A stretch of 64,000 bases of DNA from Flavobacterium sp. N2820 (GTDB taxonomy: Bacteria > Bacteroidota > Bacteroidia > Flavobacteriales > Flavobacteriaceae). The position numbers were made by a program, and so were the translations under genes. Positions 1 to 64,000 of the stretch are shown here, piece after piece (within the stretch, counting starts at the first letter, position 1; each line of letters starts with the position of its first letter). The notes under the pieces were generated by a model that worked only from the letters and a program-made list of their open reading frames with translations, did not search any database and was not told where the DNA came from. The stretch lies in NCBI RefSeq assembly GCF_025947285.1, contig NZ_CP110008.1, positions 310,001 to 374,000 of the forward strand. Direction: 5' to 3'.

Positions 1-48
1 TAAATATTCTAAATTTTGCATATTGAATTTTAAAAGTTGAAAATATAA

Positions 49-82
49 AAAATCCCAAAGACATTTTCAGAATTTGGGATTT
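49..82 (-). terminator. Intrinsic terminator after cphA
   Basis: The arms AAATCCCAAA and TTTGGGATTT surround a 13-nt loop. Read on the minus strand the hairpin is followed by a T-rich run, just past the cphA stop codon. Confidence 0.8.
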
Positions 83-99
83 ATATTTAATGATTTGTT

Positions 100-2721
100 T
101 TAATTAACTTCTTCGTTTTCTTTATCTAAATATTCTTGAACAATTTCTATAGCATTAGTAACTACATCACTCAAAGCAGTAATAAAACTAGCTTCTTCAG
201 CGCTATTAATAGCATGTTTAATAGCTTCCACTTCTTTTGTAATTATTTCATGTGTTACAGTTCTTCCAGAAGCTGTAATTCCTTCCATTATTAAACCAAT
301 TATTTCTTCTTCGGTTCTACCGCGTAAGTGTTTTTCCTGACGAATGATGATATGATCAAACATTCGAGCGGCAATCATGGCACATTCTCTAATATCTTCG
401 TCTCTTCGGTCACCAACTCCTGCAATAATTCCGATTTTCTTCGTAGCTTCTACAGAAGACAAATATTCTTCAACACCTTTATATCCTGATGGATTGTGCG
501 CAAAATCAATTAATACTTTAAATTTTTTGAATTCGAAAATATTCATTCTTCCTGGAGTTTGAGCCGCACTTGGAATAAAAGTTTGTAACGATAAACTAAT
601 GTCTTCGGTCTTAAATCCTTGTAAATATGCTGCTAAAGTAGCGGCTAAAACATTTGCTATCATGAATTTTGCTTTTCCACCTAAAGTCAAAGGAACATGA
701 GTCGCTCTTTCTACTCTAATTTTCCACTCTCCTTTTTTAATAGTGATAAATCCATTTTCATAAACTGCTACAATTTTACCTTCTTTTGCTAATTGTTTTA
801 CCACAGGCGTATTTTCATCCATACTAAAATAAGCAATATTGCAACTTAAATCTTTAACAAGTTTCATGCAATATTCGTCTTCCGCATTTAATATGGCCCA
901 ACCTTCTTTCTTCACACTTCTAACAACTGTAGCTTTTACTCTAGCTAAATCATCTAAAGTTTCTATATCATTTAATCCTAAATGATCTTCTTGTATATTA
1001 GTTACAATTCCAATGTCACAACGACTAAAACCAAGTCCTGCTCTCAAAATCCCACCACGAGCCGTTTCTAAAACAGCAAATTCTACAGTAGGATCTTTCA
1101 AAATATATTCTGCAGAAATTGGCCCAGTTGTATCGCCTTTTTCCATCATGTGATTTTGCACATAAATTCCGTCAGAAGTAGTAAAACCAACTTTAAAACC
1201 GTTATTTTTAACAATATGGGCTATTAATCGGGTAGTGGTAGTTTTCCCATTTGTTCCTGTTACGGCAATAATTGGAATACGACTAGGTTTTCCTGGTGGG
1301 TACAACATATCAATTACAGGTGCAGCCACGTTTCTTGGTAATCCTTCAGATGGCGCTAAATGCATTCTAAACCCAGGTGCTGCATTTACTTCTAAAATAC
1401 AACCTCCATTTAATTTTAATGGCTCCGTTAAGTTTTCAGCCATAATGTCTACACCACAAACATCTAGTCCTATTACTCGAGAAATTCGTTCACAAAGAAA
1501 AATGTTTTCAGGGTGCATCATGTCTGTTACATCTACAGAAGTTCCACCAGTGCTTAGATTTGCAGTTGATTTTAAATAGACGACTTCGTCTTTTCTTGGA
1601 ACTGTTTCTAAGGTATACCCAAGCTTTTCTAATAAATCTGTTGTATCTCTGTCAACATCAATCTGGGTAAGTACATTTTCATGTCCATAACCACGACGCG
1701 GATCTTTATTCGTTTCTTCAATTAATTGTTGAATAGTATGTTTTCCATCACCTTTAACGTGTGCTGGTTCTCGTTTAGCAGCAGCTACTAATTTATTGTC
1801 AATAATCAATACACGGAAATCATAACCTGTAATAAATTTTTCAACAATAACTCTTCGACTGTAATTTTTTGCGTAAGCTAATCCAGCCACAGCATCTTCC
1901 CATTTTTTTACATTTATAGATGCTCCTTTTCCATGATTTCCATCTAATGGTTTGATTACAATTGGGTAACCAATTTTTTTAATTACAGTTTCTAAATCGT
2001 TTTCATCAACACAAATGCCACCGCTTGCCACAGGAATTGACGCCAACTCTAACATACGTTTAGTTTCTTCTTTATTGCAAGCAATATCTACAGCAATGTT
2101 GCTTGTTTTACAAGTTATGGTAGCCTGAAAACGCATTTGATTTACACCATAACCTAATTGCACAAGTGAATTGGTTCCCAAACGAATCCAAGGAATATCT
2201 CTTGCAACGGCCTCTTCAACGATGCTTCCAGTTGAAGGACCAAGACGAACTCGCTCACGAATTTCACGCATTTTTTGAATATCAGCTTCAACATCATATT
2301 CAGTTGCAGCGATTAAAGATTCGGCAATAGCTACAGCACTTTCTGCCGCAAAAAGACCTACATTTTCTTCGGTATAACTAAAAACAACATTGTAAACACC
2401 TGGCGTTTTCGTCTCTCTAGTGCGACCAAAACCTGTTTCCATTCCGGCTAATGTTTGAATTTCTAAAGCAATATGTTCAATTACATGTCCCATCCAAGTG
2501 CCTCTTTCAACACGTGAAAAGAAACCGCCTCTGCAACCTTCTGAACAACGATGTTCTATCATAGTTGGAAACATTGCTTCAATTCGCTCTCTAAATCCTT
2601 CGATTTTATTGGTTGGAAATTGTTCCATTTCCTCCAAATCTAATCGCATTTGAATTAATTTTTTTCTTTGAACACTCCAAATGTTGGGACCTCTAAGGGC
2701 TTGTATTTTTAATATTTTCAT
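100..2721 (-). CDS. cphA: Cyanophycin synthetase CphA
   Basis: Makes the storage polymer cyanophycin (multi-L-arginyl-poly-L-aspartate) by ATP-dependent addition of Asp to the backbone and Arg to its side chains; cytoplasmic. The 873-residue product is the usual length for CphA1. In order it has an N-terminal CphA domain (about 1-160), an ATP-grasp domain (about 210-475, with IVIKPLDGNHGKG near 254-266 and EVNAAPGFRMH near 444-454), and a Mur-ligase-like domain starting with the P-loop GTNGKTTT at 489-496, followed by the glutamate-ligase C-terminal part (RMNIFEF, DFAHNP). All three catalytic blocks look intact. It is divergent from cphB and the isoaspartyl peptidase, so synthesis and breakdown genes sit back to back. 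The start is the first ATG and gives the expected N-terminus MKILKIQALRGPN. Confidence 0.96.
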   Translation of the reverse strand: MKILKIQALRGPNIWSVQRKKLIQMRLDLEEMEQFPTNKIEGFRERIEAMFPTMIEHRCSEGCRGGFFSRVERGTWMGHVIEHIALEIQTLAGMETGFGRTRETKTPGVYNVVFSYTEENVGLFAAESAVAIAESLIAATEYDVEADIQKMREIRERVRLGPSTGSIVEEAVARDIPWIRLGTNSLVQLGYGVNQMRFQATITCKTSNIAVDIACNKEETKRMLELASIPVASGGICVDENDLETVIKKIGYPIVIKPLDGNHGKGASINVKKWEDAVAGLAYAKNYSRRVIVEKFITGYDFRVLIIDNKLVAAAKREPAHVKGDGKHTIQQLIEETNKDPRRGYGHENVLTQIDVDRDTTDLLEKLGYTLETVPRKDEVVYLKSTANLSTGGTSVDVTDMMHPENIFLCERISRVIGLDVCGVDIMAENLTEPLKLNGGCILEVNAAPGFRMHLAPSEGLPRNVAAPVIDMLYPPGKPSRIPIIAVTGTNGKTTTTRLIAHIVKNNGFKVGFTTSDGIYVQNHMMEKGDTTGPISAEYILKDPTVEFAVLETARGGILRAGLGFSRCDIGIVTNIQEDHLGLNDIETLDDLARVKATVVRSVKKEGWAILNAEDEYCMKLVKDLSCNIAYFSMDENTPVVKQLAKEGKIVAVYENGFITIKKGEWKIRVERATHVPLTLGGKAKFMIANVLAATLAAYLQGFKTEDISLSLQTFIPSAAQTPGRMNIFEFKKFKVLIDFAHNPSGYKGVEEYLSSVEATKKIGIIAGVGDRRDEDIRECAMIAARMFDHIIIRQEKHLRGRTEEEIIGLIMEGITASGRTVTHEIITKEVEAIKHAINSAEEASFITALSDVVTNAIEIVQEYLDKENEEVN

Positions 2722-2923
2722 AAAAATTGAAAGTTGTTTTTAAAATGGATAATGATTTTGTTAAAAATAGAAAAATATTATCACAGTGCGATGCTTTTTG
2801 ATTAAAATTATCAAATTTTAGCTTTTGTTATATCTTCTTTTTGATTTGGTATGAATTAATGGGTAATCTGCCTGTTTTCTTGAAAAATCGGTAAGAAGTT
2901 TTATTTCTTTATTCCATTTTGAT

Positions 2924-2953
2924 TTGTGTAGTATTAAGAAATACTTATTTTTA
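2924..2953 (+). promoter_or_regulatory. Candidate cphB promoter
   Basis: A TTG at 2924-2926 and TATTTTTA at 2946-2953 are 19 bp apart, close to the flavobacterial TTG-N19-TAnnTTTG pattern (last base A rather than G). Transcription would begin almost at the ATG at 2958, which argues against the longer reading frame that opens at 2919 and suggests a very short or absent leader. Confidence 0.5.
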
Positions 2954-2957
2954 CGGC

Positions 2958-3830
2958 ATGGAAATACAAGGGAAATTAATAATCATTGGTGGCGCTGTAG
3001 ATAAAGGGAGTTTTACAGAAACCAATTTGGATAAAGATGCTTCAAAGAATTTGAATTTTTTCGAGACAGGAATTTTAAAAAGAATCATTAAGGAATCAAA
3101 ACATAAAGAAGCATCACGTATTGAAGTAATAACAACAGCTTCAAAAATTCCAAGAGAAATTGGTCCAGAATACGTAAAAGCATTTAGCTATTTAGGAGCT
3201 CACAATGTTGATGTTTTATATATTGAGAAAAGAGAACAAGCCAACGATCAAGAAGTTTTAGAACGATTGAAAGCAGCAGATGCCGTAATGTTTACTGGTG
3301 GTGATCAATTGCGTTTGACTTCCATTTTAGGCGGAACTCCTTTTGATGATATGCTGATTTCGAAATACAAAAACGAAGAATTTATTTATGCTGGAACTTC
3401 GGCTGGAGCAGCGGCAGCTTCAAACAATATGATTTATCAAGGAAGTAGTTCAGAAGCGTTGCTTAAAGGGGAAGTAAAAATCACCTCGGGTCTAGGATTA
3501 ATTGACGATGTAGTTATAGATACACATTTTGTACAAAGAGGAAGAATCGGTCGTTTGTTTCAAGCGGTAGTTGGAAATCCCAAAGTGTTGGGAATAGGTT
3601 TAGGAGAAGATACGGGATTGTTAATTACGAATGGTCGCCAAATGGAAGCCATTGGTTCTGGATTAGTAATTTTAGTTGATGGAAGGGAAGTAAAAGACAC
3701 CAATTTGACTCAGGTTGAATTAGGACAACCCATCTCAATAAATCATCTGGTTACACACGTAATGAGTCAATTTGATAAATTCGATTTAGATACGTTTAAA
3801 ATGACGATACATTCGTCACAATATGTTTAA
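2958..3830 (+). CDS. cphB: Cyanophycinase CphB
   Basis: Serine exopeptidase of the S51 family that cuts cyanophycin to beta-Asp-Arg dipeptides. The 290-residue product begins MEIQGKLIIIGGA, typical of the family, carries MFTGGDQLRLT near 111-121 and the nucleophile motif AGTSAGA with Ser148, then DTHFVQRGR. The frame is open back to 2919, but a probable -7 element lies inside that extension, so the ATG at 2958 is preferred. No signal peptide is seen, so it should act on intracellular granules. It lies between the divergent cphA and the co-directional isoaspartyl peptidase gene, which would finish the degradation. Confidence 0.95.
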   Translation: MEIQGKLIIIGGAVDKGSFTETNLDKDASKNLNFFETGILKRIIKESKHKEASRIEVITTASKIPREIGPEYVKAFSYLGAHNVDVLYIEKREQANDQEVLERLKAADAVMFTGGDQLRLTSILGGTPFDDMLISKYKNEEFIYAGTSAGAAAASNNMIYQGSSSEALLKGEVKITSGLGLIDDVVIDTHFVQRGRIGRLFQAVVGNPKVLGIGLGEDTGLLITNGRQMEAIGSGLVILVDGREVKDTNLTQVELGQPISINHLVTHVMSQFDKFDLDTFKMTIHSSQYV

Positions 3831-3946
3831 TTGATTTGTTAGATTATTAGATTTTTAGACCTTTTAGATTTCATAATATGAAAATACTCGGTCTAAAAAT
3901 CCAATTTTTTAAAGTCTAACCTTTCTAAAAATCTAATTTTTCTAAA
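3831..3946. repeat. AT-rich TTAGA/TCTAA repeat spacer
   Basis: This spacer between cphB and the peptidase gene is built from degenerate copies of TTAGATTTTTAGA and TCTAAAAATCTAA, both as direct and inverted copies. Related AT-rich repeats occur in several other spacers of the window. No clear promoter or terminator is seen. Confidence 0.45.
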
Positions 3947-4792
3947 ATGTCTAAAATAATCATCCACGGCGGATTTTTCTCAGAATCATCAACCAGTTTA
4001 GCTACTAAAATTGCCAAACAGCAAGCCCTTTTGCGCATTGTAAAAGATTCGTATGCATATTTGCAAAATCATTCGGCATTAGAAACGGTAGTCTATGCGG
4101 TTTCTCAATTGGAAGATGATGAATTATTTAATGCCGGAATTGGTTCGCAAATTCAATCCGATGGAAAAATCAGAATGAGTGCTTCTTTAATGGATGGCGA
4201 ATCGCAAAAAATGAGTGGTGTTATCAATATTGAGGAAGTAAAAAATCCAATCCAAGTAGCACAAGTTTTAATGCAAGTCGATGACCGAATTTTAGGCGGA
4301 AGCGGTGCCACAAATTTTGCAAGAAAACACGGATTTGAGTCTTTTTCAACTGAAATTCCACAACGAAGAGCCGAATATGAAGTAAAATTAGCCTCATTAG
4401 GAACAGGAACCGTAGGTTGTGTAGCTTTAGACAAAAACGGAAAAATAGCAGTAGCCACTTCAACAGGTGGAAAAGGATTTGAAATTCCAGGAAGAATTTC
4501 AGATTCGGCAACCGTAGCTGGAAATTATGCTAACGAATTTTGTGGAGTAAGTTTGACTGGAGTAGGCGAGGACATTGTCAGTAACGCCACAGCTGCAAAA
4601 ATTGTAACCCGTGTCACTGACGGATTTTCAATAGAAAAAGCCTTCGAAAAAACCTTTGCCGAATTAAAACCATATGATGGTTTTGCAGGGGCAATTGGAA
4701 TCGACAAACAAGGCAACATCTTTCATCAAGATTCACATCCAAGTATGGTTTTTGCCAGTTTTGATGGTGAAAATCAGGAAGTTTTTGAATAG
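3947..4792 (+). CDS. iaaA: Isoaspartyl peptidase / L-asparaginase (Ntn hydrolase)
   Basis: Type 2 asparaginase family enzyme that hydrolyses beta-aspartyl dipeptides. The 281-residue precursor starts with the family N-terminus KIIIHGG and contains the autocleavage site GTGTVGCVALD, with Thr155 as the expected nucleophile freed by self-processing, followed by the conserved ATSTGG (170-175) and GRISDS. Its position directly after cphB suggests that its in vivo substrate is the beta-Asp-Arg released from cyanophycin, yielding free Asp and Arg. It has no signal peptide. A general asparaginase role cannot be excluded from sequence alone. Confidence 0.9.
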   Translation: MSKIIIHGGFFSESSTSLATKIAKQQALLRIVKDSYAYLQNHSALETVVYAVSQLEDDELFNAGIGSQIQSDGKIRMSASLMDGESQKMSGVINIEEVKNPIQVAQVLMQVDDRILGGSGATNFARKHGFESFSTEIPQRRAEYEVKLASLGTGTVGCVALDKNGKIAVATSTGGKGFEIPGRISDSATVAGNYANEFCGVSLTGVGEDIVSNATAAKIVTRVTDGFSIEKAFEKTFAELKPYDGFAGAIGIDKQGNIFHQDSHPSMVFASFDGENQEVFE

Positions 4793-4814
4793 AAATTAAA
4801 CAGTTTTAATAAAT

Positions 4815-5156
4815 ATGAATATTTTAAGAGTTTTTTTTCCAAATAAACCATGGTTGTTTAAGAAGAAAATGAATGATTCCTTTTTTGGATTAATGTGGTT
4901 TAATAATAAAGATGAAAATAGTGAAAGTCATTTTCAATGCCAAATAATGTTTAGCCATACAAACGCACCATTGGATATTTTTTTTGATTCTGATGTAAAT
5001 GGTATAAATCCAAATCAAAAGATTCTTTTTTTTGAATTTGAAAAAAGATATGAAGAAATTTTAGAAAGTATCAAACCTCATTTGATGGGTAGATTAGATA
5101 TGATAAAATTCAATGAAAATTATAATTTAGATATGAAATCAGATTTTCATATTTGA
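4815..5156 (+). CDS. Hypothetical protein, probably C-terminally truncated by a stop codon
   Basis: A 113-residue protein of unknown function with no signal peptide or membrane segment; it is rich in aromatic and charged residues. It starts 22 bp after the peptidase stop and could be co-transcribed. The reading frame ends at TGA (5154-5156), but the same frame stays open for another 41 codons to a TAG at 5280-5282, and this extension (SLVIFSIGNDNQFSIGL and onward) looks like real protein and continues the alternating strand pattern. The gene may therefore be a nonsense-mutated pseudogene spanning 4815-5282. No family is assigned. Confidence 0.6.
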   Translation: MNILRVFFPNKPWLFKKKMNDSFFGLMWFNNKDENSESHFQCQIMFSHTNAPLDIFFDSDVNGINPNQKILFFEFEKRYEEILESIKPHLMGRLDMIKFNENYNLDMKSDFHI

Positions 5157-5301
5157 TCTTTAGTTATATTTTCAATTGGTAATGACAATCAATTTTCAAT
5201 TGGACTTTCAAGTGATAAGTATAAAATTTCTAATATCAGATTGAATATTAAAGATTTTAAGTTCAGAGAATTTATTAATTAGAAATGATTTTTAAAAAAA
5301 C

Positions 5302-5330
5302 AAAACCCGAAAGTAGTACTTTCGGGTTTT
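5302..5330. terminator. Bidirectional intrinsic terminator
   Basis: Nearly perfect palindrome AAAACCCGAAAGTA / TACTTTCGGGTTTT with a one-base centre, lying between the convergent gene at 4815 and rlmF. Confidence 0.9.
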
Positions 5331-5338
5331 CTATTTCT

Positions 5339-6256
5339 TTACTCTTTCTTTTCCTCCTTAAACGTCCAAAACAAAATTCTACTCACTTTGTTGCCATGTT
5401 TCATTTCTGTAATTTGGTAGGTTGCTTTTACTTTTCTAAGATGCGAAAGCAAAGGTTTTAAATTGTCTTTTTTAGAAACTAACGATGAGAACCATTTGCA
5501 CTGCAATTTAAAATGCACGCTTTCATAAATCATATTACTAATGAACGTCAATTCGCCACCTTCGCACCATAATTCGTTATTTACACCGCCAAAGTTTAAG
5601 GTTGGTTTTTTCGAATCTTCAATACCTAAATTCTTATTCTTCCGAATCGTACCTTTATTTGCTTCTTCTTTAGAACTGTGAAAAGGTGGATTACAAATCG
5701 TCATGTCAAATTTATCTTCTGGAAGAATGATATTTTTAAAGATATTACGTTTTGAAGTTTGCAATCGCAACGTAACGTTTTCTTTTAATTTCTGATTCGA
5801 ATTAATATTTTCCTGAGCAGCTTCATAAGCTTGTTTGTCAATTTCACTTCCTACAAAGCGCCAATCGTATTCCGACACACCAATAATCGGATAAATACAA
5901 TTTGCTCCAATTCCGACATCTAAAATGCGAATTTTATGCTTCGTTTGAATAGTTCCGTACGTGTCTTCTAAAACATCGGCAACTTGATGGATATATTCTG
6001 CTCGTCCAGGAATAGGCGGACAAAGAAATCCTTTTGGAATATCCCAATTTTTCAACCCATAATAATGCAACAACAACGCTTTGTTCAACATTTTCACCGC
6101 ATCAGGATTCGCAAAGTCAATCGTTTCAGTTCCATATTCATTTACAGCAACAAAAGGCGCTAAATCTGGATTGGATTGTAGTAAAGTTTTGAAATCGTAT
6201 TTGCCGTGGTGTTTGTTTTTCGGATGAAAGCCCGTTATGGTTTTGGTTGTGTTCAA
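5339..6256 (-). CDS. rlmF: 23S rRNA (adenine-1618-N6)-methyltransferase RlmF
   Basis: SAM-dependent methyltransferase that makes m6A1618 in 23S rRNA. The 305-residue product has the family N-terminal motif HPKNKHHGKYDF, followed by CPPIPGRAEY, a SAM-binding loop ILDVGIGANCIYP and the catalytic CNPPFHSS motif of N6-adenine methyltransferases, then the C-terminal substrate-binding part. It is a single gene with its own terminator, facing away from the rpl operon end. Length and motifs match E. coli YbiN/RlmF. Confidence 0.95.
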   Translation of the reverse strand: MNTTKTITGFHPKNKHHGKYDFKTLLQSNPDLAPFVAVNEYGTETIDFANPDAVKMLNKALLLHYYGLKNWDIPKGFLCPPIPGRAEYIHQVADVLEDTYGTIQTKHKIRILDVGIGANCIYPIIGVSEYDWRFVGSEIDKQAYEAAQENINSNQKLKENVTLRLQTSKRNIFKNIILPEDKFDMTICNPPFHSSKEEANKGTIRKNKNLGIEDSKKPTLNFGGVNNELWCEGGELTFISNMIYESVHFKLQCKWFSSLVSKKDNLKPLLSHLRKVKATYQITEMKHGNKVSRILFWTFKEEKKE

Positions 6257-6300
6257 TGTGATATTTTTATTGTGTAAAGGTATTGAATTATAAGCAATAA

Positions 6301-6322
6301 AAAACCACGCCTAAGCGTGGTT
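6301..6322 (-). terminator. Terminator of the thrS-infC-rpmI-rplT operon
   Basis: AAACCACGC, loop CTAA, GCGTGGTTT. Read on the minus strand it is followed by TTTTATTGC, 37 bp after the rplT stop codon. Confidence 0.85.
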
Positions 6323-6358
6323 TAATATATAAGTAAGATAAACTGAGTTAGACGTAAA

Positions 6359-6703
6359 TTATTTAATTTTGTTAACGATAGCTGTGAAAGCTTCTGAGTG
6401 ATTCATAGCTAAATCGGCAAGAACTTTACGGTTCAATTCGATGTTGTTAGCTTTGATTTTTCCCATAAATTGAGAGTAACTCATTCCATGTAATCTTGCA
6501 CCAGCGTTGATACGCATAATCCATAAAGCACGGAAGTTTCTCTTATTTTGTTTTCTATCACGGTAAGCATAGCACATTGCTTTTTCTACCGCGTTTTTAG
6601 CTACAGTCCAAACGTTTTTACGTCTTCCAAAGAAACCTTTGGCTTGTTTTAATACTCTTTTTTTTCTAGCTTTTGATGCTACTGAATTTGTTGCTCTTGG
6701 CAT
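6359..6703 (-). CDS. rplT: 50S ribosomal protein L20
   Basis: Large-subunit protein that binds 23S rRNA early in assembly. The 114-residue product starts [28 protein letters not shown] and contains GRRKN and the conserved NRKVLADLA near the C-terminus; full length for L20. Last gene of the thrS-infC-rpmI-rplT operon. In other bacteria L20 represses its own operon through leader RNA; the 127-bp gap before this gene could hold such a site but I see no obvious 23S mimic. Confidence 0.98.
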
Positions 6704-6830
6704 AATTTTAAATGTTTTTTGTAGTAAGGCGGTTTTTCAACACTTTTAAACTTCGTACTTTGTATTTTATACTTGGTACTTCGTTCAGCCCACTCCAGGG
6801 TTACTAAATTGTTTTAACCAAACAAACTAA

Positions 6831-7028
6831 TTAAATAATATTTAATTGTTGTTTAATGCTTCTCTCATCTGTTTTGTGAACCAAACCAGAATGTGTTAAA
6901 GCTAATTTACGCTTTTTAGATTTTTTAGTCAAAATGTGACTTTTAAAAGCGTGTTTTCTTTTGATCTTTCCAGAACCAGTAACTTTGAATCGTTTCTTAG
7001 CACTAGATTTTGTTTTCATTTTAGGCAT
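6831..7028 (-). CDS. rpmI: 50S ribosomal protein L35
   Basis: A 65-residue basic large-subunit protein with the typical [29 protein letters not shown] start (key residues [12 protein letters not shown]) and HILTKKS. Located between infC and rplT as in most bacteria, 63 bp after infC. Confidence 0.97.
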
Positions 7029-7091
7029 TTTCTTCCTGTATTTATAATCTATCTTACTTATTATTTTTCAAAAGAGTTTTAATGTAAACTC

Positions 7092-7649
7092 TTATTTTGC
7101 TTTTTTCTTAGGAGCAATATACATAATCATACGTTTTCCTTCTAAAACTGGCATCGCTTCTACTTTTCCAAACTCTTCCAATTCTTGAGCCAAACGTAAT
7201 AATAAAATTTGTCCTTGCTCTTTATAGATAATTGAACGACCTTTAAAGAAAACAAATGCTTTTAGCTTAGCACCGTCTTGTAAAAATTTCAAGGCATTCT
7301 TTTTCTTAAATTCATAATCGTGCTCATCTGTTTGAGGTCCAAAACGGATTTCTTTGATTACAATTTGAGTAGATTTTGCTTTTAATTCTTTATCTCTCTT
7401 TTTTTGTTGGTATAAAAATTTACCATAATCCATCAATTTACAAACTGGCGGTTCAGCGTTTGGAGAAATTTCTACCAAATCAACTTCTTGCTCTTCAGCT
7501 AAACGAAGTGCATCGGCAATTTTGTAAACTCCTGGTTCAATATTTTCACCTACTAAACGTACTTCAGCAACACGTATTAAATTGTTGATACGGTGTGCTG
7601 CTTTTTTCTCTTCGCGAGGTTGAAAACCTCTGTTGTTTCTAATTGCTAT
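7092..7649 (-). CDS. infC: Translation initiation factor IF-3, non-canonical start codon
   Basis: IF-3 binds the 30S subunit and checks start codons and initiator tRNA. The frame encodes the complete protein of about 185 residues: N-terminal domain ([19 protein letters not shown], then [16 protein letters not shown]), linker and C-terminal domain ([23 protein letters not shown]). An in-frame TAA lies five codons before the first conserved codon, and between it and the conserved N-terminus there is no ATG, GTG or TTG; the first TTG lies deep in the N-terminal domain (7476-7478) and would remove most of it. The start must be ATA (7647-7649) or ATT (7641-7643). E. coli infC likewise uses AUU, which lets IF-3 repress its own synthesis. 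The thrS stop is 22 bp upstream. Confidence 0.93.
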
Positions 7650-7671
7650 GGCTTTATTATTTTAGTTAAAC

Positions 7672-9612
7672 TTAAAATTGTTTTAATGTTTTATTGATTT
7701 CTTCGTTAATTATTGCGGCAAATTGCTCAATAGTTACCGATATATTTCCTTTTCCTTCTTGTCCACGTTGTCTAACAGAAATTGTGCCGTTTTTCTCTTC
7801 TTCCTCGCCAACAATCAGCATAAACGGATATTTGTTCAGCTCCGCTTCTCTAATTTTCTTACCGATTGTTTCATTTCGGTTATCTATCAGGGCGCGAATT
7901 TCGTGATTTTCTAGCAAATCTAAAACTTTTTTCGCATAATTTTCATATTTCTCACTCAAAGACAGAATTATAGCTTGCTCTGGCATCAACCAAATTGGGA
8001 AATTTCCGGCTGTATGTTCCAGTAAAATAGCGATAAAACGTTCCATCGAACCAAAAGGCGCTCGGTGAATCATAACTGGTCGATGTAACTTGTCATCCGC
8101 ACCTTTATAAGACAATTCAAAACGTTCTGGTAAATTGTAATCTACCTGAATCGTTCCCAATTGCCAACTTCTGCCTAAAGCATCTTTTACCATGAAATCC
8201 AATTTCGGACCATAAAAAGCAGCTTCACCAGATTCAATCACATAATTTAATCCTTTGTCTTTCGCTGCACTGATAATCGCATTTTCAGCTTTTTCCCAGT
8301 TTTCAATGCTTCCTATATATTTATCTGGATTATCTAAATCACGAACCGAAACCTGAGCCGTAAAGTTTTCAAATCCTAACGAACCAAATACATACAATAC
8401 TAAATCGATTACATTTTTAAATTCAGCATCCAATTGATCAGGCGTACAGAAAATATGCGCATCATCCTGAGTAAATCCTCTAACACGAGTCAACCCATGC
8501 AATTCACCCGATTGCTCATAACGATAAACCGTTCCAAATTCCGCATAACGTTTTGGTAAATCTTTATACGACCATGGTCTTGCGTTATAAATTTCACAGT
8601 GGTGTGGGCAGTTCATTGGTTTTAACAAGAACTCTTCTCCCTCAGCAGGTGTATGGATTGGTTGAAAACTATCGGCACCATATTTAGCATAGTGTCCAGA
8701 AGTTACATACAAGTCTTTCATCCCAATATGAGGTGTTACTACTTGTTCGTAGCCTGCTTTTTTCTGTGCTTTTTTCAAAAATTGTTCTAATCTATCACGC
8801 AAAGCAGCACCTTTTGGTAACCATAAAGGTAAACCTTGACCCACTTTTGGAGAAAAATGGAATAAATCCAACTCTTTTCCTAATTTTCTGTGATCACGGC
8901 GTTTAGCTTCTTCTAATAATTCAAGGTAATCGGTTAAATCTTTTTGTTTCGGAAACGAAATTCCGTAAACACGAGTTAATTGCTTATTTTTTTCATCACC
9001 TCTCCAGTAAGCACCTGCAACCGATAAAATTTTCATCGCTTTGATAATTCCTGTATTCGGAATGTGACCACCACGACACAAATCAAAGAAGTTGGCATGA
9101 TCACAAAATGTAATCGTTCCGTCTTCTAAGTTTGAAATCAATTCTATTTTATACTCGTTGTTTTTATAAACTTCTAATGCTTCCGCTTTAGAAACGGCAC
9201 GCATTTTAAATTCATGTTTTTCTCTTGAAATTTCTAAAATACGGTCTTCAATCTTTTTGAAATCGGCATCCGTAATTTTTTTATCACCAAAATCAACATC
9301 ATAATAGAAGCCATTATCAATCGCAGGTCCAAGTGTTAACTTAATCCCAGGAAAAATTTCTTCTAAAGCTTGCGCCATAACGTGCGAAGTCGAATGCCAA
9401 AAAGCTTTTTTACCTTCTTTGTCATTCCAAGTATATAATATAAGTGTACCGTCCGTGGTTAAGGTCGTCGCCGTTTCAATAGTGGTACCATTATAGGAAG
9501 CAGAAATTACATTTCTAGCCAAACCTTCACTAATGCTTTTCGCAACATCCATTGGAGTAACTCCTTGAGCCATCTCCTTAACCGACCCATCGGGTAAAGT
9601 AACTTTTATCAT
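7672..9612 (-). CDS. thrS: Threonyl-tRNA synthetase
   Basis: Charges tRNA-Thr with threonine. The 646-residue protein has the TGS domain (1-60), the zinc-type editing domain with [11 protein letters not shown] near 73-83, and a class II catalytic core ([14 protein letters not shown] near 330, [23 protein letters not shown]) followed by an anticodon-binding C-terminal domain. Full length. First gene of the operon with infC, rpmI and rplT, the classical order. Confidence 0.98.
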
Positions 9613-9632
9613 TTTTTAAAATTTATAAGTTG

Positions 9633-9663
9633 CAAATATAAACCTTTAATAAAATCCATACAA
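9633..9663 (-). promoter_or_regulatory. thrS operon promoter
   Basis: On the minus strand TTG (9661-9663) and TATATTTG (9633-9640) are 20 bp apart, a good match to the flavobacterial promoter. It is about 20 bp upstream of the thrS ATG, leaving a very short leader with no room for a thrS-type operator or T-box. Confidence 0.75.
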
Positions 9664-9750
9664 TATATATAAGGTATAATGTTAAAAAAGATTTGCAGCA
9701 GCCGTTTAGTATTCCATAAAAACTATTGGTCCCGCTGTCCGCTGCTATAT

Positions 9751-9920
9751 CCACGCTAAGGCGTGGGATGCCACTCCCATCGGGGTTAGTCAAGACGTTT
9801 TGCATTCCATATAACTATTTCACTGGCTCGCAAAGCGAGCACTAATTCCTCGCATAGCGAGTTGTCATTCCGCAGAATAGGAATCTCCTGCGCAGCAGGC
9901 TAATGCTTAACGCAGTTAAG
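9751..9920. repeat. Cluster of short perfect hairpins
   Basis: About 170 bp between thrS and the rRNA promoters hold five small inverted repeats with 3-4 nt centres: CCACGC-TAAG-GCGTGG (9751-9766), GCTCGC-AAA-GCGAGC (9826-9840), CTCGC-ATA-GCGAG (9849-9861), CCTGC-GCA-GCAGG (9887-9899), CTTAAC-GCA-GTTAAG (9906-9920). No gene is supported in 9641-10130. Confidence 0.6.
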
Positions 9921-10140
9921 CCACACCTCTTCGAACCACTTTTATGAACTTTGCCTACACTATATATAAGCAACAAAACACTACTATGCCTTATATGTTT
10001 AAAAATGGCCATAGTGGTACTTAGTGTCTTCCTCGTTGCCTTAGTGGTTAAGCCCAAAAAAACTTTCGATTATTAAATCCTTGTTATCAGAGAGTTAAGA
10101 AAAATCTTCAAAAAAAGAGAAAAAAAAGAGTTTAAAAGCC

Positions 10141-10170
10141 TTGTGAGAACAAAAAAGATTTCTACTTTTG
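10141..10170 (+). promoter_or_regulatory. rRNA promoter P1
   Basis: TTG (10141-10143), 19 bp, TACTTTTG (10163-10170), followed at once by CACCCGC. Perfect flavobacterial consensus, preceded by A-rich tracts that could act as an upstream element. Confidence 0.85.
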
Positions 10171-10251
10171 CACCCGCATTAAGGAAGAAGTTCACACACA
10201 AACTGAGGATTAAACAAATCAAAAAAACTTTTAAAAAAGTTGAAAAAAGAT

Positions 10252-10283
10252 TTGGATAATAAAAAGTAAAGGTAGTATCTTTG
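10252..10283 (+). promoter_or_regulatory. rRNA promoter P2
   Basis: TTG (10252-10254), 21 bp, TATCTTTG (10276-10283), followed by CCGACCCG. Second of three tandem promoters. Confidence 0.7.
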
Positions 10284-10377
10284 CCGACCCGAAACGAAAG
10301 AATTGGGGAGTACAAGTTCTTAAAAATAGTGGGTAAGTGGTCAGGAAAAAATAATCAAAAAATTTTTTCAAAAAAGC

Positions 10378-10407
10378 TTGCCAGATTAAAAAAGAGTTGT
10401 ACTTTTG
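10378..10407 (+). promoter_or_regulatory. rRNA promoter P3
   Basis: TTG (10378-10380), 19 bp, TACTTTTG (10400-10407), then CACCCGC. Almost the same -7 and discriminator as P1, suggesting a duplication. Nearest promoter to the 16S gene, about 190 bp upstream. Confidence 0.85.
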
Positions 10408-10568
10408 CACCCGCTTTGAAACACAAGCGAAGTTAAAAAGAGAATGACACGTTCATAGACATATTGAATTGACAGCACAAATTTGTAGCAATACAGATTT
10501 GAAAAAAAAGAGAGAGTAAGATTTTTCGATTATTATTGAAAAGACTAGCGACTTGAATCGAAACATAA

Positions 10569-10586
10569 GTTAGAGTTTACTCTAAC
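10569..10586 (+). other. rRNA leader hairpin
   Basis: Perfect inverted repeat GTTAGAGT-TT-ACTCTAAC just before the mature 16S 5-prime end; possibly a processing or antitermination element. Confidence 0.4.
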
Positions 10587-10593
10587 AAACAAT

Positions 10594-12111
<1,518 letters not shown>

Positions 12112-12195
12112 AGAGAAGAGACGAGGCGCTAACTTAACGATACGCAAAATATTACTCTCGCTGTTAATTCAAATAATACAAATAAGTAAAAACAG

Positions 12196-12269
12196 AGTCT
12201 CGTAGCTCAGCTGGTTAGAGTACTACACTGATAATGTAGGGGTCCCCAGTTCGAGTCTGGGCGGGACTA
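12196..12269 (+). tRNA. tRNA-Ile (GAT)
   Basis: Acceptor AGTCTCG/CGGGACT, anticodon stem CTACA/TGTAG with loop CTGATAA, T-arm GGTTC-like GTTCGAG. CCA is not encoded. It is in the 16S-23S spacer, as usual. Confidence 0.97.
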
Positions 12270-12404
12270 CTACTTTTAATTACGAATTAAGAATTACGAA
12301 TTAAAAAGTAGTAAAGTTTTATTTATTAGAGGAAATTTTAGAAGTTGAGAGATTAGGAATTATAAAATTCGTAATTCATAATTCATAATTTTTAATTAAA
12401 AATT

Positions 12405-12478
12405 GGGGGATTAGCTCAGCTGGCTAGAGCGCCTGCCTTGCACGCAGGAGGTCATCGGTTCGACTCCGATATTCTCCA
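12405..12478 (+). tRNA. tRNA-Ala (TGC)
   Basis: Acceptor GGGGGAT/ATTCTCC, anticodon stem CCTGC/GCAGG with TGC at 12439-12441. Second spacer tRNA of the rRNA operon. The 135-bp gap after tRNA-Ile is made of AATTCATAATT-type repeats. Confidence 0.97.
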
Positions 12479-12613
12479 CAATCCGCTAAGCGGAAAAAGT
12501 TCATTGACATATTGAGATAAAAATATTTAAAAAGTAGAAAGTACAGTAGATATGCGATTTATCGCGTATTTATTAAAAAAAGTCCTAGTTTTATTATATA
12601 GAATTAGGCGGCA

Positions 12614-15491
<2,878 letters not shown>

Positions 15492-15495
15492 ACAA

Positions 15496-15517
15496 TTCCT
15501 CCGCTTCGGCGGAGGAA
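15496..15517 (+). other. UUCG hairpin after 23S
   Basis: TTCCTCCGC-TTCG-GCGGAGGAA forms a 9-bp stem capped by a C(UUCG)G tetraloop 5 nt beyond the 23S end. No T-run follows, so it is more likely a processing or stabilising element than a terminator. Confidence 0.6.
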
Positions 15518-15628
15518 GAAACTTTCTTTAAATTTATTTATCTCAGTATGTTAAGATATTATTGCAATTACGAATTTAAAATTATGAATTACGAATTGTA
15601 AATGTTGTCCAAAGCAACATAACCTCTT

Positions 15629-15737
<109 letters not shown>

Positions 15738-15742
15738 TTTTG

Positions 15743-15774
15743 AAAAGCCTGTCTAAATATAGACAGGCTTTTTT
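15743..15774 (+). terminator. rRNA operon terminator
   Basis: GCCTGTCTA-AATA-TAGACAGGC with flanking A and T tracts, immediately after 5S. Confidence 0.93.
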
Positions 15775-15977
15775 GTTACCAATATATCGTCCCGATGGGA
15801 CTAAGCAACATAAAACCACCCTCTTGAGGTCGTTTTATTGTTTTAGATTTGAAAGCTAAAGCAAGCGTTTCGTTCGTGAACTTGTTTTATCTTGTGACAT
15901 GAGAGTGACGGCTCATAGTAGCGGTGGGTTATAAAAGATGATAACGAAATATTTTAATTGTTATCTTTTAATGAATT

Positions 15978-16436
15978 TTATAGTAACTCTTTTGTAATCA
16001 TTTTGCTATCAGGGAAATCATATTTAAAAAACCATTCTATTCTAGAGGATTTTGTTGGTTTTATCCTAAAGTTAAATCCAGCATACCATTCTGAATTTAT
16101 TTTTATATAATATCCCCAACCACGAATATGGTTTATTTTTGTTTCATCAAAAATCTTTGAAATTTCATCGTTTATTTTTAATCCTTTTATTTTAAGTTTA
16201 GTGTCGCATGTTGAGATGTACTGAATTTCTCTAGTTTTTGAGATACCTAATTTATATAAAATACCTTTATGTTTAATTTCTTTTAAATCTTTTATAGATC
16301 CATTTGGTATGAATATTTTTGTTTTGCCATTTGAGTTTTCATTAACTTTTGTTCCTAGTTGTAATATCTTTTGATTATTACAAGAAGTTTTAAAAGATAA
16401 TAAAATTAGAATGAAAATTGTGATTTTCAAGTTCAT
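15978..16436 (-). CDS. Hypothetical lipoprotein
   Basis: A 152-residue protein with a lipoprotein signal peptide: hydrophobic core ITIFILILLSF and lipobox FKTSC with Cys19, so probably anchored on the periplasmic side or outer membrane. The mature part has no motif I recognise. It stands alone between the rRNA operon and a repeat element. The 200 bp between the 5S terminator and this gene hold no gene that I can support. Confidence 0.75.
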   Translation of the reverse strand: MNLKITIFILILLSFKTSCNNQKILQLGTKVNENSNGKTKIFIPNGSIKDLKEIKHKGILYKLGISKTREIQYISTCDTKLKIKGLKINDEISKIFDETKINHIRGWGYYIKINSEWYAGFNFRIKPTKSSRIEWFFKYDFPDSKMITKELL

Positions 16437-16542
16437 ATATTTTTGCTTTATTAATTTTCTTGCACTAAATGTATATAAAACATTCTTTAATGTTTAATAA
16501 AGCTAACAATTTTCCAGTATATTTCAAATAAAAACCAATTCC

Positions 16543-16638
16543 GCGTTAGGGATAGGAGCATTTGTTTGAGCTCTTACTTAAAATGCCTAAGCTTTTTAAG
16601 TAAAGCGAGTGCGGATAGCCCGACCCTTGTGGTAACGC
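16543..16638. repeat. Flavobacterial palindromic interspersed element
   Basis: About 96 bp bounded by GCGTTA (16543-16548) and TAACGC (16633-16638), with inner boxes GGGATAG and AGCCCGACCC and a nested inverted pair TTACTTAAA / TTTAAGTAA. From memory this resembles REP-like elements common in Flavobacteriia intergenic regions. It abuts the stop codon of the ATP-grasp gene and could fold at the end of that transcript. Confidence 0.6.
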
Positions 16639-16639
16639 C

Positions 16640-17680
16640 CTAAAATTCTAATATAGTATCGTAATGTTTGTGGTGATTTTTGAACTCTTGAACTCCCTCT
16701 TTAAAAGTTAGGTATTTTGCACCATTTTCGTGGTTGTTTTTACTAATTAAATACATATAGTGAAAATGACGTGTAAGTTCCTTCCAACCAAATAAAAGGG
16801 AATGTTTTGGGTCGTACATATGTGTCGGTTCACTGATAGCACCATTTATTTCTACAATTTGGAAGTTTTTTCCATTTGCTAAATCTTCATACGATTTATA
16901 CATTATATCCATTCGGCCAAAATGAAAGCCATCAATTTGACTGCAAATCGTATTGAAATTTTCTTCCATTTCGGGTGTGATTTCATAGCTTGCATCTACG
17001 AATTTAGTACCACGGCAATGATTTCCATAAGGAACCAAATTTATGGTCTCTCCTTCATTTAAAACTGCGTTTAGTTTGTCGTTATATTCTTTTTCTAGTG
17101 TTTCAATTTGGAATATATAGCGAATATCCTGTTGTAAGAGTTCACGAATGGTATTTTTTCCGTTTCCGGTTAGAATCATGAATTCTTTTGATACTATTCC
17201 TGTTATTTTTCCTGGTTGATTAGGTAATTTTACATAGAAAAGTCCGATTTCATTTTCATAAGGTATTAAGTCTTGTAATAAAATATTGAATTTAGCTTTT
17301 TTATGATACGTTGCTAATTCTTCTGTTGTATTTATTTTTTTTACAGCTGTTCCTCTCAAACCAATGTCAGGCTTTGCTATTAAAGGGAAATTAATATTTT
17401 CGAAAGTTAGTTTTTGTAAAATGTTCTCTAAACTTTCATCAGGAGCTACCAATATTGTTTTTGGATAATATTCTTGTGGAATTAGATCGTAAATTTCTTT
17501 TTTAGATTCCATAAAAAATCCGCCATTTTTTATTGTAGGATTTGAAGCATTAAAAAAGAAGAACGATTGTGTGCGAATTACATAATACAAATATTGAAAA
17601 TAAACTGGAAAATAGAGTACTTGATAAGGCCAATATTCCCAATGGGTAAGTTTGTGAAAAAAGAGTTTAAACTTGCTCAT
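16640..17680 (-). CDS. ATP-grasp domain protein, D-Ala-D-Ala ligase-like
   Basis: A 346-residue protein with an N-terminal aromatic region (1-50, with a possible membrane-associated stretch YLYYVIRTQSFFFF), then an ATP-grasp fold: nucleotide-binding FPLIAKPDIGLRGTAV near 100, ENEIGLFYVKLP, and the metal-binding end FQIVEINGAISEPTHMYDP. It would join a carboxylate to an amine or thiol with ATP, but the substrate is unknown. Its start overlaps the NRDE gene by 14 bp, so the DinB, NRDE and ATP-grasp genes are probably translated from one transcript. Not a true D-Ala-D-Ala ligase by length and N-terminus. Confidence 0.8.
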   Translation of the reverse strand: MSKFKLFFHKLTHWEYWPYQVLYFPVYFQYLYYVIRTQSFFFFNASNPTIKNGGFFMESKKEIYDLIPQEYYPKTILVAPDESLENILQKLTFENINFPLIAKPDIGLRGTAVKKINTTEELATYHKKAKFNILLQDLIPYENEIGLFYVKLPNQPGKITGIVSKEFMILTGNGKNTIRELLQQDIRYIFQIETLEKEYNDKLNAVLNEGETINLVPYGNHCRGTKFVDASYEITPEMEENFNTICSQIDGFHFGRMDIMYKSYEDLANGKNFQIVEINGAISEPTHMYDPKHSLLFGWKELTRHFHYMYLISKNNHENGAKYLTFKEGVQEFKNHHKHYDTILEF

Positions 17681-18356
17681 AGTTTTCCATTAAGTCTAGA
17701 TAAGACATTTGTATTTTGTTTTTAGAAACGAAACATTGTGTAATGCTGATGGTTTTTAAAAGATTGTTTCGGTTGATTTGTAAGCCAAATTCAGTATTAT
17801 CGGATTCTGTAAATTGATGAAAATTTAAAATATCTTTTGCAGTTGGATTTGCATTTTTAAGCATAAAATTGGTAAACCATTTTGCTCTTTCGGTTCGAAT
17901 TTCTTTTGAGTATAATGTAGACGATGACCAAATATGATTTTCTGAAACAGCTAGTTCTTGTTGACTTTTTTTAATTTCATTCCATTGTAATTGAAACAAT
18001 TTACTGTTCTCAAAAAGTACAATTGTAAAGGGTTCAACTTCAGTTAAATCAATGGTTTTCCAAAATGCTAAACTGTTGTTTGCACTTGCAATTTCTACAA
18101 CGATTAAACCTCTACTTTTTCGGTAAGATGGTTTTACAACGTGTTTTTCTTGTGCACCATTTAGTAAAACAACGATTTTATTTTCGGTATGTGCTATCCA
18201 AGTGCCACCTGCTTTTTGATCTTTTGGAAAAATTATTTTTTTTGTATTTATTTCGTAAGATTGTGGTGGAATTGCCTTTTCACGCGCTATTTTTTCATCA
18301 CGATTTGATGTAATAATACAACCTTCTTTCGTTGGAATAAACGTTACTGTGCACAT
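17667..18356 (-). CDS. NRDE (TANGO2-like) family protein
   Basis: A 229-residue protein of the NRDE/TANGO2 family, related to Ntn hydrolases. It begins MCTVTFIPT with Cys2 as the likely nucleophile and contains the hallmark SNRDE at 17-21 followed by GGTWIA near 71. Family function is poorly known (lipid or heme-related handling has been proposed for eukaryotic TANGO2). Overlaps its neighbours on both sides by 13-14 bp, a tight three-gene operon. Confidence 0.88.
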   Translation of the reverse strand: MCTVTFIPTKEGCIITSNRDEKIAREKAIPPQSYEINTKKIIFPKDQKAGGTWIAHTENKIVVLLNGAQEKHVVKPSYRKSRGLIVVEIASANNSLAFWKTIDLTEVEPFTIVLFENSKLFQLQWNEIKKSQQELAVSENHIWSSSTLYSKEIRTERAKWFTNFMLKNANPTAKDILNFHQFTESDNTEFGLQINRNNLLKTISITQCFVSKNKIQMSYLDLMENYEQV

Positions 18357-18856
18357 TGTTTTCTGTATTCAAGTGTTGATGGAGCTACTCCAAATGAATC
18401 TGAGATGATGATGTGAGGAAAATTATACAATGCTACTTTTATCAAGGCTTGATGATGAATACTGTGCTCTAAATTGTATAATAATTCGCGAAAATAATTA
18501 GTTGGCAATACTTCTTCGGTACTAAAACAATTATGAATTAGTGACATTTGTTTGTTTTGTTTATCAATAATTGCAAGCTGTTTTTCCAAAATAGAAATCG
18601 CATAATTTACATCTGATTGAATTTGAATAGTACGATTTCGATTGTCGTAATTTATGATTCCTTCTTCATAATTATCCAATAAACAACCCATCAATTCGAT
18701 AATATGACGCATGTGTTCGCCAATTGTTGCTTGACTTAATTCAGGATTTTTTTTGCAGAATTCTTCATTCGAAAGTTGACGAAGTACTTCAATGTTTTCT
18801 TTTATATTAGTTTTTAAAAAATTTATCAGCATAGACTTATTTGTTTTCTGGAACAA
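18344..18856 (-). CDS. DinB-like superfamily protein
   Basis: A 170-residue four-helix-bundle protein of the DinB/YfiT type, often metal-dependent thiol transferases. Histidines in TIGEHMRHIIE near 47-53 and in HSIHHQALIKV near 132 fit the three-His metal site. First gene of the operon with the NRDE and ATP-grasp genes, and overlaps the end of msrB by 20 bp, so msrB may be part of the same transcript. Confidence 0.82.
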   Translation of the reverse strand: MFQKTNKSMLINFLKTNIKENIEVLRQLSNEEFCKKNPELSQATIGEHMRHIIELMGCLLDNYEEGIINYDNRNRTIQIQSDVNYAISILEKQLAIIDKQNKQMSLIHNCFSTEEVLPTNYFRELLYNLEHSIHHQALIKVALYNFPHIIISDSFGVAPSTLEYRKQCAQ

Positions 18857-19328
18857 ACTTTATAGATACTGAATTGGTACAAAAACGTTGACCAGTAGTC
18901 TCTTTTGGACCATCATCAAAAACATGACCTAAGTGTCCTTCACATTTAGCACACATTACTTCTGTTCTAACCATTCCAAAACTTAAATCTTTTTTATAAA
19001 TTACAGCACCTTTTATTGCTTGATCAAATGACGGCCAACCGCAGTGTGAGTCAAATTTTGTGTCTGAAACAAACAAATCGTTTTCACAAGCGGCACAAAC
19101 ATATTTTCCTTTTTCAAAATGGTCATAATATTCTCCAGTAAAAGCGCGTTCTGTGCCTTTGTTTCTCAATACTTCATATTCCACTTCAGAAAGTTGGGCT
19201 TTCCATTCGGCATCAGTTTTTTTAACAGTTGTACTCATAGTGCTTGTTTTTTCCGAAGTTTCGGATTTGTTTTGTGATTGACAGGATTGAAACGTAAATA
19301 CGAATAGTACTAAAATCAAATTCTTCAT
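18837..19328 (-). CDS. msrB: Peptide-methionine (R)-S-oxide reductase, lipoprotein
   Basis: Repairs methionine-R-sulfoxide in proteins. It has a lipoprotein signal (LVLFVFTFQSC) and so works in the cell envelope. The SelR domain follows with zinc ligands CAAC and CAKC, the HCGWPSF motif and the catalytic Cys in RFCTNSVSI near the end. The ATG at 19328 (MKNLILV) is preferred over the one three codons upstream because it gives the standard signal peptide. Complete single-domain MsrB. Confidence 0.95.
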   Translation of the reverse strand: MKNLILVLFVFTFQSCQSQNKSETSEKTSTMSTTVKKTDAEWKAQLSEVEYEVLRNKGTERAFTGEYYDHFEKGKYVCAACENDLFVSDTKFDSHCGWPSFDQAIKGAVIYKKDLSFGMVRTEVMCAKCEGHLGHVFDDGPKETTGQRFCTNSVSIKFVPENK

Positions 19329-19398
19329 AGCTAACATTTTTTCAAATTTAAGTCTTATAATGCAAATAAAATGTTAACAATGTTACAAAGTATTTGAA

Positions 19399-19842
19399 TT
19401 ATGTATTAATTTCTAAATCTTTAATATAATCTTCGTTTTCATAAAAAAAACGTTCAAAAGCATCCATTTTTTCATTAAAAAAGTCAAAAACTGTATTCCA
19501 AGTATTTTTATTATTGATACTAATTCCTGTTTTTTCAACCCAAATGCGACTTATTTCTTTTCCGTTTTCTAAATAAAAATGGCGTTCAAAAATGGCATCC
19601 TCTAGATAATCTTCTAAAAGAATATTCTTTAAAGATTCTACCTTTTCATAATATATTATACGTTTATTTTCGTCTTTTGGTTCTATATCTAATAAAACTT
19701 GTGCTTTTTTATTGTCAACATAAAACTTAAAAGTAACATCTTTGATTTTTGTGTTGTATAACAACCATTTACGAGGATATTCGGCAGCAAATGCGATCCA
19801 AAAATCCTTTTTTATTTGAAGAGCTTCTTCTTTACTAAACAT
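19399..19842 (-). CDS. DUF4268 domain protein
   Basis: A 147-residue cytoplasmic protein with the DUF4268 pattern: FWIAFAAEYPRKWLLYNTKIKDV near 14-37, then FYVDNKKAQVLLDIE and RIWVEKTGISINNKNTW. Function unknown; related domains occur at the ends of nuclease or restriction-like proteins. Divergent from the Nudix gene with only a short shared spacer. Confidence 0.8.
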   Translation of the reverse strand: MFSKEEALQIKKDFWIAFAAEYPRKWLLYNTKIKDVTFKFYVDNKKAQVLLDIEPKDENKRIIYYEKVESLKNILLEDYLEDAIFERHFYLENGKEISRIWVEKTGISINNKNTWNTVFDFFNEKMDAFERFFYENEDYIKDLEINT

Positions 19843-19913
19843 ACTATTTTTAAAAAATGTTATTTTTCCCTCAAAATTTAATTATCTTTAAGTTTGCAAA
19901 AACAATTTTGATT

Positions 19914-20555
19914 ATGCTTTTTACCGATTTTATTAAATTTATTCCAAAGATAGAAAAAGAAAAACTGCTTTCTACTGATGCCCACATAAAAATGGCACCA
20001 CTTGAGCGTATTTCCTATTTGAAGGAAGAAAATTATAAGGATAAAAATCCAAAGAAAGCAGCTGTTTTGATGCTAATTTATCCCAAAAATGAAATTGCAC
20101 ATTTGGCTTTAATCGTCCGAAATTCTTATCCTGGTGTTCATTCTTCGCAGATAGGATTTCCTGGTGGAAAAGTTGAAGAAACTGATTTTAATTTGGAAGA
20201 AACGGCACTGAGAGAAACACATGAAGAAGTAGGTGTACATCCTGATAAAATAAGAATCATCAAAACATTTAGCGAAATTTATATTCCGCCTAGTAATTTT
20301 TTAGTAGCTCCATTTATGGGAATTTCGCATGAAGAATTAATTTTTGTTCCTGATTTAGATGAAGTTAAACGTGTTTTAGAATTCTCAATTGTTGATTTTT
20401 TAGATGAAAAAAGTATCACTAAAGTAAAAATGTCAACTTCTTATGCTACAGACATTGAAGTTCCTGCTTTTATGGTTGATAAATATATAGTTTGGGGTGC
20501 TACCGCTATGATGTTGAGTGAGTTAAAAGAAACTATTAAAAGTGTTTTGCGATAA
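19914..20555 (+). CDS. Nudix hydrolase, CoA pyrophosphatase type
   Basis: A 213-residue Nudix enzyme similar to NudL/YeaB CoA pyrophosphatases, which cut CoA and its derivatives to phosphopantetheine. It has the upstream UPF0035-like block SSQIGFPGGK and the Nudix box with EETALRETHEEVGV (about 90-105). The frame is open from 19857, but TAAGTTTG at 19889-19896 looks like a -7 element inside that extension, so the start is placed at 19914 (MLFTDFIKF). Confidence 0.9.
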   Translation: MLFTDFIKFIPKIEKEKLLSTDAHIKMAPLERISYLKEENYKDKNPKKAAVLMLIYPKNEIAHLALIVRNSYPGVHSSQIGFPGGKVEETDFNLEETALRETHEEVGVHPDKIRIIKTFSEIYIPPSNFLVAPFMGISHEELIFVPDLDEVKRVLEFSIVDFLDEKSITKVKMSTSYATDIEVPAFMVDKYIVWGATAMMLSELKETIKSVLR

Positions 20556-20673
20556 GCTACTTTAAAGTCATTTAAAATTACAATTTCAATTTGTGATTTT
20601 ATCCTTTTTTCCTTTTTAAAATAACTGATTTTACTACATTTGCTTTCTTGTTTTGTTAATAAAGTTAAGTATT

Positions 20674-21483
20674 ATGGGATTATTTAAGAGAAATCCTTTT
20701 GGACATATATTATTTTTAAAAACGTGGTTAATTCGTATCGCTGGTATTATTACGCATCAACGTTACAGAAGTTTTAACGAGTTGCATATTGAAGGTTCAG
20801 AAATTATAAGAAATTTACCAGATACAAATGTGTTGTTCATTTCTAATCATCAAACCTATTTTGCAGATGTTGTAGCAATGTTTCATGTTTTTAATGCTAG
20901 TTTAAAAGGAAGGGAGAATAACATAAAAAATGTTATGTATTTGTGGAATCCAAAGCTAAACTTGTATTATGTTGCGGCTAAAGAAACTATGCAAGAAGGT
21001 TTATTACCTAGAATTTTGGCTTATGCTGGAGCAATTACTGTAGAGCGAACTTGGAGAGCAAAAGGAAAAGATGTTACCGAAAAAAAAGAGGTTAATCCAA
21101 ACGATACTGAAAACATAAAAATTGCTTTACAAGATGGCTGGGTAATAACTTTTCCGCAGGGAACTACCCGATCTTTTAAGCCTGTTAGAAAAGGTACAGC
21201 CCATATTATTTTGCAACACAAACCCATTGTTGTTCCTATTGTAATTGATGGTTTTCGACGTTCGTTTGATAGAAGAGGTTTGCGAATTAAAAAGAAAGGT
21301 ATTTTGCAATCATTCGTAATTAAAGAACCATTGAAAATTGATTATGAAAATGCAACAGTAGATGAAGTGGTTGAGATGATTGAATTTGCAATTGAACAAC
21401 ATCCATCGCTTTTAAAAGTAATTCCAGCCGAAGAATTAGACGAAAAAGCAAGATTAGACAAGGAAAGAATGTGGAAGTATTAA
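20674..21483 (+). CDS. 1-acyl-sn-glycerol-3-phosphate acyltransferase-like protein
   Basis: A 269-residue PlsC-family acyltransferase, expected to acylate a lysophospholipid at the membrane. Motif I is SNHQTYFAD, one residue longer than the usual HX4D, and the motif III equivalent reads FPQGTTRSF instead of FPEGTRS; other blocks (VPIVIDGFRRSF) are intact. From memory this variant is shared by flavobacterial homologues, so it is a subfamily trait and not a defect. TACATTTG at 20635-20642 is a probable -7 element. Start at 20674 gives MGLFKRNPFG. Confidence 0.85.
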   Translation: MGLFKRNPFGHILFLKTWLIRIAGIITHQRYRSFNELHIEGSEIIRNLPDTNVLFISNHQTYFADVVAMFHVFNASLKGRENNIKNVMYLWNPKLNLYYVAAKETMQEGLLPRILAYAGAITVERTWRAKGKDVTEKKEVNPNDTENIKIALQDGWVITFPQGTTRSFKPVRKGTAHIILQHKPIVVPIVIDGFRRSFDRRGLRIKKKGILQSFVIKEPLKIDYENATVDEVVEMIEFAIEQHPSLLKVIPAEELDEKARLDKERMWKY

Positions 21484-21509
21484 TAAAAAAGACACGATTG
21501 TTTCTTTTT

Positions 21510-22364
21510 TTATTTTACAGCTTCAACAGTATAACCTTGAACTCTTAATAGATTTATTACACCTTCTTCTCCTGCTAAATGTGCTGCGCCAACGCCAAAA
21601 AAGGTGGGTTTTTCTTTTATAGTTTCAATAATAATTGGAATCCAGTTTTTATTTCTACTGTTCAATAAAATATCCTGGTTTTCTGAAGTAATTTTATTGT
21701 CAGAATCGTTCATCATTATTAGTAAACCTTCAATATCTTTTTGTTCGTATAATAAAATCATTTTTTTGAATTCATCCTTTTCGTTTGATAGATCGCCTTT
21801 GGCTGTTTTTAGCAGTTCTTCAGCTTGAGTTTTGTATGGAATGGCATCAAAAACTTTCATTTGATCTTCCATTTTTTCAAGACCTAAAATTTCTTCTTCT
21901 TGTATTTTAGTAACTTTCATTAATTCTGATTCAACGGATTGAAATTCGCAGTCTAACAGCTTTGGTAAAAGCATCGTACTCACTATAAAAGGTTTGAAAG
22001 TGTCAAAGGTTTTGGCCGACATGTTCATGTTCTTTTTCAAAAAATCGTCAACAATTTTAAATTCCTCAGCAGTTAATAATGTTGATAGTTTTGTGCCATC
22101 ATTCATTTTCATGTGCTTTAGCATTTGCATTTGCATCGATTTGTCGTCCATATCCAATTCTAAAAACAATTGCTGTGTGTCATCCAATGCTTTTAGTGTA
22201 TTTTCATCTAGTTTTGCATCGCAAGTAGCATGAATGGTTCCATATAAATACGATGGTTCTTGCAATTCATTGCTCGAAATTCGCCAAAGTAAACTTTTTT
22301 CTAATTCTTGTGAATTTCCTACTAGCGAAGTTAAAAGTCCAGCAATTAAAAATAAATGTTTCAT
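21510..22364 (-). CDS. TraB/GumN family protein
   Basis: A 284-residue secreted protein with signal peptide (FLIAGLLTSLVGNSQE) and the TraB/GumN block YLYGTIHATCDAKL near 39-53, glutamates in LFLELDMDD, and the C-terminal GVGAAHLAGEEGVINLL. Related to Tiki/TraB putative metalloproteases. Its start overlaps the stop of the preceding membrane protein gene, so it ends a three-gene run sigma factor - membrane protein - TraB. Confidence 0.9.
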   Translation of the reverse strand: MKHLFLIAGLLTSLVGNSQELEKSLLWRISSNELQEPSYLYGTIHATCDAKLDENTLKALDDTQQLFLELDMDDKSMQMQMLKHMKMNDGTKLSTLLTAEEFKIVDDFLKKNMNMSAKTFDTFKPFIVSTMLLPKLLDCEFQSVESELMKVTKIQEEEILGLEKMEDQMKVFDAIPYKTQAEELLKTAKGDLSNEKDEFKKMILLYEQKDIEGLLIMMNDSDNKITSENQDILLNSRNKNWIPIIIETIKEKPTFFGVGAAHLAGEEGVINLLRVQGYTVEAVK

Positions 22365-23005
22365 TAAAAGTCTATTTTTTGAAGTTCGTTATAATTCTTT
22401 TGGAGCCTTCTCATTAATATTCCATATAAAATTCTATAAAATAGCCAGATTAAACCAATAAATAAAATTATAACGGCAATATATACTAGAATCATAATAC
22501 AATAAAATGTATTTACAGATACAGTTTTCGACATTTTTTCAATCAATTTTTGAATATTTGGGTCATACATAAATTGAAAAATGAATACCAAAATGAATGA
22601 AAATGCAGTCATTCCTAAATTGTACCAAACATAATATTTAACCGTTTTTCGAGTTTTTAAAATGCTTTGCATCAACTGTTTTACGGTATCTGTCGTATTA
22701 ATTGTTTTATAGTTTTTAAAAAATAAATAGATAAAAAACAATATTACACCATAATTAATTACTGAGATTATGGGCATAATTGTATCTAAATGATACATTT
22801 CTAGTGTTTTAAAGTATTCTTCATCGGCAGTTAAAAAAGTAATTCCGCTCCAAAGTAAAAGTTCCAAAATACTAATAATCATAATCCACTTCACAATAGA
22901 AGAAGATCTTTTGTGTAGCATTCCATAAATTTCTTTTTCTGTAACTTGGTCGAAAGTATTTTCGTTTTTCTTCCAATCTTTTTTTAATATTTCTAATTCA
23001 TCCAT
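22364..23005 (-). CDS. Membrane protein, probable anti-sigma partner
   Basis: A 213-residue protein with a charged cytoplasmic N-terminus (LKKDWKKNENTF, 1-40) and about four membrane helices (near 38-58, 76-96, 123-143, 172-195). It starts 2 bp after the ECF sigma gene, the usual place for an anti-sigma factor, and overlaps the TraB gene. No zinc-binding anti-sigma motif is visible, so the role is inferred from position and topology. Confidence 0.7.
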   Translation of the reverse strand: MDELEILKKDWKKNENTFDQVTEKEIYGMLHKRSSSIVKWIMIISILELLLWSGITFLTADEEYFKTLEMYHLDTIMPIISVINYGVILFFIYLFFKNYKTINTTDTVKQLMQSILKTRKTVKYYVWYNLGMTAFSFILVFIFQFMYDPNIQKLIEKMSKTVSVNTFYCIMILVYIAVIILFIGLIWLFYRILYGILMRRLQKNYNELQKIDF

Positions 23006-23007
23006 GA

Positions 23008-23508
23008 TTACGGATTTAATATTTTTTTTAATTTTCCTTTTACACGGTTCATTTTTACCCGTGCATTTACTTCACTAATACCTAAGGTTTCAGATATTTC
23101 GGTGTAATCTTTGTCTTCTAAATACAAGAAAACGAGCGCTTTTTCAATATCATTTAATTCACTTATGGCGCTGTATAATAGTTTTAATTTTTCTTCTTCT
23201 TCAAAGTTGTAATCGTCTTGTGTTACCTTATGAAAAGTACTATCAAACTCAATGGTATCAATGGTTCGTTTCTTTTTTCGATAAAGTGTAATTGCAGTGT
23301 TTAAGCCCACTCGGTATGCCCAAGTTGTAAATTTAGAATCGCCTCTAAAGTTGGGAAAAGCCTTCCATAATTGTATCGTAATTTCCTGAAACAAATCTTT
23401 ATGCGCGTCAGCATCAGTAGTATATAATCTACAAATTTTGTGAATTATATTCTGATTTTCTTTAAGTTGTTTTACAAAAAGTGCTTCCGATTCTGTTTTC
23501 ATATACAA
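23008..23508 (-). CDS. ECF-type RNA polymerase sigma factor
   Basis: A 166-residue sigma-70 family ECF factor: region 2 with DLFQEITIQLWKAFPNFRGDSKFTTWAYRVGLN (key WAYR) and region 4 with EDKDYTEISETLGISEVNARVKMNR-type helix-turn-helix (key ISEVNARVKMNR). Likely controls an envelope stress response with the adjacent membrane protein. The codon for Met3 is an alternative start. Confidence 0.93.
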   Translation of the reverse strand: MYMKTESEALFVKQLKENQNIIHKICRLYTTDADAHKDLFQEITIQLWKAFPNFRGDSKFTTWAYRVGLNTAITLYRKKKRTIDTIEFDSTFHKVTQDDYNFEEEEKLKLLYSAISELNDIEKALVFLYLEDKDYTEISETLGISEVNARVKMNRVKGKLKKILNP

Positions 23509-23577
23509 TAAGTAGCATTGAATGAAAAATTGTTACAATTCTTCATCAGAATGAACTACTTTAAATTTGAAGTTGAT

Positions 23578-24708
23578 TTATTTTAATCGCTCGAAAAAGT
23601 ATAATTCGTAATTCGGTAGTATTTCAGGATGTAAGATTTTTACCATATCTTTTAAAACCAAGTCAGGTCGGTTTTGTGCTAATTCATAATAAATTGCACC
23701 ACCAGTTTTACCTTTTTTTGTGCTAAATGAATACACATTTTTGTTTTTTACAGCTTTAAAATGAATGTAATTTGGATTATTGTCTAAAATTTCCTGAATC
23801 GAAGTAAATTGCCCTGGTCCAATCCAAAAATCAGCACCTTTGGCTTTGTCTAAAACACTTTCGAAGGATAATGCTAAACTTCCAGTTCCTTTGGATTCTT
23901 TCCATAAGTAATTACCATTTGCTTCTTTTAAAAAGTAGGCTGCCCAACTATCGCCTTGTGGTAAAAACCATTGGTCTTCATAAATGGCACCAGCAAAAAT
24001 GGTAGGCTGCGTTTTTGCATTTTTTGCTAAAGCTAATACGGAATTGTATTCTTTTTCAATCGAATTGAAAATTTCTGTCGCTTTATCGTCTAAATCATAT
24101 AAAGCACCAAAAAACTTAATCCATTCTGCTTTACCAAGAGGTGTTTTTTCGGTCCAGTCTCCATTGAAGATGATTTTCTGACCGTTTTTTTCTAAGTTTT
24201 TATACGTTTTTAAATCACCATCTACACTAAAACCAATAATCACATCAGGTTGAATGTCTAAAATGACTTCGGTATTTAATCCTTGATTTGAACCTAAATC
24301 CCTGACTTTTCCTGCATCTATTAAGGCTCTTGTTTTTTCAGATGAAATATAATTTGTAGTTGGAAATCCAATTAAAGTTTGTTCTACACCTAATGATTCT
24401 AATGCAGGAATGTGGGTTGTAGATGTAACGATCACTTTCTTAATTGGTACTTCAATCGAAATAAATTGTTGCAAACTATCCGGAATTTGAACGTTTTTTT
24501 TGTGAAGGATATAAGTGTAATTGTTTTTTGCTTCGGGATAAGCATTAGATACTTTTACAATAGAAAAGCCATCGTATTTTTCAATAGAAAATCCTTCCGC
24601 ATGTCGAATACTATTTTGTTCAGAAGTATTTAAACCTGTTTGATTCTTAGATTCTTTACATTGAATAAATCCTAACAACAGAATTATTAAAAAGATATAG
24701 TGGCGCAT
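23578..24708 (-). CDS. Periplasmic cobalamin-type ABC substrate-binding lipoprotein
   Basis: A 376-residue BtuF-like class III solute-binding protein: lipoprotein signal with lipobox GFIQC, then VIVTSTTHIPALESLG, DAGKVRDLGSNQGLNTEVILDIQPDVIIG and the C-terminal lobe ending LHPEILPNYELYFFERL-like. It would deliver vitamin B12 or a related corrinoid to an ABC importer. A strong promoter at 24722-24753 fixes the start at 24708 (MRHYIFL). The B12 receptor with its riboswitch lies 1.2 kb away. Specificity inferred from neighbours; heme or siderophore remain possible. No permease or ATPase gene is in the window. Confidence 0.82.
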   Translation of the reverse strand: MRHYIFLIILLLGFIQCKESKNQTGLNTSEQNSIRHAEGFSIEKYDGFSIVKVSNAYPEAKNNYTYILHKKNVQIPDSLQQFISIEVPIKKVIVTSTTHIPALESLGVEQTLIGFPTTNYISSEKTRALIDAGKVRDLGSNQGLNTEVILDIQPDVIIGFSVDGDLKTYKNLEKNGQKIIFNGDWTEKTPLGKAEWIKFFGALYDLDDKATEIFNSIEKEYNSVLALAKNAKTQPTIFAGAIYEDQWFLPQGDSWAAYFLKEANGNYLWKESKGTGSLALSFESVLDKAKGADFWIGPGQFTSIQEILDNNPNYIHFKAVKNKNVYSFSTKKGKTGGAIYYELAQNRPDLVLKDMVKILHPEILPNYELYFFERLK

Positions 24709-24721
24709 GAATTTTTTTTTG

Positions 24722-24753
24722 CAAAAGTAGTTCATTAACCACAAAGCGCACAA
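24722..24753 (-). promoter_or_regulatory. Promoter of the binding-protein gene
   Basis: On the minus strand TTG (24751-24753), 21 bp, TACTTTTG (24722-24729), 13 bp before the ATG. Confidence 0.75.
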
Positions 24754-24850
24754 AGATTTTACACAAAGCACATTAAAAGGTTAAAATATTATGTTATCTG
24801 ATTTTCAAAATAATGTAACAAATGATGCAAAGTGAATCCAACAAAACCAT

Positions 24851-24858
24851 TAAATTTG
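24851..24858 (+). promoter_or_regulatory. -7 element before small membrane protein
   Basis: TAAATTTG at 24851-24858, 12 bp before the ATG at 24871. No convincing -33 TTG is seen. Confidence 0.45.
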
Positions 24859-24870
24859 TACTAAAAAAAC

Positions 24871-24978
24871 ATGAGAACAGATTCGAACGAGTTTATTTAT
24901 GCTGTAGCTACAATTGTAATTGCGCACTTTGTAATTGGTTTTATTTGGTTATGGCGTAAGTTGAATAAGAAGAAGTAA
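24871..24978 (+). CDS. Small membrane protein (35 residues)
   Basis: The frame encodes MRTDSNEFIY, one hydrophobic helix (AVATIVIAHFVIGFIWLW) and a basic tail RKLNKKK. A -7 element lies just upstream. The helix followed by positive residues suggests an inner-membrane protein with its C-terminus in the cytoplasm. It sits in the divergent gap between the binding protein and the TonB-like gene within the B12 region; function unknown. Confidence 0.6.
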   Translation: MRTDSNEFIYAVATIVIAHFVIGFIWLWRKLNKKK

Positions 24979-24979
24979 G

Positions 24980-25498
24980 TTAAAGGTTAAATTCAATTTT
25001 ATGAACATATCGTACTTTAACAACTTTACCTCTTTGCATAGCAGGAATAAAATTAGGCAATTCGTTGATTATTCGTTTTGCTTCGGTTTCAAAAAGTATC
25101 CCATATTTATCTTTTAAGTTCGATTTTACTCGTTCAATTGATACTTTTCCGTCTTTTTCAATTTCAAATTCTACAAAAACTTTACAATAGACTTTATTTT
25201 CTCTAGCTTCTTGCGGATAATTCATGTGTTTTTCTACATGTTTTTTCATTTCTTCATGAAAACATTCTCTTTGCAAGGTTTTTTCAGTTTTTTCACATGA
25301 ACTAAAAAGCGGAACTTGTTCCACTACTGCTAATGGAATTGCCATATCTTCAAATTCTAAATCTCCAACTGCCGAATCTCCAACTTCTTTTACATTAACA
25401 TTTTCCTGATCAGAAACTTTTATTTCTCGCACTTCAATTTTTTGAGCTTGTAAAAATGTAAAACTACTGATGAATATACATAAAACTAAAATCTTCAT
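24980..25498 (-). CDS. TonB C-terminal-like secreted protein
   Basis: A 172-residue protein with a signal peptide (ILVLCIFISSFTFLQAQ) and a C-terminal TonB-like fold (NYPQEARENKVYCKVFVEFEIEKDG onward, ending KVRYVHKIEFNL). Two Cys in FSSCEKTEKTLQREC may form a disulfide. It lacks the N-terminal membrane anchor and proline-rich spacer of true TonB. Start at 25498 (MKILVL) is preferred because a promoter lies inside the longer frame. It ends 2 bp from the convergent 35-residue gene and is divergent from the B12 receptor. Confidence 0.82.
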   Translation of the reverse strand: MKILVLCIFISSFTFLQAQKIEVREIKVSDQENVNVKEVGDSAVGDLEFEDMAIPLAVVEQVPLFSSCEKTEKTLQRECFHEEMKKHVEKHMNYPQEARENKVYCKVFVEFEIEKDGKVSIERVKSNLKDKYGILFETEAKRIINELPNFIPAMQRGKVVKVRYVHKIEFNL

Positions 25499-25526
25499 TT
25501 TGAATATATTTGAAAGTTTGAAAATC

Positions 25527-25574
25527 AAAGATATAAAATTAACATTGTAAACTTTCAAAAAATACTTACATTTG
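25527..25574. promoter_or_regulatory. Overlapping divergent promoters (TonB-like gene and btuB)
   Basis: Minus strand: TTG (25557-25559), 22 bp, TATCTTTG (25527-25534). Plus strand: TTG (25546-25548), 18 bp, TACATTTG (25567-25574). The two -33 regions interleave, so the two polymerases would compete. Confidence 0.7.
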
Positions 25575-25604
25575 CACTCGAATTTTGGTTGTTGTTTCTG
25601 ATTT

Positions 25605-25830
25605 TTTCAAAACAACATTAAAAGGGAATTAGGTGTAATACCTAAGCTGTACCCGCAACTGTAAGCTATAAAGCTTGTTATTATCTACAATACCACTGTT
25701 GGTAATTTAGAATTAAGAATGCTGAATTTAGAAATTTGATTTCTAACTTCTAACTTCTAACTTCTAACTTTCGATGGGAAGGTTGATAACAAGACGCAAG
25801 CCAGGAGACCTGCCACATTCGTTGAGTAAC
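25605..25830 (+). ncRNA. Cobalamin (B12) riboswitch
   Basis: Contains the conserved core GGGAATTAGGTGTAATACC then GCTGTACCCGCAACTGTAAG and, downstream, the B12 box AAGCCAGGAGACCTGCC (25798-25814). It precedes the TonB-dependent receptor by about 85 bp and should switch it off when adenosylcobalamin is plentiful. A peripheral region between CCACTG and GGGAAGG carries an AT-rich insertion (about 25703-25770) including four tandem TTCTAAC units and a TTAGAAAT-TTG-ATTTCTAA hairpin. Ends approximate. Confidence 0.93.
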
Positions 25831-25913
25831 AAACTTTCGGGAAAAAAAGTTTGAGTATGGGTAAATTCTGTGCTTTTCTCCCCAATTTTATTAAAATTTT
25901 TATTAACCCTAAA

Positions 25914-27851
25914 ATGAACAAAAAGTTTATTTGTTTGAGTGTATATTCACTTATAACAACTTTTGCGTATGCTCAAGAATCTGATACGCTAAAAGTAACC
26001 ACACTAAAAGAAGTGGTCGTTTCTGATACAAAATTTGCGCAAAGCAAAGAAAAATCGGGTAAAATTATTGAAGTTATTACGGCTCAAGACTTGGAAGCTA
26101 AAAAAGGTCAAAATTTGGCGAATGTTTTAAGTCAAGTTGCAGGAGTTGAAATCAACGGAAATCAATCGTTTAGTGGAAAAAATTTAGGCTATTACATTCG
26201 TGGTGGTCGCAATCGTCAAGTTGCTATTTATATTGATGGTGTTCCAGTAACGGATGCTTCGGGTATTAATTTAGAATATGATTTGCGATTAATTCCAGTA
26301 GAACAAATTGAAAAAATTGAAGTAATGAAAGGCGCTTCGAGTACTTTGTATGGTACAGGAGCTGCAACAGGAGTGATCAATATTACTTTAAAAAAATCAG
26401 CTAAAAAAGGAATTTCGGGTAATGCTTACATCAATGCGGGAACACAAAATACTTCGGAAACGTCTAAAACCAATGCGCAAGATTTCAATCAAGGTGTCTC
26501 TGTAAATGGAACGATTCATAAAGTTTCCTATTTGACTACTTTAAATAGTACTGAAACCAAAGGAATGTCTGAAGCTTCAGGAAAAAATTTCGAAGAAGAT
26601 GTGTTTTCGAGAGTAAATGTGTTACAAAAAATAGGTTTCAGAGCTTCTGATAAATTGAGTTTTGATTTTTTTGGGAGTTATGATCGGATAAAAAACACAT
26701 TCGATAATTCGTTTGATGGTTTAATTGCTAATTCTGATGATTTGAATAATAAAAGTTTTTCTGAGCAATTTAGGGTTGGATTCTTACCAAAATACAACTA
26801 TAATAAAGGCGAGTTTGCAATAAATGCAGGCGCTTCAGTTATTGATAGAATGGTAGATATTTCTAACTCATGGTCAGGAACAATTGATAGATATAATTAT
26901 ACGGGAAGAACCATTTCGATTGATGCTTTTAATAAATATAAGTTTAGTAAACAATTATTTGTAGTAGTAGGTACGCAATTTCAATACTTGGACATGGCAC
27001 AAAAAGATGCTTTCACTGATGTGACAAGAGAAACCGCAAAGTTCAATTTAGTGGATCCTTATGCAACCGTAGTTTTTAATTCGGATTTTGGGTTAAATAT
27101 CAATGCAGGTGCACGTTTTAATACGCATAGCGAATATGGAAATCAAGTAGTGTATAACTTTAATCCAAGTTTTTCTTTTGAAAAATTGCCTCTAAAAATT
27201 TTAGCTTCATATAGTACCGCTTTTATTACGCCAAGTTTATACCAATTATATGGGCCTTATGGGAATTTAGCCTTAACACCAGAAGAAAATGCAACGGCAG
27301 AATTTGGTTTCGAATCACAAATATTGAATAAAAAATTAACGATTAACGCGGTAGGTTTTTATCGTGAGGAAGAAAATACTTTCGGCTTTTATTATAATCC
27401 AACAACATTTGAATCTTATTACAACAATGTAATCGGAACATACAATGCAAAAGGGATAGAAACAAGTGTTCGCTATGCAATATCACCAAAATTTAATATT
27501 GGCGGAAATTATACATTTACTCAAGTAGAAGAGCAGTTAAACCGACTAATTCCAAAGCACAAAGCGAATGTTGATTTAAGTTACAAATTCAAACGAGGTA
27601 CATTTGGCATCAATTATCAATATGTAGACCAACGAAATGATGCGTATTATGATTCAAATATTTGGGCTACTCAATCCATTACTTTACCAGCTTATCAAAT
27701 TGTAAATTCAACTATTTCTTATGAATTAATGCCAAATCGTTTACAAGTTTTTGGAGCAGTAACTAATATTTTAAATGAAGATTTTCAAGAAGTAATAGGA
27801 TACAACACAAGAGGAAGGAACTTTAAATTAGGTTTAAATTTTCTGTTTTAA
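25914..27851 (+). CDS. btuB: TonB-dependent vitamin B12 receptor
   Basis: Outer-membrane receptor of 645 residues: signal peptide ending YAQE, a TonB box-like TLKEVVVSD, plug domain (to about 165, with YYIRGGRNRQVAIYIDGVPV and the end LYGTGAATGVINITLK) and a 22-strand barrel ending in the aromatic sorting residue Phe (NFLF). The cobalamin riboswitch upstream identifies its ligand as B12. Start at 25914 (MNKKFIC) gives a proper signal peptide; the longer frame from 25851 does not. Confidence 0.93.
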   Translation: MNKKFICLSVYSLITTFAYAQESDTLKVTTLKEVVVSDTKFAQSKEKSGKIIEVITAQDLEAKKGQNLANVLSQVAGVEINGNQSFSGKNLGYYIRGGRNRQVAIYIDGVPVTDASGINLEYDLRLIPVEQIEKIEVMKGASSTLYGTGAATGVINITLKKSAKKGISGNAYINAGTQNTSETSKTNAQDFNQGVSVNGTIHKVSYLTTLNSTETKGMSEASGKNFEEDVFSRVNVLQKIGFRASDKLSFDFFGSYDRIKNTFDNSFDGLIANSDDLNNKSFSEQFRVGFLPKYNYNKGEFAINAGASVIDRMVDISNSWSGTIDRYNYTGRTISIDAFNKYKFSKQLFVVVGTQFQYLDMAQKDAFTDVTRETAKFNLVDPYATVVFNSDFGLNINAGARFNTHSEYGNQVVYNFNPSFSFEKLPLKILASYSTAFITPSLYQLYGPYGNLALTPEENATAEFGFESQILNKKLTINAVGFYREEENTFGFYYNPTTFESYYNNVIGTYNAKGIETSVRYAISPKFNIGGNYTFTQVEEQLNRLIPKHKANVDLSYKFKRGTFGINYQYVDQRNDAYYDSNIWATQSITLPAYQIVNSTISYELMPNRLQVFGAVTNILNEDFQEVIGYNTRGRNFKLGLNFLF

Positions 27852-27964
27852 AAATGTTTAATTGTTTGATTTTGAAAGGTTTTGGTAGTTTTCTATCAAA
27901 ACCTTTTTTCTTTTTGTAACAAAAATAGATTACATTCGTCTTCATTATAAACCAACCTAATACA

Positions 27965-28480
27965 ATGAACCAAAACGAGTTTATTCATATTATAACTCCT
28001 TTTAAAGACAAATTATTTCGTTTAGCAAAACGAATGCTTGTTAGTACAGAGGAAGCAGAAGATGCAACTCAAGAAGTTTTGGTGCGTTTATGGAATAAAA
28101 ATGATTCTTTAGAGCACTATAATAGTGTAGAAGCATTAGCAATGACGATGACAAAGAATTATTGTTTGGATCAGTTAAAAAGTAAAAGAGCCACTAATTT
28201 GCAAATTGTACATAATAATTATCAAGATAAGCAAGCTAGTGTTGAAACCCAAATAGAACATCAAAATACGTTGCAATGGGCCGAAAAGTTAATGAACGAT
28301 TTACCCGAACAACAACGATTAATATTGCAACTTAGAGAAATTGAAGAATACGAATTTTCAGAAATAGCTCAAGTACTAGAAATGAATGAAACGGCGGTTC
28401 GAGTAGCTTTATCAAGAGCACGAAAAACCTTAAGAGAACAAATAGAAAAAATGCACAATTATGGAACTCAAGTTAGTTGA
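27965..28480 (+). CDS. ECF-type RNA polymerase sigma factor
   Basis: A 171-residue sigma factor with region 2 (RLAKRMLVSTEEAEDATQEV, LVRLWNKND) and region 4 (LPEQQRLILQLREIEEYEFSEIA, then ETAVRVALSRARKTLRE). It overlaps the next gene by 20 bp, the usual coupling of ECF sigma and anti-sigma genes. The cluster with two DUF4252 genes recurs, to my knowledge, in Flavobacteriia. Confidence 0.93.
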   Translation: MNQNEFIHIITPFKDKLFRLAKRMLVSTEEAEDATQEVLVRLWNKNDSLEHYNSVEALAMTMTKNYCLDQLKSKRATNLQIVHNNYQDKQASVETQIEHQNTLQWAEKLMNDLPEQQRLILQLREIEEYEFSEIAQVLEMNETAVRVALSRARKTLREQIEKMHNYGTQVS

Positions 28481-28904
28481 ACAATTAATAGAAAAATACT
28501 TTCAAGGAGCAACCACTATAGCGGAAGAAAAACAATTAAAGGCCTATTTTTCTTCAAACGATGTAGCACCACATTTGGTAAAATATCAACCGTTATTTGG
28601 TTACTTTGAAACACAAAAAGAAACGCAATTTGCACAAAAACTTCCATTACAACCTAGAAAACAAAATAATGTAAAATGGATGGGTATCGCAGCAAGTTTT
28701 GTAATCCTTTTTGGCTTGGCAACTTTTTATTTTTATCCTTCTGGACCTAAAGATCAAGATTTAGGAACATTTGATAACCCTGAAGAAGCTTATGTTGAAA
28801 CTCAGAAAGCGCTGCTTATGGTTTCTGAACAAGTGAATTTTGGCATGAAAAGTGTATCTCATTTAAAAGAATACGAAAAAACAAAAAAAACAATTTTTAA
28901 ATAA
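28461..28904 (+). CDS. Putative anti-sigma factor, single-pass membrane protein
   Basis: A 147-residue protein with a cytoplasmic N-terminal part (KLVEQLIEKYFQGATTIAEEKQLKAYF) and one membrane helix near 73-92 (WMGIAASFVILFGLATFYFY). Placement after and overlapping an ECF sigma gene supports an anti-sigma role; the N-terminal pattern resembles Bacteroidota anti-sigma proteins. Confidence 0.75.
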   Translation: MELKLVEQLIEKYFQGATTIAEEKQLKAYFSSNDVAPHLVKYQPLFGYFETQKETQFAQKLPLQPRKQNNVKWMGIAASFVILFGLATFYFYPSGPKDQDLGTFDNPEEAYVETQKALLMVSEQVNFGMKSVSHLKEYEKTKKTIFK

Positions 28905-28924
28905 AAACAATAAAATTTATAACC

Positions 28925-29452
28925 ATGAAAAATATAGTAATAGCTTTAGTATTTTTAATGTCTTCAATAACTTCATTTGCTCAAGGAGCTTTTGATAAAT
29001 ATGAAGATAAAGAAGGAGTTGCATCTGTTATCGTAAATAAAAAGATGTTTGAAATGATGAGTAAAGTAAAAGTAGATGCTAAGGACAAAGAAACGCAGCT
29101 CTATTTAAATTTACTTAAAAAATTAGACAACTTAAAAGTGTTTACAACAAGTAATGCAAAAGTAGGAGCAGAGATGAAATCTACTGTAAACAGTTATTTG
29201 AAATCTAATCCGCTGGAAGAATTGATGCGTGTAAATAGCGAAGGTAAAAACGTGAAAATTTATGTAAAATCTGGAGCAAATGAAAACATTGTAAAAGAAC
29301 TTTTGATGTTTATTGAAGGTGCAAATATGAAAGATGCAAATACAATTGTATTGTCGTTAACAGGAAACTTTAGTTTAGATGAAATTTCGATGTTAACCGA
29401 AAAAATGAGTTTACCAGGCGGTGATGATTTGAAAAAAGCTTCAAAAAAATAA
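28925..29452 (+). CDS. DUF4252 domain secreted protein
   Basis: A 175-residue protein with signal peptide (VIALVFLMSSITSFAQG) and a DUF4252 domain (VASVIVNKKMFEMM, LDNLKVFTTSNAKV, SLTGNFSLDEISML). Function unknown. Follows the sigma/anti-sigma pair and lies 3 bp before a second DUF4252 gene. Confidence 0.85.
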   Translation: MKNIVIALVFLMSSITSFAQGAFDKYEDKEGVASVIVNKKMFEMMSKVKVDAKDKETQLYLNLLKKLDNLKVFTTSNAKVGAEMKSTVNSYLKSNPLEELMRVNSEGKNVKIYVKSGANENIVKELLMFIEGANMKDANTIVLSLTGNFSLDEISMLTEKMSLPGGDDLKKASKK

Positions 29453-29455
29453 CAC

Positions 29456-29989
29456 ATGAAAAAGCTACTTTTATTTGTTTCAACCGTAATTTTAATTTGG
29501 AGTTGCGAAGAAAAGCCGTCTCTTCAAAAGTATTTTGTTGAAAACACAGAATCATCAAAGTTTATTGCAGTTGATTTGGCTCCGAGTATTATTAAAACAG
29601 ATAAAATGTCCTTGTCTGAAACCGAAAGAGCAGCTTTAGCATCATTTGAAAAAATGAACATTTTAGCGTTTAAAACCGATTCAACAAATAGTACCGGTTA
29701 TGAACAAGAAATCAAAGAAGTAAAAGCCATTTTAAAAGATGAAAGTTATCAGCAATTAATGAAAGCAGGTTCGGGTAATGATGGTGCGGCAATTTATTTT
29801 GTTGGCGACGATGATGAACATATTGAAGAGTTTGTTGTCTTAGCAGGAAAAAAAGAAAATGGTTTTGCAGTAGTTCGTGTTTTAGGAAACGATATGAATC
29901 CCACACATATAATCAATATGCTAAGTTTACTTCAAAAATCAGATGTTGATTTGGATCAATTAAAACCTTTACAACAATTAATAAAATAA
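29456..29989 (+). CDS. DUF4252 domain lipoprotein
   Basis: A 177-residue lipoprotein (lipobox LIWSC) with a DUF4252 domain (ASFEKMNILAFKTD, AIYFVGDDDEHIEEFVVLAGKKENGFAV). It is a divergent paralogue of the preceding gene. Last gene of the sigma cluster, ended by a strong terminator. Confidence 0.85.
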   Translation: MKKLLLFVSTVILIWSCEEKPSLQKYFVENTESSKFIAVDLAPSIIKTDKMSLSETERAALASFEKMNILAFKTDSTNSTGYEQEIKEVKAILKDESYQQLMKAGSGNDGAAIYFVGDDDEHIEEFVVLAGKKENGFAVVRVLGNDMNPTHIINMLSLLQKSDVDLDQLKPLQQLIK

Positions 29990-29990
29990 T

Positions 29991-30017
29991 AAAAATCCCG
30001 CTTCAGCGGGATTTTTT
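29991..30017. terminator. Bidirectional terminator between DUF4252 gene and crtZ
   Basis: AAAAATCCCGC-TTCA-GCGGGATTTTTT, placed between convergent genes. Confidence 0.9.
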
Positions 30018-30459
30018 AGTTTTTGTAATATTTTAAAGGAACAATTAACATTCCAAAGCATTCTCCATGCTCTTTACCAATATGTTTATGGTGCATTTTG
30101 TGCGCTCTTCTAACCGCTTTTGCATATCGGTTATTAGCGTTTCTAAACAACTTAAAGCGTTGGTGAATAAATATATCATGCACCAAGAAATAAGCTAATC
30201 CATAGGCAAGAATTCCTAAGCCAATTGCTAAACCTAATTCGAAAATATCATATTTCCAAAGCAAGAAACAACCAATACTTACAATTGCATAAAATATAAA
30301 GAAAGCATCATTGCGTTCAAACCAAGAATCGTGGTCTTTTTTATGGTGATCGGCGTGCAAACTCCATAAAAAGCCATGCATAATGTATTTGTGACTAAAC
30401 CAAGCCATAAATTCCATGAAGAAAAACGTTGTAAAAAAGACTAAGATATGTATCCACAT
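30016..30459 (-). CDS. crtZ: Beta-carotene hydroxylase CrtZ
   Basis: Membrane di-iron hydroxylase of 147 residues that makes zeaxanthin from beta-carotene. The four His motifs are present: HKYIMH, HADHH, HDIFIH and HKMHH, with membrane helices between them. Third gene of the crtI-crtB-crtZ order. A lycopene cyclase gene is not next to it. Confidence 0.92.
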   Translation of the reverse strand: MWIHILVFFTTFFFMEFMAWFSHKYIMHGFLWSLHADHHKKDHDSWFERNDAFFIFYAIVSIGCFLLWKYDIFELGLAIGLGILAYGLAYFLVHDIFIHQRFKLFRNANNRYAKAVRRAHKMHHKHIGKEHGECFGMLIVPLKYYKN

Positions 30460-30496
30460 AATATTTTAAATTTCAATAATTAAATTCGATTTATAA

Positions 30497-30517
30497 ATGC
30501 TGAAACGCATTCAGCAT
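30497..30517. other. Hairpin between crtB and crtZ
   Basis: ATGCTGAA-ACGCA-TTCAGCAT. It resembles a short interspersed hairpin common in Flavobacteriia spacers and might lower crtZ expression; no T-run is visible on the minus strand. Confidence 0.4.
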
Positions 30518-30526
30518 GACAAAAAA

Positions 30527-31366
30527 CTACAAAATATTCAATCTATAATTGACATAGCACTTGGCTAACAAACCTACTTTTTGATAGTCAGGAACTCTTA
30601 TTCGGGTGTTTTTGATTTCCAATGATGGTGTTTTCTTTAATTTAGTCAACAATTTTTTGTAATAAATATAAGCCGTGTAAACCCCAAATTTTGCTTCTAA
30701 CGGAAGTTTTTGAATTCCAGCAAAACCCGCATCAAAATCAGCCTGAATTTCTGCTATAATTTGTTGTTTTGAAACTTCATCCAATTTTGATAAATCAGTA
30801 TTTGGAAAATAAGTTCTGCTTAAATCTTCAAAATCGGCTTTTAAATCTCTTAAAAAATTCACTTTCTGAAAAGCAGAACCCAGTCGCATCGCACTGTGTT
30901 TTAATTCTTCATACTTTTCATCGTTTCCATTGACAAAAACTTTCAAACACATTAATCCAACAACATCGGCAGAACCATAAATGTATTCGTTATATTCTTC
31001 AACCGTTGTATATTTAGTTTTAAACAAATCTAATTTCATACTTTTCATAAAAGCATCTATCAAATCGATTGGAATATTATAATTGTGTACGGTGTGTTGA
31101 AATGAGTTTAAAATTGGGTTTAAACTAATTTTTTGTGATAACGCCAAAGCCAAATCATTTTCAAACTGAGCAAATAAAACTTCTTTGTCATAATCATGAA
31201 AAGTATCCACAATTTCATCTGCAAAACGAACAAAACCATAAATGTTGTAAATGTCTTGTCGAATAGTTGGTGCAAGCATTTTAACAGCAGACGAAAAAGA
31301 AGTGCTGTAAGCTTTTGTAACTTTCATGCTACAATCAAACGATACGTTGTCAAAAATCGATTTCAT
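30527..31366 (-). CDS. crtB: Phytoene synthase CrtB
   Basis: Condenses two geranylgeranyl diphosphates to phytoene. The 279-residue enzyme has the two Asp-rich motifs, FVRFADEIVDTFHDYD near 46 and LRDLKADFEDLSRTYFP near 173, and YIYGSADVVGLM. It starts 7 bp after crtI, so both are co-transcribed. Confidence 0.95.
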   Translation of the reverse strand: MKSIFDNVSFDCSMKVTKAYSTSFSSAVKMLAPTIRQDIYNIYGFVRFADEIVDTFHDYDKEVLFAQFENDLALALSQKISLNPILNSFQHTVHNYNIPIDLIDAFMKSMKLDLFKTKYTTVEEYNEYIYGSADVVGLMCLKVFVNGNDEKYEELKHSAMRLGSAFQKVNFLRDLKADFEDLSRTYFPNTDLSKLDEVSKQQIIAEIQADFDAGFAGIQKLPLEAKFGVYTAYIYYKKLLTKLKKTPSLEIKNTRIRVPDYQKVGLLAKCYVNYRLNIL

Positions 31367-31373
31367 ACTATTA

Positions 31374-32834
31374 TTATTGATACTTTTCTATTAAATCTGA
31401 AACTAATTTCCCTGAAATTAATGCAGGAGGAACACCTGGTCCTGGAACAGTTAATTGTCCTGTAAAATATAAGTTTTTAACTTTTTTGCTTTTTAATTTT
31501 GGTCTCAAAAAGGCTGTTTGCAATAAGGTATTTGCCATTCCGTATGCATTACCTTTATAAGAGTTGTATTCTTTTACAAAATCATTTACACAAAATGATT
31601 CTTTAAAGATAATATTATTTTTTACTTTTTGATTAGTTAACGTTTCAAAACGTGAAATAATCTTTTCAAAATAATCTTCTCGTAACTCTTTTGTGTCTTC
31701 TAACCCTGGAGCTATTGGTATTAAAAATATGCCTGCTTCCTTGCCTTCTGGAGCAGAATTTTCATCTGTTTTTGATGGGAAACTTGCATAAAAAAGTGGT
31801 TCTTCAGGCCATTTTGGCGTATCATAAATCGCTTGTGCGTGTACATCAAAATCTACATCAAAAAATAACGAATGGTGTTCCACATTTTCTATTTTCTTAT
31901 CAAAACCTACATAAAATAGGAGCGAGGAAGGTGCAAACGTTTTGTTTTCCCAATATTTTTCTGAATATTGACGATAATTTACATCAAGTAATGTTTCTGA
32001 ATGATGATAATCTGCGCCGCTTAAAACAATATCAGCAGTTATAAATTGGTTATTGACTAATATTCCGGTAGTTTTTCCATTTGTAACATCAATTTTTTCA
32101 ACATTAGCATTGGTCTCTATTTTAACGCCTAATTCTTTAGCCAAAGCTTCAATGGCTAATATTACAGAATACATCCCGTTTTTTGGATGCCATGTGCCCA
32201 ATCCAAAATCAGCAAAATTCATGAAACTATAAAAAGAAGGCGTATCACTTGGTTTTGCTCCTAAAAACAAAACAGGAAATTCTAATATTTGTACTAACTT
32301 GGTGTTTTTGAATCGTTTTCTAACATCTTTAGAGATGTTACTAAAAAACTGATTTACTTTTTTTGCCGTTTCTAAGGTAATTAATTCTAGTGGCGATTCT
32401 CCTGGGCGATAAACCAAATCTTTAATGGCAATGTCATAATTGCTTTTGGCTTCAGCCATAAATTGTTCTAATTGCTTGCCACTTCCTTTCTCGATAGATT
32501 CGAAAGTGGTAACAATTTCGGGTAAATTATCAGCAATGGTAACAAAATCTAAAGGACCAAAATATACTTGATACGCTGGAGATAACTTAATTAACTCATA
32601 ATAATCAGAAGGTTTTTTATTGAAGTCAGCAAAAAAACGTTCAAAAACATCAGGCATCCAATACCATGTTGGGCCTATATCAAAAACAAATCCTTCTTTT
32701 TTAAGTTGACGCGCTCTTCCGCCTATGGTTTGATTTTTTTCATAAACAATTACCTCATTTCCAGCTTTTGCTAAGTAACATGCTGCTGCTAATGAAGAAA
32801 ATCCGGAACCAATAACTACAATTTTTTTTGACAC
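31374..32834 (-). CDS. crtI: Phytoene desaturase CrtI
   Basis: FAD-dependent desaturase that turns phytoene into lycopene (or neurosporene). The 486-residue protein begins with the dinucleotide-binding KIVVIGSGFSSLAAA and ends with the CrtI signature YFTGQLTVPGPGVPPALISGK. The start codon is GTG (32832-32834), only about 13 bp from the predicted transcription start. First gene of crtI-crtB-crtZ. Confidence 0.95.
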   Translation of the reverse strand: MSKKIVVIGSGFSSLAAACYLAKAGNEVIVYEKNQTIGGRARQLKKEGFVFDIGPTWYWMPDVFERFFADFNKKPSDYYELIKLSPAYQVYFGPLDFVTIADNLPEIVTTFESIEKGSGKQLEQFMAEAKSNYDIAIKDLVYRPGESPLELITLETAKKVNQFFSNISKDVRKRFKNTKLVQILEFPVLFLGAKPSDTPSFYSFMNFADFGLGTWHPKNGMYSVILAIEALAKELGVKIETNANVEKIDVTNGKTTGILVNNQFITADIVLSGADYHHSETLLDVNYRQYSEKYWENKTFAPSSLLFYVGFDKKIENVEHHSLFFDVDFDVHAQAIYDTPKWPEEPLFYASFPSKTDENSAPEGKEAGIFLIPIAPGLEDTKELREDYFEKIISRFETLTNQKVKNNIIFKESFCVNDFVKEYNSYKGNAYGMANTLLQTAFLRPKLKSKKVKNLYFTGQLTVPGPGVPPALISGKLVSDLIEKYQ

Positions 32835-32844
32835 GGTGTATTAA

Positions 32845-32884
32845 TTTTGTTTAACAAAAATAGTAAAAATATTAAACAAAACAA
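32845..32884 (-). promoter_or_regulatory. crt operon promoter with overlapping palindromic operator
   Basis: Minus strand TTG (32882-32884), 19 bp, TATTTTTG (32855-32862). The perfect palindrome TTTTGTTTAACAAAA at 32845-32859 covers part of the -7 element and the start point, so a protein bound there would block transcription. The same palindrome is found in the same register upstream of the regulator gene. Confidence 0.75.
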
Positions 32885-32891
32885 AACTTAT

Positions 32892-33791
32892 TTAAAGGCT
32901 ATTTGTTAATTCTTCTATATTATGGAATACTTTAACATTTGGACTTAAGTCTTTCGAGTCGATAAATTCGGTCATTCTTCCAATCAAGAGTGCTTCATGA
33001 GGGGTGTCTTTTAATATTTTTGAAGTAAATTCTTTAATGTACTCATTGATTTCTTCTTGTTTTGGTTCTACCGTAAAGTAGCTCACAAAAGTGATTTTTT
33101 CAAAGTAATTTTTTAAATCAATCAAACTTTCAATAGGAATACTTTCGCCTAAATAAATACTTTGATAGCCGTTTAATAAAATTTCATAATTCAGATACAT
33201 CAAGCCCAATTCGTGGATTTCATTTGAAGGTAAGAACAAAACAAAAACCTTGTCGTTTTTTGTAGGTTCAAGAATTTGGACTTTTTCGGTATTTATTAAT
33301 AGTTTTTGTTTGATTAAATATGTAATAAAATGTTCGTGGGCTGGAGAAATGGTTTCGGTTTGCCATAAGAAACCAATTTCTTGCATTAGCGGAATAAACA
33401 CCGAATAGAATACTTCTTTAAAAGATTTTTCGCTCAATAAATTAGTGTAGGTATTAAAAAACAGCGCTTGATCAAAATTCATCATTGCCATTTTAAATGT
33501 ACTTATGGCGTGATTTTTGGCGCTTTTTTCAGAAATAATATCGTTAACTAATTTATTAATTTCGGGTTGTGATAATTTGGAGATTTTAGAAATCTTATAA
33601 CCATAATTATGCAACAAAACAATATTTAAAAGTTTTTGTAAATTTTTAATATCGTAAGAACGAATGTTGGTTTCAGAACGCATTGGTTCTAAAACATCAT
33701 ATCTTTTTTCCCAGATACGAATGGTGTGTGCTTTTATTCCTGAAAGATTTTCTAGGTCTTTGATGCTAAAAACATTTTTTACATTGTTCAT
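32892..33791 (-). CDS. MerR-family regulator with B12-binding domain, CarH/LitR-like
   Basis: A 299-residue regulator. N-terminal MerR winged helix (FSIKDLENLSGIKAHTIRIW, RYDVLEPMRSETNIRSY; 7-47), then a helical cap and a cobalamin-binding domain. It has the CarH signature Wx9EH (Trp143, Glu153, His154) and EIHELG (191-196) in place of DxHxxG, keeping His193 as the expected lower cobalt ligand. In CarH proteins adenosylcobalamin drives tetramer binding to DNA in the dark and light breaks it, releasing carotenoid genes. It lies 57 bp upstream of crtI on the same strand. Its own promoter carries the same operator, which suggests autoregulation. Confidence 0.88.
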   Translation of the reverse strand: MNNVKNVFSIKDLENLSGIKAHTIRIWEKRYDVLEPMRSETNIRSYDIKNLQKLLNIVLLHNYGYKISKISKLSQPEINKLVNDIISEKSAKNHAISTFKMAMMNFDQALFFNTYTNLLSEKSFKEVFYSVFIPLMQEIGFLWQTETISPAHEHFITYLIKQKLLINTEKVQILEPTKNDKVFVLFLPSNEIHELGLMYLNYEILLNGYQSIYLGESIPIESLIDLKNYFEKITFVSYFTVEPKQEEINEYIKEFTSKILKDTPHEALLIGRMTEFIDSKDLSPNVKVFHNIEELTNSL

Positions 33792-33803
33792 CTTTTTTTG
33801 CTT

Positions 33804-33838
33804 TTTTGTTCAACAAAAGTAATAAAAAAAATAAACAA
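33804..33838 (-). promoter_or_regulatory. Regulator promoter with shared operator
   Basis: TTTTGTTCAACAAAA at 33804-33818 overlaps the -7 element TACTTTTG (33814-33821, minus strand). The nearest upstream TTG (33836-33838) is only 14 bp away, so the -33 is weak. Confidence 0.7.
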
Positions 33839-33848
33839 AATGTTTTTT

Positions 33849-33898
33849 TGGTTAAAAAATGTTTAACAGTTGTTATTTTTGGTTAAACGTTTTTAAAA
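33849..33898. promoter_or_regulatory. Additional GTTTAAC boxes upstream of the regulator
   Basis: GGTTAAAAAATGTTTAAC (an inverted pair GTTAAA/TTTAAC) and a further GTTAAAC at 33892-33898 lie upstream of the promoter. They share the GTTNAAC core of the operator and could be secondary binding sites. Confidence 0.45.
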
Positions 33899-33936
33899 GA
33901 TTGGTTAGTTTTAAAAAGAAGATAAATACTTTATAG

Positions 33937-34019
33937 TGACCATGGAGGGATTTGAACCCTCACGCCCTTGCGAGCACCACCCCCTCAAGATGGCGAGTCT
34001 ACCGTTTCTCCACATGGCC
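33937..34019 (-). tRNA. tRNA-Leu (GAG)
   Basis: Class II tRNA of 83 nt with acceptor GGCCATG/CATGGTC, anticodon stem CCATC/GGTGG around loop TTGAGGG and a long variable arm. CCA is not encoded. Last of three tRNAs on this transcript. Confidence 0.95.
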
Positions 34020-34029
34020 TTAAAATAAT

Positions 34030-34054
34030 AAAGACGTTGCACTGCAACGTCTTT
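34030..34054 (-). other. Strong hairpin between tRNA-Lys and tRNA-Leu
   Basis: AAAGACGTTGCA-C-TGCAACGTCTTT, a 12-bp inverted repeat. Followed on the minus strand by ATTATTTT, so it could act as a partial terminator that lowers tRNA-Leu relative to tRNA-Lys, or as a processing signal. Confidence 0.6.
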
Positions 34055-34059
34055 GAAAG

Positions 34060-34132
34060 TGACCTGGCTGGGGCTCGAACCCAGGACCCCATCATTAAAA
34101 GTGATGTGCTCTACCAACTGAGCTACCAAGTC
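34060..34132 (-). tRNA. tRNA-Lys (TTT), copy 2
   Basis: 73 nt, acceptor GACTTGG/CCAGGTC, anticodon stem CATCA/TGATG around CTTTTAA. Identical to the upstream copy. Confidence 0.96.
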
Positions 34133-34135
34133 GTT

Positions 34136-34253
34136 GCATTCAAGAAAATAGTCTTTTTTAGTGACCTGGCTGGGGCTCGAACCCAGGACCCCATCATTAA
34201 AAGTGATGTGCTCTACCAACTGAGCTACCAAGTCATTTTCTTTTCTTGAATGC
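34136..34253 (-). repeat. 13-bp inverted repeat enclosing tRNA-Lys copy 1
   Basis: GCATTCAAGAAAA (34136-34148) and TTTTCTTGAATGC (34241-34253) are perfect complements that flank the tRNA, and could pair in the precursor as a stem that brackets it. Confidence 0.6.
34162..34234 (-). tRNA. tRNA-Lys (TTT), copy 1
   Basis: Same 73-nt sequence as copy 2; first tRNA after the promoter at 34259-34288. Confidence 0.96.
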
Positions 34254-34258
34254 GGGTG

Positions 34259-34288
34259 CAAATATATAAACATTTATTTATTTTCCAA
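34259..34288 (-). promoter_or_regulatory. tRNA operon promoter
   Basis: Minus strand TTG (34286-34288), 19 bp, TATATTTG (34259-34266), followed by CACCCGCATT. The CACCCGC just after the -7 element is the same as in rRNA promoters P1 and P3. Confidence 0.85.
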
Positions 34289-34363
34289 TGGGAATTTATT
34301 ATAAATTTGTCTTTTTTTATAATTAATTTCTTAACCCTTTAATTTATAGAGGATTATTTAGAT

Positions 34364-34879
34364 ATGAAAGTAGTGCTGTTAGGTTACATGGGATGTGGTA
34401 AGTCGGTAATAGGTGCTTTTTTAGCAGAAAAGTTGCAAGTTCCGTTCTATGATTTGGATCATGAAATTGAAAAATTAACGCAAAATTCTATTTCTGAATT
34501 GTTTCAAACCAAAGGAGAAATTTACTTTAGAAAAAAAGAAAACGAAGTGTTGAAAACTATTTTAGACCAAAAAGAAACATTTGTTCTCAGTTTAGGTGGA
34601 GGAACTCCTTGTTATTATAACAACCACGAATTGTTGCAACAAGACGATGTAACTTCTTTTTATTTGAAGGCATCGGTTGCAAATTTAGTCGCAAGATTGT
34701 CAAGTGAAACTGCAAAACGTCCAATTTTATCCGGTTTTAATGCTGCTGAATTAACCGATTTTATCAATAAGCACCTCTTCGATCGTTCGTTTTATTACCA
34801 CCAAGTCCAGCATGTAATTCACGTTGACGACAAATCGATTGCCAAAATTTCGGATGAGATTATCGAAAAATTAGCTTAA
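34364..34879 (+). CDS. aroK: Shikimate kinase
   Basis: Phosphorylates shikimate in aromatic amino acid synthesis. The 171-residue enzyme has the P-loop GYMGCGKSVIG (7-17), the shikimate-binding DLDHEIE and RKKENEVL, and SLGGGTPC near 80. Its 3-prime end overlaps the convergent phosphoribosyltransferase gene by 9 bp. Confidence 0.95.
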   Translation: MKVVLLGYMGCGKSVIGAFLAEKLQVPFYDLDHEIEKLTQNSISELFQTKGEIYFRKKENEVLKTILDQKETFVLSLGGGTPCYYNNHELLQQDDVTSFYLKASVANLVARLSSETAKRPILSGFNAAELTDFINKHLFDRSFYYHQVQHVIHVDDKSIAKISDEIIEKLA

Positions 34880-35365
34880 ATAAGCATACGAATCATTTTC
34901 TTCAAAAACCACTTGGATGTGTTCTTGTAAGGAAGTGGACAATGAAATTCCTTTAAAATCAGCTTTTACAGGATATTTTTTGTGATTTCGATCCACTAAA
35001 ACGGCGGTTTTAAATTTGCTTAACGAAACTTCTAAAAAGTGTTTTACGCCATAAATTAAAGTGGTTCCCGAGTTTAAAACATCATCAATCAATACCAAAC
35101 CTTTGTTCTCGTATGCTTCTTTTGGAATTGAAGTTGTGATACCGTCTTTTGGATTTTGTTTGTTTATTTTAACTTCACAAAGTGTTACTTTTAAATCGGA
35201 AATTTGAGCCAATTCAGCCGCTATTTTTTGAGCAAATATGTAGCCGTTTGATGCAATTCCTGCCAAAATCACTTCTTCTTCATTACTAAATGTTTCGTAA
35301 ATTTGATAAGCAATTCTTTTGGTTTTGTGCGCAATTTCTTTGTGCGTTAAGATGATGTTTTGCAT
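34871..35365 (-). CDS. Phosphoribosyltransferase family protein
   Basis: A 164-residue type I phosphoribosyltransferase fold with the PRPP-binding motif GLVLIDDVLNSGTTLIYG (88-105). It resembles PyrR or hypoxanthine-type enzymes but lacks clear evidence for either substrate or RNA binding. It starts 9 bp after the methyltransferase stop and is probably co-transcribed with hslR and the methyltransferase. Confidence 0.85.
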   Translation of the reverse strand: MQNIILTHKEIAHKTKRIAYQIYETFSNEEEVILAGIASNGYIFAQKIAAELAQISDLKVTLCEVKINKQNPKDGITTSIPKEAYENKGLVLIDDVLNSGTTLIYGVKHFLEVSLSKFKTAVLVDRNHKKYPVKADFKGISLSTSLQEHIQVVFEENDSYAYLS

Positions 35366-35373
35366 GAGTGTTG

Positions 35374-35940
35374 TTATTTGACTTCAAAGATAAAAAAGAG
35401 TTCTTTATTTTCTCTTGGTTTTATAGAATTATGTGCTTTTTCTAATGCTTTAATGGTGAAATTATTTGAAAATAACGCCAAGTATTCATCGGTTGAACCT
35501 CCAAATGGCGGACCTTCTGCTGTAAGTGGAAAATCAAATAATAGACCCGCAATTTTTCCTTTCGGATGTAAAATTTCATGCATTTTTGTTGCATAATCAC
35601 TTCTCATTGTTGGTGGAATGGCACAAAAAAAGGTTTGCTCTAAAACCAAATCAAATTTATCGTTCAGTGCAAAAAAGTCGCTATGAATTAGATTTGAGGC
35701 AAATTCTGGATTTCTTTCGGCAATATTTTTTAAAGGTGAAGCTGCAATATCAACCACAAAAACATTTTTAAATCCATTGGTAATCAAATAATCAAATTCG
35801 TAGCCATTTCCAGCACCAGGAATTAAAATTTTGATGTTTTTATCGGTTAATTGGTCAATATATTCTTTTAAAGGGGTTGAAATTGTGCCAACATCCCAAC
35901 CTGTTTCTCCTTTTTGATAGCGTTCTTCCCAGTAATTCAT
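35374..35940 (-). CDS. TPMT-family SAM-dependent methyltransferase
   Basis: A 188-residue thiopurine methyltransferase-like protein: WEERYQKGETGWDVG at the N-terminus, SAM loop ILIPGAGNGYEFDYL near 38-52, VVDIAASPL, and LLFDFPLTAEGPPFGGSTDEY near 132-152. In this family substrates are small thiols or halides; the real one is unknown. The start overlaps the hslR stop by 4 bp. Confidence 0.88.
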   Translation of the reverse strand: MNYWEERYQKGETGWDVGTISTPLKEYIDQLTDKNIKILIPGAGNGYEFDYLITNGFKNVFVVDIAASPLKNIAERNPEFASNLIHSDFFALNDKFDLVLEQTFFCAIPPTMRSDYATKMHEILHPKGKIAGLLFDFPLTAEGPPFGGSTDEYLALFSNNFTIKALEKAHNSIKPRENKELFFIFEVK

Positions 35941-36329
35941 TCTTCCGTTGTTTCAGGTTCATCGTTATCCCAAATGTAATCGTCAATTTCTCGGCGTTCT
36001 TTTTTGGTAGGCCTTCCGGTTCCGTTGGCTCTATAATGTTCTTTAGAAAGTTTTAGTAATTCTAAATGTTCAAAAGCTTCTTTTGGTGTTTCATCTTTGC
36101 GATACATATCCACTAATTTGGCTCCCAATCGATTTAGAGGAATATCCAAAACCGTTAGTTTATAGTTTATTTGGTCTTTTCGAAGTGTAATTTTATCCGA
36201 AGGAAATACCTCTCTCGAAGGTTTAGCAACTTGTCCGTTAACCGTAATATGTCCTTTTTTTGCAGCTTCTGTAGCGATACTTCGGGTTTTGTAATAACGA
36301 ATGCACCATAAAAATTTATCAATCCTCAT
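35937..36329 (-). CDS. hslR: S4 RNA-binding protein HslR (Hsp15-like)
   Basis: A 130-residue S4-domain protein: MRIDKFLWCIRYYKTRSIA, GHITVNGQVAKPSREV and a basic-acidic tail with GRPTKKERREIDDY. In E. coli Hsp15 binds free 50S subunits carrying stalled peptidyl-tRNA. First of three overlapping genes on this strand. Confidence 0.9.
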   Translation of the reverse strand: MRIDKFLWCIRYYKTRSIATEAAKKGHITVNGQVAKPSREVFPSDKITLRKDQINYKLTVLDIPLNRLGAKLVDMYRKDETPKEAFEHLELLKLSKEHYRANGTGRPTKKERREIDDYIWDNDEPETTEE

Positions 36330-36407
36330 AATTTATCAAAAATCCGTGTTAATATTTCTACAAAAATAAATGAAAATTGTATCTTGCGCCCTATAAATTT
36401 TATAATA

Positions 36408-37403
36408 ATGAAAAGCCTTTTTAAAATAGTTTTGAGTATTGTTGTTGTAACAAGCATTTTTTCATGTCAACAGACGGATGATGTTACAGCACCACCAGCA
36501 AGACCCTATGCAGAAGTTTATCCAGAAGATTTAGCAAAAATTGAAGCGTTTTTAGATACACATTATGTAACAGTTGACGCAGACTATAATACAACATTTA
36601 CTCAAATTCCAGCTGGAGGAACACAGCAACCTATTGCGGATATGCCAGAATTAAATTTTGTAGAACGTACAATTCATGATATTTCATACAAAATTTACTA
36701 TTTAAAATTAAGAGAAGGTGTGGGAGAAAGTCCTACCCGTGTTGACTCTTCTTTTGTTTCGTATAAAGGAAATACATTTGCTAAAACCACTACAGATGGA
36801 GTAGATACTTATACTCAGAGTGTATTTGATCAATCAGACACACCTGTTTGGTTTGCTTTAGAAGATGTAATTAGAGGTTGGGGAGAGATTATTCCAGAGT
36901 TTAAAACAGGTACGTATACTTCAAATCCAGATGGAACTGTTGCTTTTGATAATTATGGAGCAGGGGTTATGTTTTTACCTTCAGGTTTAGGATATTTTAA
37001 TACGGCAACTGGAAATATTTCAGCTTATTCTCCATTGATTTTTAATTTTAAATTGTACAATCAACGCTACCGAGATCATGATTTAGATAAAATTTTGTCC
37101 AAATATGAATATGGTCCAGATTTTAATGAAGAAGCGCTAGATACTGATGCGGATGGTATTCCAGATTATTTAGATATTGATGACGATGGCGATGGTTTTT
37201 TAACCAAGTTTGAAATTAGACATTCTATTACAACAGGAACACCTCCTAACGATGTAACTACATACTATTATTATCCGTTTAATGGAGCAGCAGTAGATGA
37301 TCCTTTAACGCCGTATGATGATACAAGAGGAATTCCTAACTGTTTGAATGATTATACCACTCCTGCTAGAATAAGAAAGCATTTGGATGCGACATGTCAT
37401 TAA
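36408..37403 (+). CDS. FKBP-type peptidyl-prolyl isomerase lipoprotein with calcium-binding repeats
   Basis: A 331-residue lipoprotein (lipobox SIFSC, Cys20) with an FKBP-like domain ending in EDVIRGWGEIIPEFKTG and MFLPSGLGYFN (about 165-215), then Asp-rich thrombospondin type 3-like calcium sites (DTDADGIPDYLDIDDDGDG near 253) and a C-terminal part. It probably folds proteins at the cell envelope. The fusion to calcium repeats is notable. The ATG at 36408 (MKSLFK) gives the signal peptide. Followed by a strong terminator. Confidence 0.85.
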   Translation: MKSLFKIVLSIVVVTSIFSCQQTDDVTAPPARPYAEVYPEDLAKIEAFLDTHYVTVDADYNTTFTQIPAGGTQQPIADMPELNFVERTIHDISYKIYYLKLREGVGESPTRVDSSFVSYKGNTFAKTTTDGVDTYTQSVFDQSDTPVWFALEDVIRGWGEIIPEFKTGTYTSNPDGTVAFDNYGAGVMFLPSGLGYFNTATGNISAYSPLIFNFKLYNQRYRDHDLDKILSKYEYGPDFNEEALDTDADGIPDYLDIDDDGDGFLTKFEIRHSITTGTPPNDVTTYYYYPFNGAAVDDPLTPYDDTRGIPNCLNDYTTPARIRKHLDATCH

Positions 37404-37424
37404 AAAACATACGATATAAAATAG

Positions 37425-37456
37425 AAAATCCCGATTTCAATTGAAATCGGGATTTT
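37425..37456 (+). terminator. Intrinsic terminator after the FKBP gene
   Basis: AAAATCCCGATTTCAA followed directly by its exact complement TTGAAATCGGGATTTT, then a T-run. Confidence 0.92.
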
Positions 37457-37559
37457 TTTATGAGTTATGAAATGAGCGTTTTTTAAGATAACTTTTAACG
37501 GCTTCTAAAATGGTTTGATTTTCAATATTGTTTTATCATTGAACATCAAAAAATAAGCT

Positions 37560-37616
37560 TAAACACAAACCTCGCTATATTACCGAACTGCGGTTAACGG
37601 TTGCTTTTCTTTATTA
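37560..37616. other. Cassette-type spacer after gene 37617-38375
   Basis: A GTTAACGG box (37593-37600, plus strand) lies 18 bp past the gene end, next to GAACTGCGG. Similar GTTRRY boxes follow the three other genes of the region. Confidence 0.35.
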
Positions 37617-38375
37617 TTAAAAATGACTTGATAAGTTAATTGAAAATTCAAATTTTGATGTTACGTTATGTCCATCTTTATTGCCAGGTATCCATTTATA
37701 TGAATTAATAAACTTCTTAATAATTTCTTTAAGTTCAATATTTTCCTCTGTTGAATACGATATGTCTGAAACTGATGAGTTTTTGTCAATGGTAATGCTA
37801 ATTTTAGTTTTTAATTGATATATACCATTACTATCTTTCTTGAAAAGTTCGGCATGTTCTGCAATCTCTCTACTAAATTCATATACAAAATATTCACCAC
37901 CTGTTGTACAAGTTGGCAAACAGTCAAGCTTTGTTTTACTCTCTTTACCATCTTCAAAAACTGAATGTTCTTTTAAATCTGACCCACACAGTTTTGAAAA
38001 AACAACCTTATTCTCTGTCCAGTTATAAATAAGAACTGTGTCACCATCATAATTATAGTATGTCCAGTCTCCTTTTTTTATGTCATTGTCATAATATCCA
38101 GTCGCTTTAGGACCTTTAAAGTGTTTCCCGTAATATTGTTCTGTCCACAATCCCACTTTTTTATTATTATTATAAGTGCCTTTTAATAATACTCGACTTC
38201 CGGTGTAAGCTTTGATTTGATAATCACCATGTTTGATTGAATCGTTACCGGCTAAAACATAAAAAATGGCTGTTCCTTCTTGTGTGTTTTCTCTCTTTTT
38301 TTTTGTTTTTACATCTTGTCCAAATGATAAAAATGTATTTAAAATAATTAAGGAAACAGTGAATGTTTTTTTCAT
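37617..38375 (-). CDS. Hypothetical secreted protein with MORN/YwqK-like repeats and TonB-like C-terminus
   Basis: A 252-residue protein with signal peptide (VSLIILNTFLSFGQD). The middle has repeats of the type GxYxNNxKxGxWTxYY (GTYNNNKKVGLWTEQYYG, GYYDNDIKKGDWTYYNYDG, 70-120) as in YwqK/MORN proteins. The C-terminal third (KISITIDKNSSVSDISY, WIPGNKDGHNVTSKFEFSI) resembles a TonB C-terminal fold. Function unknown. Fourth and most distal gene of the cassette-like region. Confidence 0.7.
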   Translation of the reverse strand: MKKTFTVSLIILNTFLSFGQDVKTKKKRENTQEGTAIFYVLAGNDSIKHGDYQIKAYTGSRVLLKGTYNNNKKVGLWTEQYYGKHFKGPKATGYYDNDIKKGDWTYYNYDGDTVLIYNWTENKVVFSKLCGSDLKEHSVFEDGKESKTKLDCLPTCTTGGEYFVYEFSREIAEHAELFKKDSNGIYQLKTKISITIDKNSSVSDISYSTEENIELKEIIKKFINSYKWIPGNKDGHNVTSKFEFSINLSSHF

Positions 38376-38556
38376 AGTATTTGTTTTACTGTGTTTGTTT
38401 TAAAGTTTCTATTAGCGTTATAAGGTTTGTTTTCATTGGTGTTGAGCGAATACCAAGCCATCACAAATATAACAAAACATTGCATTCAGTAGAGGATTTT
38501 TGCGTAGGGAAATTTGGATTGTTGACGAAGAAGGAAAAGGCTGTTAGCGGTAGTTT
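38376..38556. other. attC-like spacer between cassette genes
   Basis: A 181-bp spacer without a gene. A GTTAGCGG box (38542-38549, plus strand) lies 8 bp beyond the end of gene 38557-39054; the other end has GCGTTATAAGG and an imperfect GGTGTTGAGCGAATACC. Confidence 0.4.
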
Positions 38557-39054
38557 TTATATTCTCATTCCCATTTTGCAAAATAATTGCTTAAAGTCAT
38601 TGATTTCCAATTTTCCAGTATGCTTGACTTTAATTTCTGATTTTAATTTTGTATAATTTGAATAATGAAAACTCGATATTTCGTCCTCTAACTTTTCATT
38701 TCTAATTAGCCATAACGCTTCGTATCTTCCATTATTCGTTTGCTGTTGAACAATTTTTGAATAATCATAATATGAAAATAATTTTTCTTTTTTTATAAAT
38801 GGAAATATTAGACTTTTAAATATAATTTTATCTTTTTCAACTATTATTTGTTTTACTTGTAAAAGTAGATATAACGCTACAGTCTCTATTAACAATATTG
38901 TAATTCCTGCTATTTTAGAACTTTCTCCATTCCAAAATTCCTTTGTAAGGGGACTAGCATCAGCTTTTGTAAATAATAGCCAAAATAAAATTCCAGAAAG
39001 AAAGTTAACTATTAGAATAAGGAGAATAGAACTAAGTTTGTATTTTGAATTCAT
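38557..39054 (-). CDS. Hypothetical membrane protein
   Basis: A 165-residue protein with two N-terminal membrane helices (LSSILLILIVNFLSGILFWLL and IAGITILLIETVALYLLL) and a cytoplasmic C-terminal domain with a PH-like strand pattern (QIIVEKDKIIFKSLIFPF). No family assigned. Lies between two cassette-type spacers, each about 160-180 bp. Confidence 0.65.
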   Translation of the reverse strand: MNSKYKLSSILLILIVNFLSGILFWLLFTKADASPLTKEFWNGESSKIAGITILLIETVALYLLLQVKQIIVEKDKIIFKSLIFPFIKKEKLFSYYDYSKIVQQQTNNGRYEALWLIRNEKLEDEISSFHYSNYTKLKSEIKVKHTGKLEINDFKQLFCKMGMRI

Positions 39055-39212
39055 ATTTTTTAAAATTGGGCATAAAGTTTTTCGGCTTGGCGATGTGACG
39101 GATTATAAGCAAAAAAGTTCAATAGAATTCCTAATGTTGAATATTGCACAAGTGTTTCAAAGAAGCACTTCAGCCGCCATATTGCCAAACCGATGTTGGT
39201 GGCTGGGCTTCT
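39055..39212. other. attC-like spacer between cassette genes
   Basis: A 158-bp spacer. GTTGGTGG (39195-39202, plus strand) is 11 bp beyond the end of gene 39213-40307; nearby GCCGCCATATTGCC and CGGCTTGGCGATGTGACGG give partial inverted symmetry. Confidence 0.4.
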
Positions 39213-40307
39213 TTAGTGTTGCTTAAATCTTTCAAATGTCTGCCAATATTTGTCTTTGTAAATATCATATTCTATTTCAAATTTGTCACCATATTTTTTT
39301 TGTGTTTCATTAAACGTTTTTGATACTTTTCTAAAATCGTTGCAAGCAAAATAAATATCTCTTTCATTATTGGCTGTCTGTCTGCCAATATTTAAATTTC
39401 CATCTTTGTCTTTTAAGGAAAGCATAATTTCATCTTCAATAGTTCCCAAAAGTTCGTAATCAGCGTTATTGGGCATTCCATTGTTTTTGCTTCCATCATA
39501 TTTTAATGTCATAACTGCAAGCCAAGGGTGTGATGCTTGTCTGTCCCATTCCAATAAGTTTGTATTGATAACAGCAAGCAACATATTGCCACTTTCTAAC
39601 TTGGCTTCCATTATTGAATATTCGTCATTTTCAGTGTCATATCTCACACCGTCATATTTTTCTACAAATTCCTTTTGTCGCCAAGTTAAAAAATCTTTAA
39701 GTTTAGCAATAGGCACAAGTTCTTTTTTGGCTTCGCTTTTTGCTATTACTTGTAAATTGTCAATGTTATTTACAAAATCAAGTTCTCCTAAGTAATTATC
39801 TAAAAAAATGTAAGTCCCATTTATTATTTGCTGTCTATTATCGTCATTCATATCATTGTGAGTAATACAAACATCAATTTCGTCTGGATAATTTGGCAGG
39901 TCGTTAGAATAAAAATATAAATTCTCCGAGTTGAACTTTAATCCTGCCATTTCAATAGAAACATCTTCAATATTCAATGCTGGCTTTAATGCAGTAAACT
40001 TCCAACCATTAATATTTGGGGCAGAAGCAACAAGTTCTTCAATAAATACAATGTTCTTTGTATTTCCGTCTGCCGTCAAAACTAATTCAACTGTGTTGTC
40101 GTCAAACATTCCCGTTAAATAGAAATAGCCGTCTTTTAGTTCTCCGAGTTTAGGTGATAATTTGTCAAAAAATCCTTTCTCAATGTTTTGTCTGCTCTTA
40201 ACAACATTATAAAAGTCTTTTTCATTTTTTTGGAACCAAGTCCAAAAGTCAAAATAGCTTTTGATTGGTTCGTCTTTCTTTCCGAAGATATTTTTTAGAA
40301 AACTCAT
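39213..40307 (-). CDS. DUF695-like domain protein
   Basis: A 364-residue cytoplasmic protein. The C-terminal half resembles DUF695 (NDEYSIMEAKLESGNMLLAVINT, HPWLAVMTLKYD, NGMPNNADYELLGTIEDEI); the N-terminal half (FDFWTWFQKNEKDFYNVV) is an alpha-beta domain of unknown role. No signal peptide. The gene has its own long leader spacer and its base use is slightly richer in G/C than the neighbours, in keeping with a mobile origin. DUF695 is assigned from memory. Confidence 0.7.
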   Translation of the reverse strand: MSFLKNIFGKKDEPIKSYFDFWTWFQKNEKDFYNVVKSRQNIEKGFFDKLSPKLGELKDGYFYLTGMFDDNTVELVLTADGNTKNIVFIEELVASAPNINGWKFTALKPALNIEDVSIEMAGLKFNSENLYFYSNDLPNYPDEIDVCITHNDMNDDNRQQIINGTYIFLDNYLGELDFVNNIDNLQVIAKSEAKKELVPIAKLKDFLTWRQKEFVEKYDGVRYDTENDEYSIMEAKLESGNMLLAVINTNLLEWDRQASHPWLAVMTLKYDGSKNNGMPNNADYELLGTIEDEIMLSLKDKDGNLNIGRQTANNERDIYFACNDFRKVSKTFNETQKKYGDKFEIEYDIYKDKYWQTFERFKQH

Positions 40308-40524
40308 ATGTCTGTCAAAGTAATTTTAATTTTTGTAGGATGTCTGTTTAGCCTGACCGCTAACGTTCCCGTGCTTTGCGTCTGTTGCTGCTGCAAGCAC
40401 GAACCAAACAAACCTACAAAATTAATTTGAAAGATAGAATTGTAGCCACCAGATTATTTTCCACGAAGACTAAATAGCAAGCGCAAGCCCAGCAATAGCG
40501 TGAAACACGTGTTAACTGCAGTTC
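40308..40524. other. attC-like spacer between cassette genes
   Basis: A 217-bp spacer bounded by CCGCTAAC (40357-40364; GTTAGCGG on the minus strand) and GTTAACTG (40511-40518), with internal inverted stretches such as CCGTGCTTTGCG / GCAAGCACG. This gives the two-ended box arrangement expected for an attC-type recombination site. Confidence 0.45.
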
Positions 40525-40986
40525 TTAATCATAATTTCCATGTATTCTATTTAGTTCATTTAAAGTAAAATCTTTAATTTCAAACTCACTTCCTCCAACT
40601 TTAGTGTAGGCGACTTTTTTTCTACTTTTAATTGCAAAAAGATCAATTACCATAATTCTAAGACTTCCATTTTTCCATGTTGCTGGTCTAATTGAAATAA
40701 TTGATACAAGTTTATTTGATTTTGTTAAATTATAAATATCCTCTTTATTAACAATAGTTATTTTTTTGCCCAAAATAACTTTCGGTATTTTATTTGTTGT
40801 AAATTCATTTTCTTCTAAATATAGTTCATCAGAAAATTTTAACTTAGGATTATTCTTGTAGAATTCTATTTTATGTGAAATATGAATTTTTAACGCATTA
40901 GAATAAACATTTAAACTATCAATTTCTTGAGAATTGGCTTTCAGTTGAAATAAAATCATTAGTAATATTAATGTTGATTTTCTCAT
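40525..40986 (-). CDS. Hypothetical secreted protein
   Basis: A 153-residue protein with signal peptide (TLILLMILFQLKANSQE). The mature part has no motif I recognise. It is the first gene after the integrase remnant; GTTAACTG lies 8 bp after its stop and another GTTAACT box (41013-41019) lies upstream of its start. Confidence 0.7.
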   Translation of the reverse strand: MRKSTLILLMILFQLKANSQEIDSLNVYSNALKIHISHKIEFYKNNPKLKFSDELYLEENEFTTNKIPKVILGKKITIVNKEDIYNLTKSNKLVSIISIRPATWKNGSLRIMVIDLFAIKSRKKVAYTKVGGSEFEIKDFTLNELNRIHGNYD

Positions 40987-41063
40987 GATTCCCAGGCGTT
41001 TTTTAGAATTGCAGTTAACTAGTAAATATCATCAAATATATACAACTTTTTTAATTTTTGAAA

Positions 41064-41327
41064 TTAATCTTCCAGTTTTGTCGTACTAGTTATATCAACC
41101 ATACAATCCAATGGACTCTGAATTTTGTCTACAGTAGTTTTGGTTAAATGCGTATAAATTGTCGCGGTTTTTATACTCGAATGCCCTAATAATTTTTGAA
41201 TGTATCATAAATCCGCTCTACTTTTTAACAAGTAAGTTGCATAACTGTGACGAAGTTAAGGTAGCGTAACAGGTTTGTTAATTGAAGCTAATTTAATACT
41301 CCCTCTAAACTTCTGGTAAAATAGTGT
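41064..41327 (-). pseudogene. Tyrosine recombinase (integron-integrase-like) C-terminal remnant
   Basis: The minus strand encodes SIKLASINKPVTLP, stop, LRHSYATYLLKSRADL, stop, YIQKLLGHSSIKTATIYTH, then TKTTVDKIQSPLD, all in one frame. These are the conserved blocks of a tyrosine recombinase: Arg in LRHSYAT, His in LLGHSS, the nucleophile Tyr in IYTH, and the SPLD tail seen in integron-type integrases. Two in-frame stops, TAA (41256-41258) and TGA (41205-41207), and loss of the N-terminal two thirds show it is dead. It sits upstream of, and on the same strand as, the four cassette-like genes. Confidence 0.85.
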
Positions 41328-41378
41328 TTTTTATTCTTCATCTATAACTTAATTTTTAGTTGCTAAGGAAAGTAAAAT

Positions 41379-41462
41379 CATTTCCCTAGGGAAATGAAGT
41401 GGTTTCTCTAGGGAAAATGATTTATTCCCCTAGGGAAATTATCAAATTGCTGTACAGCAATT
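41379..41462. repeat. Four phased palindromes with 22-bp spacing
   Basis: CATTTCCCTAGGGAAATG (41379-41396), TTTCTCTAGGGAAA (41403-41416), TTCCCCTAGGGAA (41425-41437) and AATTGCTGTACAGCAATT (41445-41462). Their centres are at 41387.5, 41409.5, 41431.5 and 41453.5, exactly 22 bp apart. The first three share CCTAGGGAAA. They lie between the transketolase terminator and the integrase remnant. Confidence 0.85.
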
Positions 41463-41580
41463 GAAAAAAGTATCTGAAGAAACGATTATATTTATCAGGT
41501 TCAATAAAAAAATAGAAGGCAATAGCAATTAAAATGGAGCTCAAACAAAACTTAAAGTACAAAAGATTGCGATAAAAAAA
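41463..41580. other. Gene-free stretch
   Basis: No open frame or motif is supported between the palindrome array and the transketolase terminator. Confidence 0.5.
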
Positions 41581-41609
41581 AACCTGATGCTAAAAACAAG
41601 CATCAGGTT
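41581..41609 (-). terminator. Terminator of the transketolase operon
   Basis: AACCTGATGC and GCATCAGGTT around a 9-nt loop; on the minus strand it is followed by a run of T. Confidence 0.9.
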
Positions 41610-41631
41610 CTGTGTTATATAAGTAAAACGA

Positions 41632-42585
41632 TTACTTTCTTGAAATTACTTTCGCTGCTTTTTCAATAATGGCTGCGCTGTTTAAACCGTATTTTTCCAT
41701 TAATTGGTCTGGTGTTCCACTCTCTCCGAAGCTGTCGTTAACGGCTACAAATTCTTGTGGTACTAAATTATTTTGCACTAAGGTTCTAGAAACACTTTCG
41801 CCTAAACCACCAATAATGTTATGCTCTTCAGCTGTAACTACACAACCTGTTTTCTTTACCGATTTTAGAATTGCTTCTTCGTCTAATGGTTTAATTGTGT
41901 GAATGTTGATTACTTCTGCAGAAATACCTTTTGCTTCTAACGCTTCCGCTGCTATTAATGCTTCCCATACTAAATGTCCAGTGGCAATAATCGTAACATC
42001 TGTTCCTTCATTTAACACAATGGCTTTTCCAATTACGAATGGTTCGTCAGCTGGCATGAAGTTAGGCACCACTGGGCGTCCAAAACGCAAATAAGCAGGT
42101 CCGTGATGATCAGCTAACGCTAAAGTAGCCGCTTTGGTTTGGTTGTAATCGCAAGTATTGATTACTGTCATTCCAGGTAACATTTTCATCAACCCGATGT
42201 CCTCTAAAATTTGGTGTGTTGCACCATCTTCTCCTAAAGTTAATCCGGCGTGTGAAGCACAAATTTTTACATTTTTATCGGAATACGCTACTGATTGACG
42301 GATTTGGTCATACACTCTTCCTGTAGAAAAGTTAGCGAAAGTTCCTGTAAAAGGAATTTTTCCACCAATGGTTAATCCAGCTGCAATTCCAATCATATTC
42401 GCTTCTGCAATTCCAATTTGGAAGAAACGCTCTGGGTGGTTTTTCTTGAAATCATCAAATTTTAATGAACCAATTAAATCCGCACAAAGTGCCACAACGT
42501 TTTCGTTTTTCTGACCTAATTCGGTCATTCCAGCTCCAAAGCCCGAACGGGTATCTTTACTGCCTGTGTTGGTATATTTTTTCAT
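41632..42585 (-). CDS. Transketolase, C-terminal subunit
   Basis: Pyrimidine-binding and C-terminal domains of a split transketolase (317 residues): FFQIGIAEANMIGIAAGL near 52, HAGLTLGEDGATHQILEDIGLM near 113, and GCVVTAEEHNIIGGLGE near 243. It works with the N-terminal subunit encoded upstream. Split two-gene transketolases are common in Bacteroidota, but here a secreted-protein gene lies between the halves. Confidence 0.95.
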   Translation of the reverse strand: MKKYTNTGSKDTRSGFGAGMTELGQKNENVVALCADLIGSLKFDDFKKNHPERFFQIGIAEANMIGIAAGLTIGGKIPFTGTFANFSTGRVYDQIRQSVAYSDKNVKICASHAGLTLGEDGATHQILEDIGLMKMLPGMTVINTCDYNQTKAATLALADHHGPAYLRFGRPVVPNFMPADEPFVIGKAIVLNEGTDVTIIATGHLVWEALIAAEALEAKGISAEVINIHTIKPLDEEAILKSVKKTGCVVTAEEHNIIGGLGESVSRTLVQNNLVPQEFVAVNDSFGESGTPDQLMEKYGLNSAAIIEKAAKVISRK

Positions 42586-42608
42586 AATATTATTTTCTTT
42601 AGTAGAGA

Positions 42609-43253
42609 TTATTTTAATGTAATCTCAAAATTAACGTCTTCAATATTATCTAATTTATAAATATCAGTTTTGATATTGTCCTTTAGATAGTAACTTTCTA
42701 AAATAACTTCACTATTAATTTTATATATGTCCCATATTCTATGATGTGTAATCATCCCAATAGTGAAATTTTGAGTGTTTATGTATTTTGAGTTTTTAAC
42801 TGTTTTTATATATAAATCGTATATGGTTTTCCTCTTTTTGGTTTCTCTAATGTTTATGATGTTTTCTTCACCAATTGCATCTGTAGAAACCGTTACATTT
42901 TTATTCGTTTTCTCTTCATAAAATAATTCTCTTGCATCAAATTTACAATTTGATAATTTGTAATTGAGATTCGTTTTATTGTCTAAAATAAATCCACCTT
43001 CAGAAAAAAACACTTTACTTGATTTTTTATCGAAAATAGAAATGTTTTTAACAGTATCATTAACAACAAAAAACTTCATTGTTGTATCATCCTCATTATT
43101 ACATAAAAAAACTATTTTACTATCCGCTTTTTCTGAATTTTCATTTTCGTAATGGGAATATTGTCCTTGAATTTTAAATGAATATTTTTGTGAAAATAGA
43201 TTTTGTCCAAAGAAGAAAGAGAATATAATAAATGTTACTTTAAAAAGGTTCAT
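42609..43253 (-). CDS. Hypothetical secreted protein inside the transketolase operon
   Basis: A 214-residue protein with signal peptide (VTFIIFSFFFGQNLFSQ). It appears rich in beta strands (repeated KIVFLCNN, MKFFVVNDTVKNIS) and polar residues; no family recognised. It sits with 4-bp and 23-bp gaps between the N- and C-terminal transketolase subunit genes and is on the same transcript by position. Confidence 0.7.
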   Translation of the reverse strand: MNLFKVTFIIFSFFFGQNLFSQKYSFKIQGQYSHYENENSEKADSKIVFLCNNEDDTTMKFFVVNDTVKNISIFDKKSSKVFFSEGGFILDNKTNLNYKLSNCKFDARELFYEEKTNKNVTVSTDAIGEENIINIRETKKRKTIYDLYIKTVKNSKYINTQNFTIGMITHHRIWDIYKINSEVILESYYLKDNIKTDIYKLDNIEDVNFEITLK

Positions 43254-43257
43254 ATGA

Positions 43258-44103
43258 TTAATAATCTCCTAAAGTTTCAACATTTTGTGCTAATGCGTTT
43301 CCTAATTGCTCATCATTTGGCGCTTTTCCGTGCCAAGCGTGTGTGTGCATCATAAAATCTACTCCATTACCCATTTCGGTATGTAATAAAATACAAACGG
43401 GTTTTCCGTTACCTGATTTTGATTTTGCTTCAGCTAAACCAGCTTTGATAGCATCAATGTTATTACCTGCTTCAATTTCTAATACGATCCAATCAAATGC
43501 TTCAAACTTCGCTTTAATGCTTCCCATTGCCAAAACTTCATCAGTAGTTCCGTCAATTTGTTTTCCGTTTAAATCAATAGTTGCAATTAAATTATCTACT
43601 TTTTTTGCCGAAGCATACATAATGGCTTCCCAGTTTTGACCTTCTTGTAATTCACCATCACCTAAAAGCGCAAAAACCAAATGGTTGTCGTTGTTTAGTT
43701 TTTTAGCTTGCGCTGCACCAATTGCAACCGACATTCCTTGTCCTAATGAACCTGAGGCCATTCGGATTCCTGGTAATCCTTCGTGCGTAGTTGGATGCCC
43801 TTGTAATCTTGAATTTAATTTTCTAAAGGTTGCCAATTCAGCTACTGGAAAATAGCCGCTTCTAGCTAGAACACTATAAAAAACAGGAGAAATATGTCCG
43901 TTAGACAAGAAGAATAAATCTTCGCCAATTCCGTTCATATCAAAACCTTCATTACGTTTCATGACATCTTGGTACAGGGTAACCAAAAACTCAGCACATC
44001 CCAAAGAACCTCCTGGGTGACCTGAATTTACGGCATGAACCATACGAAGAATATCTCTTCGAACTTGTGTTGTAAAATCTTGTAGTTGTTGCGTGTTAGA
44101 CAT
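43258..44103 (-). CDS. Transketolase, N-terminal (ThDP-binding) subunit
   Basis: 281-residue thiamine diphosphate-binding half: VNSGHPGGSLGCAEFLVTLY near 24, GHPTTHEGLPGIRMASGSLGQGMSVAIGAA near 97-126 and the ThDP motif ALLGDGELQEGQNWEA near 143. Start at 44103 (MSNTQQLQD); the longer frame to 44160 covers the predicted promoter and is unlikely to be translated. Confidence 0.95.
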   Translation of the reverse strand: MSNTQQLQDFTTQVRRDILRMVHAVNSGHPGGSLGCAEFLVTLYQDVMKRNEGFDMNGIGEDLFFLSNGHISPVFYSVLARSGYFPVAELATFRKLNSRLQGHPTTHEGLPGIRMASGSLGQGMSVAIGAAQAKKLNNDNHLVFALLGDGELQEGQNWEAIMYASAKKVDNLIATIDLNGKQIDGTTDEVLAMGSIKAKFEAFDWIVLEIEAGNNIDAIKAGLAEAKSKSGNGKPVCILLHTEMGNGVDFMMHTHAWHGKAPNDEQLGNALAQNVETLGDY

Positions 44104-44129
44104 TATAAAAGTATATGTGTTAATTGATG

Positions 44130-44160
44130 CAAAAGTAATTTTATTTTTTTGGTGGTACAA
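44130..44160 (-). promoter_or_regulatory. Promoter of the transketolase operon
   Basis: Minus strand TTG (44158-44160), 20 bp, TACTTTTG (44130-44137), 26 bp before the ATG. Confidence 0.75.
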
Positions 44161-44204
44161 ATCATTTTATTAGAAGTTATTAAGAATTGATTTGTGATTT
44201 GTGA

Positions 44205-44330
44205 TGGAAGCTGGAAGCAGGGAGAAGGAAGTGAGGAGCAGTAAGTTGGAATTTGGAATTTCAGAATTGGAATTTTCCATTTGTTTTTCACAAATAATTC
44301 TAAATTCTAAATTCTGAATTCTAAATTAAT
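44205..44330. repeat. Intergenic AATTCTAAATTC and GGAAG repeats
   Basis: GA-rich units (GGAAGCTGGAAGCAGGGAG) run into alternating AATTCTAAATTCTAAATTC copies and their inverse. Low-complexity repeat between divergent genes. Confidence 0.5.
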
Positions 44331-44331
44331 T

Positions 44332-44339
44332 TATCTTTG
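44332..44339 (+). promoter_or_regulatory. -7 element of tgt
   Basis: TATCTTTG followed by CCGTTCG, 19 bp before the tgt ATG; the -33 region is in the repeat and is unclear. Confidence 0.5.
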
Positions 44340-44358
44340 CCGTTCGTAAAAGCACAAT

Positions 44359-45489
44359 ATGAAGTTTGATTTAATTACCAAAGACCCAAATAGTAAAGCC
44401 AGAGCTGGAAAAATAACAACCGATCATGGTGTTATTGAAACCCCAATTTTTATGCCCGTAGGAACGGTTGCTTCTGTAAAAGGAGTACACCAACGAGAGC
44501 TTAGAGAAGATATTAATCCCGATATTATTTTAGGAAACACCTATCATTTATATTTAAGACCTCAAACTAAAATTTTAGAAGCCGCTGGAGGTTTGCATAA
44601 ATTTATGAATTGGGACAGAAATATCTTAACCGATTCTGGTGGCTATCAAGTGTATTCACTTTCTTCAAATAGAAAAATTAAAGAAGAAGGGGTTAAATTC
44701 AAATCGCACATTGACGGTTCGTATCATTTCTTTTCACCAGAAAATGTAATGGAAATTCAACGTACTATTGGTGCTGATATTATCATGGCTTTTGACGAAT
44801 GTACGCCTTATCCTTGTGATTATCGTTATGCAAAACGTTCAATGCATATGACACACCGTTGGTTGGATAGATGTATCAATCATTTAGAAAAATTACCATT
44901 TAAATACGGTTACGAACAAACGTTTTTTCCAATTGTTCAAGGAAGTACTTATAAAGATTTGAGAGAACAATCGGCTGAATATATTGCAAATGCAGGCGCT
45001 CAAGGTAATGCTATTGGCGGACTTTCAGTAGGAGAACCAGCTGAAGAAATGTACGCAATGACCGAAATTGTTACTGCAATTCTTCCAGAAGACAAACCAA
45101 GGTATTTAATGGGTGTGGGAACGCCAATCAATATTTTAGAAAACATTGCCTTAGGAATTGATATGTTTGATTGTGTGATGCCAACGCGTAACGCCAGAAA
45201 TGGAATGTTGTTCACTGCTCACGGCACCATGAATATGAAAAACAAAAAGTGGGAAGCCGATTTTTCGCCAATTGACGAAATGGGGCACACTTGGGTAGAT
45301 ACCGAATATTCGAAAGCGTATCTTAGACACTTATTTGCTGCAGATGAATTTTTAGGAAAACAAATTGCAACCATTCATAACTTAGGTTTTTACATGTGGT
45401 TAGTGCGCGAAGCAAGAAGACAAATTATTGCCGGAACATTTAGAGCATGGAAAGATAAAATGGTGGTTCAAATGAGTCAACGATTATAA
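44359..45489 (+). CDS. tgt: Queuine/preQ1 tRNA-guanine transglycosylase
   Basis: Swaps guanine 34 for preQ1 in tRNAs with GUN anticodons. The 376-residue enzyme has MPVGTVASVKG, LTDSGGYQVYSLS near 93-105 with the catalytic Asp, GGLSVGEP, and MGVGTP. The C-terminal zinc motif is altered: the usual CxCxxC...H block reads as ADFSPIDEMGHTWVDTEYSKAYLRHLFAADE, so the cysteines are replaced, which I believe is shared by many Bacteroidota. Confidence 0.95.
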   Translation: MKFDLITKDPNSKARAGKITTDHGVIETPIFMPVGTVASVKGVHQRELREDINPDIILGNTYHLYLRPQTKILEAAGGLHKFMNWDRNILTDSGGYQVYSLSSNRKIKEEGVKFKSHIDGSYHFFSPENVMEIQRTIGADIIMAFDECTPYPCDYRYAKRSMHMTHRWLDRCINHLEKLPFKYGYEQTFFPIVQGSTYKDLREQSAEYIANAGAQGNAIGGLSVGEPAEEMYAMTEIVTAILPEDKPRYLMGVGTPINILENIALGIDMFDCVMPTRNARNGMLFTAHGTMNMKNKKWEADFSPIDEMGHTWVDTEYSKAYLRHLFAADEFLGKQIATIHNLGFYMWLVREARRQIIAGTFRAWKDKMVVQMSQRL

Positions 45490-45580
45490 AGTCAGAAATC
45501 AGAATTTAGAATTTAGAAAGTAATCGATTGTAAAAACATTCATTTTTCTAAATTCTAAATTTTAAATTCTAAATTTTAGG
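45490..45580. repeat. AATTCTAAATTT repeat between tgt and the LptF/G gene
   Basis: Direct and inverted copies of AATTTAGAATTTAGAAA and AAATTCTAAATTTTAAATTC, the same repeat type as in other spacers. Confidence 0.5.
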
Positions 45581-46669
45581 ATGAAAATAATAGATAAATA
45601 CATATTAAAACGCTACTTAGTTACCTTTTCGGTGATGTTGATCATGTTTATTCCTATTGGAATTACGATTGACGTTTCGGAAAAAGTAAACAAAATGATC
45701 GAAAAGAAAATTCCGTTAGCCGATATCTTGGTGTATTATGGGGATTTTACCGTGTATTTTGCCAATCTATTATTTCCTATTTTTCTGTTTTTATCTATTA
45801 TTTGGTTCACTTCAAAATTAGCCAATAATACCGAAATTATTGCCATTTTGAGTTCTGGAATTTCGTTTACTAGATTTCTTAGACCGTTTATTTATGGTGC
45901 AGTAATTGTTTCGATTTTTGCTTTATTAATGGGATTTTTTTTAGTGCCAAAAGCAAGTAAAGGCTTTAATGATTTTAGATATGAAAATTTAAAAAATAAT
46001 TCTAAAACTAGAGAAACAAGTGATGTTTTTAGACAAATCAAAAAAGAAGGTAAGGTAGAAGAAAACATTTATGTGAGTAATTATAATTATTTGTCTCAAA
46101 CGGGTTTTAATTTCACTTACGAACGCTTTAAGGATAATCTTTTGATCGAAAAAGTGAATGCAAACCGAATTCGTTATGATGAAAAAACAAAAAAATATAC
46201 CTTATATAATTATAACAAAAGAATAGTTGGACCCATGAATGACCAAATTCTGTCCAAAGATAAAATCGATGTTGCTTATAATTTTGAGCCTGATGATTTA
46301 ACACCTGTAATTTATGTAGCAGAAACAATGACAATTGGTCAATTAAATACCTTTATTAATAAAGAAAGAGCCAGAGGAAACGGAAATATCAATACCTATT
46401 TAGTGGTTTTCTATAAAAAATTTAGTTTACCTATTTCTGCTTTTATCTTAACAATTATTGCTGTTGCAGTTTCTTCCATGAAAAGAAGAGGAGGAATGGG
46501 GATTAACTTAGCCATTGGAATTGTAATCGCATTTGTATTCATCTTTTTTGATAAAGTATTTGGAACTTTGGCTGAAAAATCTAGTATTCCGCCTTTTATT
46601 GCGGTGTGGTTGCCTAATTTTGTATTCGGAATATTAGCTTATTACTTACTTCGCAATGCAAAACGATAA
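45581..46669 (+). CDS. LptF/LptG family permease
   Basis: Inner-membrane component of the LPS export ABC transporter. The 362-residue protein has the family N-terminus KIIDKYILKRYLVTF, helices near 14-34, 60-84, 98-120, a periplasmic beta-jellyroll-like domain (about 130-265) and three C-terminal helices (SLPISAFILTIIAVAVSSM, NLAIGIVIAFVFIFF, FIAVWLPNFVFGILAYYLL). LptF and LptG cannot be told apart here. It overlaps the EamA gene by 14 bp. Confidence 0.92.
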   Translation: MKIIDKYILKRYLVTFSVMLIMFIPIGITIDVSEKVNKMIEKKIPLADILVYYGDFTVYFANLLFPIFLFLSIIWFTSKLANNTEIIAILSSGISFTRFLRPFIYGAVIVSIFALLMGFFLVPKASKGFNDFRYENLKNNSKTRETSDVFRQIKKEGKVEENIYVSNYNYLSQTGFNFTYERFKDNLLIEKVNANRIRYDEKTKKYTLYNYNKRIVGPMNDQILSKDKIDVAYNFEPDDLTPVIYVAETMTIGQLNTFINKERARGNGNINTYLVVFYKKFSLPISAFILTIIAVAVSSMKRRGGMGINLAIGIVIAFVFIFFDKVFGTLAEKSSIPPFIAVWLPNFVFGILAYYLLRNAKR

Positions 46670-47543
46670 TTTAAAAAGCTATTTACATCTTCATGTAATT
46701 GTATTTATTTGGGGATTTACGGCGGTCTTAGGCAAACTAATTTCGCTTGAAGCCTTGGATTTGGTTTGGTATCGTATGCTGTTTGCATCGGTAATTATGA
46801 CCTTTGTTGTACTGATTAACAAAGAAAGAATTAAAGTGCCTTTCAATGTTTTAGTGGGTTTTATTGTTTCCGGAATTATTATTGCGTTGCATTGGCTCAC
46901 ATTTTATCAAGCTATTAAAGTTTCAAATGTATCTATAACACTAGCGTGTTTGTCAACTGGAGCCTTTTTTGCATCCATTTTAGAACCTATTTTTTACAAA
47001 CGCAAAATCATTTGGTACGAAGTACTTTTCGGTTTAATTGTTATTTTTGGATTAGGTATTATTTTTAAAGTAGAAACTCAATATACCACCGGAATATATT
47101 TGGCTGTAACTTCAGCGTTCTTATCGGCACTTTTTTCGGTAATCAATGGAAAATACGCTAAAGAATATAGTCCAAATGTGATTTCTGTATATGAATTGTC
47201 CAGTGGCTTTTTATTCTTAAGCATTTACTTGTTTTTTGCGGATAGTTTCACTCCTGCATTCTTTGCACTTTCGTCAAATGATTTGTTGTGGTTGTTTTTA
47301 TTGTCTTCAATTTGCACGGCTTATGCTTTTTCGGCCTCCGTCAAAGTAATGAAGTTTTTGAGCCCATTTACAGTTATGTTAACCATCAATTTAGAACCTA
47401 TTTATGGTATCATTTTAGTGCTTCTAATTTTTCCAGAAAACGAAAAAATGTCGCCTATGTTTTATATAGGTGCAATCATAATTTTAGCGACTGTTATTGC
47501 AAATGGAATTGTAAAAAGTCGTAAAAAGTTACCAACAAATTAA
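46656..47543 (+). CDS. EamA/DMT family transporter
   Basis: A 295-residue inner-membrane protein with about ten helices in two EamA repeats ([28 protein letters not shown] near 15 and [13 protein letters not shown] near 164). Metabolite exporter or importer of unknown substrate. Overlaps the LptF/G gene, so probably co-translated. Confidence 0.88.
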
Positions 47544-47573
47544 AGATAAGTTTATAAAGTTCAATGAAAATTT

Positions 47574-47581
47574 TATCTTTG
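47574..47581 (+). promoter_or_regulatory. -7 element of accA
   Basis: TATCTTTG, 32 bp before the ATG; -33 element not clear. Confidence 0.5.
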
Positions 47582-47613
47582 TAACAACAAACACAAACCC
47601 AAATAAACCGATT

Positions 47614-48567
47614 ATGGAATATTTAGATTTTGAATTACCAATTAAAGAGCTTGAAGACCAATTAGATAAATGCCAAATTATAGGTCAAGAGTCCGATGTA
47701 GATGTGTCAAACACCTGCAAGCAAATTGAAAAAAAATTAGAAGAAACCAAGAAAAAAATATACAAAAACCTTTCTGCTTGGCAACGTGTTCAACTTTCAA
47801 GACACCCAAACCGTCCATACACTTTAGAACATATTACAAATTTAACTAAAGGAACTTTTTTAGAACTTTTTGGCGACAGAAATTTCAAAGATGATAAGGC
47901 CATGATTGGTGGTCTAGGTCAAATAGATGGACAATCGTTCATGATTATTGGACAGCAAAAAGGAGTGAATACAAAAATGCGCCAATACAGAAATTTTGGT
48001 ATGGCAAATCCTGAAGGATATCGAAAAGCATTGCGTTTAATGAAAATGGCAGAAAAATTCAATATTCCTGTGCTAACTTTGATTGATACGCCTGGAGCTT
48101 ATCCTGGATTAGAAGCGGAAGAAAGAGGTCAAGGAGAAGCAATTGCAAGAAATATTTTCGAAATGGCACGTTTAAAAACACCTATTATTTCGGTAATTAT
48201 TGGTGAAGGTGCATCGGGTGGAGCATTAGGAATTGGTGTTGGTGATAGAGTATATATGTTAGAAAATACTTGGTATTCTGTAATTTCACCAGAATCATGT
48301 TCTTCTATTTTATGGAGAAGCTGGGAATACAAAGAACAAGCAGCTGAAGCTTTAAAATTAACGTCTTATGACATGAAAAAGCAAAAGTTAATCGATGATA
48401 TTATTCCAGAACCTCTTGGGGGAGCACATTATGATAAAGAAACTACTTTTAAAACAGTAGAACAATATATTACTAAAGCTTATAATGAATTAAAAGATTT
48501 ATCAACAAAAGATTTAGTATTACAGCGAATGGATAAATATAGTAAAATGGGCGAATTTAAAGAATAG
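47614..48567 (+). CDS. accA: Acetyl-CoA carboxylase carboxyltransferase subunit alpha
   Basis: Together with AccD transfers carboxyl from biotin to acetyl-CoA in fatty acid synthesis. The 317-residue protein begins [14 protein letters not shown] and has [25 protein letters not shown], and the conserved [23 protein letters not shown] near 188-210, followed by [14 protein letters not shown]. Single gene with its own terminator. Confidence 0.96.
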
Positions 48568-48586
48568 CGTTTGTTTTCAAAATAGT

Positions 48587-48622
48587 AAAAAATCCGAAGC
48601 CTCAAAGTTTCGGATTTTTTTT
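48587..48622 (+). terminator. Terminator after accA
   Basis: AAAAAATCCGAA and TTCGGATTTTTTTT around a short loop. Confidence 0.9.
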
Positions 48623-48709
48623 GGCTTATTAACAATAAAATATAGTTATTAACAGTCGAGTATTGAGAACTCAAATTAGAATTTTATAAAAAAAGGTTAC
48701 CTTAGCACT

Positions 48710-50260
48710 ATGGAAAATATCAGAAATATGAACCCGATAAAAGTAGATAAAACTACCATTATCAATTTGGAAAAAGGAAAACTACCTCCTCAAGCGTTAG
48801 ACCTTGAAGAAGCTGTACTTGGCGCCATGATGATTGATAAAAAAGGGGTAGATGAGGTGATTGATATTTTGCAGCCAGATGCCTTTTATAAAGAGGCACA
48901 CAAGCATATTTTTGAGGCAATTGTACAATTGTTTAACGAAACACAACCCATTGACTTATTAACCGTTTCTGCTCAATTAAAGAAAAGTGGAAAATTAGAA
49001 CTTTCAGGTGGTGATTTTTACTTGATTCAGTTAACCCAAAAGATATCATCTTCGGCTCATATTGAGTTTCACTCACGTATCATTCTTCAAAAATTTATTC
49101 AACGAAGTTTAATTAAGATTTCAAGTGAAATTATCGAAGAATCCTATGATGAATCCACGGATGTATTTGATTTATTAGACAAAGCCGAATCAAAATTATA
49201 CGAAGTAACACAAGGAAACATCAAACGTAGTTCTGAAACCGCACAAAGTTTAGTTATTCAGGCTAAAAAGCGTATTGAAGAAATTGCAGGAAAAGAAGGT
49301 CTGAGTGGAATTGCAACTGGCTTCCATAACTTAGACAAATTGACTTCAGGTTGGCAGCCTTCAGATTTAATTATTATTGCAGCTCGTCCAGGTATGGGTA
49401 AAACTGCTTTTGTGCTTTCTATGGCGCGAAATATGGCTGTAGATTATGGTCATCCCGTAGCTTTGTTCTCTTTAGAGATGTCCTCAGTTCAGCTAATTAC
49501 ACGTTTGATTTCATCTGAAACGGGTTTGTCCTCTGAAAAACTTCGTACAGGAAAATTAGAAAAACACGAGTGGGAGCAACTTTCGATAAAAGTAAAAAAT
49601 CTGGAAAAAGCACCTTTATATATTGATGACACACCATCATTATCCATTTTTGATTTACGTGCAAAAGCCCGTAGACTTTCATCACAATATGGTATTAAAA
49701 TGATTGTTGTTGATTATTTACAATTAATGACAGCTGGTGGAAATGGAAAAGGTGGTGGAAACCGTGAGCAAGAAATTTCAACCATTTCCCGTAACTTAAA
49801 AGCATTAGCAAAAGAATTAAATGTTCCGGTAATTGCACTTTCTCAGTTATCACGTGCTGTAGAAACACGTGGTTCAAGCAAAAGACCTTTGCTTTCCGAT
49901 CTTCGTGAATCGGGGGCGATTGAGCAAGATGCCGATATCGTATCGTTTATATACCGACCAGAATATTATAAAATTGATGAATGGGATGATGAAGAACGTA
50001 CACCAACACAAGGTCAGGCCGAATTTATAGTGGCAAAACACAGAAATGGAGGTTTAGATGAAATTCGTTTAAAATTCGTTGGTAATTTAGGAAAATTTGA
50101 AAACTTAGATGATTTTAGTTCGCCTTTTGATTCATTACCTTCAAAAATGAATTTAGATGATAGTAATCCATTCATTACGCCAAACCTACCAACGCCTAAT
50201 GAAGCCTTTGGAAGTAATATGAATTCTATGGAAGACGACGATTCCGATGTTCCATTTTAA
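48710..50260 (+). CDS. dnaB: Replicative DNA helicase DnaB
   Basis: Hexameric fork helicase, 516 residues. N-terminal DnaB domain (KLPPQALDLEEAVLGAMMID, 20-130), Walker A IIIAARPGMGKTAFVLSMA near 221-240, Walker B MIVVDYLQLM, and DLRESGAIEQDADIVSFIYRPEYY. No intein. Acidic C-terminal tail ending MEDDDSDVPF. Confidence 0.97.
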   Translation: MENIRNMNPIKVDKTTIINLEKGKLPPQALDLEEAVLGAMMIDKKGVDEVIDILQPDAFYKEAHKHIFEAIVQLFNETQPIDLLTVSAQLKKSGKLELSGGDFYLIQLTQKISSSAHIEFHSRIILQKFIQRSLIKISSEIIEESYDESTDVFDLLDKAESKLYEVTQGNIKRSSETAQSLVIQAKKRIEEIAGKEGLSGIATGFHNLDKLTSGWQPSDLIIIAARPGMGKTAFVLSMARNMAVDYGHPVALFSLEMSSVQLITRLISSETGLSSEKLRTGKLEKHEWEQLSIKVKNLEKAPLYIDDTPSLSIFDLRAKARRLSSQYGIKMIVVDYLQLMTAGGNGKGGGNREQEISTISRNLKALAKELNVPVIALSQLSRAVETRGSSKRPLLSDLRESGAIEQDADIVSFIYRPEYYKIDEWDDEERTPTQGQAEFIVAKHRNGGLDEIRLKFVGNLGKFENLDDFSSPFDSLPSKMNLDDSNPFITPNLPTPNEAFGSNMNSMEDDDSDVPF

Positions 50261-50271
50261 CGTTCAACGAC

Positions 50272-50300
50272 AAAACAGACCATTTGGTCTGTTTTTTTTT
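50272..50300 (+). terminator. Terminator after dnaB
   Basis: AACAGACCA-TT-TGGTCTGTT with a following T-run. Confidence 0.9.
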
Positions 50301-50355
50301 GTTTAAACAATATTTTTCTTACTTTTAATTAAACAATTTAAAAAAATAACAAATT

Positions 50356-50664
50356 ATGCCAGATTTTACAATTTCACTTGAAGAAGCTCAAACATGGGCA
50401 TTGTCTTGGAGAAACAACCCCCCAAAAGATTTAGCAAAAGGTCATTTAATTCCAGGTGAAGCCCTAACAGAACTATTAGCAGCAGAAGGTGTTGTTGATG
50501 TTAGAGCATATATGGGTGTGGATGAAACGGGTACTCAAAAATTAATGTTAGTAGGTGTTGATTCATCAGGGAAAGATTTAATTGATGAAGAACATTTAAT
50601 TTATGATTTTACACAACCTTGTCCTTCTTGTTGTGATACTAGTAGTCCATTATATAATCCATAA
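50356..50664 (+). CDS. Conserved small protein with C-terminal CPSCC motif
   Basis: A 102-residue protein starting MPDFTISLEEAQTWALSWRNN, with GVVDVRAYMGVDETGTQKLMLVGVD in the middle and a Cys-rich end CPSCCDTSSPLYNP. I recognise this layout from small Bacteroidota proteins near histidine kinases, but know of no function. The CxxCC motif could bind metal or form disulfides. First gene of a run with a membrane protein, histidine kinase and response regulator (gaps of 2 bp or overlaps). Confidence 0.75.
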   Translation: MPDFTISLEEAQTWALSWRNNPPKDLAKGHLIPGEALTELLAAEGVVDVRAYMGVDETGTQKLMLVGVDSSGKDLIDEEHLIYDFTQPCPSCCDTSSPLYNP

Positions 50665-50666
50665 TT

Positions 50667-51299
50667 TTGCTTGATTCTAAATATTTATATTTAACATCAG
50701 CATTATTATGCTTGTTGTATTTTATAGGTTTTTTCAGAAATGGAAAAGCCTATAAAATTTTTACTATTTATTTGTTTGGGGTACTTTTAATAGATTTTAT
50801 TTCCTCAAAATTATGGAAATGGTTTGGTATATATAATATTTTTACTTCTCATTTTTATGAATTATTTCAATTCGTAATGTTAAGTTATTTTTATGCAACG
50901 CTTTTAAAAACGAAGCAACAATTATATCTTTTATATTCGCTCTTAATAGTATTGCCTATATTTCTTTTGTCAAGATATTTATTTATTCCAAGGATGTTTT
51001 TTGAATATAGTTTATTAGAAACCTATCTTACAACAATTCCTATCATAATCTATGGTGTTATGCATTTATATAATAATTTAAATGAGACAAAAGCCTTTCA
51101 GTATGCCAATATTGGTATTTTATTATACTTGTTTTGTAGTACATTCATTTTTTTATTATATGAATTGAATAATACGTTTCAAATCCGATCGTTTAATGAT
51201 TTTATAATAGATATTAACATTGTTCTACAATTTATAAAATTTAGCTTTTTCTTTATACAATGGAAAGTCATTTATTTTAAGAAATATGAACTCAATTAG
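50667..51299 (+). CDS. Seven-helix-type membrane protein, paralogue of 54391-55080
   Basis: A 210-residue protein with about six or seven membrane helices and no charged catalytic motif. SHFYELFQFVMLSYFY and IGILLYLFCSTFIFLLYEL align well with SHFYFIFQFTFLSYLY and IGLVLYLLCSISIFLYGNL of the downstream gene 54391-55080. Starts 2 bp after the CPSCC gene and overlaps the kinase start by 14 bp; likely a sensor partner of the kinase. Confidence 0.75.
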   Translation: MLDSKYLYLTSALLCLLYFIGFFRNGKAYKIFTIYLFGVLLIDFISSKLWKWFGIYNIFTSHFYELFQFVMLSYFYATLLKTKQQLYLLYSLLIVLPIFLLSRYLFIPRMFFEYSLLETYLTTIPIIIYGVMHLYNNLNETKAFQYANIGILLYLFCSTFIFLLYELNNTFQIRSFNDFIIDINIVLQFIKFSFFFIQWKVIYFKKYELN

Positions 51300-52080
51300 C
51301 TTAGAAAATACAGAATTAATCAAAGCCGTCTTTTTTATACTATTGGCTTTTATTTCTATGTTTTTGATTTTGGTTTTGTTTTTTTACTTCTCTAGAAAAA
51401 AAATTGTGCAAATAGAAGTTGATAAAAAAAAGTTAGAAATTGAACACCAAAAGCAATTACTAAAGTCTGTAATTGTAACCCAAGAAGAAGAACGACAACG
51501 CATTGCTCAAGACTTGCACGATGATATTAGCTCTAAGCTGAATGTAGTTTCAATAAATAGCCATTTGCTCAAAACACCAAATTTGACGAATGATGAAATT
51601 GAAGAAATCACCAATAATATTATCACCTTTACACAAAATGCTTTAGAAAGTTCTAGAAGAATTGCGCATAATTTATTGCCTCCTGTTTTGGAAAAATTTG
51701 GTTTAAATGCTGGTATCGAAGAACTTGTAGAGGAATATAATAGTACAAAAAAAGTTAAAGTTGTTTTTGAAAATACTATTAATTTTGATAGTTCAAATAT
51801 TGATAAACATTTACATGTTTTTAGAATTTTACAAGAGTTACTAAATAATTCGATTAAACACGGAAATGCAACTGATATTTCAATCCAATTTATTAAATTA
51901 GAAGACCAAAAAGTTTGTATTTATACAGACAACGGATTAGGTTTTGATTTAAATAACACCGATAATCAAAAAGGTTTGGGAATGAGAAATATAGAAAGTA
52001 GAATTAGCTTTATTGGAGGAAAATATTCTATTGATTCAAAGCCTAATGGAGGTGTTAAAATTATATTTAATTTTAAATAA
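51286..52080 (+). CDS. Sensor histidine kinase, HisKA_3 type
   Basis: A 264-residue NarX-like kinase: one membrane helix (VFFILLAFISMFLILVLFFYF, about 15-35) with almost no periplasmic part, coiled coil, phosphoacceptor motif EEERQRIAQDLHDDISSKL with His82, then HATPase (ELLNNSIKHG, DNGLGFDL, KGLGMRNIESR). Since it has no sensor domain, the upstream membrane protein may supply the signal. The stop codon is followed directly by the response regulator ATG. Confidence 0.93.
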   Translation: MNSISLENTELIKAVFFILLAFISMFLILVLFFYFSRKKIVQIEVDKKKLEIEHQKQLLKSVIVTQEEERQRIAQDLHDDISSKLNVVSINSHLLKTPNLTNDEIEEITNNIITFTQNALESSRRIAHNLLPPVLEKFGLNAGIEELVEEYNSTKKVKVVFENTINFDSSNIDKHLHVFRILQELLNNSIKHGNATDISIQFIKLEDQKVCIYTDNGLGFDLNNTDNQKGLGMRNIESRISFIGGKYSIDSKPNGGVKIIFNFK

Positions 52081-52764
52081 ATGAGCGAAAAAATAAAAAT
52101 CTTTCTAGCGGACGATGAAGAGTTATTCCGAAAAGGAATCTTTTTTTTATTGAATAGAGAAGAAAACATCGAAATTCTTTTTGAAGCTTCAAATGGAAAA
52201 GAATTAATTGATAAACTCAACGAATCTACTCATGAAAATTTACCCGATATTATTATGATGGATTTAAAAATGCCATTAACTAATGGGGTTGAAGCAACAA
52301 AAATTATCCATAAAAATTTTCCTCAAATCAGAATTATAGCTTTAACAAGCTACAATACAAAGTCTTTTATAGCCAATATGATTAATGTTGGCGCAGCTTC
52401 TTATTTAGTTAAAAGTTCAACTCCATACGATATGTTAAAAACTATTAATGAAGTGGCAAAGAAAGGATTTTACTATAGTGATAGTGTGATGGAAGTTATT
52501 CATCAAGATGTTTTGTCAAGTGGAAGCTCTAGAACAGTATTAGATGAAGATTTTCTAACGCTTCGAGAAAAAGAAATCCTAGAACTAATTTGTAAGCAAT
52601 ACAGCTCCACAGAGATTGCAGACATGATGTGTCTTAGTACCAGAACTGTTGATGGGCACAGAAATAATCTACTATTAAAAACGCAATCAAAAAATGTTGC
52701 AGGATTAGTAATATTCGCTATTCAAAATAAAATTGTAAAACTCGACGAATATAATAATTCATAA
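52081..52764 (+). CDS. NarL/FixJ-type response regulator
   Basis: A 227-residue regulator: receiver with acidic pocket ADDEE, phosphoacceptor Asp in IMMDLKMPLTNG near 57-68, Thr in ALTSY and Lys in LVKSS, then a LuxR-type helix-turn-helix (LTLREKEILELICKQYSSTEIADMM, STRTVDGHR). Cognate of the preceding kinase by adjacency. A candidate binding site lies at 52972-53034. Confidence 0.93.
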   Translation: MSEKIKIFLADDEELFRKGIFFLLNREENIEILFEASNGKELIDKLNESTHENLPDIIMMDLKMPLTNGVEATKIIHKNFPQIRIIALTSYNTKSFIANMINVGAASYLVKSSTPYDMLKTINEVAKKGFYYSDSVMEVIHQDVLSSGSSRTVLDEDFLTLREKEILELICKQYSSTEIADMMCLSTRTVDGHRNNLLLKTQSKNVAGLVIFAIQNKIVKLDEYNNS

Positions 52765-52776
52765 AAACTTCTTGAT

Positions 52777-52914
52777 TTAGTAGCTTCTACAAAATTGAAA
52801 TACTAAAACAAAATACACAAGTATAGTTACCACAAGAACTACGTAGCCAATTTTTTTTAGTAATTTCATTTCTCTTGAATTTAATAACGAAGAATTGCTT
52901 TTAGTTGTATTCAT
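52777..52914 (-). CDS. Small membrane protein (45 residues)
   Basis: On the strand opposite to the response regulator, the frame encodes MNTTKSNSSLLNSREMKLLK, then a single hydrophobic helix (IGYVVLVVTILVYFVLVFQF) and a short tail CRSY. The polar N-terminus with basic residues and single helix look like a real small inner-membrane protein. No promoter is clear, function unknown. Confidence 0.5.
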   Translation of the reverse strand: MNTTKSNSSLLNSREMKLLKKIGYVVLVVTILVYFVLVFQFCRSY

Positions 52915-52971
52915 TTTTTTTAGATTTATTGATACATGACAAAACTACCTCAAAAAATAATGCTGTGTAAG

Positions 52972-53034
52972 CGTAAAAATACCTGATTTTAAAATCAGGT
53001 ATTTTTACGGGGTCAACCAGGTATTTTTACGGGG
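52972..53034 (+). promoter_or_regulatory. Large palindrome with 22-bp direct repeats, candidate response-regulator site
   Basis: A perfect 38-bp palindrome at 52972-53009 (left half beginning CGTAAAAATACCTGATTTT). Its right arm CAGGTATTTTTACGGGG (52996-53012) is repeated at 53018-53034, exactly 22 bp on. Thus GTAAAAATACCTG occurs once inverted and twice direct. It is 75-137 bp upstream of the gene at 53109 and 200-270 bp after the response regulator. Confidence 0.75.
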
Positions 53035-53108
53035 GTACCATTTTAACATTTCAAAAAATAGATTTCAGAAGAAATGTTTTAAATTAGACCAAATTTTAAT
53101 CCAATTCA

Positions 53109-54386
53109 ATGAAAGCAAAACTTAAATATTGTTGTTTAGCCCTTATTTTACTGATATCTTTCTCAAGTAAGGCTGCTTTTGTGTTAATTCCAATGGAAGC
53201 TGAAGGACAGCAAAATCATTTGAAAGCATATGGAATTACATATTGGGCTTTAGACAAAAGTTATAAAGTAAGTTGGTTGCTAAATTATAGAGGTGGTTCC
53301 TTTTTGCTTCCCGACGCACCCGAAATTAGAAAAGAATGTCAAGTTCGTGGCGTAACTTTTGAATTGCTTTCGGATGCTTCAACAAATTCAATTTTAGAAG
53401 AAATAAGCGCCCCATCACAAAATATGGAAACGGTAGTTTTAGAAAAAGCGCCTAAAATTGCAGTGTATACACCAAAAGGAAAACAACCTTGGGATGATGC
53501 TGTAACGATGGTTTTAACCTATGCCGAAATTCCATATACCGAAATTTATGATGAGGAAGTATTATCTGATCAACTATTATTATATGATTGGTTGCACTTA
53601 CATCACGAAGATTTTACCGGTCAATATGGGAAGTTCTTTGGAAATTACAGAAATACACCTTGGTACATCCAACAAAAGGCAGATGCTGAAGCATTAGCAA
53701 AGAAATTAGGTTACAATAAAGTTTCTGAAGAGAAATTAGCCGTAGCCAAAAAAATAAGAGATTTTGTTATTGGTGGAGGATTCATGTTTGCCATGTGCTC
53801 TGCAACAGATAGCTTTGATATTGCACTTTCTGCAGAAGGTGTAGATATTTGTGAGCCAATGTTTGATGGTGATGATTCTGATGCAAATTATCAAGCGCAA
53901 ATAGATTATTCTAGCACTTTTGCGTTCAAAGATTATAAATTGGAACGTCAACCTATGGTATATGAATTTTCTGATATTGATACCACAGAAGAACACGGAA
54001 AAGGTTTGTTTTCAATGGATAAAGATTATTTTACATTAATGGAATATTCTGCAAAATGGGATCCAATTCCTACAATGTTATGTCAAAATCACACACAATT
54101 AGTAAAAGGGTTTATGGGGCAAACAACTGCTTTTGCAGCAGAAAAAGTAAAGTCAAATATTTTAGTGATGGGCGAATGTAAAATCAATGGAGAAGCCCGC
54201 TACATTCATGGAACTAAAGGAAAAGGAATGTTTACTTTTTATGGAGGTCACGATCCAGAAGATTATCAACATAGAGTAGGTGATGCTCCAACTGTTTTAG
54301 ATTTGCATCCAAATTCGCCAGGGTATCGTTTGATTTTAAATAACGTTTTATTTCCAGCAGCAAGAAAGAAAAAGTTAAAAACATAA
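53109..54386 (+). CDS. Secreted protein annotated as asparagine synthetase B-like in flavobacteria
   Basis: A 425-residue protein with signal peptide (YCCLALILLISFSSKAAF). Motifs include NYRGGSFLLPD near 59-69, KIAVYTPKGKQPWDDAVTMVLTYAEIPY near 117-144, and FVIGGGFMFAMCSATDSFDIAL near 218-239 with a Cys in a nucleophile-elbow-like MCSATD, suggesting a class I glutamine amidotransferase-like fold (BPL_N type). From memory flavobacterial homologues carry the name asparagine synthetase B, which does not fit a secreted protein. Enzymatic role unknown. The large palindrome lies upstream. Confidence 0.7.
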   Translation: MKAKLKYCCLALILLISFSSKAAFVLIPMEAEGQQNHLKAYGITYWALDKSYKVSWLLNYRGGSFLLPDAPEIRKECQVRGVTFELLSDASTNSILEEISAPSQNMETVVLEKAPKIAVYTPKGKQPWDDAVTMVLTYAEIPYTEIYDEEVLSDQLLLYDWLHLHHEDFTGQYGKFFGNYRNTPWYIQQKADAEALAKKLGYNKVSEEKLAVAKKIRDFVIGGGFMFAMCSATDSFDIALSAEGVDICEPMFDGDDSDANYQAQIDYSSTFAFKDYKLERQPMVYEFSDIDTTEEHGKGLFSMDKDYFTLMEYSAKWDPIPTMLCQNHTQLVKGFMGQTTAFAAEKVKSNILVMGECKINGEARYIHGTKGKGMFTFYGGHDPEDYQHRVGDAPTVLDLHPNSPGYRLILNNVLFPAARKKKLKT

Positions 54387-54390
54387 TGGT

Positions 54391-55080
54391 ATGGAGAGCA
54401 AACATTTACTTTTTTTCGGAATAAGCCTCTTGGGGTTATTATTTTTATTTTTTAATACTTTTTTGTTTTTACGAAAGAAAGAAATCCGCAAGTATGTTTC
54501 AAAAGTTTTCTTGATTTATTTAGCATCACTTTGTTTGATTGAAACGGCTTGTCATGTTATTGGAATTTTAAAGCCAAATTCAAACTTTTTTATATCTCAT
54601 TTTTATTTTATTTTTCAATTTACTTTTTTAAGTTATTTATATTATACTCTTTTTGAAAGTAAATTTTTTAAGAAGGCAATTGTTGTTGTTTATATTTCTC
54701 AGATTTTTATTTTGGCCTACATGTATGCTAACGATACAAGTTTGTTTTGGAAATTTAATCACTATGAAATAATTGCTACCTCATTAATTTTGGTATTTTA
54801 TGCGTTGTATTTTATTTATAAAGAGTTAGATAAAGTGCATTTTTATTATAATTTTTCAATTGGATTAGTTTTGTATTTGTTATGCAGCATTTCAATTTTC
54901 TTGTACGGAAATCTTGAATTGGTGCTCATCGAAGATCCATATATTGATATTTGGATTTTCAATACAATTTTTTATATTTTGTTTCAGTCTATGATTTTTA
55001 GAGAATATGCATTTTTTACTACTATAGCTTCAAATGGGATTCGTCAAGATGAAGATTTTGATATTTTTCTAAATGAATAG
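54391..55080 (+). CDS. Membrane protein, paralogue of 50667-51299
   Basis: A 229-residue protein with about six to seven membrane helices and an acidic tail (QDEDFDIFLNE). It shares the SHFY..FQF..LSY.Y.TL and LYLLCSISIFLYG blocks with the membrane protein before the histidine kinase. It starts 4 bp after the secreted protein gene and is followed by a terminator. Function unknown. Confidence 0.72.
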   Translation: MESKHLLFFGISLLGLLFLFFNTFLFLRKKEIRKYVSKVFLIYLASLCLIETACHVIGILKPNSNFFISHFYFIFQFTFLSYLYYTLFESKFFKKAIVVVYISQIFILAYMYANDTSLFWKFNHYEIIATSLILVFYALYFIYKELDKVHFYYNFSIGLVLYLLCSISIFLYGNLELVLIEDPYIDIWIFNTIFYILFQSMIFREYAFFTTIASNGIRQDEDFDIFLNE

Positions 55081-55105
55081 CTATCAAATTTAAATTTCTC
55101 ACAAA

Positions 55106-55135
55106 AAAAATCCCTAAAGTAATTTAGGGATTTTT
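55106..55135. terminator. Bidirectional terminator
   Basis: AAAAATCCCTAAA-GTAA-TTTAGGGATTTTT between convergent genes. Confidence 0.9.
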
Positions 55136-55158
55136 AATTTTTTATAAGCTATATTATT

Positions 55159-56351
55159 TTATTTTGCATTGTAAACTGCAATTGCTTCTTTTAAAATTTG
55201 AACAGATTTAATCAAATCGTCTTTCTTTAAAACATAGGCAATACGAACTTCATCTAAGCCAACATTTGGCGTTGAATAAAAACCTGCAGCTGGAGCTACC
55301 ATTACAGTTTCTCCATTAAAATCATAAGATTCTAAAAGCCATTGTGCAAATGTATCGGCATTATCAATAGGTAATTTTGCAATGCAATAAAAAGCACCTT
55401 TTGGAGTAGCTACAGTAATACCTTCAATTTTTGTAATTCAGTAATTAATGTATCTCTACGTTCTTTATATTCAGAAATTACATCATCAAAATAACTTTGA
55501 GGGGTTTCTAAAGCAGCTTCACTGGCAATTTGTGCATAAGTTGGTGGACTCAAACGGGCTTGTGCAAATTTCATAGCTGTTGCCATTACTTCTTTGTTTT
55601 TTGATACAATGCATCCAATTCGTGCTCCACACATACTATAGCGCTTAGAAACAGAATCAATCATGATTGCATGCTCTTCTAATCCAAGAACATTCATCAC
55701 AGAAAAATGTTCATCACCATCATATATAAATTCTCTATAAACTTCGTCAGCTATTAAGAACAAATCGTGTTTTTTTACGATTTCTGCTAATTTTAAAATT
55801 TCGTCTTTTGAATACAAATAACCTGTTGGATTACCAGGATTACATATCAAAATAGCTTTTGTTTTTGGAGTAATTAATTTTTCAAAAGCTTCAATAGGAG
55901 GCAATGCAAATCCTGTTTCAATTCCTGATATAACAGGAACCACCTTTACACCAGAAGCCGTTGAAAATCCGTTATAATTGGCATAAAATGGTTCAGGAAT
56001 AATAATTTCATCATCGGTATCCATTGTGCTTCCCATTGCAAAAAGTAAAGCTTCTGAACCACCTGTTGTTATGATAATATCTTGGGTTTCTATTGGTAAA
56101 CCTTGATTTTTGTAATATTGAGAAAGTTTATTTCTATAGCTCTCAAAACCTGCAGAATGACTGTACTCTAAAACAGTAATATTTGCATTTTTTACAGCTT
56201 GTAAGGCAACTTCAGGAGTTTTGATATCAGGTTGTCCAATATTTAAATGATATACTTTATGTCCTTTTTTCTTAGCAATTTCTGCATATGGAACCAATTT
56301 TCTAATTGGAGATTCTGGCATTTGTTGCCCTTTCACGGAAACTTTTGGCAT
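55159..56351 (-). pseudogene. Class I/II aminotransferase, frameshifted near the C-terminus
   Basis: PLP-dependent aminotransferase of the aspartate/aromatic type: KVYHLNIGQPDIKTPE, ITTGGSEALLFAM near 96-108, the PLP block ILICNPGNPTGYL, FLIADEVYREFIYDGD, and the lysine in IDSVSKRYSMCGARIG. The first frame (start 56351, MPKVSVKG) stops early after ELQKLKVLL. One extra A in the run read from the T-tract at 55428-55432 would restore the frame to QKIEGITVATPKGAFYC and onward to AIAVYNAK with a TAA at 55159-55161. So it is a full-length gene with a single-base deletion in a homopolymer, either real or a sequencing error. Confidence 0.9.
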
Positions 56352-56478
56352 AATGTTTTTTTTAAAGAATTGCAAAATTGCGATTTTTTTTTGTGATAAT
56401 ATCAATTTCAACAATTAAAAAATGTTAAAAACGAATTTCGAATTAAAAAATATCTTACTTTTAAGAATATATTTTCTT

Positions 56479-57795
56479 ATGATAAAACACTTCTTTTTTA
56501 TAATTATAATATTTTCTTGTGGGCTTGTCCATTCACAAAATAATTGGATAAAAAGTAAAAATAAAATCAAAATACCATTTGAGTTAACACACAATTTAAT
56601 AATAATTGATGTAAACTTTAATGGAACACCTTTAAAAATGATTTTAGATACTGGTGCATCCAATAACATTATTTTTAGCGTTTCCGATAATGATTCGTTG
56701 GTTATGAATAATGTAAATAAAATTAGGATTGCCGGTGCTGGAAATAGTGAGTCAATTGAAGGCTATCTTTCAAAAAAAAACACGCTAACTATTAAAGAAT
56801 ACAAAACAAATGATTTTGAAGTTGTTTTTGCTACAAATCAAGATATTAGTATTGTAAATAAATTAGGTATTACCATTAACGGTATATTAGGAAGTTCTTT
56901 TTTTAGAGACAATTTAGTAGAAATTAACTACCAAACAAAAAAAATAATTATTCATAGAACGACTGATAGTACATTAAAAAAAATTAAACGGAAGTACAAT
57001 AGCGCAAAAGTTGAAATTAACAAAAACCGTCCTTATATTTTGTTGAAAACAAAAATCAACAATTATAACCACTCACTTAATTTACTTTTTGATACTGGGC
57101 TTGGAGATGGTTTATGGCTTTTTGAAAATGATACGATACAATGTAACTCAAACTATTTTATTGATTTTTTAGGAAGAGGTTTAACAGGCGATATATCAGG
57201 AAAAAGATCGCGTGTTGATGAGGTGTTTTTAGAAAATTTAGTCTTGCAAAATGTTTTGGTTTCTTATCCTGAGATTAGTTTTTTTGAAGACATGAAAATG
57301 CACAAAACAAGGAATGGATCTTTGGGAGGTGAAATTACAAAAAGGTTTAACTGGTTCTTAGATTATGAAAATCAAACTTTTTATTTTAAGAAAAATACGC
57401 TCTTCGATTTGCCTTTTGAATATAATATGTCAGGTATTGAAGTGCAACATGCAGGTTCTCAATGGGTAAAAGAAGAAATTAGAGATAATCCACCAAACGC
57501 TTCAATAAATGCAAATGAATTTATTTTTGAAAATTCAAATTTAAGATTTAACTATAAATATGAACTTAAGCCCATTTTTGAAATTTATATGGTGAGAGAA
57601 AACTCTCCCGCAGCAAAAGCTGGCATTCAAAAAGGTGACAAAATTGTAAAAATTAATAATAGAGCCTCGCAGTATTTGACGATACAAAATATTACAAATC
57701 TTTTTCAATCTGAAAATGGTAAACAAATAAAATTAACGGTTGAACGTAACGGAGCAAAAATTGATTATGAATTCAACCTTGAAAAAGTACTATAA
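56479..57795 (+). CDS. Secreted retropepsin-like aspartyl protease with PDZ domain
   Basis: A 438-residue protein with signal peptide (FFFIIIIFSCGLVHSQ). Two aspartyl protease halves carry the catalytic motifs MILDTGASNNIIF and LLFDTGLGDGLW, and a C-terminal PDZ domain has VRENSPAAKAGIQKGDKIVKIN. Such proteins are common in Bacteroidota. Start at 56479 gives the signal peptide. Divergent from the aminotransferase. Confidence 0.9.
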   Translation: MIKHFFFIIIIFSCGLVHSQNNWIKSKNKIKIPFELTHNLIIIDVNFNGTPLKMILDTGASNNIIFSVSDNDSLVMNNVNKIRIAGAGNSESIEGYLSKKNTLTIKEYKTNDFEVVFATNQDISIVNKLGITINGILGSSFFRDNLVEINYQTKKIIIHRTTDSTLKKIKRKYNSAKVEINKNRPYILLKTKINNYNHSLNLLFDTGLGDGLWLFENDTIQCNSNYFIDFLGRGLTGDISGKRSRVDEVFLENLVLQNVLVSYPEISFFEDMKMHKTRNGSLGGEITKRFNWFLDYENQTFYFKKNTLFDLPFEYNMSGIEVQHAGSQWVKEEIRDNPPNASINANEFIFENSNLRFNYKYELKPIFEIYMVRENSPAAKAGIQKGDKIVKINNRASQYLTIQNITNLFQSENGKQIKLTVERNGAKIDYEFNLEKVL

Positions 57796-57825
57796 AAAAA
57801 GTCCCAACATGCATTGGGACTTTTT
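57794..57825. terminator. Bidirectional terminator
   Basis: AAAGTCCCAA-CATGCA-TTGGGACTTT with flanking A and T tracts between convergent genes. Confidence 0.9.
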
Positions 57826-57827
57826 GT

Positions 57828-58256
57828 TTATGAATTTGGGAATGTTTTTTTCTTTACTAGAGGACTCATCTCTTCTTTGACCACAACAGTACCTTTGATG
57901 CGCAACGGAATCATACCATTCGTTTTATTTACAGCATTTGTTTCTATGGTGATTGTTTTACTAATCGGACCTGGATTCATATTGTATTGGACTTTTATTT
58001 GTCCTTTTCCTCCAGGAGCAATTGCTTCTTTTGGCCATTCAGGAACGGTACAACCACAACTCGATTTTGCATTTTTAATTAAAAGTGGTTCATCTCCAGT
58101 ATTGGTAAATTCAAATATTCGAATTCCATTATCTTTTCCTTTTTCCACTTCTCCATAGTTAATGGTTTCTTCTTTAAACTCAATCTTTGGGCCAGTTTGA
58201 GCAAATGATACCATTCCAACTAAAACAGTTAAATAAACAAGTAATTTTTTCATCAT
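57828..58256 (-). CDS. DUF1573 domain secreted protein
   Basis: A 142-residue protein with signal peptide (LLVYLTVLVGMVSFAQT) and a single DUF1573 immunoglobulin-like domain (NYGEVEKGKDNGIRIFEFTNTGDEPL, then SSCGCTVPEWP with the conserved CGC, and PISKTITIETNAV). Function not known. Second ATG (58253) is an equal start candidate. Confidence 0.9.
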   Translation of the reverse strand: MMKKLLVYLTVLVGMVSFAQTGPKIEFKEETINYGEVEKGKDNGIRIFEFTNTGDEPLLIKNAKSSCGCTVPEWPKEAIAPGGKGQIKVQYNMNPGPISKTITIETNAVNKTNGMIPLRIKGTVVVKEEMSPLVKKKTFPNS

Positions 58257-58345
58257 CTTATAAATTAATAGGTTGTTGTAAAATTAATTAAATAAAAGCA
58301 ACCAACAAACTACTCCTAACATTTTTTTTATTTTCGTGATATAGT

Positions 58346-58353
58346 TACTTTTG
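58346..58353 (+). promoter_or_regulatory. -7 element of valS
   Basis: TACTTTTG followed by CAATTAG, about 100 bp before the chosen valS ATG. The -33 element is not clear. Confidence 0.45.
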
Positions 58354-58453
58354 CAATTAGTATTACAAAAAACATACCAAAGTAAGTTTGGGAATGTTAA
58401 AACGAACAGTCAAACTGTTCAACGATTCAACAATTAAACAAGAAAAAAATATA

Positions 58454-61081
58454 ATGATTCCTGCACAATTCAACGCTAAAGAAGTAGAACAAAAGTGGTA
58501 CGACTATTGGATGAAAAATGATTATTTTACATCCAAGCCCGACCACAGAACGCCGTATACCATTGTAATTCCGCCTCCAAACGTTACTGGAGTTTTACAC
58601 ATGGGGCACATGTTGAATAATACGATTCAAGATGTATTAATTCGTCGTGCGCGTTTAAAAGGTTTCAACGCTTGCTGGGTGCCAGGAACTGACCATGCCT
58701 CAATTGCTACCGAAGCTAAAGTAGTGGCTAAATTAAAAGAAGAAGGCATCAATAAAAACGATTTAACGCGTGAAGAATTCCTAAAACATGCTTGGGAATG
58801 GACTGATAAATACGGTGGAACCATCTTAGAGCAATTAAAACAATTAGGTTGTTCTTGCGATTGGAGTCGTACAAAATTCACGATGGATGATGATATGTCG
58901 GCTTCAGTAATTCATTCGTTTGTAGATTTATACAACAAAGGTTTGATTTATCGTGGTTACCGAATGGTAAACTGGGATCCAGAAGCAAAAACTACGTTAT
59001 CTGACGAAGAAGTAATCTTTGAAGAACGTCAAGGAAAATTATATTTCATCAATTATAAAATTGAAGGTTCAGCAGATTTCTTAACTGTGGCAACTACGCG
59101 TCCAGAAACTATTTTTGGTGACACTGCTATTTGCATCAATCCAAATGACGAACGTTTTACGCATTTAAAAGGCAAAAAAGCAATCATTCCAATTTGTGGT
59201 AGAGTTATTCCAATTATTGAAGACGAATATGTTGATGTAGAATTTGGTACAGGTTGTTTAAAAGTAACGCCTGCTCACGATACAAACGATAAAACTTTAG
59301 GCGATAAGCACAATTTAGAAATCATCGATATTTTCAACGAAGACGCTTCTTTGAATTCTTTTGGATTGCATTATCAAGGAAAAGACAGATTTGTAGTTCG
59401 TGAAGAAATTGCGAAAGAGCTTGAAACTATCGGCGCTTTAGCAAAAACAGAAACCCATTTAAATAAAGTGGGAACTTCTGAAAGAACCAAAGCAGTAATC
59501 GAACCAAGATTATCAGATCAATGGTTCTTAAGCATGGAAGAATTAGTAAAACCTGCTATCAAAGCGGTTTTAGAATCAGACGAAATTAAATTATATCCAA
59601 GCCGTTTTAACAATACATACGCACATTGGTTAAACAATATTCGCGATTGGAATATTTCACGTCAATTGTGGTGGGGACAACAAATTCCAGCGTACTATTT
59701 TGGTGATGGAAAAGAAGATTTCGTAGTAGCTGAAAACATAGAAAAAGCGCTTGAGCTTGCGAAAGAAAAAACTGCCAACTCAACACTGACCACTGCTGAC
59801 TTACGTCAGGACGCTGACGCATTAGATACTTGGTTTTCTTCATGGTTATGGCCAATGGCTGTTTTTGGTGGTGTTTTAAATCCAGAAAGCGAAGATTTTA
59901 AATACTATTATCCAACAAATGATTTAGTTACGGGTCCAGATATTCTATTTTTCTGGGTGGCGCGTATGATTATTGCAGGGTATGAATATGCAGGCGAAAA
60001 ACCATTTTCAAATGTATATTTAACCGGATTAGTGCGCGATAAACAAGGTCGTAAGATGTCAAAATCATTAGGAAATTCGCCTGAGCCACTTGGACTAATT
60101 GAAAAATTTGGAGCTGATGGTGTTCGTGTGGGATTATTATTGAGTGCTTCGGCTGGAAATGACATTTTATTCGACGAAGAATTATGCAATCAAGGAAAAG
60201 GTTTCTCTAACAAAATTTGGAATGCTTTCAAACTAATCAAAGGTTGGGAAGTGGCTGATATTGCACAACCTGAATCCTCAAAAGTAGCCATTGAATGGTA
60301 TGAAGCGAAATTGCAACAAACGTTAGCCGAAATTGAAGATAATTTTGATAAATACAGATTATCAGATGCGTTAATGGCGATTTATAAATTGGTTTGGGAC
60401 GATTTTTGTTCGTGGTTCTTAGAAATGATTAAACCAGGCTACCAACAACCAATTGACCGCGCTACGTTTGACAAAGCAATTGAAATGTTAGAAAATAACT
60501 TGAAATTGTTACACCCGTTTATGCCGTTTTTAACGGAGGAAATTTGGCACCATATTGCTGAAAGAACTCCAGAGCAAGCGTTGATAGTAGGTGAGTGGCC
60601 AACAGCAAAAGCATTTGATGAAAAATTAATTGCTGATTTTGATTTTGCTACCGAAGTAATTTCAGGAATTCGAACCATTCGTAAAGATAAAAACATTCCG
60701 TTTAGAGATGTTATTGAGTTGCGTGTGATGAATAACGAAAAAGCATCAACCCATTTCGATTCAGTAATCCTGAAATTAGGTAATGTTGTGGATTTGGTTT
60801 ATGTTGCTGATAAAGTGGACGGCGCATTATCATATCGTGTAAAATCAAACGAATATTTTATTCCAATTACAGGAAATATTGATGTAGAAGCCGAAGTAGC
60901 TAAATTAACCGAAGAGTTAAATTATACGAAAGGGTTTTTACGCTCGGTGCAAGGCAAACTTTCGAATGAAAAATTCGTGGCTGGCGCACCTGAGCAAGTA
61001 ATTGCAAACGAACGTAAAAAAGAAGCCGACGCTTTAGCAAAAATCGCCATGATTGAGCAAAGTTTAGCTGGTTTGAAATAA
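58454..61081 (+). CDS. valS: Valyl-tRNA synthetase
   Basis: Class I synthetase of 875 residues that charges tRNA-Val. HIGH motif as HMGH in [15 protein letters not shown], editing CP1 domain ([17 protein letters not shown]), KMSKS motif as [14 protein letters not shown], anticodon-binding domain and C-terminal coiled coil ([27 protein letters not shown]). The frame is open from 58388, but the ATG at 58454 ([16 protein letters not shown]) is where homology is expected to begin. Confidence 0.97.
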
Positions 61082-61100
61082 TATTTTATTACCATAAACA

Positions 61101-61130
61101 AAAAAATCCCGGGTTAACTCGGGATTTTTT
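61101..61130. terminator. Terminator after valS
   Basis: AAATCCCGGGTT/AACTCGGGATTT with one G-T pair, between A and T tracts; convergent with the next gene. Confidence 0.9.
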
Positions 61131-61315
61131 TATGATTTTTTTTTCTTGTTATTCACATAAAGTGTTAATCCATAGTAGGCTAATCCCATAAACAATAAAT
61201 GTAATAGAATTTTGGGAAAGTTATAACGCGGGTTTTCAAACAACAAGGCAATTGCCATATTGCCTAAAAAAAAGCTCAACAGAATTCTAACTCCTGTAAT
61301 TCTTAAATATCTCAT
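61130..61315 (-). CDS. Small membrane protein (61 residues)
   Basis: MRYLRITGVRILLSFFLGNMA-type start with basic residues, a hydrophobic helix (ILLSFFLGNMAIALLF), a second helix (ILLHLLFMGLAYYGLTLYV) and a basic tail NNKKKKS: two helices with both ends probably cytoplasmic. No family recognised. The 5-prime region carries copy 1 of an 81/86-bp duplicated module. Confidence 0.65.
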   Translation of the reverse strand: MRYLRITGVRILLSFFLGNMAIALLFENPRYNFPKILLHLLFMGLAYYGLTLYVNNKKKKS

Positions 61316-61386
61316 TATTGTTGGTTTTATTGTTTGTATTGTAGAGTGTGAGGTATGTGTTAAACTAATCTCTTTTAGTTGCAGTT

Positions 61387-61467
61387 AAATATTATTTTTC
61401 TTTTAAAATAGTAAAAACCTTTACAAAATTAATATTGCTTTCAACAAAAAAGCTCACTTTTGTGAAT
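61387..61467. repeat. Duplicated terminator-promoter module, copy 1
   Basis: About 81 bp (AAATATTATTTTTCTTTT to GTGAATG) that aligns with 61948-62033 with few changes. Its terminator stem and -7 element are weaker than in copy 2. Confidence 0.7.
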
Positions 61468-61477
61468 GTCAATGTAA

Positions 61478-61930
61478 TTATTTTTGTCTAATTATATTTC
61501 TAAACAAGTGAAAGTTATTAGGTATAACATTTGTTATTTCTAATTTGTTTGAGGTTATTGTAGGTTTTACGCAAATTACTTTGGTATCTTTATCTATTTC
61601 AACTGTATGAGTAGATGTGAAGTTTTTCAGGTCTTTGTGAATTAACTTGAATTCATATTTTCCAGGTAATAAATAAATTACTGCAAATTCATTTGACATA
61701 AGTTGTCCTAAAGGTTTATTGTTTATCCACACATTTAAATTTGATGAATTGTCTATCTTATTATTAAATCCAGCACCATTATAAACTAAAATTTTTCCAT
61801 TATCAAATTCTCCAATAATAACAGGGTCAGAAAATGTTCTTTGTAAACTAAATTCAGACTGTATTGGTTTTAATAAGCAGGAGGTGATTGATATTGATAA
61901 AAAGATTAATAAAAGAATCTTTAATTTCAT
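61478..61930 (-). CDS. Hypothetical lipoprotein
   Basis: A 150-residue lipoprotein with lipobox SITSC (Cys18). The mature part includes VWINNKPLGQLMSNEFAVIYLLPGKYEFKLIHKD (a PEGA-like beta-domain pattern, key LLPGKYEF) and ends EITNVIPNNFHLFRNIIRQ. Start at 61930 (MKLKIL) because a strong promoter lies in the longer frame. The gene lies between two copies of an 81/86-bp module. Confidence 0.72.
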   Translation of the reverse strand: MKLKILLLIFLSISITSCLLKPIQSEFSLQRTFSDPVIIGEFDNGKILVYNGAGFNNKIDNSSNLNVWINNKPLGQLMSNEFAVIYLLPGKYEFKLIHKDLKNFTSTHTVEIDKDTKVICVKPTITSNKLEITNVIPNNFHLFRNIIRQK

Positions 61931-61947
61931 AAATTTAATTTGTAGTA

Positions 61948-62033
61948 AAATATTATTTTTCTTTTCAAAAGTAGTAAAAACCTTTATAAAATCAATATTG
62001 CTTTTCAATAAAAAAGGCTCACTTTCGTGAACC
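61948..62033 (-). promoter_or_regulatory. Duplicated terminator-promoter module, copy 2
   Basis: On the minus strand GGTTCAC-GAAA-GTGAGCC plus T-run (terminator of the L,D-transpeptidase gene) is followed by TTG (61993-61995), 19 bp, TACTTTTG (61966-61973), the promoter of the lipoprotein gene. Confidence 0.75.
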
Positions 62034-62058
62034 TAATTAAACTTTATGTATTCAAAAA

Positions 62059-62907
62059 TTACTTCTTCTCTCTTTTTGTTTGTTCTTTTAAAATGGAGGG
62101 CAAAAAAGGAGAAAGTGTAGTTTCTAATTCAACTTCAGAGATGGATAAAGCTTTAGCATCTTGTGGTAACGTATTCCAAATTTTCGGGTTTTTAAAATCA
62201 TAACTTCCAAAAACAATTACTGGAGTTCCTTTTAGTCTTACTTTTTCGGCATTTTCTAATTCCCATTGATCGGCAAATTCGTATAACATTTTAGCATCTT
62301 TTTCTAACAATCGCAAACAAGAATGTGAAGCTGGATAGCCCGGTAATTCATATTCGTGAAAGCCAATTCCCAGTTTGTTTTCAATGTTAAAATTCCATTT
62401 TAGTTTCCATTCATCGTTAAACGTACTTATGGTTTCTTCGGCTTTCCAATTGGTAAAAAACAAGCCTGTGGGTGTTTTGTCTTTTGCTCTTCCCATACTT
62501 GATGGACCAGAGTGTGTTAAAATACCATATTCGTATGTCGCAAATGCTTGTGTAGCATAAGAAAATAAAATTATCTTATTCACATCGTTTAAAACGGCAA
62601 CTTCTAGCGGAAAAGGCATATAATACTCTAAATCACCCGAAAAATCCGTTGGCACTAAAATCGAATCTAATTTTTTTAAATTCACGGCATCCACACGATT
62701 TATCGCTAAAACCAAGTCGAGTGCTTTTGTATTTGTGCCTTCACTTTTTAACCATTCTTCGCTTTTCTGAAACGTGTAGGCTATTTCTTTAGGTGCGTTT
62801 CTTTTTATTTCGGGTTTGGTAATGGTTGTCCGCTCTTTCTTTTCTTCTTTACAAGAAATTGAAAGAAGACTAATTACCAAAATCACTATTTTTAAGGCGT
62901 TTTTCAT
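62059..62907 (-). CDS. L,D-transpeptidase (YkuD) lipoprotein
   Basis: A 282-residue lipoprotein (lipobox LLSISC) with a YkuD catalytic domain: PLEVAVLNDVNKIILFSYATQAFATYEYG, GPSSMGRAKDKTPTGLF and the active site GFHEYELPGYPASHSCLRL (about 184-202), with the expected His and Cys; SHSC replaces the more common SHGC. It crosslinks peptidoglycan stem peptides or attaches proteins to them. It ends with a basic tail. Confidence 0.88.
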   Translation of the reverse strand: MKNALKIVILVISLLSISCKEEKKERTTITKPEIKRNAPKEIAYTFQKSEEWLKSEGTNTKALDLVLAINRVDAVNLKKLDSILVPTDFSGDLEYYMPFPLEVAVLNDVNKIILFSYATQAFATYEYGILTHSGPSSMGRAKDKTPTGLFFTNWKAEETISTFNDEWKLKWNFNIENKLGIGFHEYELPGYPASHSCLRLLEKDAKMLYEFADQWELENAEKVRLKGTPVIVFGSYDFKNPKIWNTLPQDAKALSISEVELETTLSPFLPSILKEQTKREKK

Positions 62908-63130
62908 AGGTTACTTTTTAGCAAATTTATACTTATAAAACGCACGATGTCTTATATTATTTTTTGAAATAGTTATATAAAACAATGGTGCTGAATTTTA
63001 ATTTTTTTTAAAGAAAAAAGGGTTTATTTTGTTTTCAATAAATAATTTAGTCTTATTAAAATTTTCATAAAACCAGGCATGCTTTTTGATTACATTTACA
63101 CATACAAATTCACTTAATCCTTTTTATTTT

Positions 63131-64000
63131 ATGAAACTACTTCTTTTAGGAATCGTGTCATCGCTTTTCCTAATTTCTTGTACACGAGACAACAAAGTCA
63201 AAAACGTGGATCGTGCTTTTTATACATGGAGCAGTAATGGTTATTTTAATGAAGACATTAAATCTAGTTTGAAAAACGTTAAAGTAAGGAAGCTCTATGT
63301 GAAATATTTTGAAGTAGATTACAGTGAAGCTATGGGGAATTTTCCTTTTGATAAAACCAATTTTGGCCCGTATGATTTTCATGCCGAAGATAGTATTTTA
63401 GTCGTTCCAACAATTTTTATTAAGAACGAAATTTTTCAATACAACACCAATGCAACTTTAGATAAATTAGCAGATAATATTGTTTTTTTAATAGATAAAT
63501 ATAGTAAAGAACGTTTTAGCAATATTGATAATGGAAATTTTAAAGAAATTCAAATTGATTGCGATTGGACAAAAAGCACTAAAGACAAGTATTTTTATTT
63601 ACTAAAAAAAATAAAACAATTGTCTCAAAAAGAAATCAGTTGCACCTTACGTTTGTATCCGTATAAATATCCTGATATTATGGGTGTTCCGCCTGTAGAT
63701 AAAGCAACTTTAATGTGTTATAATTTGATAAAACCATTGTCTGAAAAAGATAAGAATTCGATTTTAGAGGTTTCCGAATTAGAAAAATATTTAGACAAAC
63801 ACCGAGATTATCCAGTGCATTTAGATATTGCATTGCCTATTTTTAATTGGTCGCATATTTATCAAAACAATCAGTTTAGTGGTTTGGTTGATTTAAATTC
63901 CAAAGAAGTTTTAGGTTTTGCCAAACAAACGAAGCCTTTGTGGTTTGAAGTAACAAAAGATACGGTAATCTATTCTGATGAAAGAATCTATTTAAGAGTA
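63131..64000 (+). CDS. Hypothetical lipoprotein, cut by the window end
   Basis: From MKLLLLGIVSSLFLISC the frame is open to the window end (290 codons). Lipobox FLISC (Cys17). It goes on with RAFYTWSSNGYFNE, VRKLYVKYFEVDY and a TIM-barrel-like pattern (IQIDCDWTKSTKDKYFYLLKKIK, and HLDIALPIFNW). No family is named, but the pattern fits a secreted glycosidase-like fold. The region 62908-63130 has no other gene. Confidence 0.65.
   Translation, partial: MKLLLLGIVSSLFLISCTRDNKVKNVDRAFYTWSSNGYFNEDIKSSLKNVKVRKLYVKYFEVDYSEAMGNFPFDKTNFGPYDFHAEDSILVVPTIFIKNEIFQYNTNATLDKLADNIVFLIDKYSKERFSNIDNGNFKEIQIDCDWTKSTKDKYFYLLKKIKQLSQKEISCTLRLYPYKYPDIMGVPPVDKATLMCYNLIKPLSEKDKNSILEVSELEKYLDKHRDYPVHLDIALPIFNWSHIYQNNQFSGLVDLNSKEVLGFAKQTKPLWFEVTKDTVIYSDERIYLRV

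Follow-up and report, generated by a model that had tools for sequence, protein, structure and literature searches.

The segment between 37.5 and 41.3 kb of the window (the whole 64,000-nucleotide stretch of Flavobacterium sp. N2820 analysed here) is very probably the dying end of an integron-like element, made up of a truncated integrase gene and four cassettes, with an attI-like site that bears a promoter box (Table 1). The element appears to be part of a system for gene capture, integron-like and seemingly widespread in Bacteroidota, whose recombinase seems unlike the known integron integrases. The original prediction of a decayed integron-like cassette array was supported by matches to a model built from other loci, and the array can be linked to a seemingly intact copy elsewhere in the genome and to similar loci in the rest of the phylum.

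Table 1. Features of the integron-like element in the window (positions count from the first base of the window).
Feature	Position	Strand	Evidence or remark
Integrase gene remnant, C-terminal part	41064..41330	-	Translation; in-frame stops, N-terminal part gone
Candidate cassette promoter, TATATTTG box	41033..41040	-	Presumed Bacteroidota-type -7 element
attI-like site ...TTGATGATATTTACTAG^TTAAC, crossover G at 41019	41014..41063	-	Near-identical sequence behind the intact integrases of L032 and L035
Cassette 1 (secreted 153-aa ORF, 40525-40986)	40364..41018	-	Start pairs with own end
attC-like site S1, two intact boxes	40357..40518	-	R1 49.7 bits, E 1.3e-8; R2 59.8 bits
Cassette 2 (DUF695 ORF, 39213-40307)	39076..40363	-	PF05117, E 7.4e-16
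attC-like site S2, right-hand box damaged (GTT -> TTT)	39069..39202	-	R1 58.9 bits, E 1.3e-10; R2 63.5 bits
Cassette 3 (membrane ORF, 38557-39054)	38416..39075	-	By eye
attC-like site S3, right-hand box GTT -> GCT	38409..38550	-	Alignment score 139; partial 13-bit R1 match
Cassette 4 (secreted MORN-like ORF, 37617-38375)	37601..38415	-	ORF list
S4, first half of an attC-like site	37566..37600	-	Marginal alignment; second half unsure, perhaps near 37490

The four predicted ORFs were all present on the minus strand, each followed by a GTT-type box as read by eye (40511-40518, 39195-39202, 38543-38550 and 37593-37600). The boxes are real, but they lie 6-16 bp past the stops and not 8-18 bp as first given. 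Covariance model R1 was made from 28 attC-like sites of other loci and no window site was used in its training; E-values of the covariance models are rough owing to a short calibration. Over the 64 kb, R1 matched S1 and S2, both on the minus strand and both over the whole model, and the next-best matches had E-values of 0.96 (part of the third spacer, 13 bits) and 2.8. The boxes that had been noted at both ends of a 217-bp spacer proved to be the two ends of a single site, S1, which aligned best with a site of the second array in the same genome. The third spacer aligned over its full length with a related site (score 139, compared to a maximum of 29 in 10 shuffles) and is a damaged homologue. 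The fourth spacer aligned over its first 46 bases only (score 35, shuffled maximum 31) and gave no match to R1 or R2; its first half alone may be marginally recognisable as attC-like. As for the attC-like fold that had been expected, the site family covaries strongly, but two window spacers folded singly as DNA were not significant (z +0.35 and -1.59). The signal of the sites resides in covariation and in the circle form described below, not in the folding of a single spacer.

Traces of cassette structure were visible in the window as well. Cassette 1 carries an 18-bp inverted repeat, its start (41002-41019) being 89% complementary to its own end (40511-40528) with a mismatch at base 10. When compared by eye, the start and the end of cassette 2 were alike over about 16 bases and the start of cassette 3 did not match its own end. 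The pairing rule with a mismatch at base 10 was followed by cassettes 1 and 2 (by eye) and in part by cassette 4. Searches of Pfam and NCBIfam and searches for repeats gave no lead for the ORFs of cassettes 1, 3 and 4, for the last of which no family was found by Pfam.

Translation of the remnant confirmed that the HxLRH/LRHSYAT, LLGHSS, IYTH and SPLD blocks claimed for the dead integrase are retained, with stops inside. Its best NCBIfam match was the integron integrase model TIGR02249 (74 bits), followed by XerD (68 bits), both far below the whole-protein cut-offs; on DNA, the TIGR02249 match covered 41100-41327 (71 bits) and contained two internal stops. Over 67 aa the remnant shared 67% identity with the genome's own intact integrase of 592 aa. 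The sequence behind the remnant, TATATTTGATGATATTTACTAG^TTAAC, is about the same as that found behind the intact integrases of L032 and L035 at their first cassette.

The gene order at this locus is not the same in all relatives. In 16 of 29 relatives, the flanking transketolase and FKBP-like genes are separated by 61-587 bp with nothing array-like between them; in the other 13 no FKBP-like gene was found within the 1.5 kb examined. In a near relative (G012), an attI-like sequence and other ORFs stand directly behind the transketolase gene, and no integrase match was found at that locus.

The genome that contains the window also carries what is apparently an intact version of the system, with an integrase, an attI-like site and 22 sites: a TIGR02249 match (G000:C1:1179806-1180621) is followed by the 22 sites at 1.181-1.199 Mb. 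A match in another genome of the genus (G011:C43:15000-15812) is likewise followed by a row of about 20 sites, and TIGR02249 matches of about 100 bits or more adjoin such rows. R1 sites were found in 36 of the 41 genus genomes, with 43 in the source genome, and (at E up to 0.1) beside 16 of 20 integrase loci; three of the four loci lacking sites (L042, L046 and L048) are near contig ends. The integrase gene is directed at the array in most of the 20 loci, and behind most of the integrases an attI-like AG^TT with a common upstream sequence could be seen by eye. For L038 and L041, no such sequence was seen in the part examined. In L041 (G030), the array lies on the opposite side and strand relative to the integrase from that in the other loci, and two of its sites are nearly 200 bp long. 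A second array in the source genome (1.262-1.273 Mb; L013, G000:C1:1252001-1272000, and L136) has about 11 sites and an attI-like start, beside which there was no integrase match.

In the site, NNNNNAAC and one further base lead into an inner arm of 11-13 bp that holds an unpaired position. The loop and the returning arm come next, and five unpaired bases then separate the arm from GTTNNNNN. By eye, the consensus C-N-GCTAAC ... GTTAGC-N-G differs from the classical attC boxes (RYYYAAC/GTTRRRY) at one or two positions. A plain MAFFT alignment of 28 sites, not fitted to structure, predicted 24 pairs, 19 of them with compensatory change. In 150 sites aligned to the model, an alignment that was fitted to the structure, 88.2% of cells were paired compared to 28.0-41.4% with slid partners, doubly changed cells numbered 827 compared to 61-173, and covariation was 0.579 compared to 0.022-0.067. 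When the columns of the same 150 sites were shuffled, two of five measures were not clearly above the shuffles (double-change pairs, 18/500; further pair types, 109/500).

The cassette start pairs with the sequence at and ahead of the left box of its own cassette. In 74 cassettes, 8.2 of 10 positions paired with the own end and 4.27 with the neighbouring site, and random pairing reached at most 4.57 in 200 shuffles; the cassettes are not all independent because some loci come from one genome (L018/L139/L140; L141/L142; L012/L013). The smaller pairing set comprised 74 of 74 cassettes and the larger one 145 of 150 adjacent pairs, five having been dropped for their spacing or a non-TT start. Pairing spans positions 1-9 and 11-14 and ends at 15. 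Base 10 is paired in none of the 74 cassettes and in about 1 of 145; in the larger set it is A at the start and C at the end in 123 cassettes and A and G in 17, and the A.C combination corresponds to a G.T wobble on the bottom strand. The longest ORF is on the strand of the site in 69 of the 74 cassettes, with its start at a median of 34 nt past G^TT and its end 16 nt before the left-box end. Of 21 homologous blocks of at least 230 bp, six had their ends, in each copy, 2-3 nt beyond the G of GTT; the left ends of the blocks were generally not on cassette borders, and 10 of the 21 were a 1.24-kb repeat with other ends. One cassette is common to two genus genomes and Flavobacterium enshiense DK69 (96-99% identity). 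Together, the cassette pairing and the GTT junctions point to integron-type recombination. The 1.24-kb repeat, 98.6-100% identical and found at several places within the cassette array of L141 and L142 (G104), looks like an insertion sequence.

Folding energies were compared for 60 sampled cassettes. The circle form folded better than the array form in 93% of them, and in the circle form the bottom strand folded better than the top in 85% (p 2e-8), compared to 62% in the array form. The working form, as seen elsewhere in this genome and in the phylum, has a tyrosine recombinase gene that is usually aimed at the array. About 40-160 bp past its stop lies an attI-like site, and then come single-gene cassettes in a row on one strand, with a hairpin site of 125-165 bp at the end of each. 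We propose that recombination at the G^TT box would release a cassette as a circle, in which its start and end would rejoin to restore an outer stem of 14 bp whose halves are kept apart in the array. The recombinase, presumably the one encoded beside the arrays, would act on the bottom strand in its folded state, the better-folding of the two strands, and would insert the circle at attI or at another site.

Many of the site loops carry a promoter-like box. The motif TAnnTTTG, which we take to be the Bacteroidota -7 element, occurred in 96 of 168 loops when the gene strand was read, in most cases 47-48 nt ahead of G^TT, and in 5 on the other strand; the expected number was 14.3, with a maximum of 27 in 200 simulations. 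The motif was rare in seven of 18 loci (L051, L045, L043, L188, L063, L082 and L143), and the loop box is therefore typical of many arrays, not of all. The same motif also lies no more than 60 nt from the stop of the integrase gene in 15 of the 20 intact loci. The loop boxes may serve in transcription of the cassette that follows. With an outer stem, a fixed mismatch and a loop promoter box of their own, the sites are probably not classical attC sites.

Among 80 named loci listed with a relative of the integrase, 19 bear R1 sites (E up to 1). All are from Bacteroidota (Flavobacterium, Algibacter, Winogradskyella, Seonamhaeicola, Algoriphagus, Cyclobacterium, Aquiflexum, Pontibacter and MAGs), and no R1 sites were found in the 37 loci titled as other phyla or domains among the loci listed, the sole set from outside the phylum that was searched. 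In 296 genomes of the phylum, R2 sites were found in at least 147 and the integrase profile (E 1e-60) in at least 95, both counts being lower bounds since at most 11 site candidates and 5 integrase candidates were scored per genome. Sites and integrase occurred together in 84 genomes, sites alone in 63, integrase alone in 11 and neither in 138 (odds ratio 16.7, p 2e-21). Counting against our main reading are the 63 of 147 site genomes that had no integrase match at E 1e-60, the 11 of 95 integrase genomes that had no site, the four of 20 genus integrase loci without sites and, in the window, the damaged boxes of S2 and S3, the marginal S4 and the unmatched start of cassette 3. The plasmids searched with one site gave no match.

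The catalytic residues are all invariant in 20 integrases of the family, and the source genome has a separate Xer-type gene (L132). The family integrases have an extra N-terminal domain, for which DUF5710 is a weak lead, with a best E of 0.0034 and matches at E up to 1 in 8 of 18 members. The HARP domain of SMARCAL1 (4o66), the top Foldseek hit (E 0.38, not significant), is another weak lead; a HARP-like fold was absent from the VIA matches listed and had no sequence support, and we keep it as a lead only. Three copies of the domain had been considered for the integrases of 588-602 aa, an idea that was weakened when one copy was clear (E 3.4e-8 in L032, 3.6e-7 in L035 and 5.9e-4 in L034) and the others had E-values of 0.0039-9.8.

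We consider it fairly probable that these loci represent a phylum-wide integron lineage of Bacteroidota distinct from IntI. Its XerA-like recombinase without I2 would have a private N-terminal domain for reading DNA, its hairpin site would form the 14-bp outer stem only in the excised circle, and one obligatory mismatch (G.T on the bottom strand, A.C on the top) would set the choice of strand. Many sites would carry the promoter of the next cassette, so that arrays need not rely on one promoter, and the window would hold a fossil. An ordinary integron, with a divergent IntI and divergent attC sites that make it a new member of the known family, would share the layout of integrase, attI, same-strand cassettes and hairpin sites cut at GTT, and TIGR02249 is indeed among the best models and IntI4 among the best folds. 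We regard this as unlikely. The recombinase has 16 residues where IntI4 has 60, the IntI-specific I2 insertion is missing in an alignment of 20 integrases, and TIGR02249 scored below its cut-off in 41 of 41 genus genomes. In the tree, the IntI proteins formed a clade of their own with the family recombinases outside it; a single clade for all site-associated integrases was neither shown nor rejected (p-AU 0.39), in a tree whose bootstrap had not converged. R1 had no match at the loci of seven insertion-bearing IntI; a heuristic search gave three classical-looking attC sites in one of these loci (L128) and none in the other six. The recombinase is nearest to integron- and XerA-type models and not to phage integrases, as had been predicted, but the insertion by which IntI is defined is missing from it, so "integron-type" should not be taken to mean IntI. 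Judged by its recombinase sequence, the system is probably not a canonical integron, and it is integron-like by its anatomy and its traces of recombination.

A dispersed palindromic repeat of the REP or MITE kind that settles behind genes, with the integrase as a bystander, would account for the single sites and small groups of sites that lie away from any integrase (for example L137 and L138 in the source genome) and for sites in genomes with no detected integrase. Such a repeat would leave unexplained why the sequence upstream of a gene pairs with the box downstream of that same gene, why junctions fall within GTT, why arrays begin at an attI-like site beside an integrase, and why sites and integrase co-occur, and we think it very improbable. 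An ordinary genomic island or conserved gene cluster with boxes by chance deserves still less credit. Short GTTARC sequences are common in this AT-rich genome, one loose pattern occurring at 63 places, but the model matches at 1.3e-10 and 1.3e-8 already refute this account, and it is also contradicted by the 16 of 29 relatives whose flanking genes have no array between them.

Compared with sedentary chromosomal integrons (IntI, attI and attC), the Bacteroidota system has the same recombinase gene, attI-like site, long same-strand rows of single-ORF cassettes and hairpin sites, the crossover at a GTT box, a bottom strand that folds best, and damaged copies with few cassettes. Of the features by which integrons are recognised, we found an array of single-ORF cassettes on one strand with hairpin sites, cassettes that are joined and split as units at GTT, and attI beside the integrase at the start of the first cassette; an IntI with the I2 insertion was not found among the family integrases. 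The system differs in its recombinase, which carries the extra N-terminal domain and falls outside the clade of IntI proteins, in that the gene is usually aimed at the array, in the 14-bp outer stem where base 10 stays unpaired in the circle form, and in the promoter-like loop box of many arrays. Xer recombinases are single housekeeping enzymes acting on one chromosomal dif; the family differs from XerA, XerC and XerD in its extra domain and in the many cassette sites beside the gene, and no single dif-like site was seen beside a family integrase. Clusters of attC sites without an integrase are termed CALIN in IntegronFinder. The window array resembles these in having sites and no working integrase, although its sites are probably of another sequence and structure family.

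The system was apparently overlooked because neither its enzyme nor its DNA sites fit the usual definitions. IntegronFinder requires the additional IntI region. In one study, integrases were likewise selected by the additional domain, with intI found in the Bacteroidetes/Chlorobi group (PMC2426708); a selection of this kind would leave the family integrases out. A 2022 survey of RefSeq genomes gives one complete integron inside Bacteroidetes, in Salinibacter ruber, earlier finds being integrases without cassettes (PMC9024848), and Bacteroidota are listed among integron-bearing phyla in two other papers (PMC8618304, PMC9668308). We found no description of the system in the open-licence PMC literature. 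Integrons are held to be rare in Bacteroidetes, yet half of the 296 genomes bear sites and a third bear a matching recombinase. If active, the system would represent a large unsearched pool of mobile genes, and many of the genes examined here seem to encode secreted proteins or lipoproteins. It would also be a second solution to the recombination of folded single strands of DNA, one that does without the insertion considered essential in IntI, and would offer a means to test the purpose of that insertion. The search model obtained here can be used on all public genomes.

Some further observations were made on the cassettes of the intact array in the source genome (L012). Many of its cassette ORFs have starts that look like those of secreted proteins or lipoproteins. 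Among ten ORFs scanned, LprI (a lysozyme inhibitor) and an outer-membrane beta-barrel passed the Pfam cut-offs. Two adjacent cassettes (L012:2319-2786 and 2932-3399) encode proteins that are identical over the 60 residues compared, and they probably arose by recent tandem duplication of a whole cassette. Elsewhere in the window, ORF 33911-34273 with its repeated VAQLVEHITFNDGVLGSSPSQVT resembles a translation of tandem tRNA genes.
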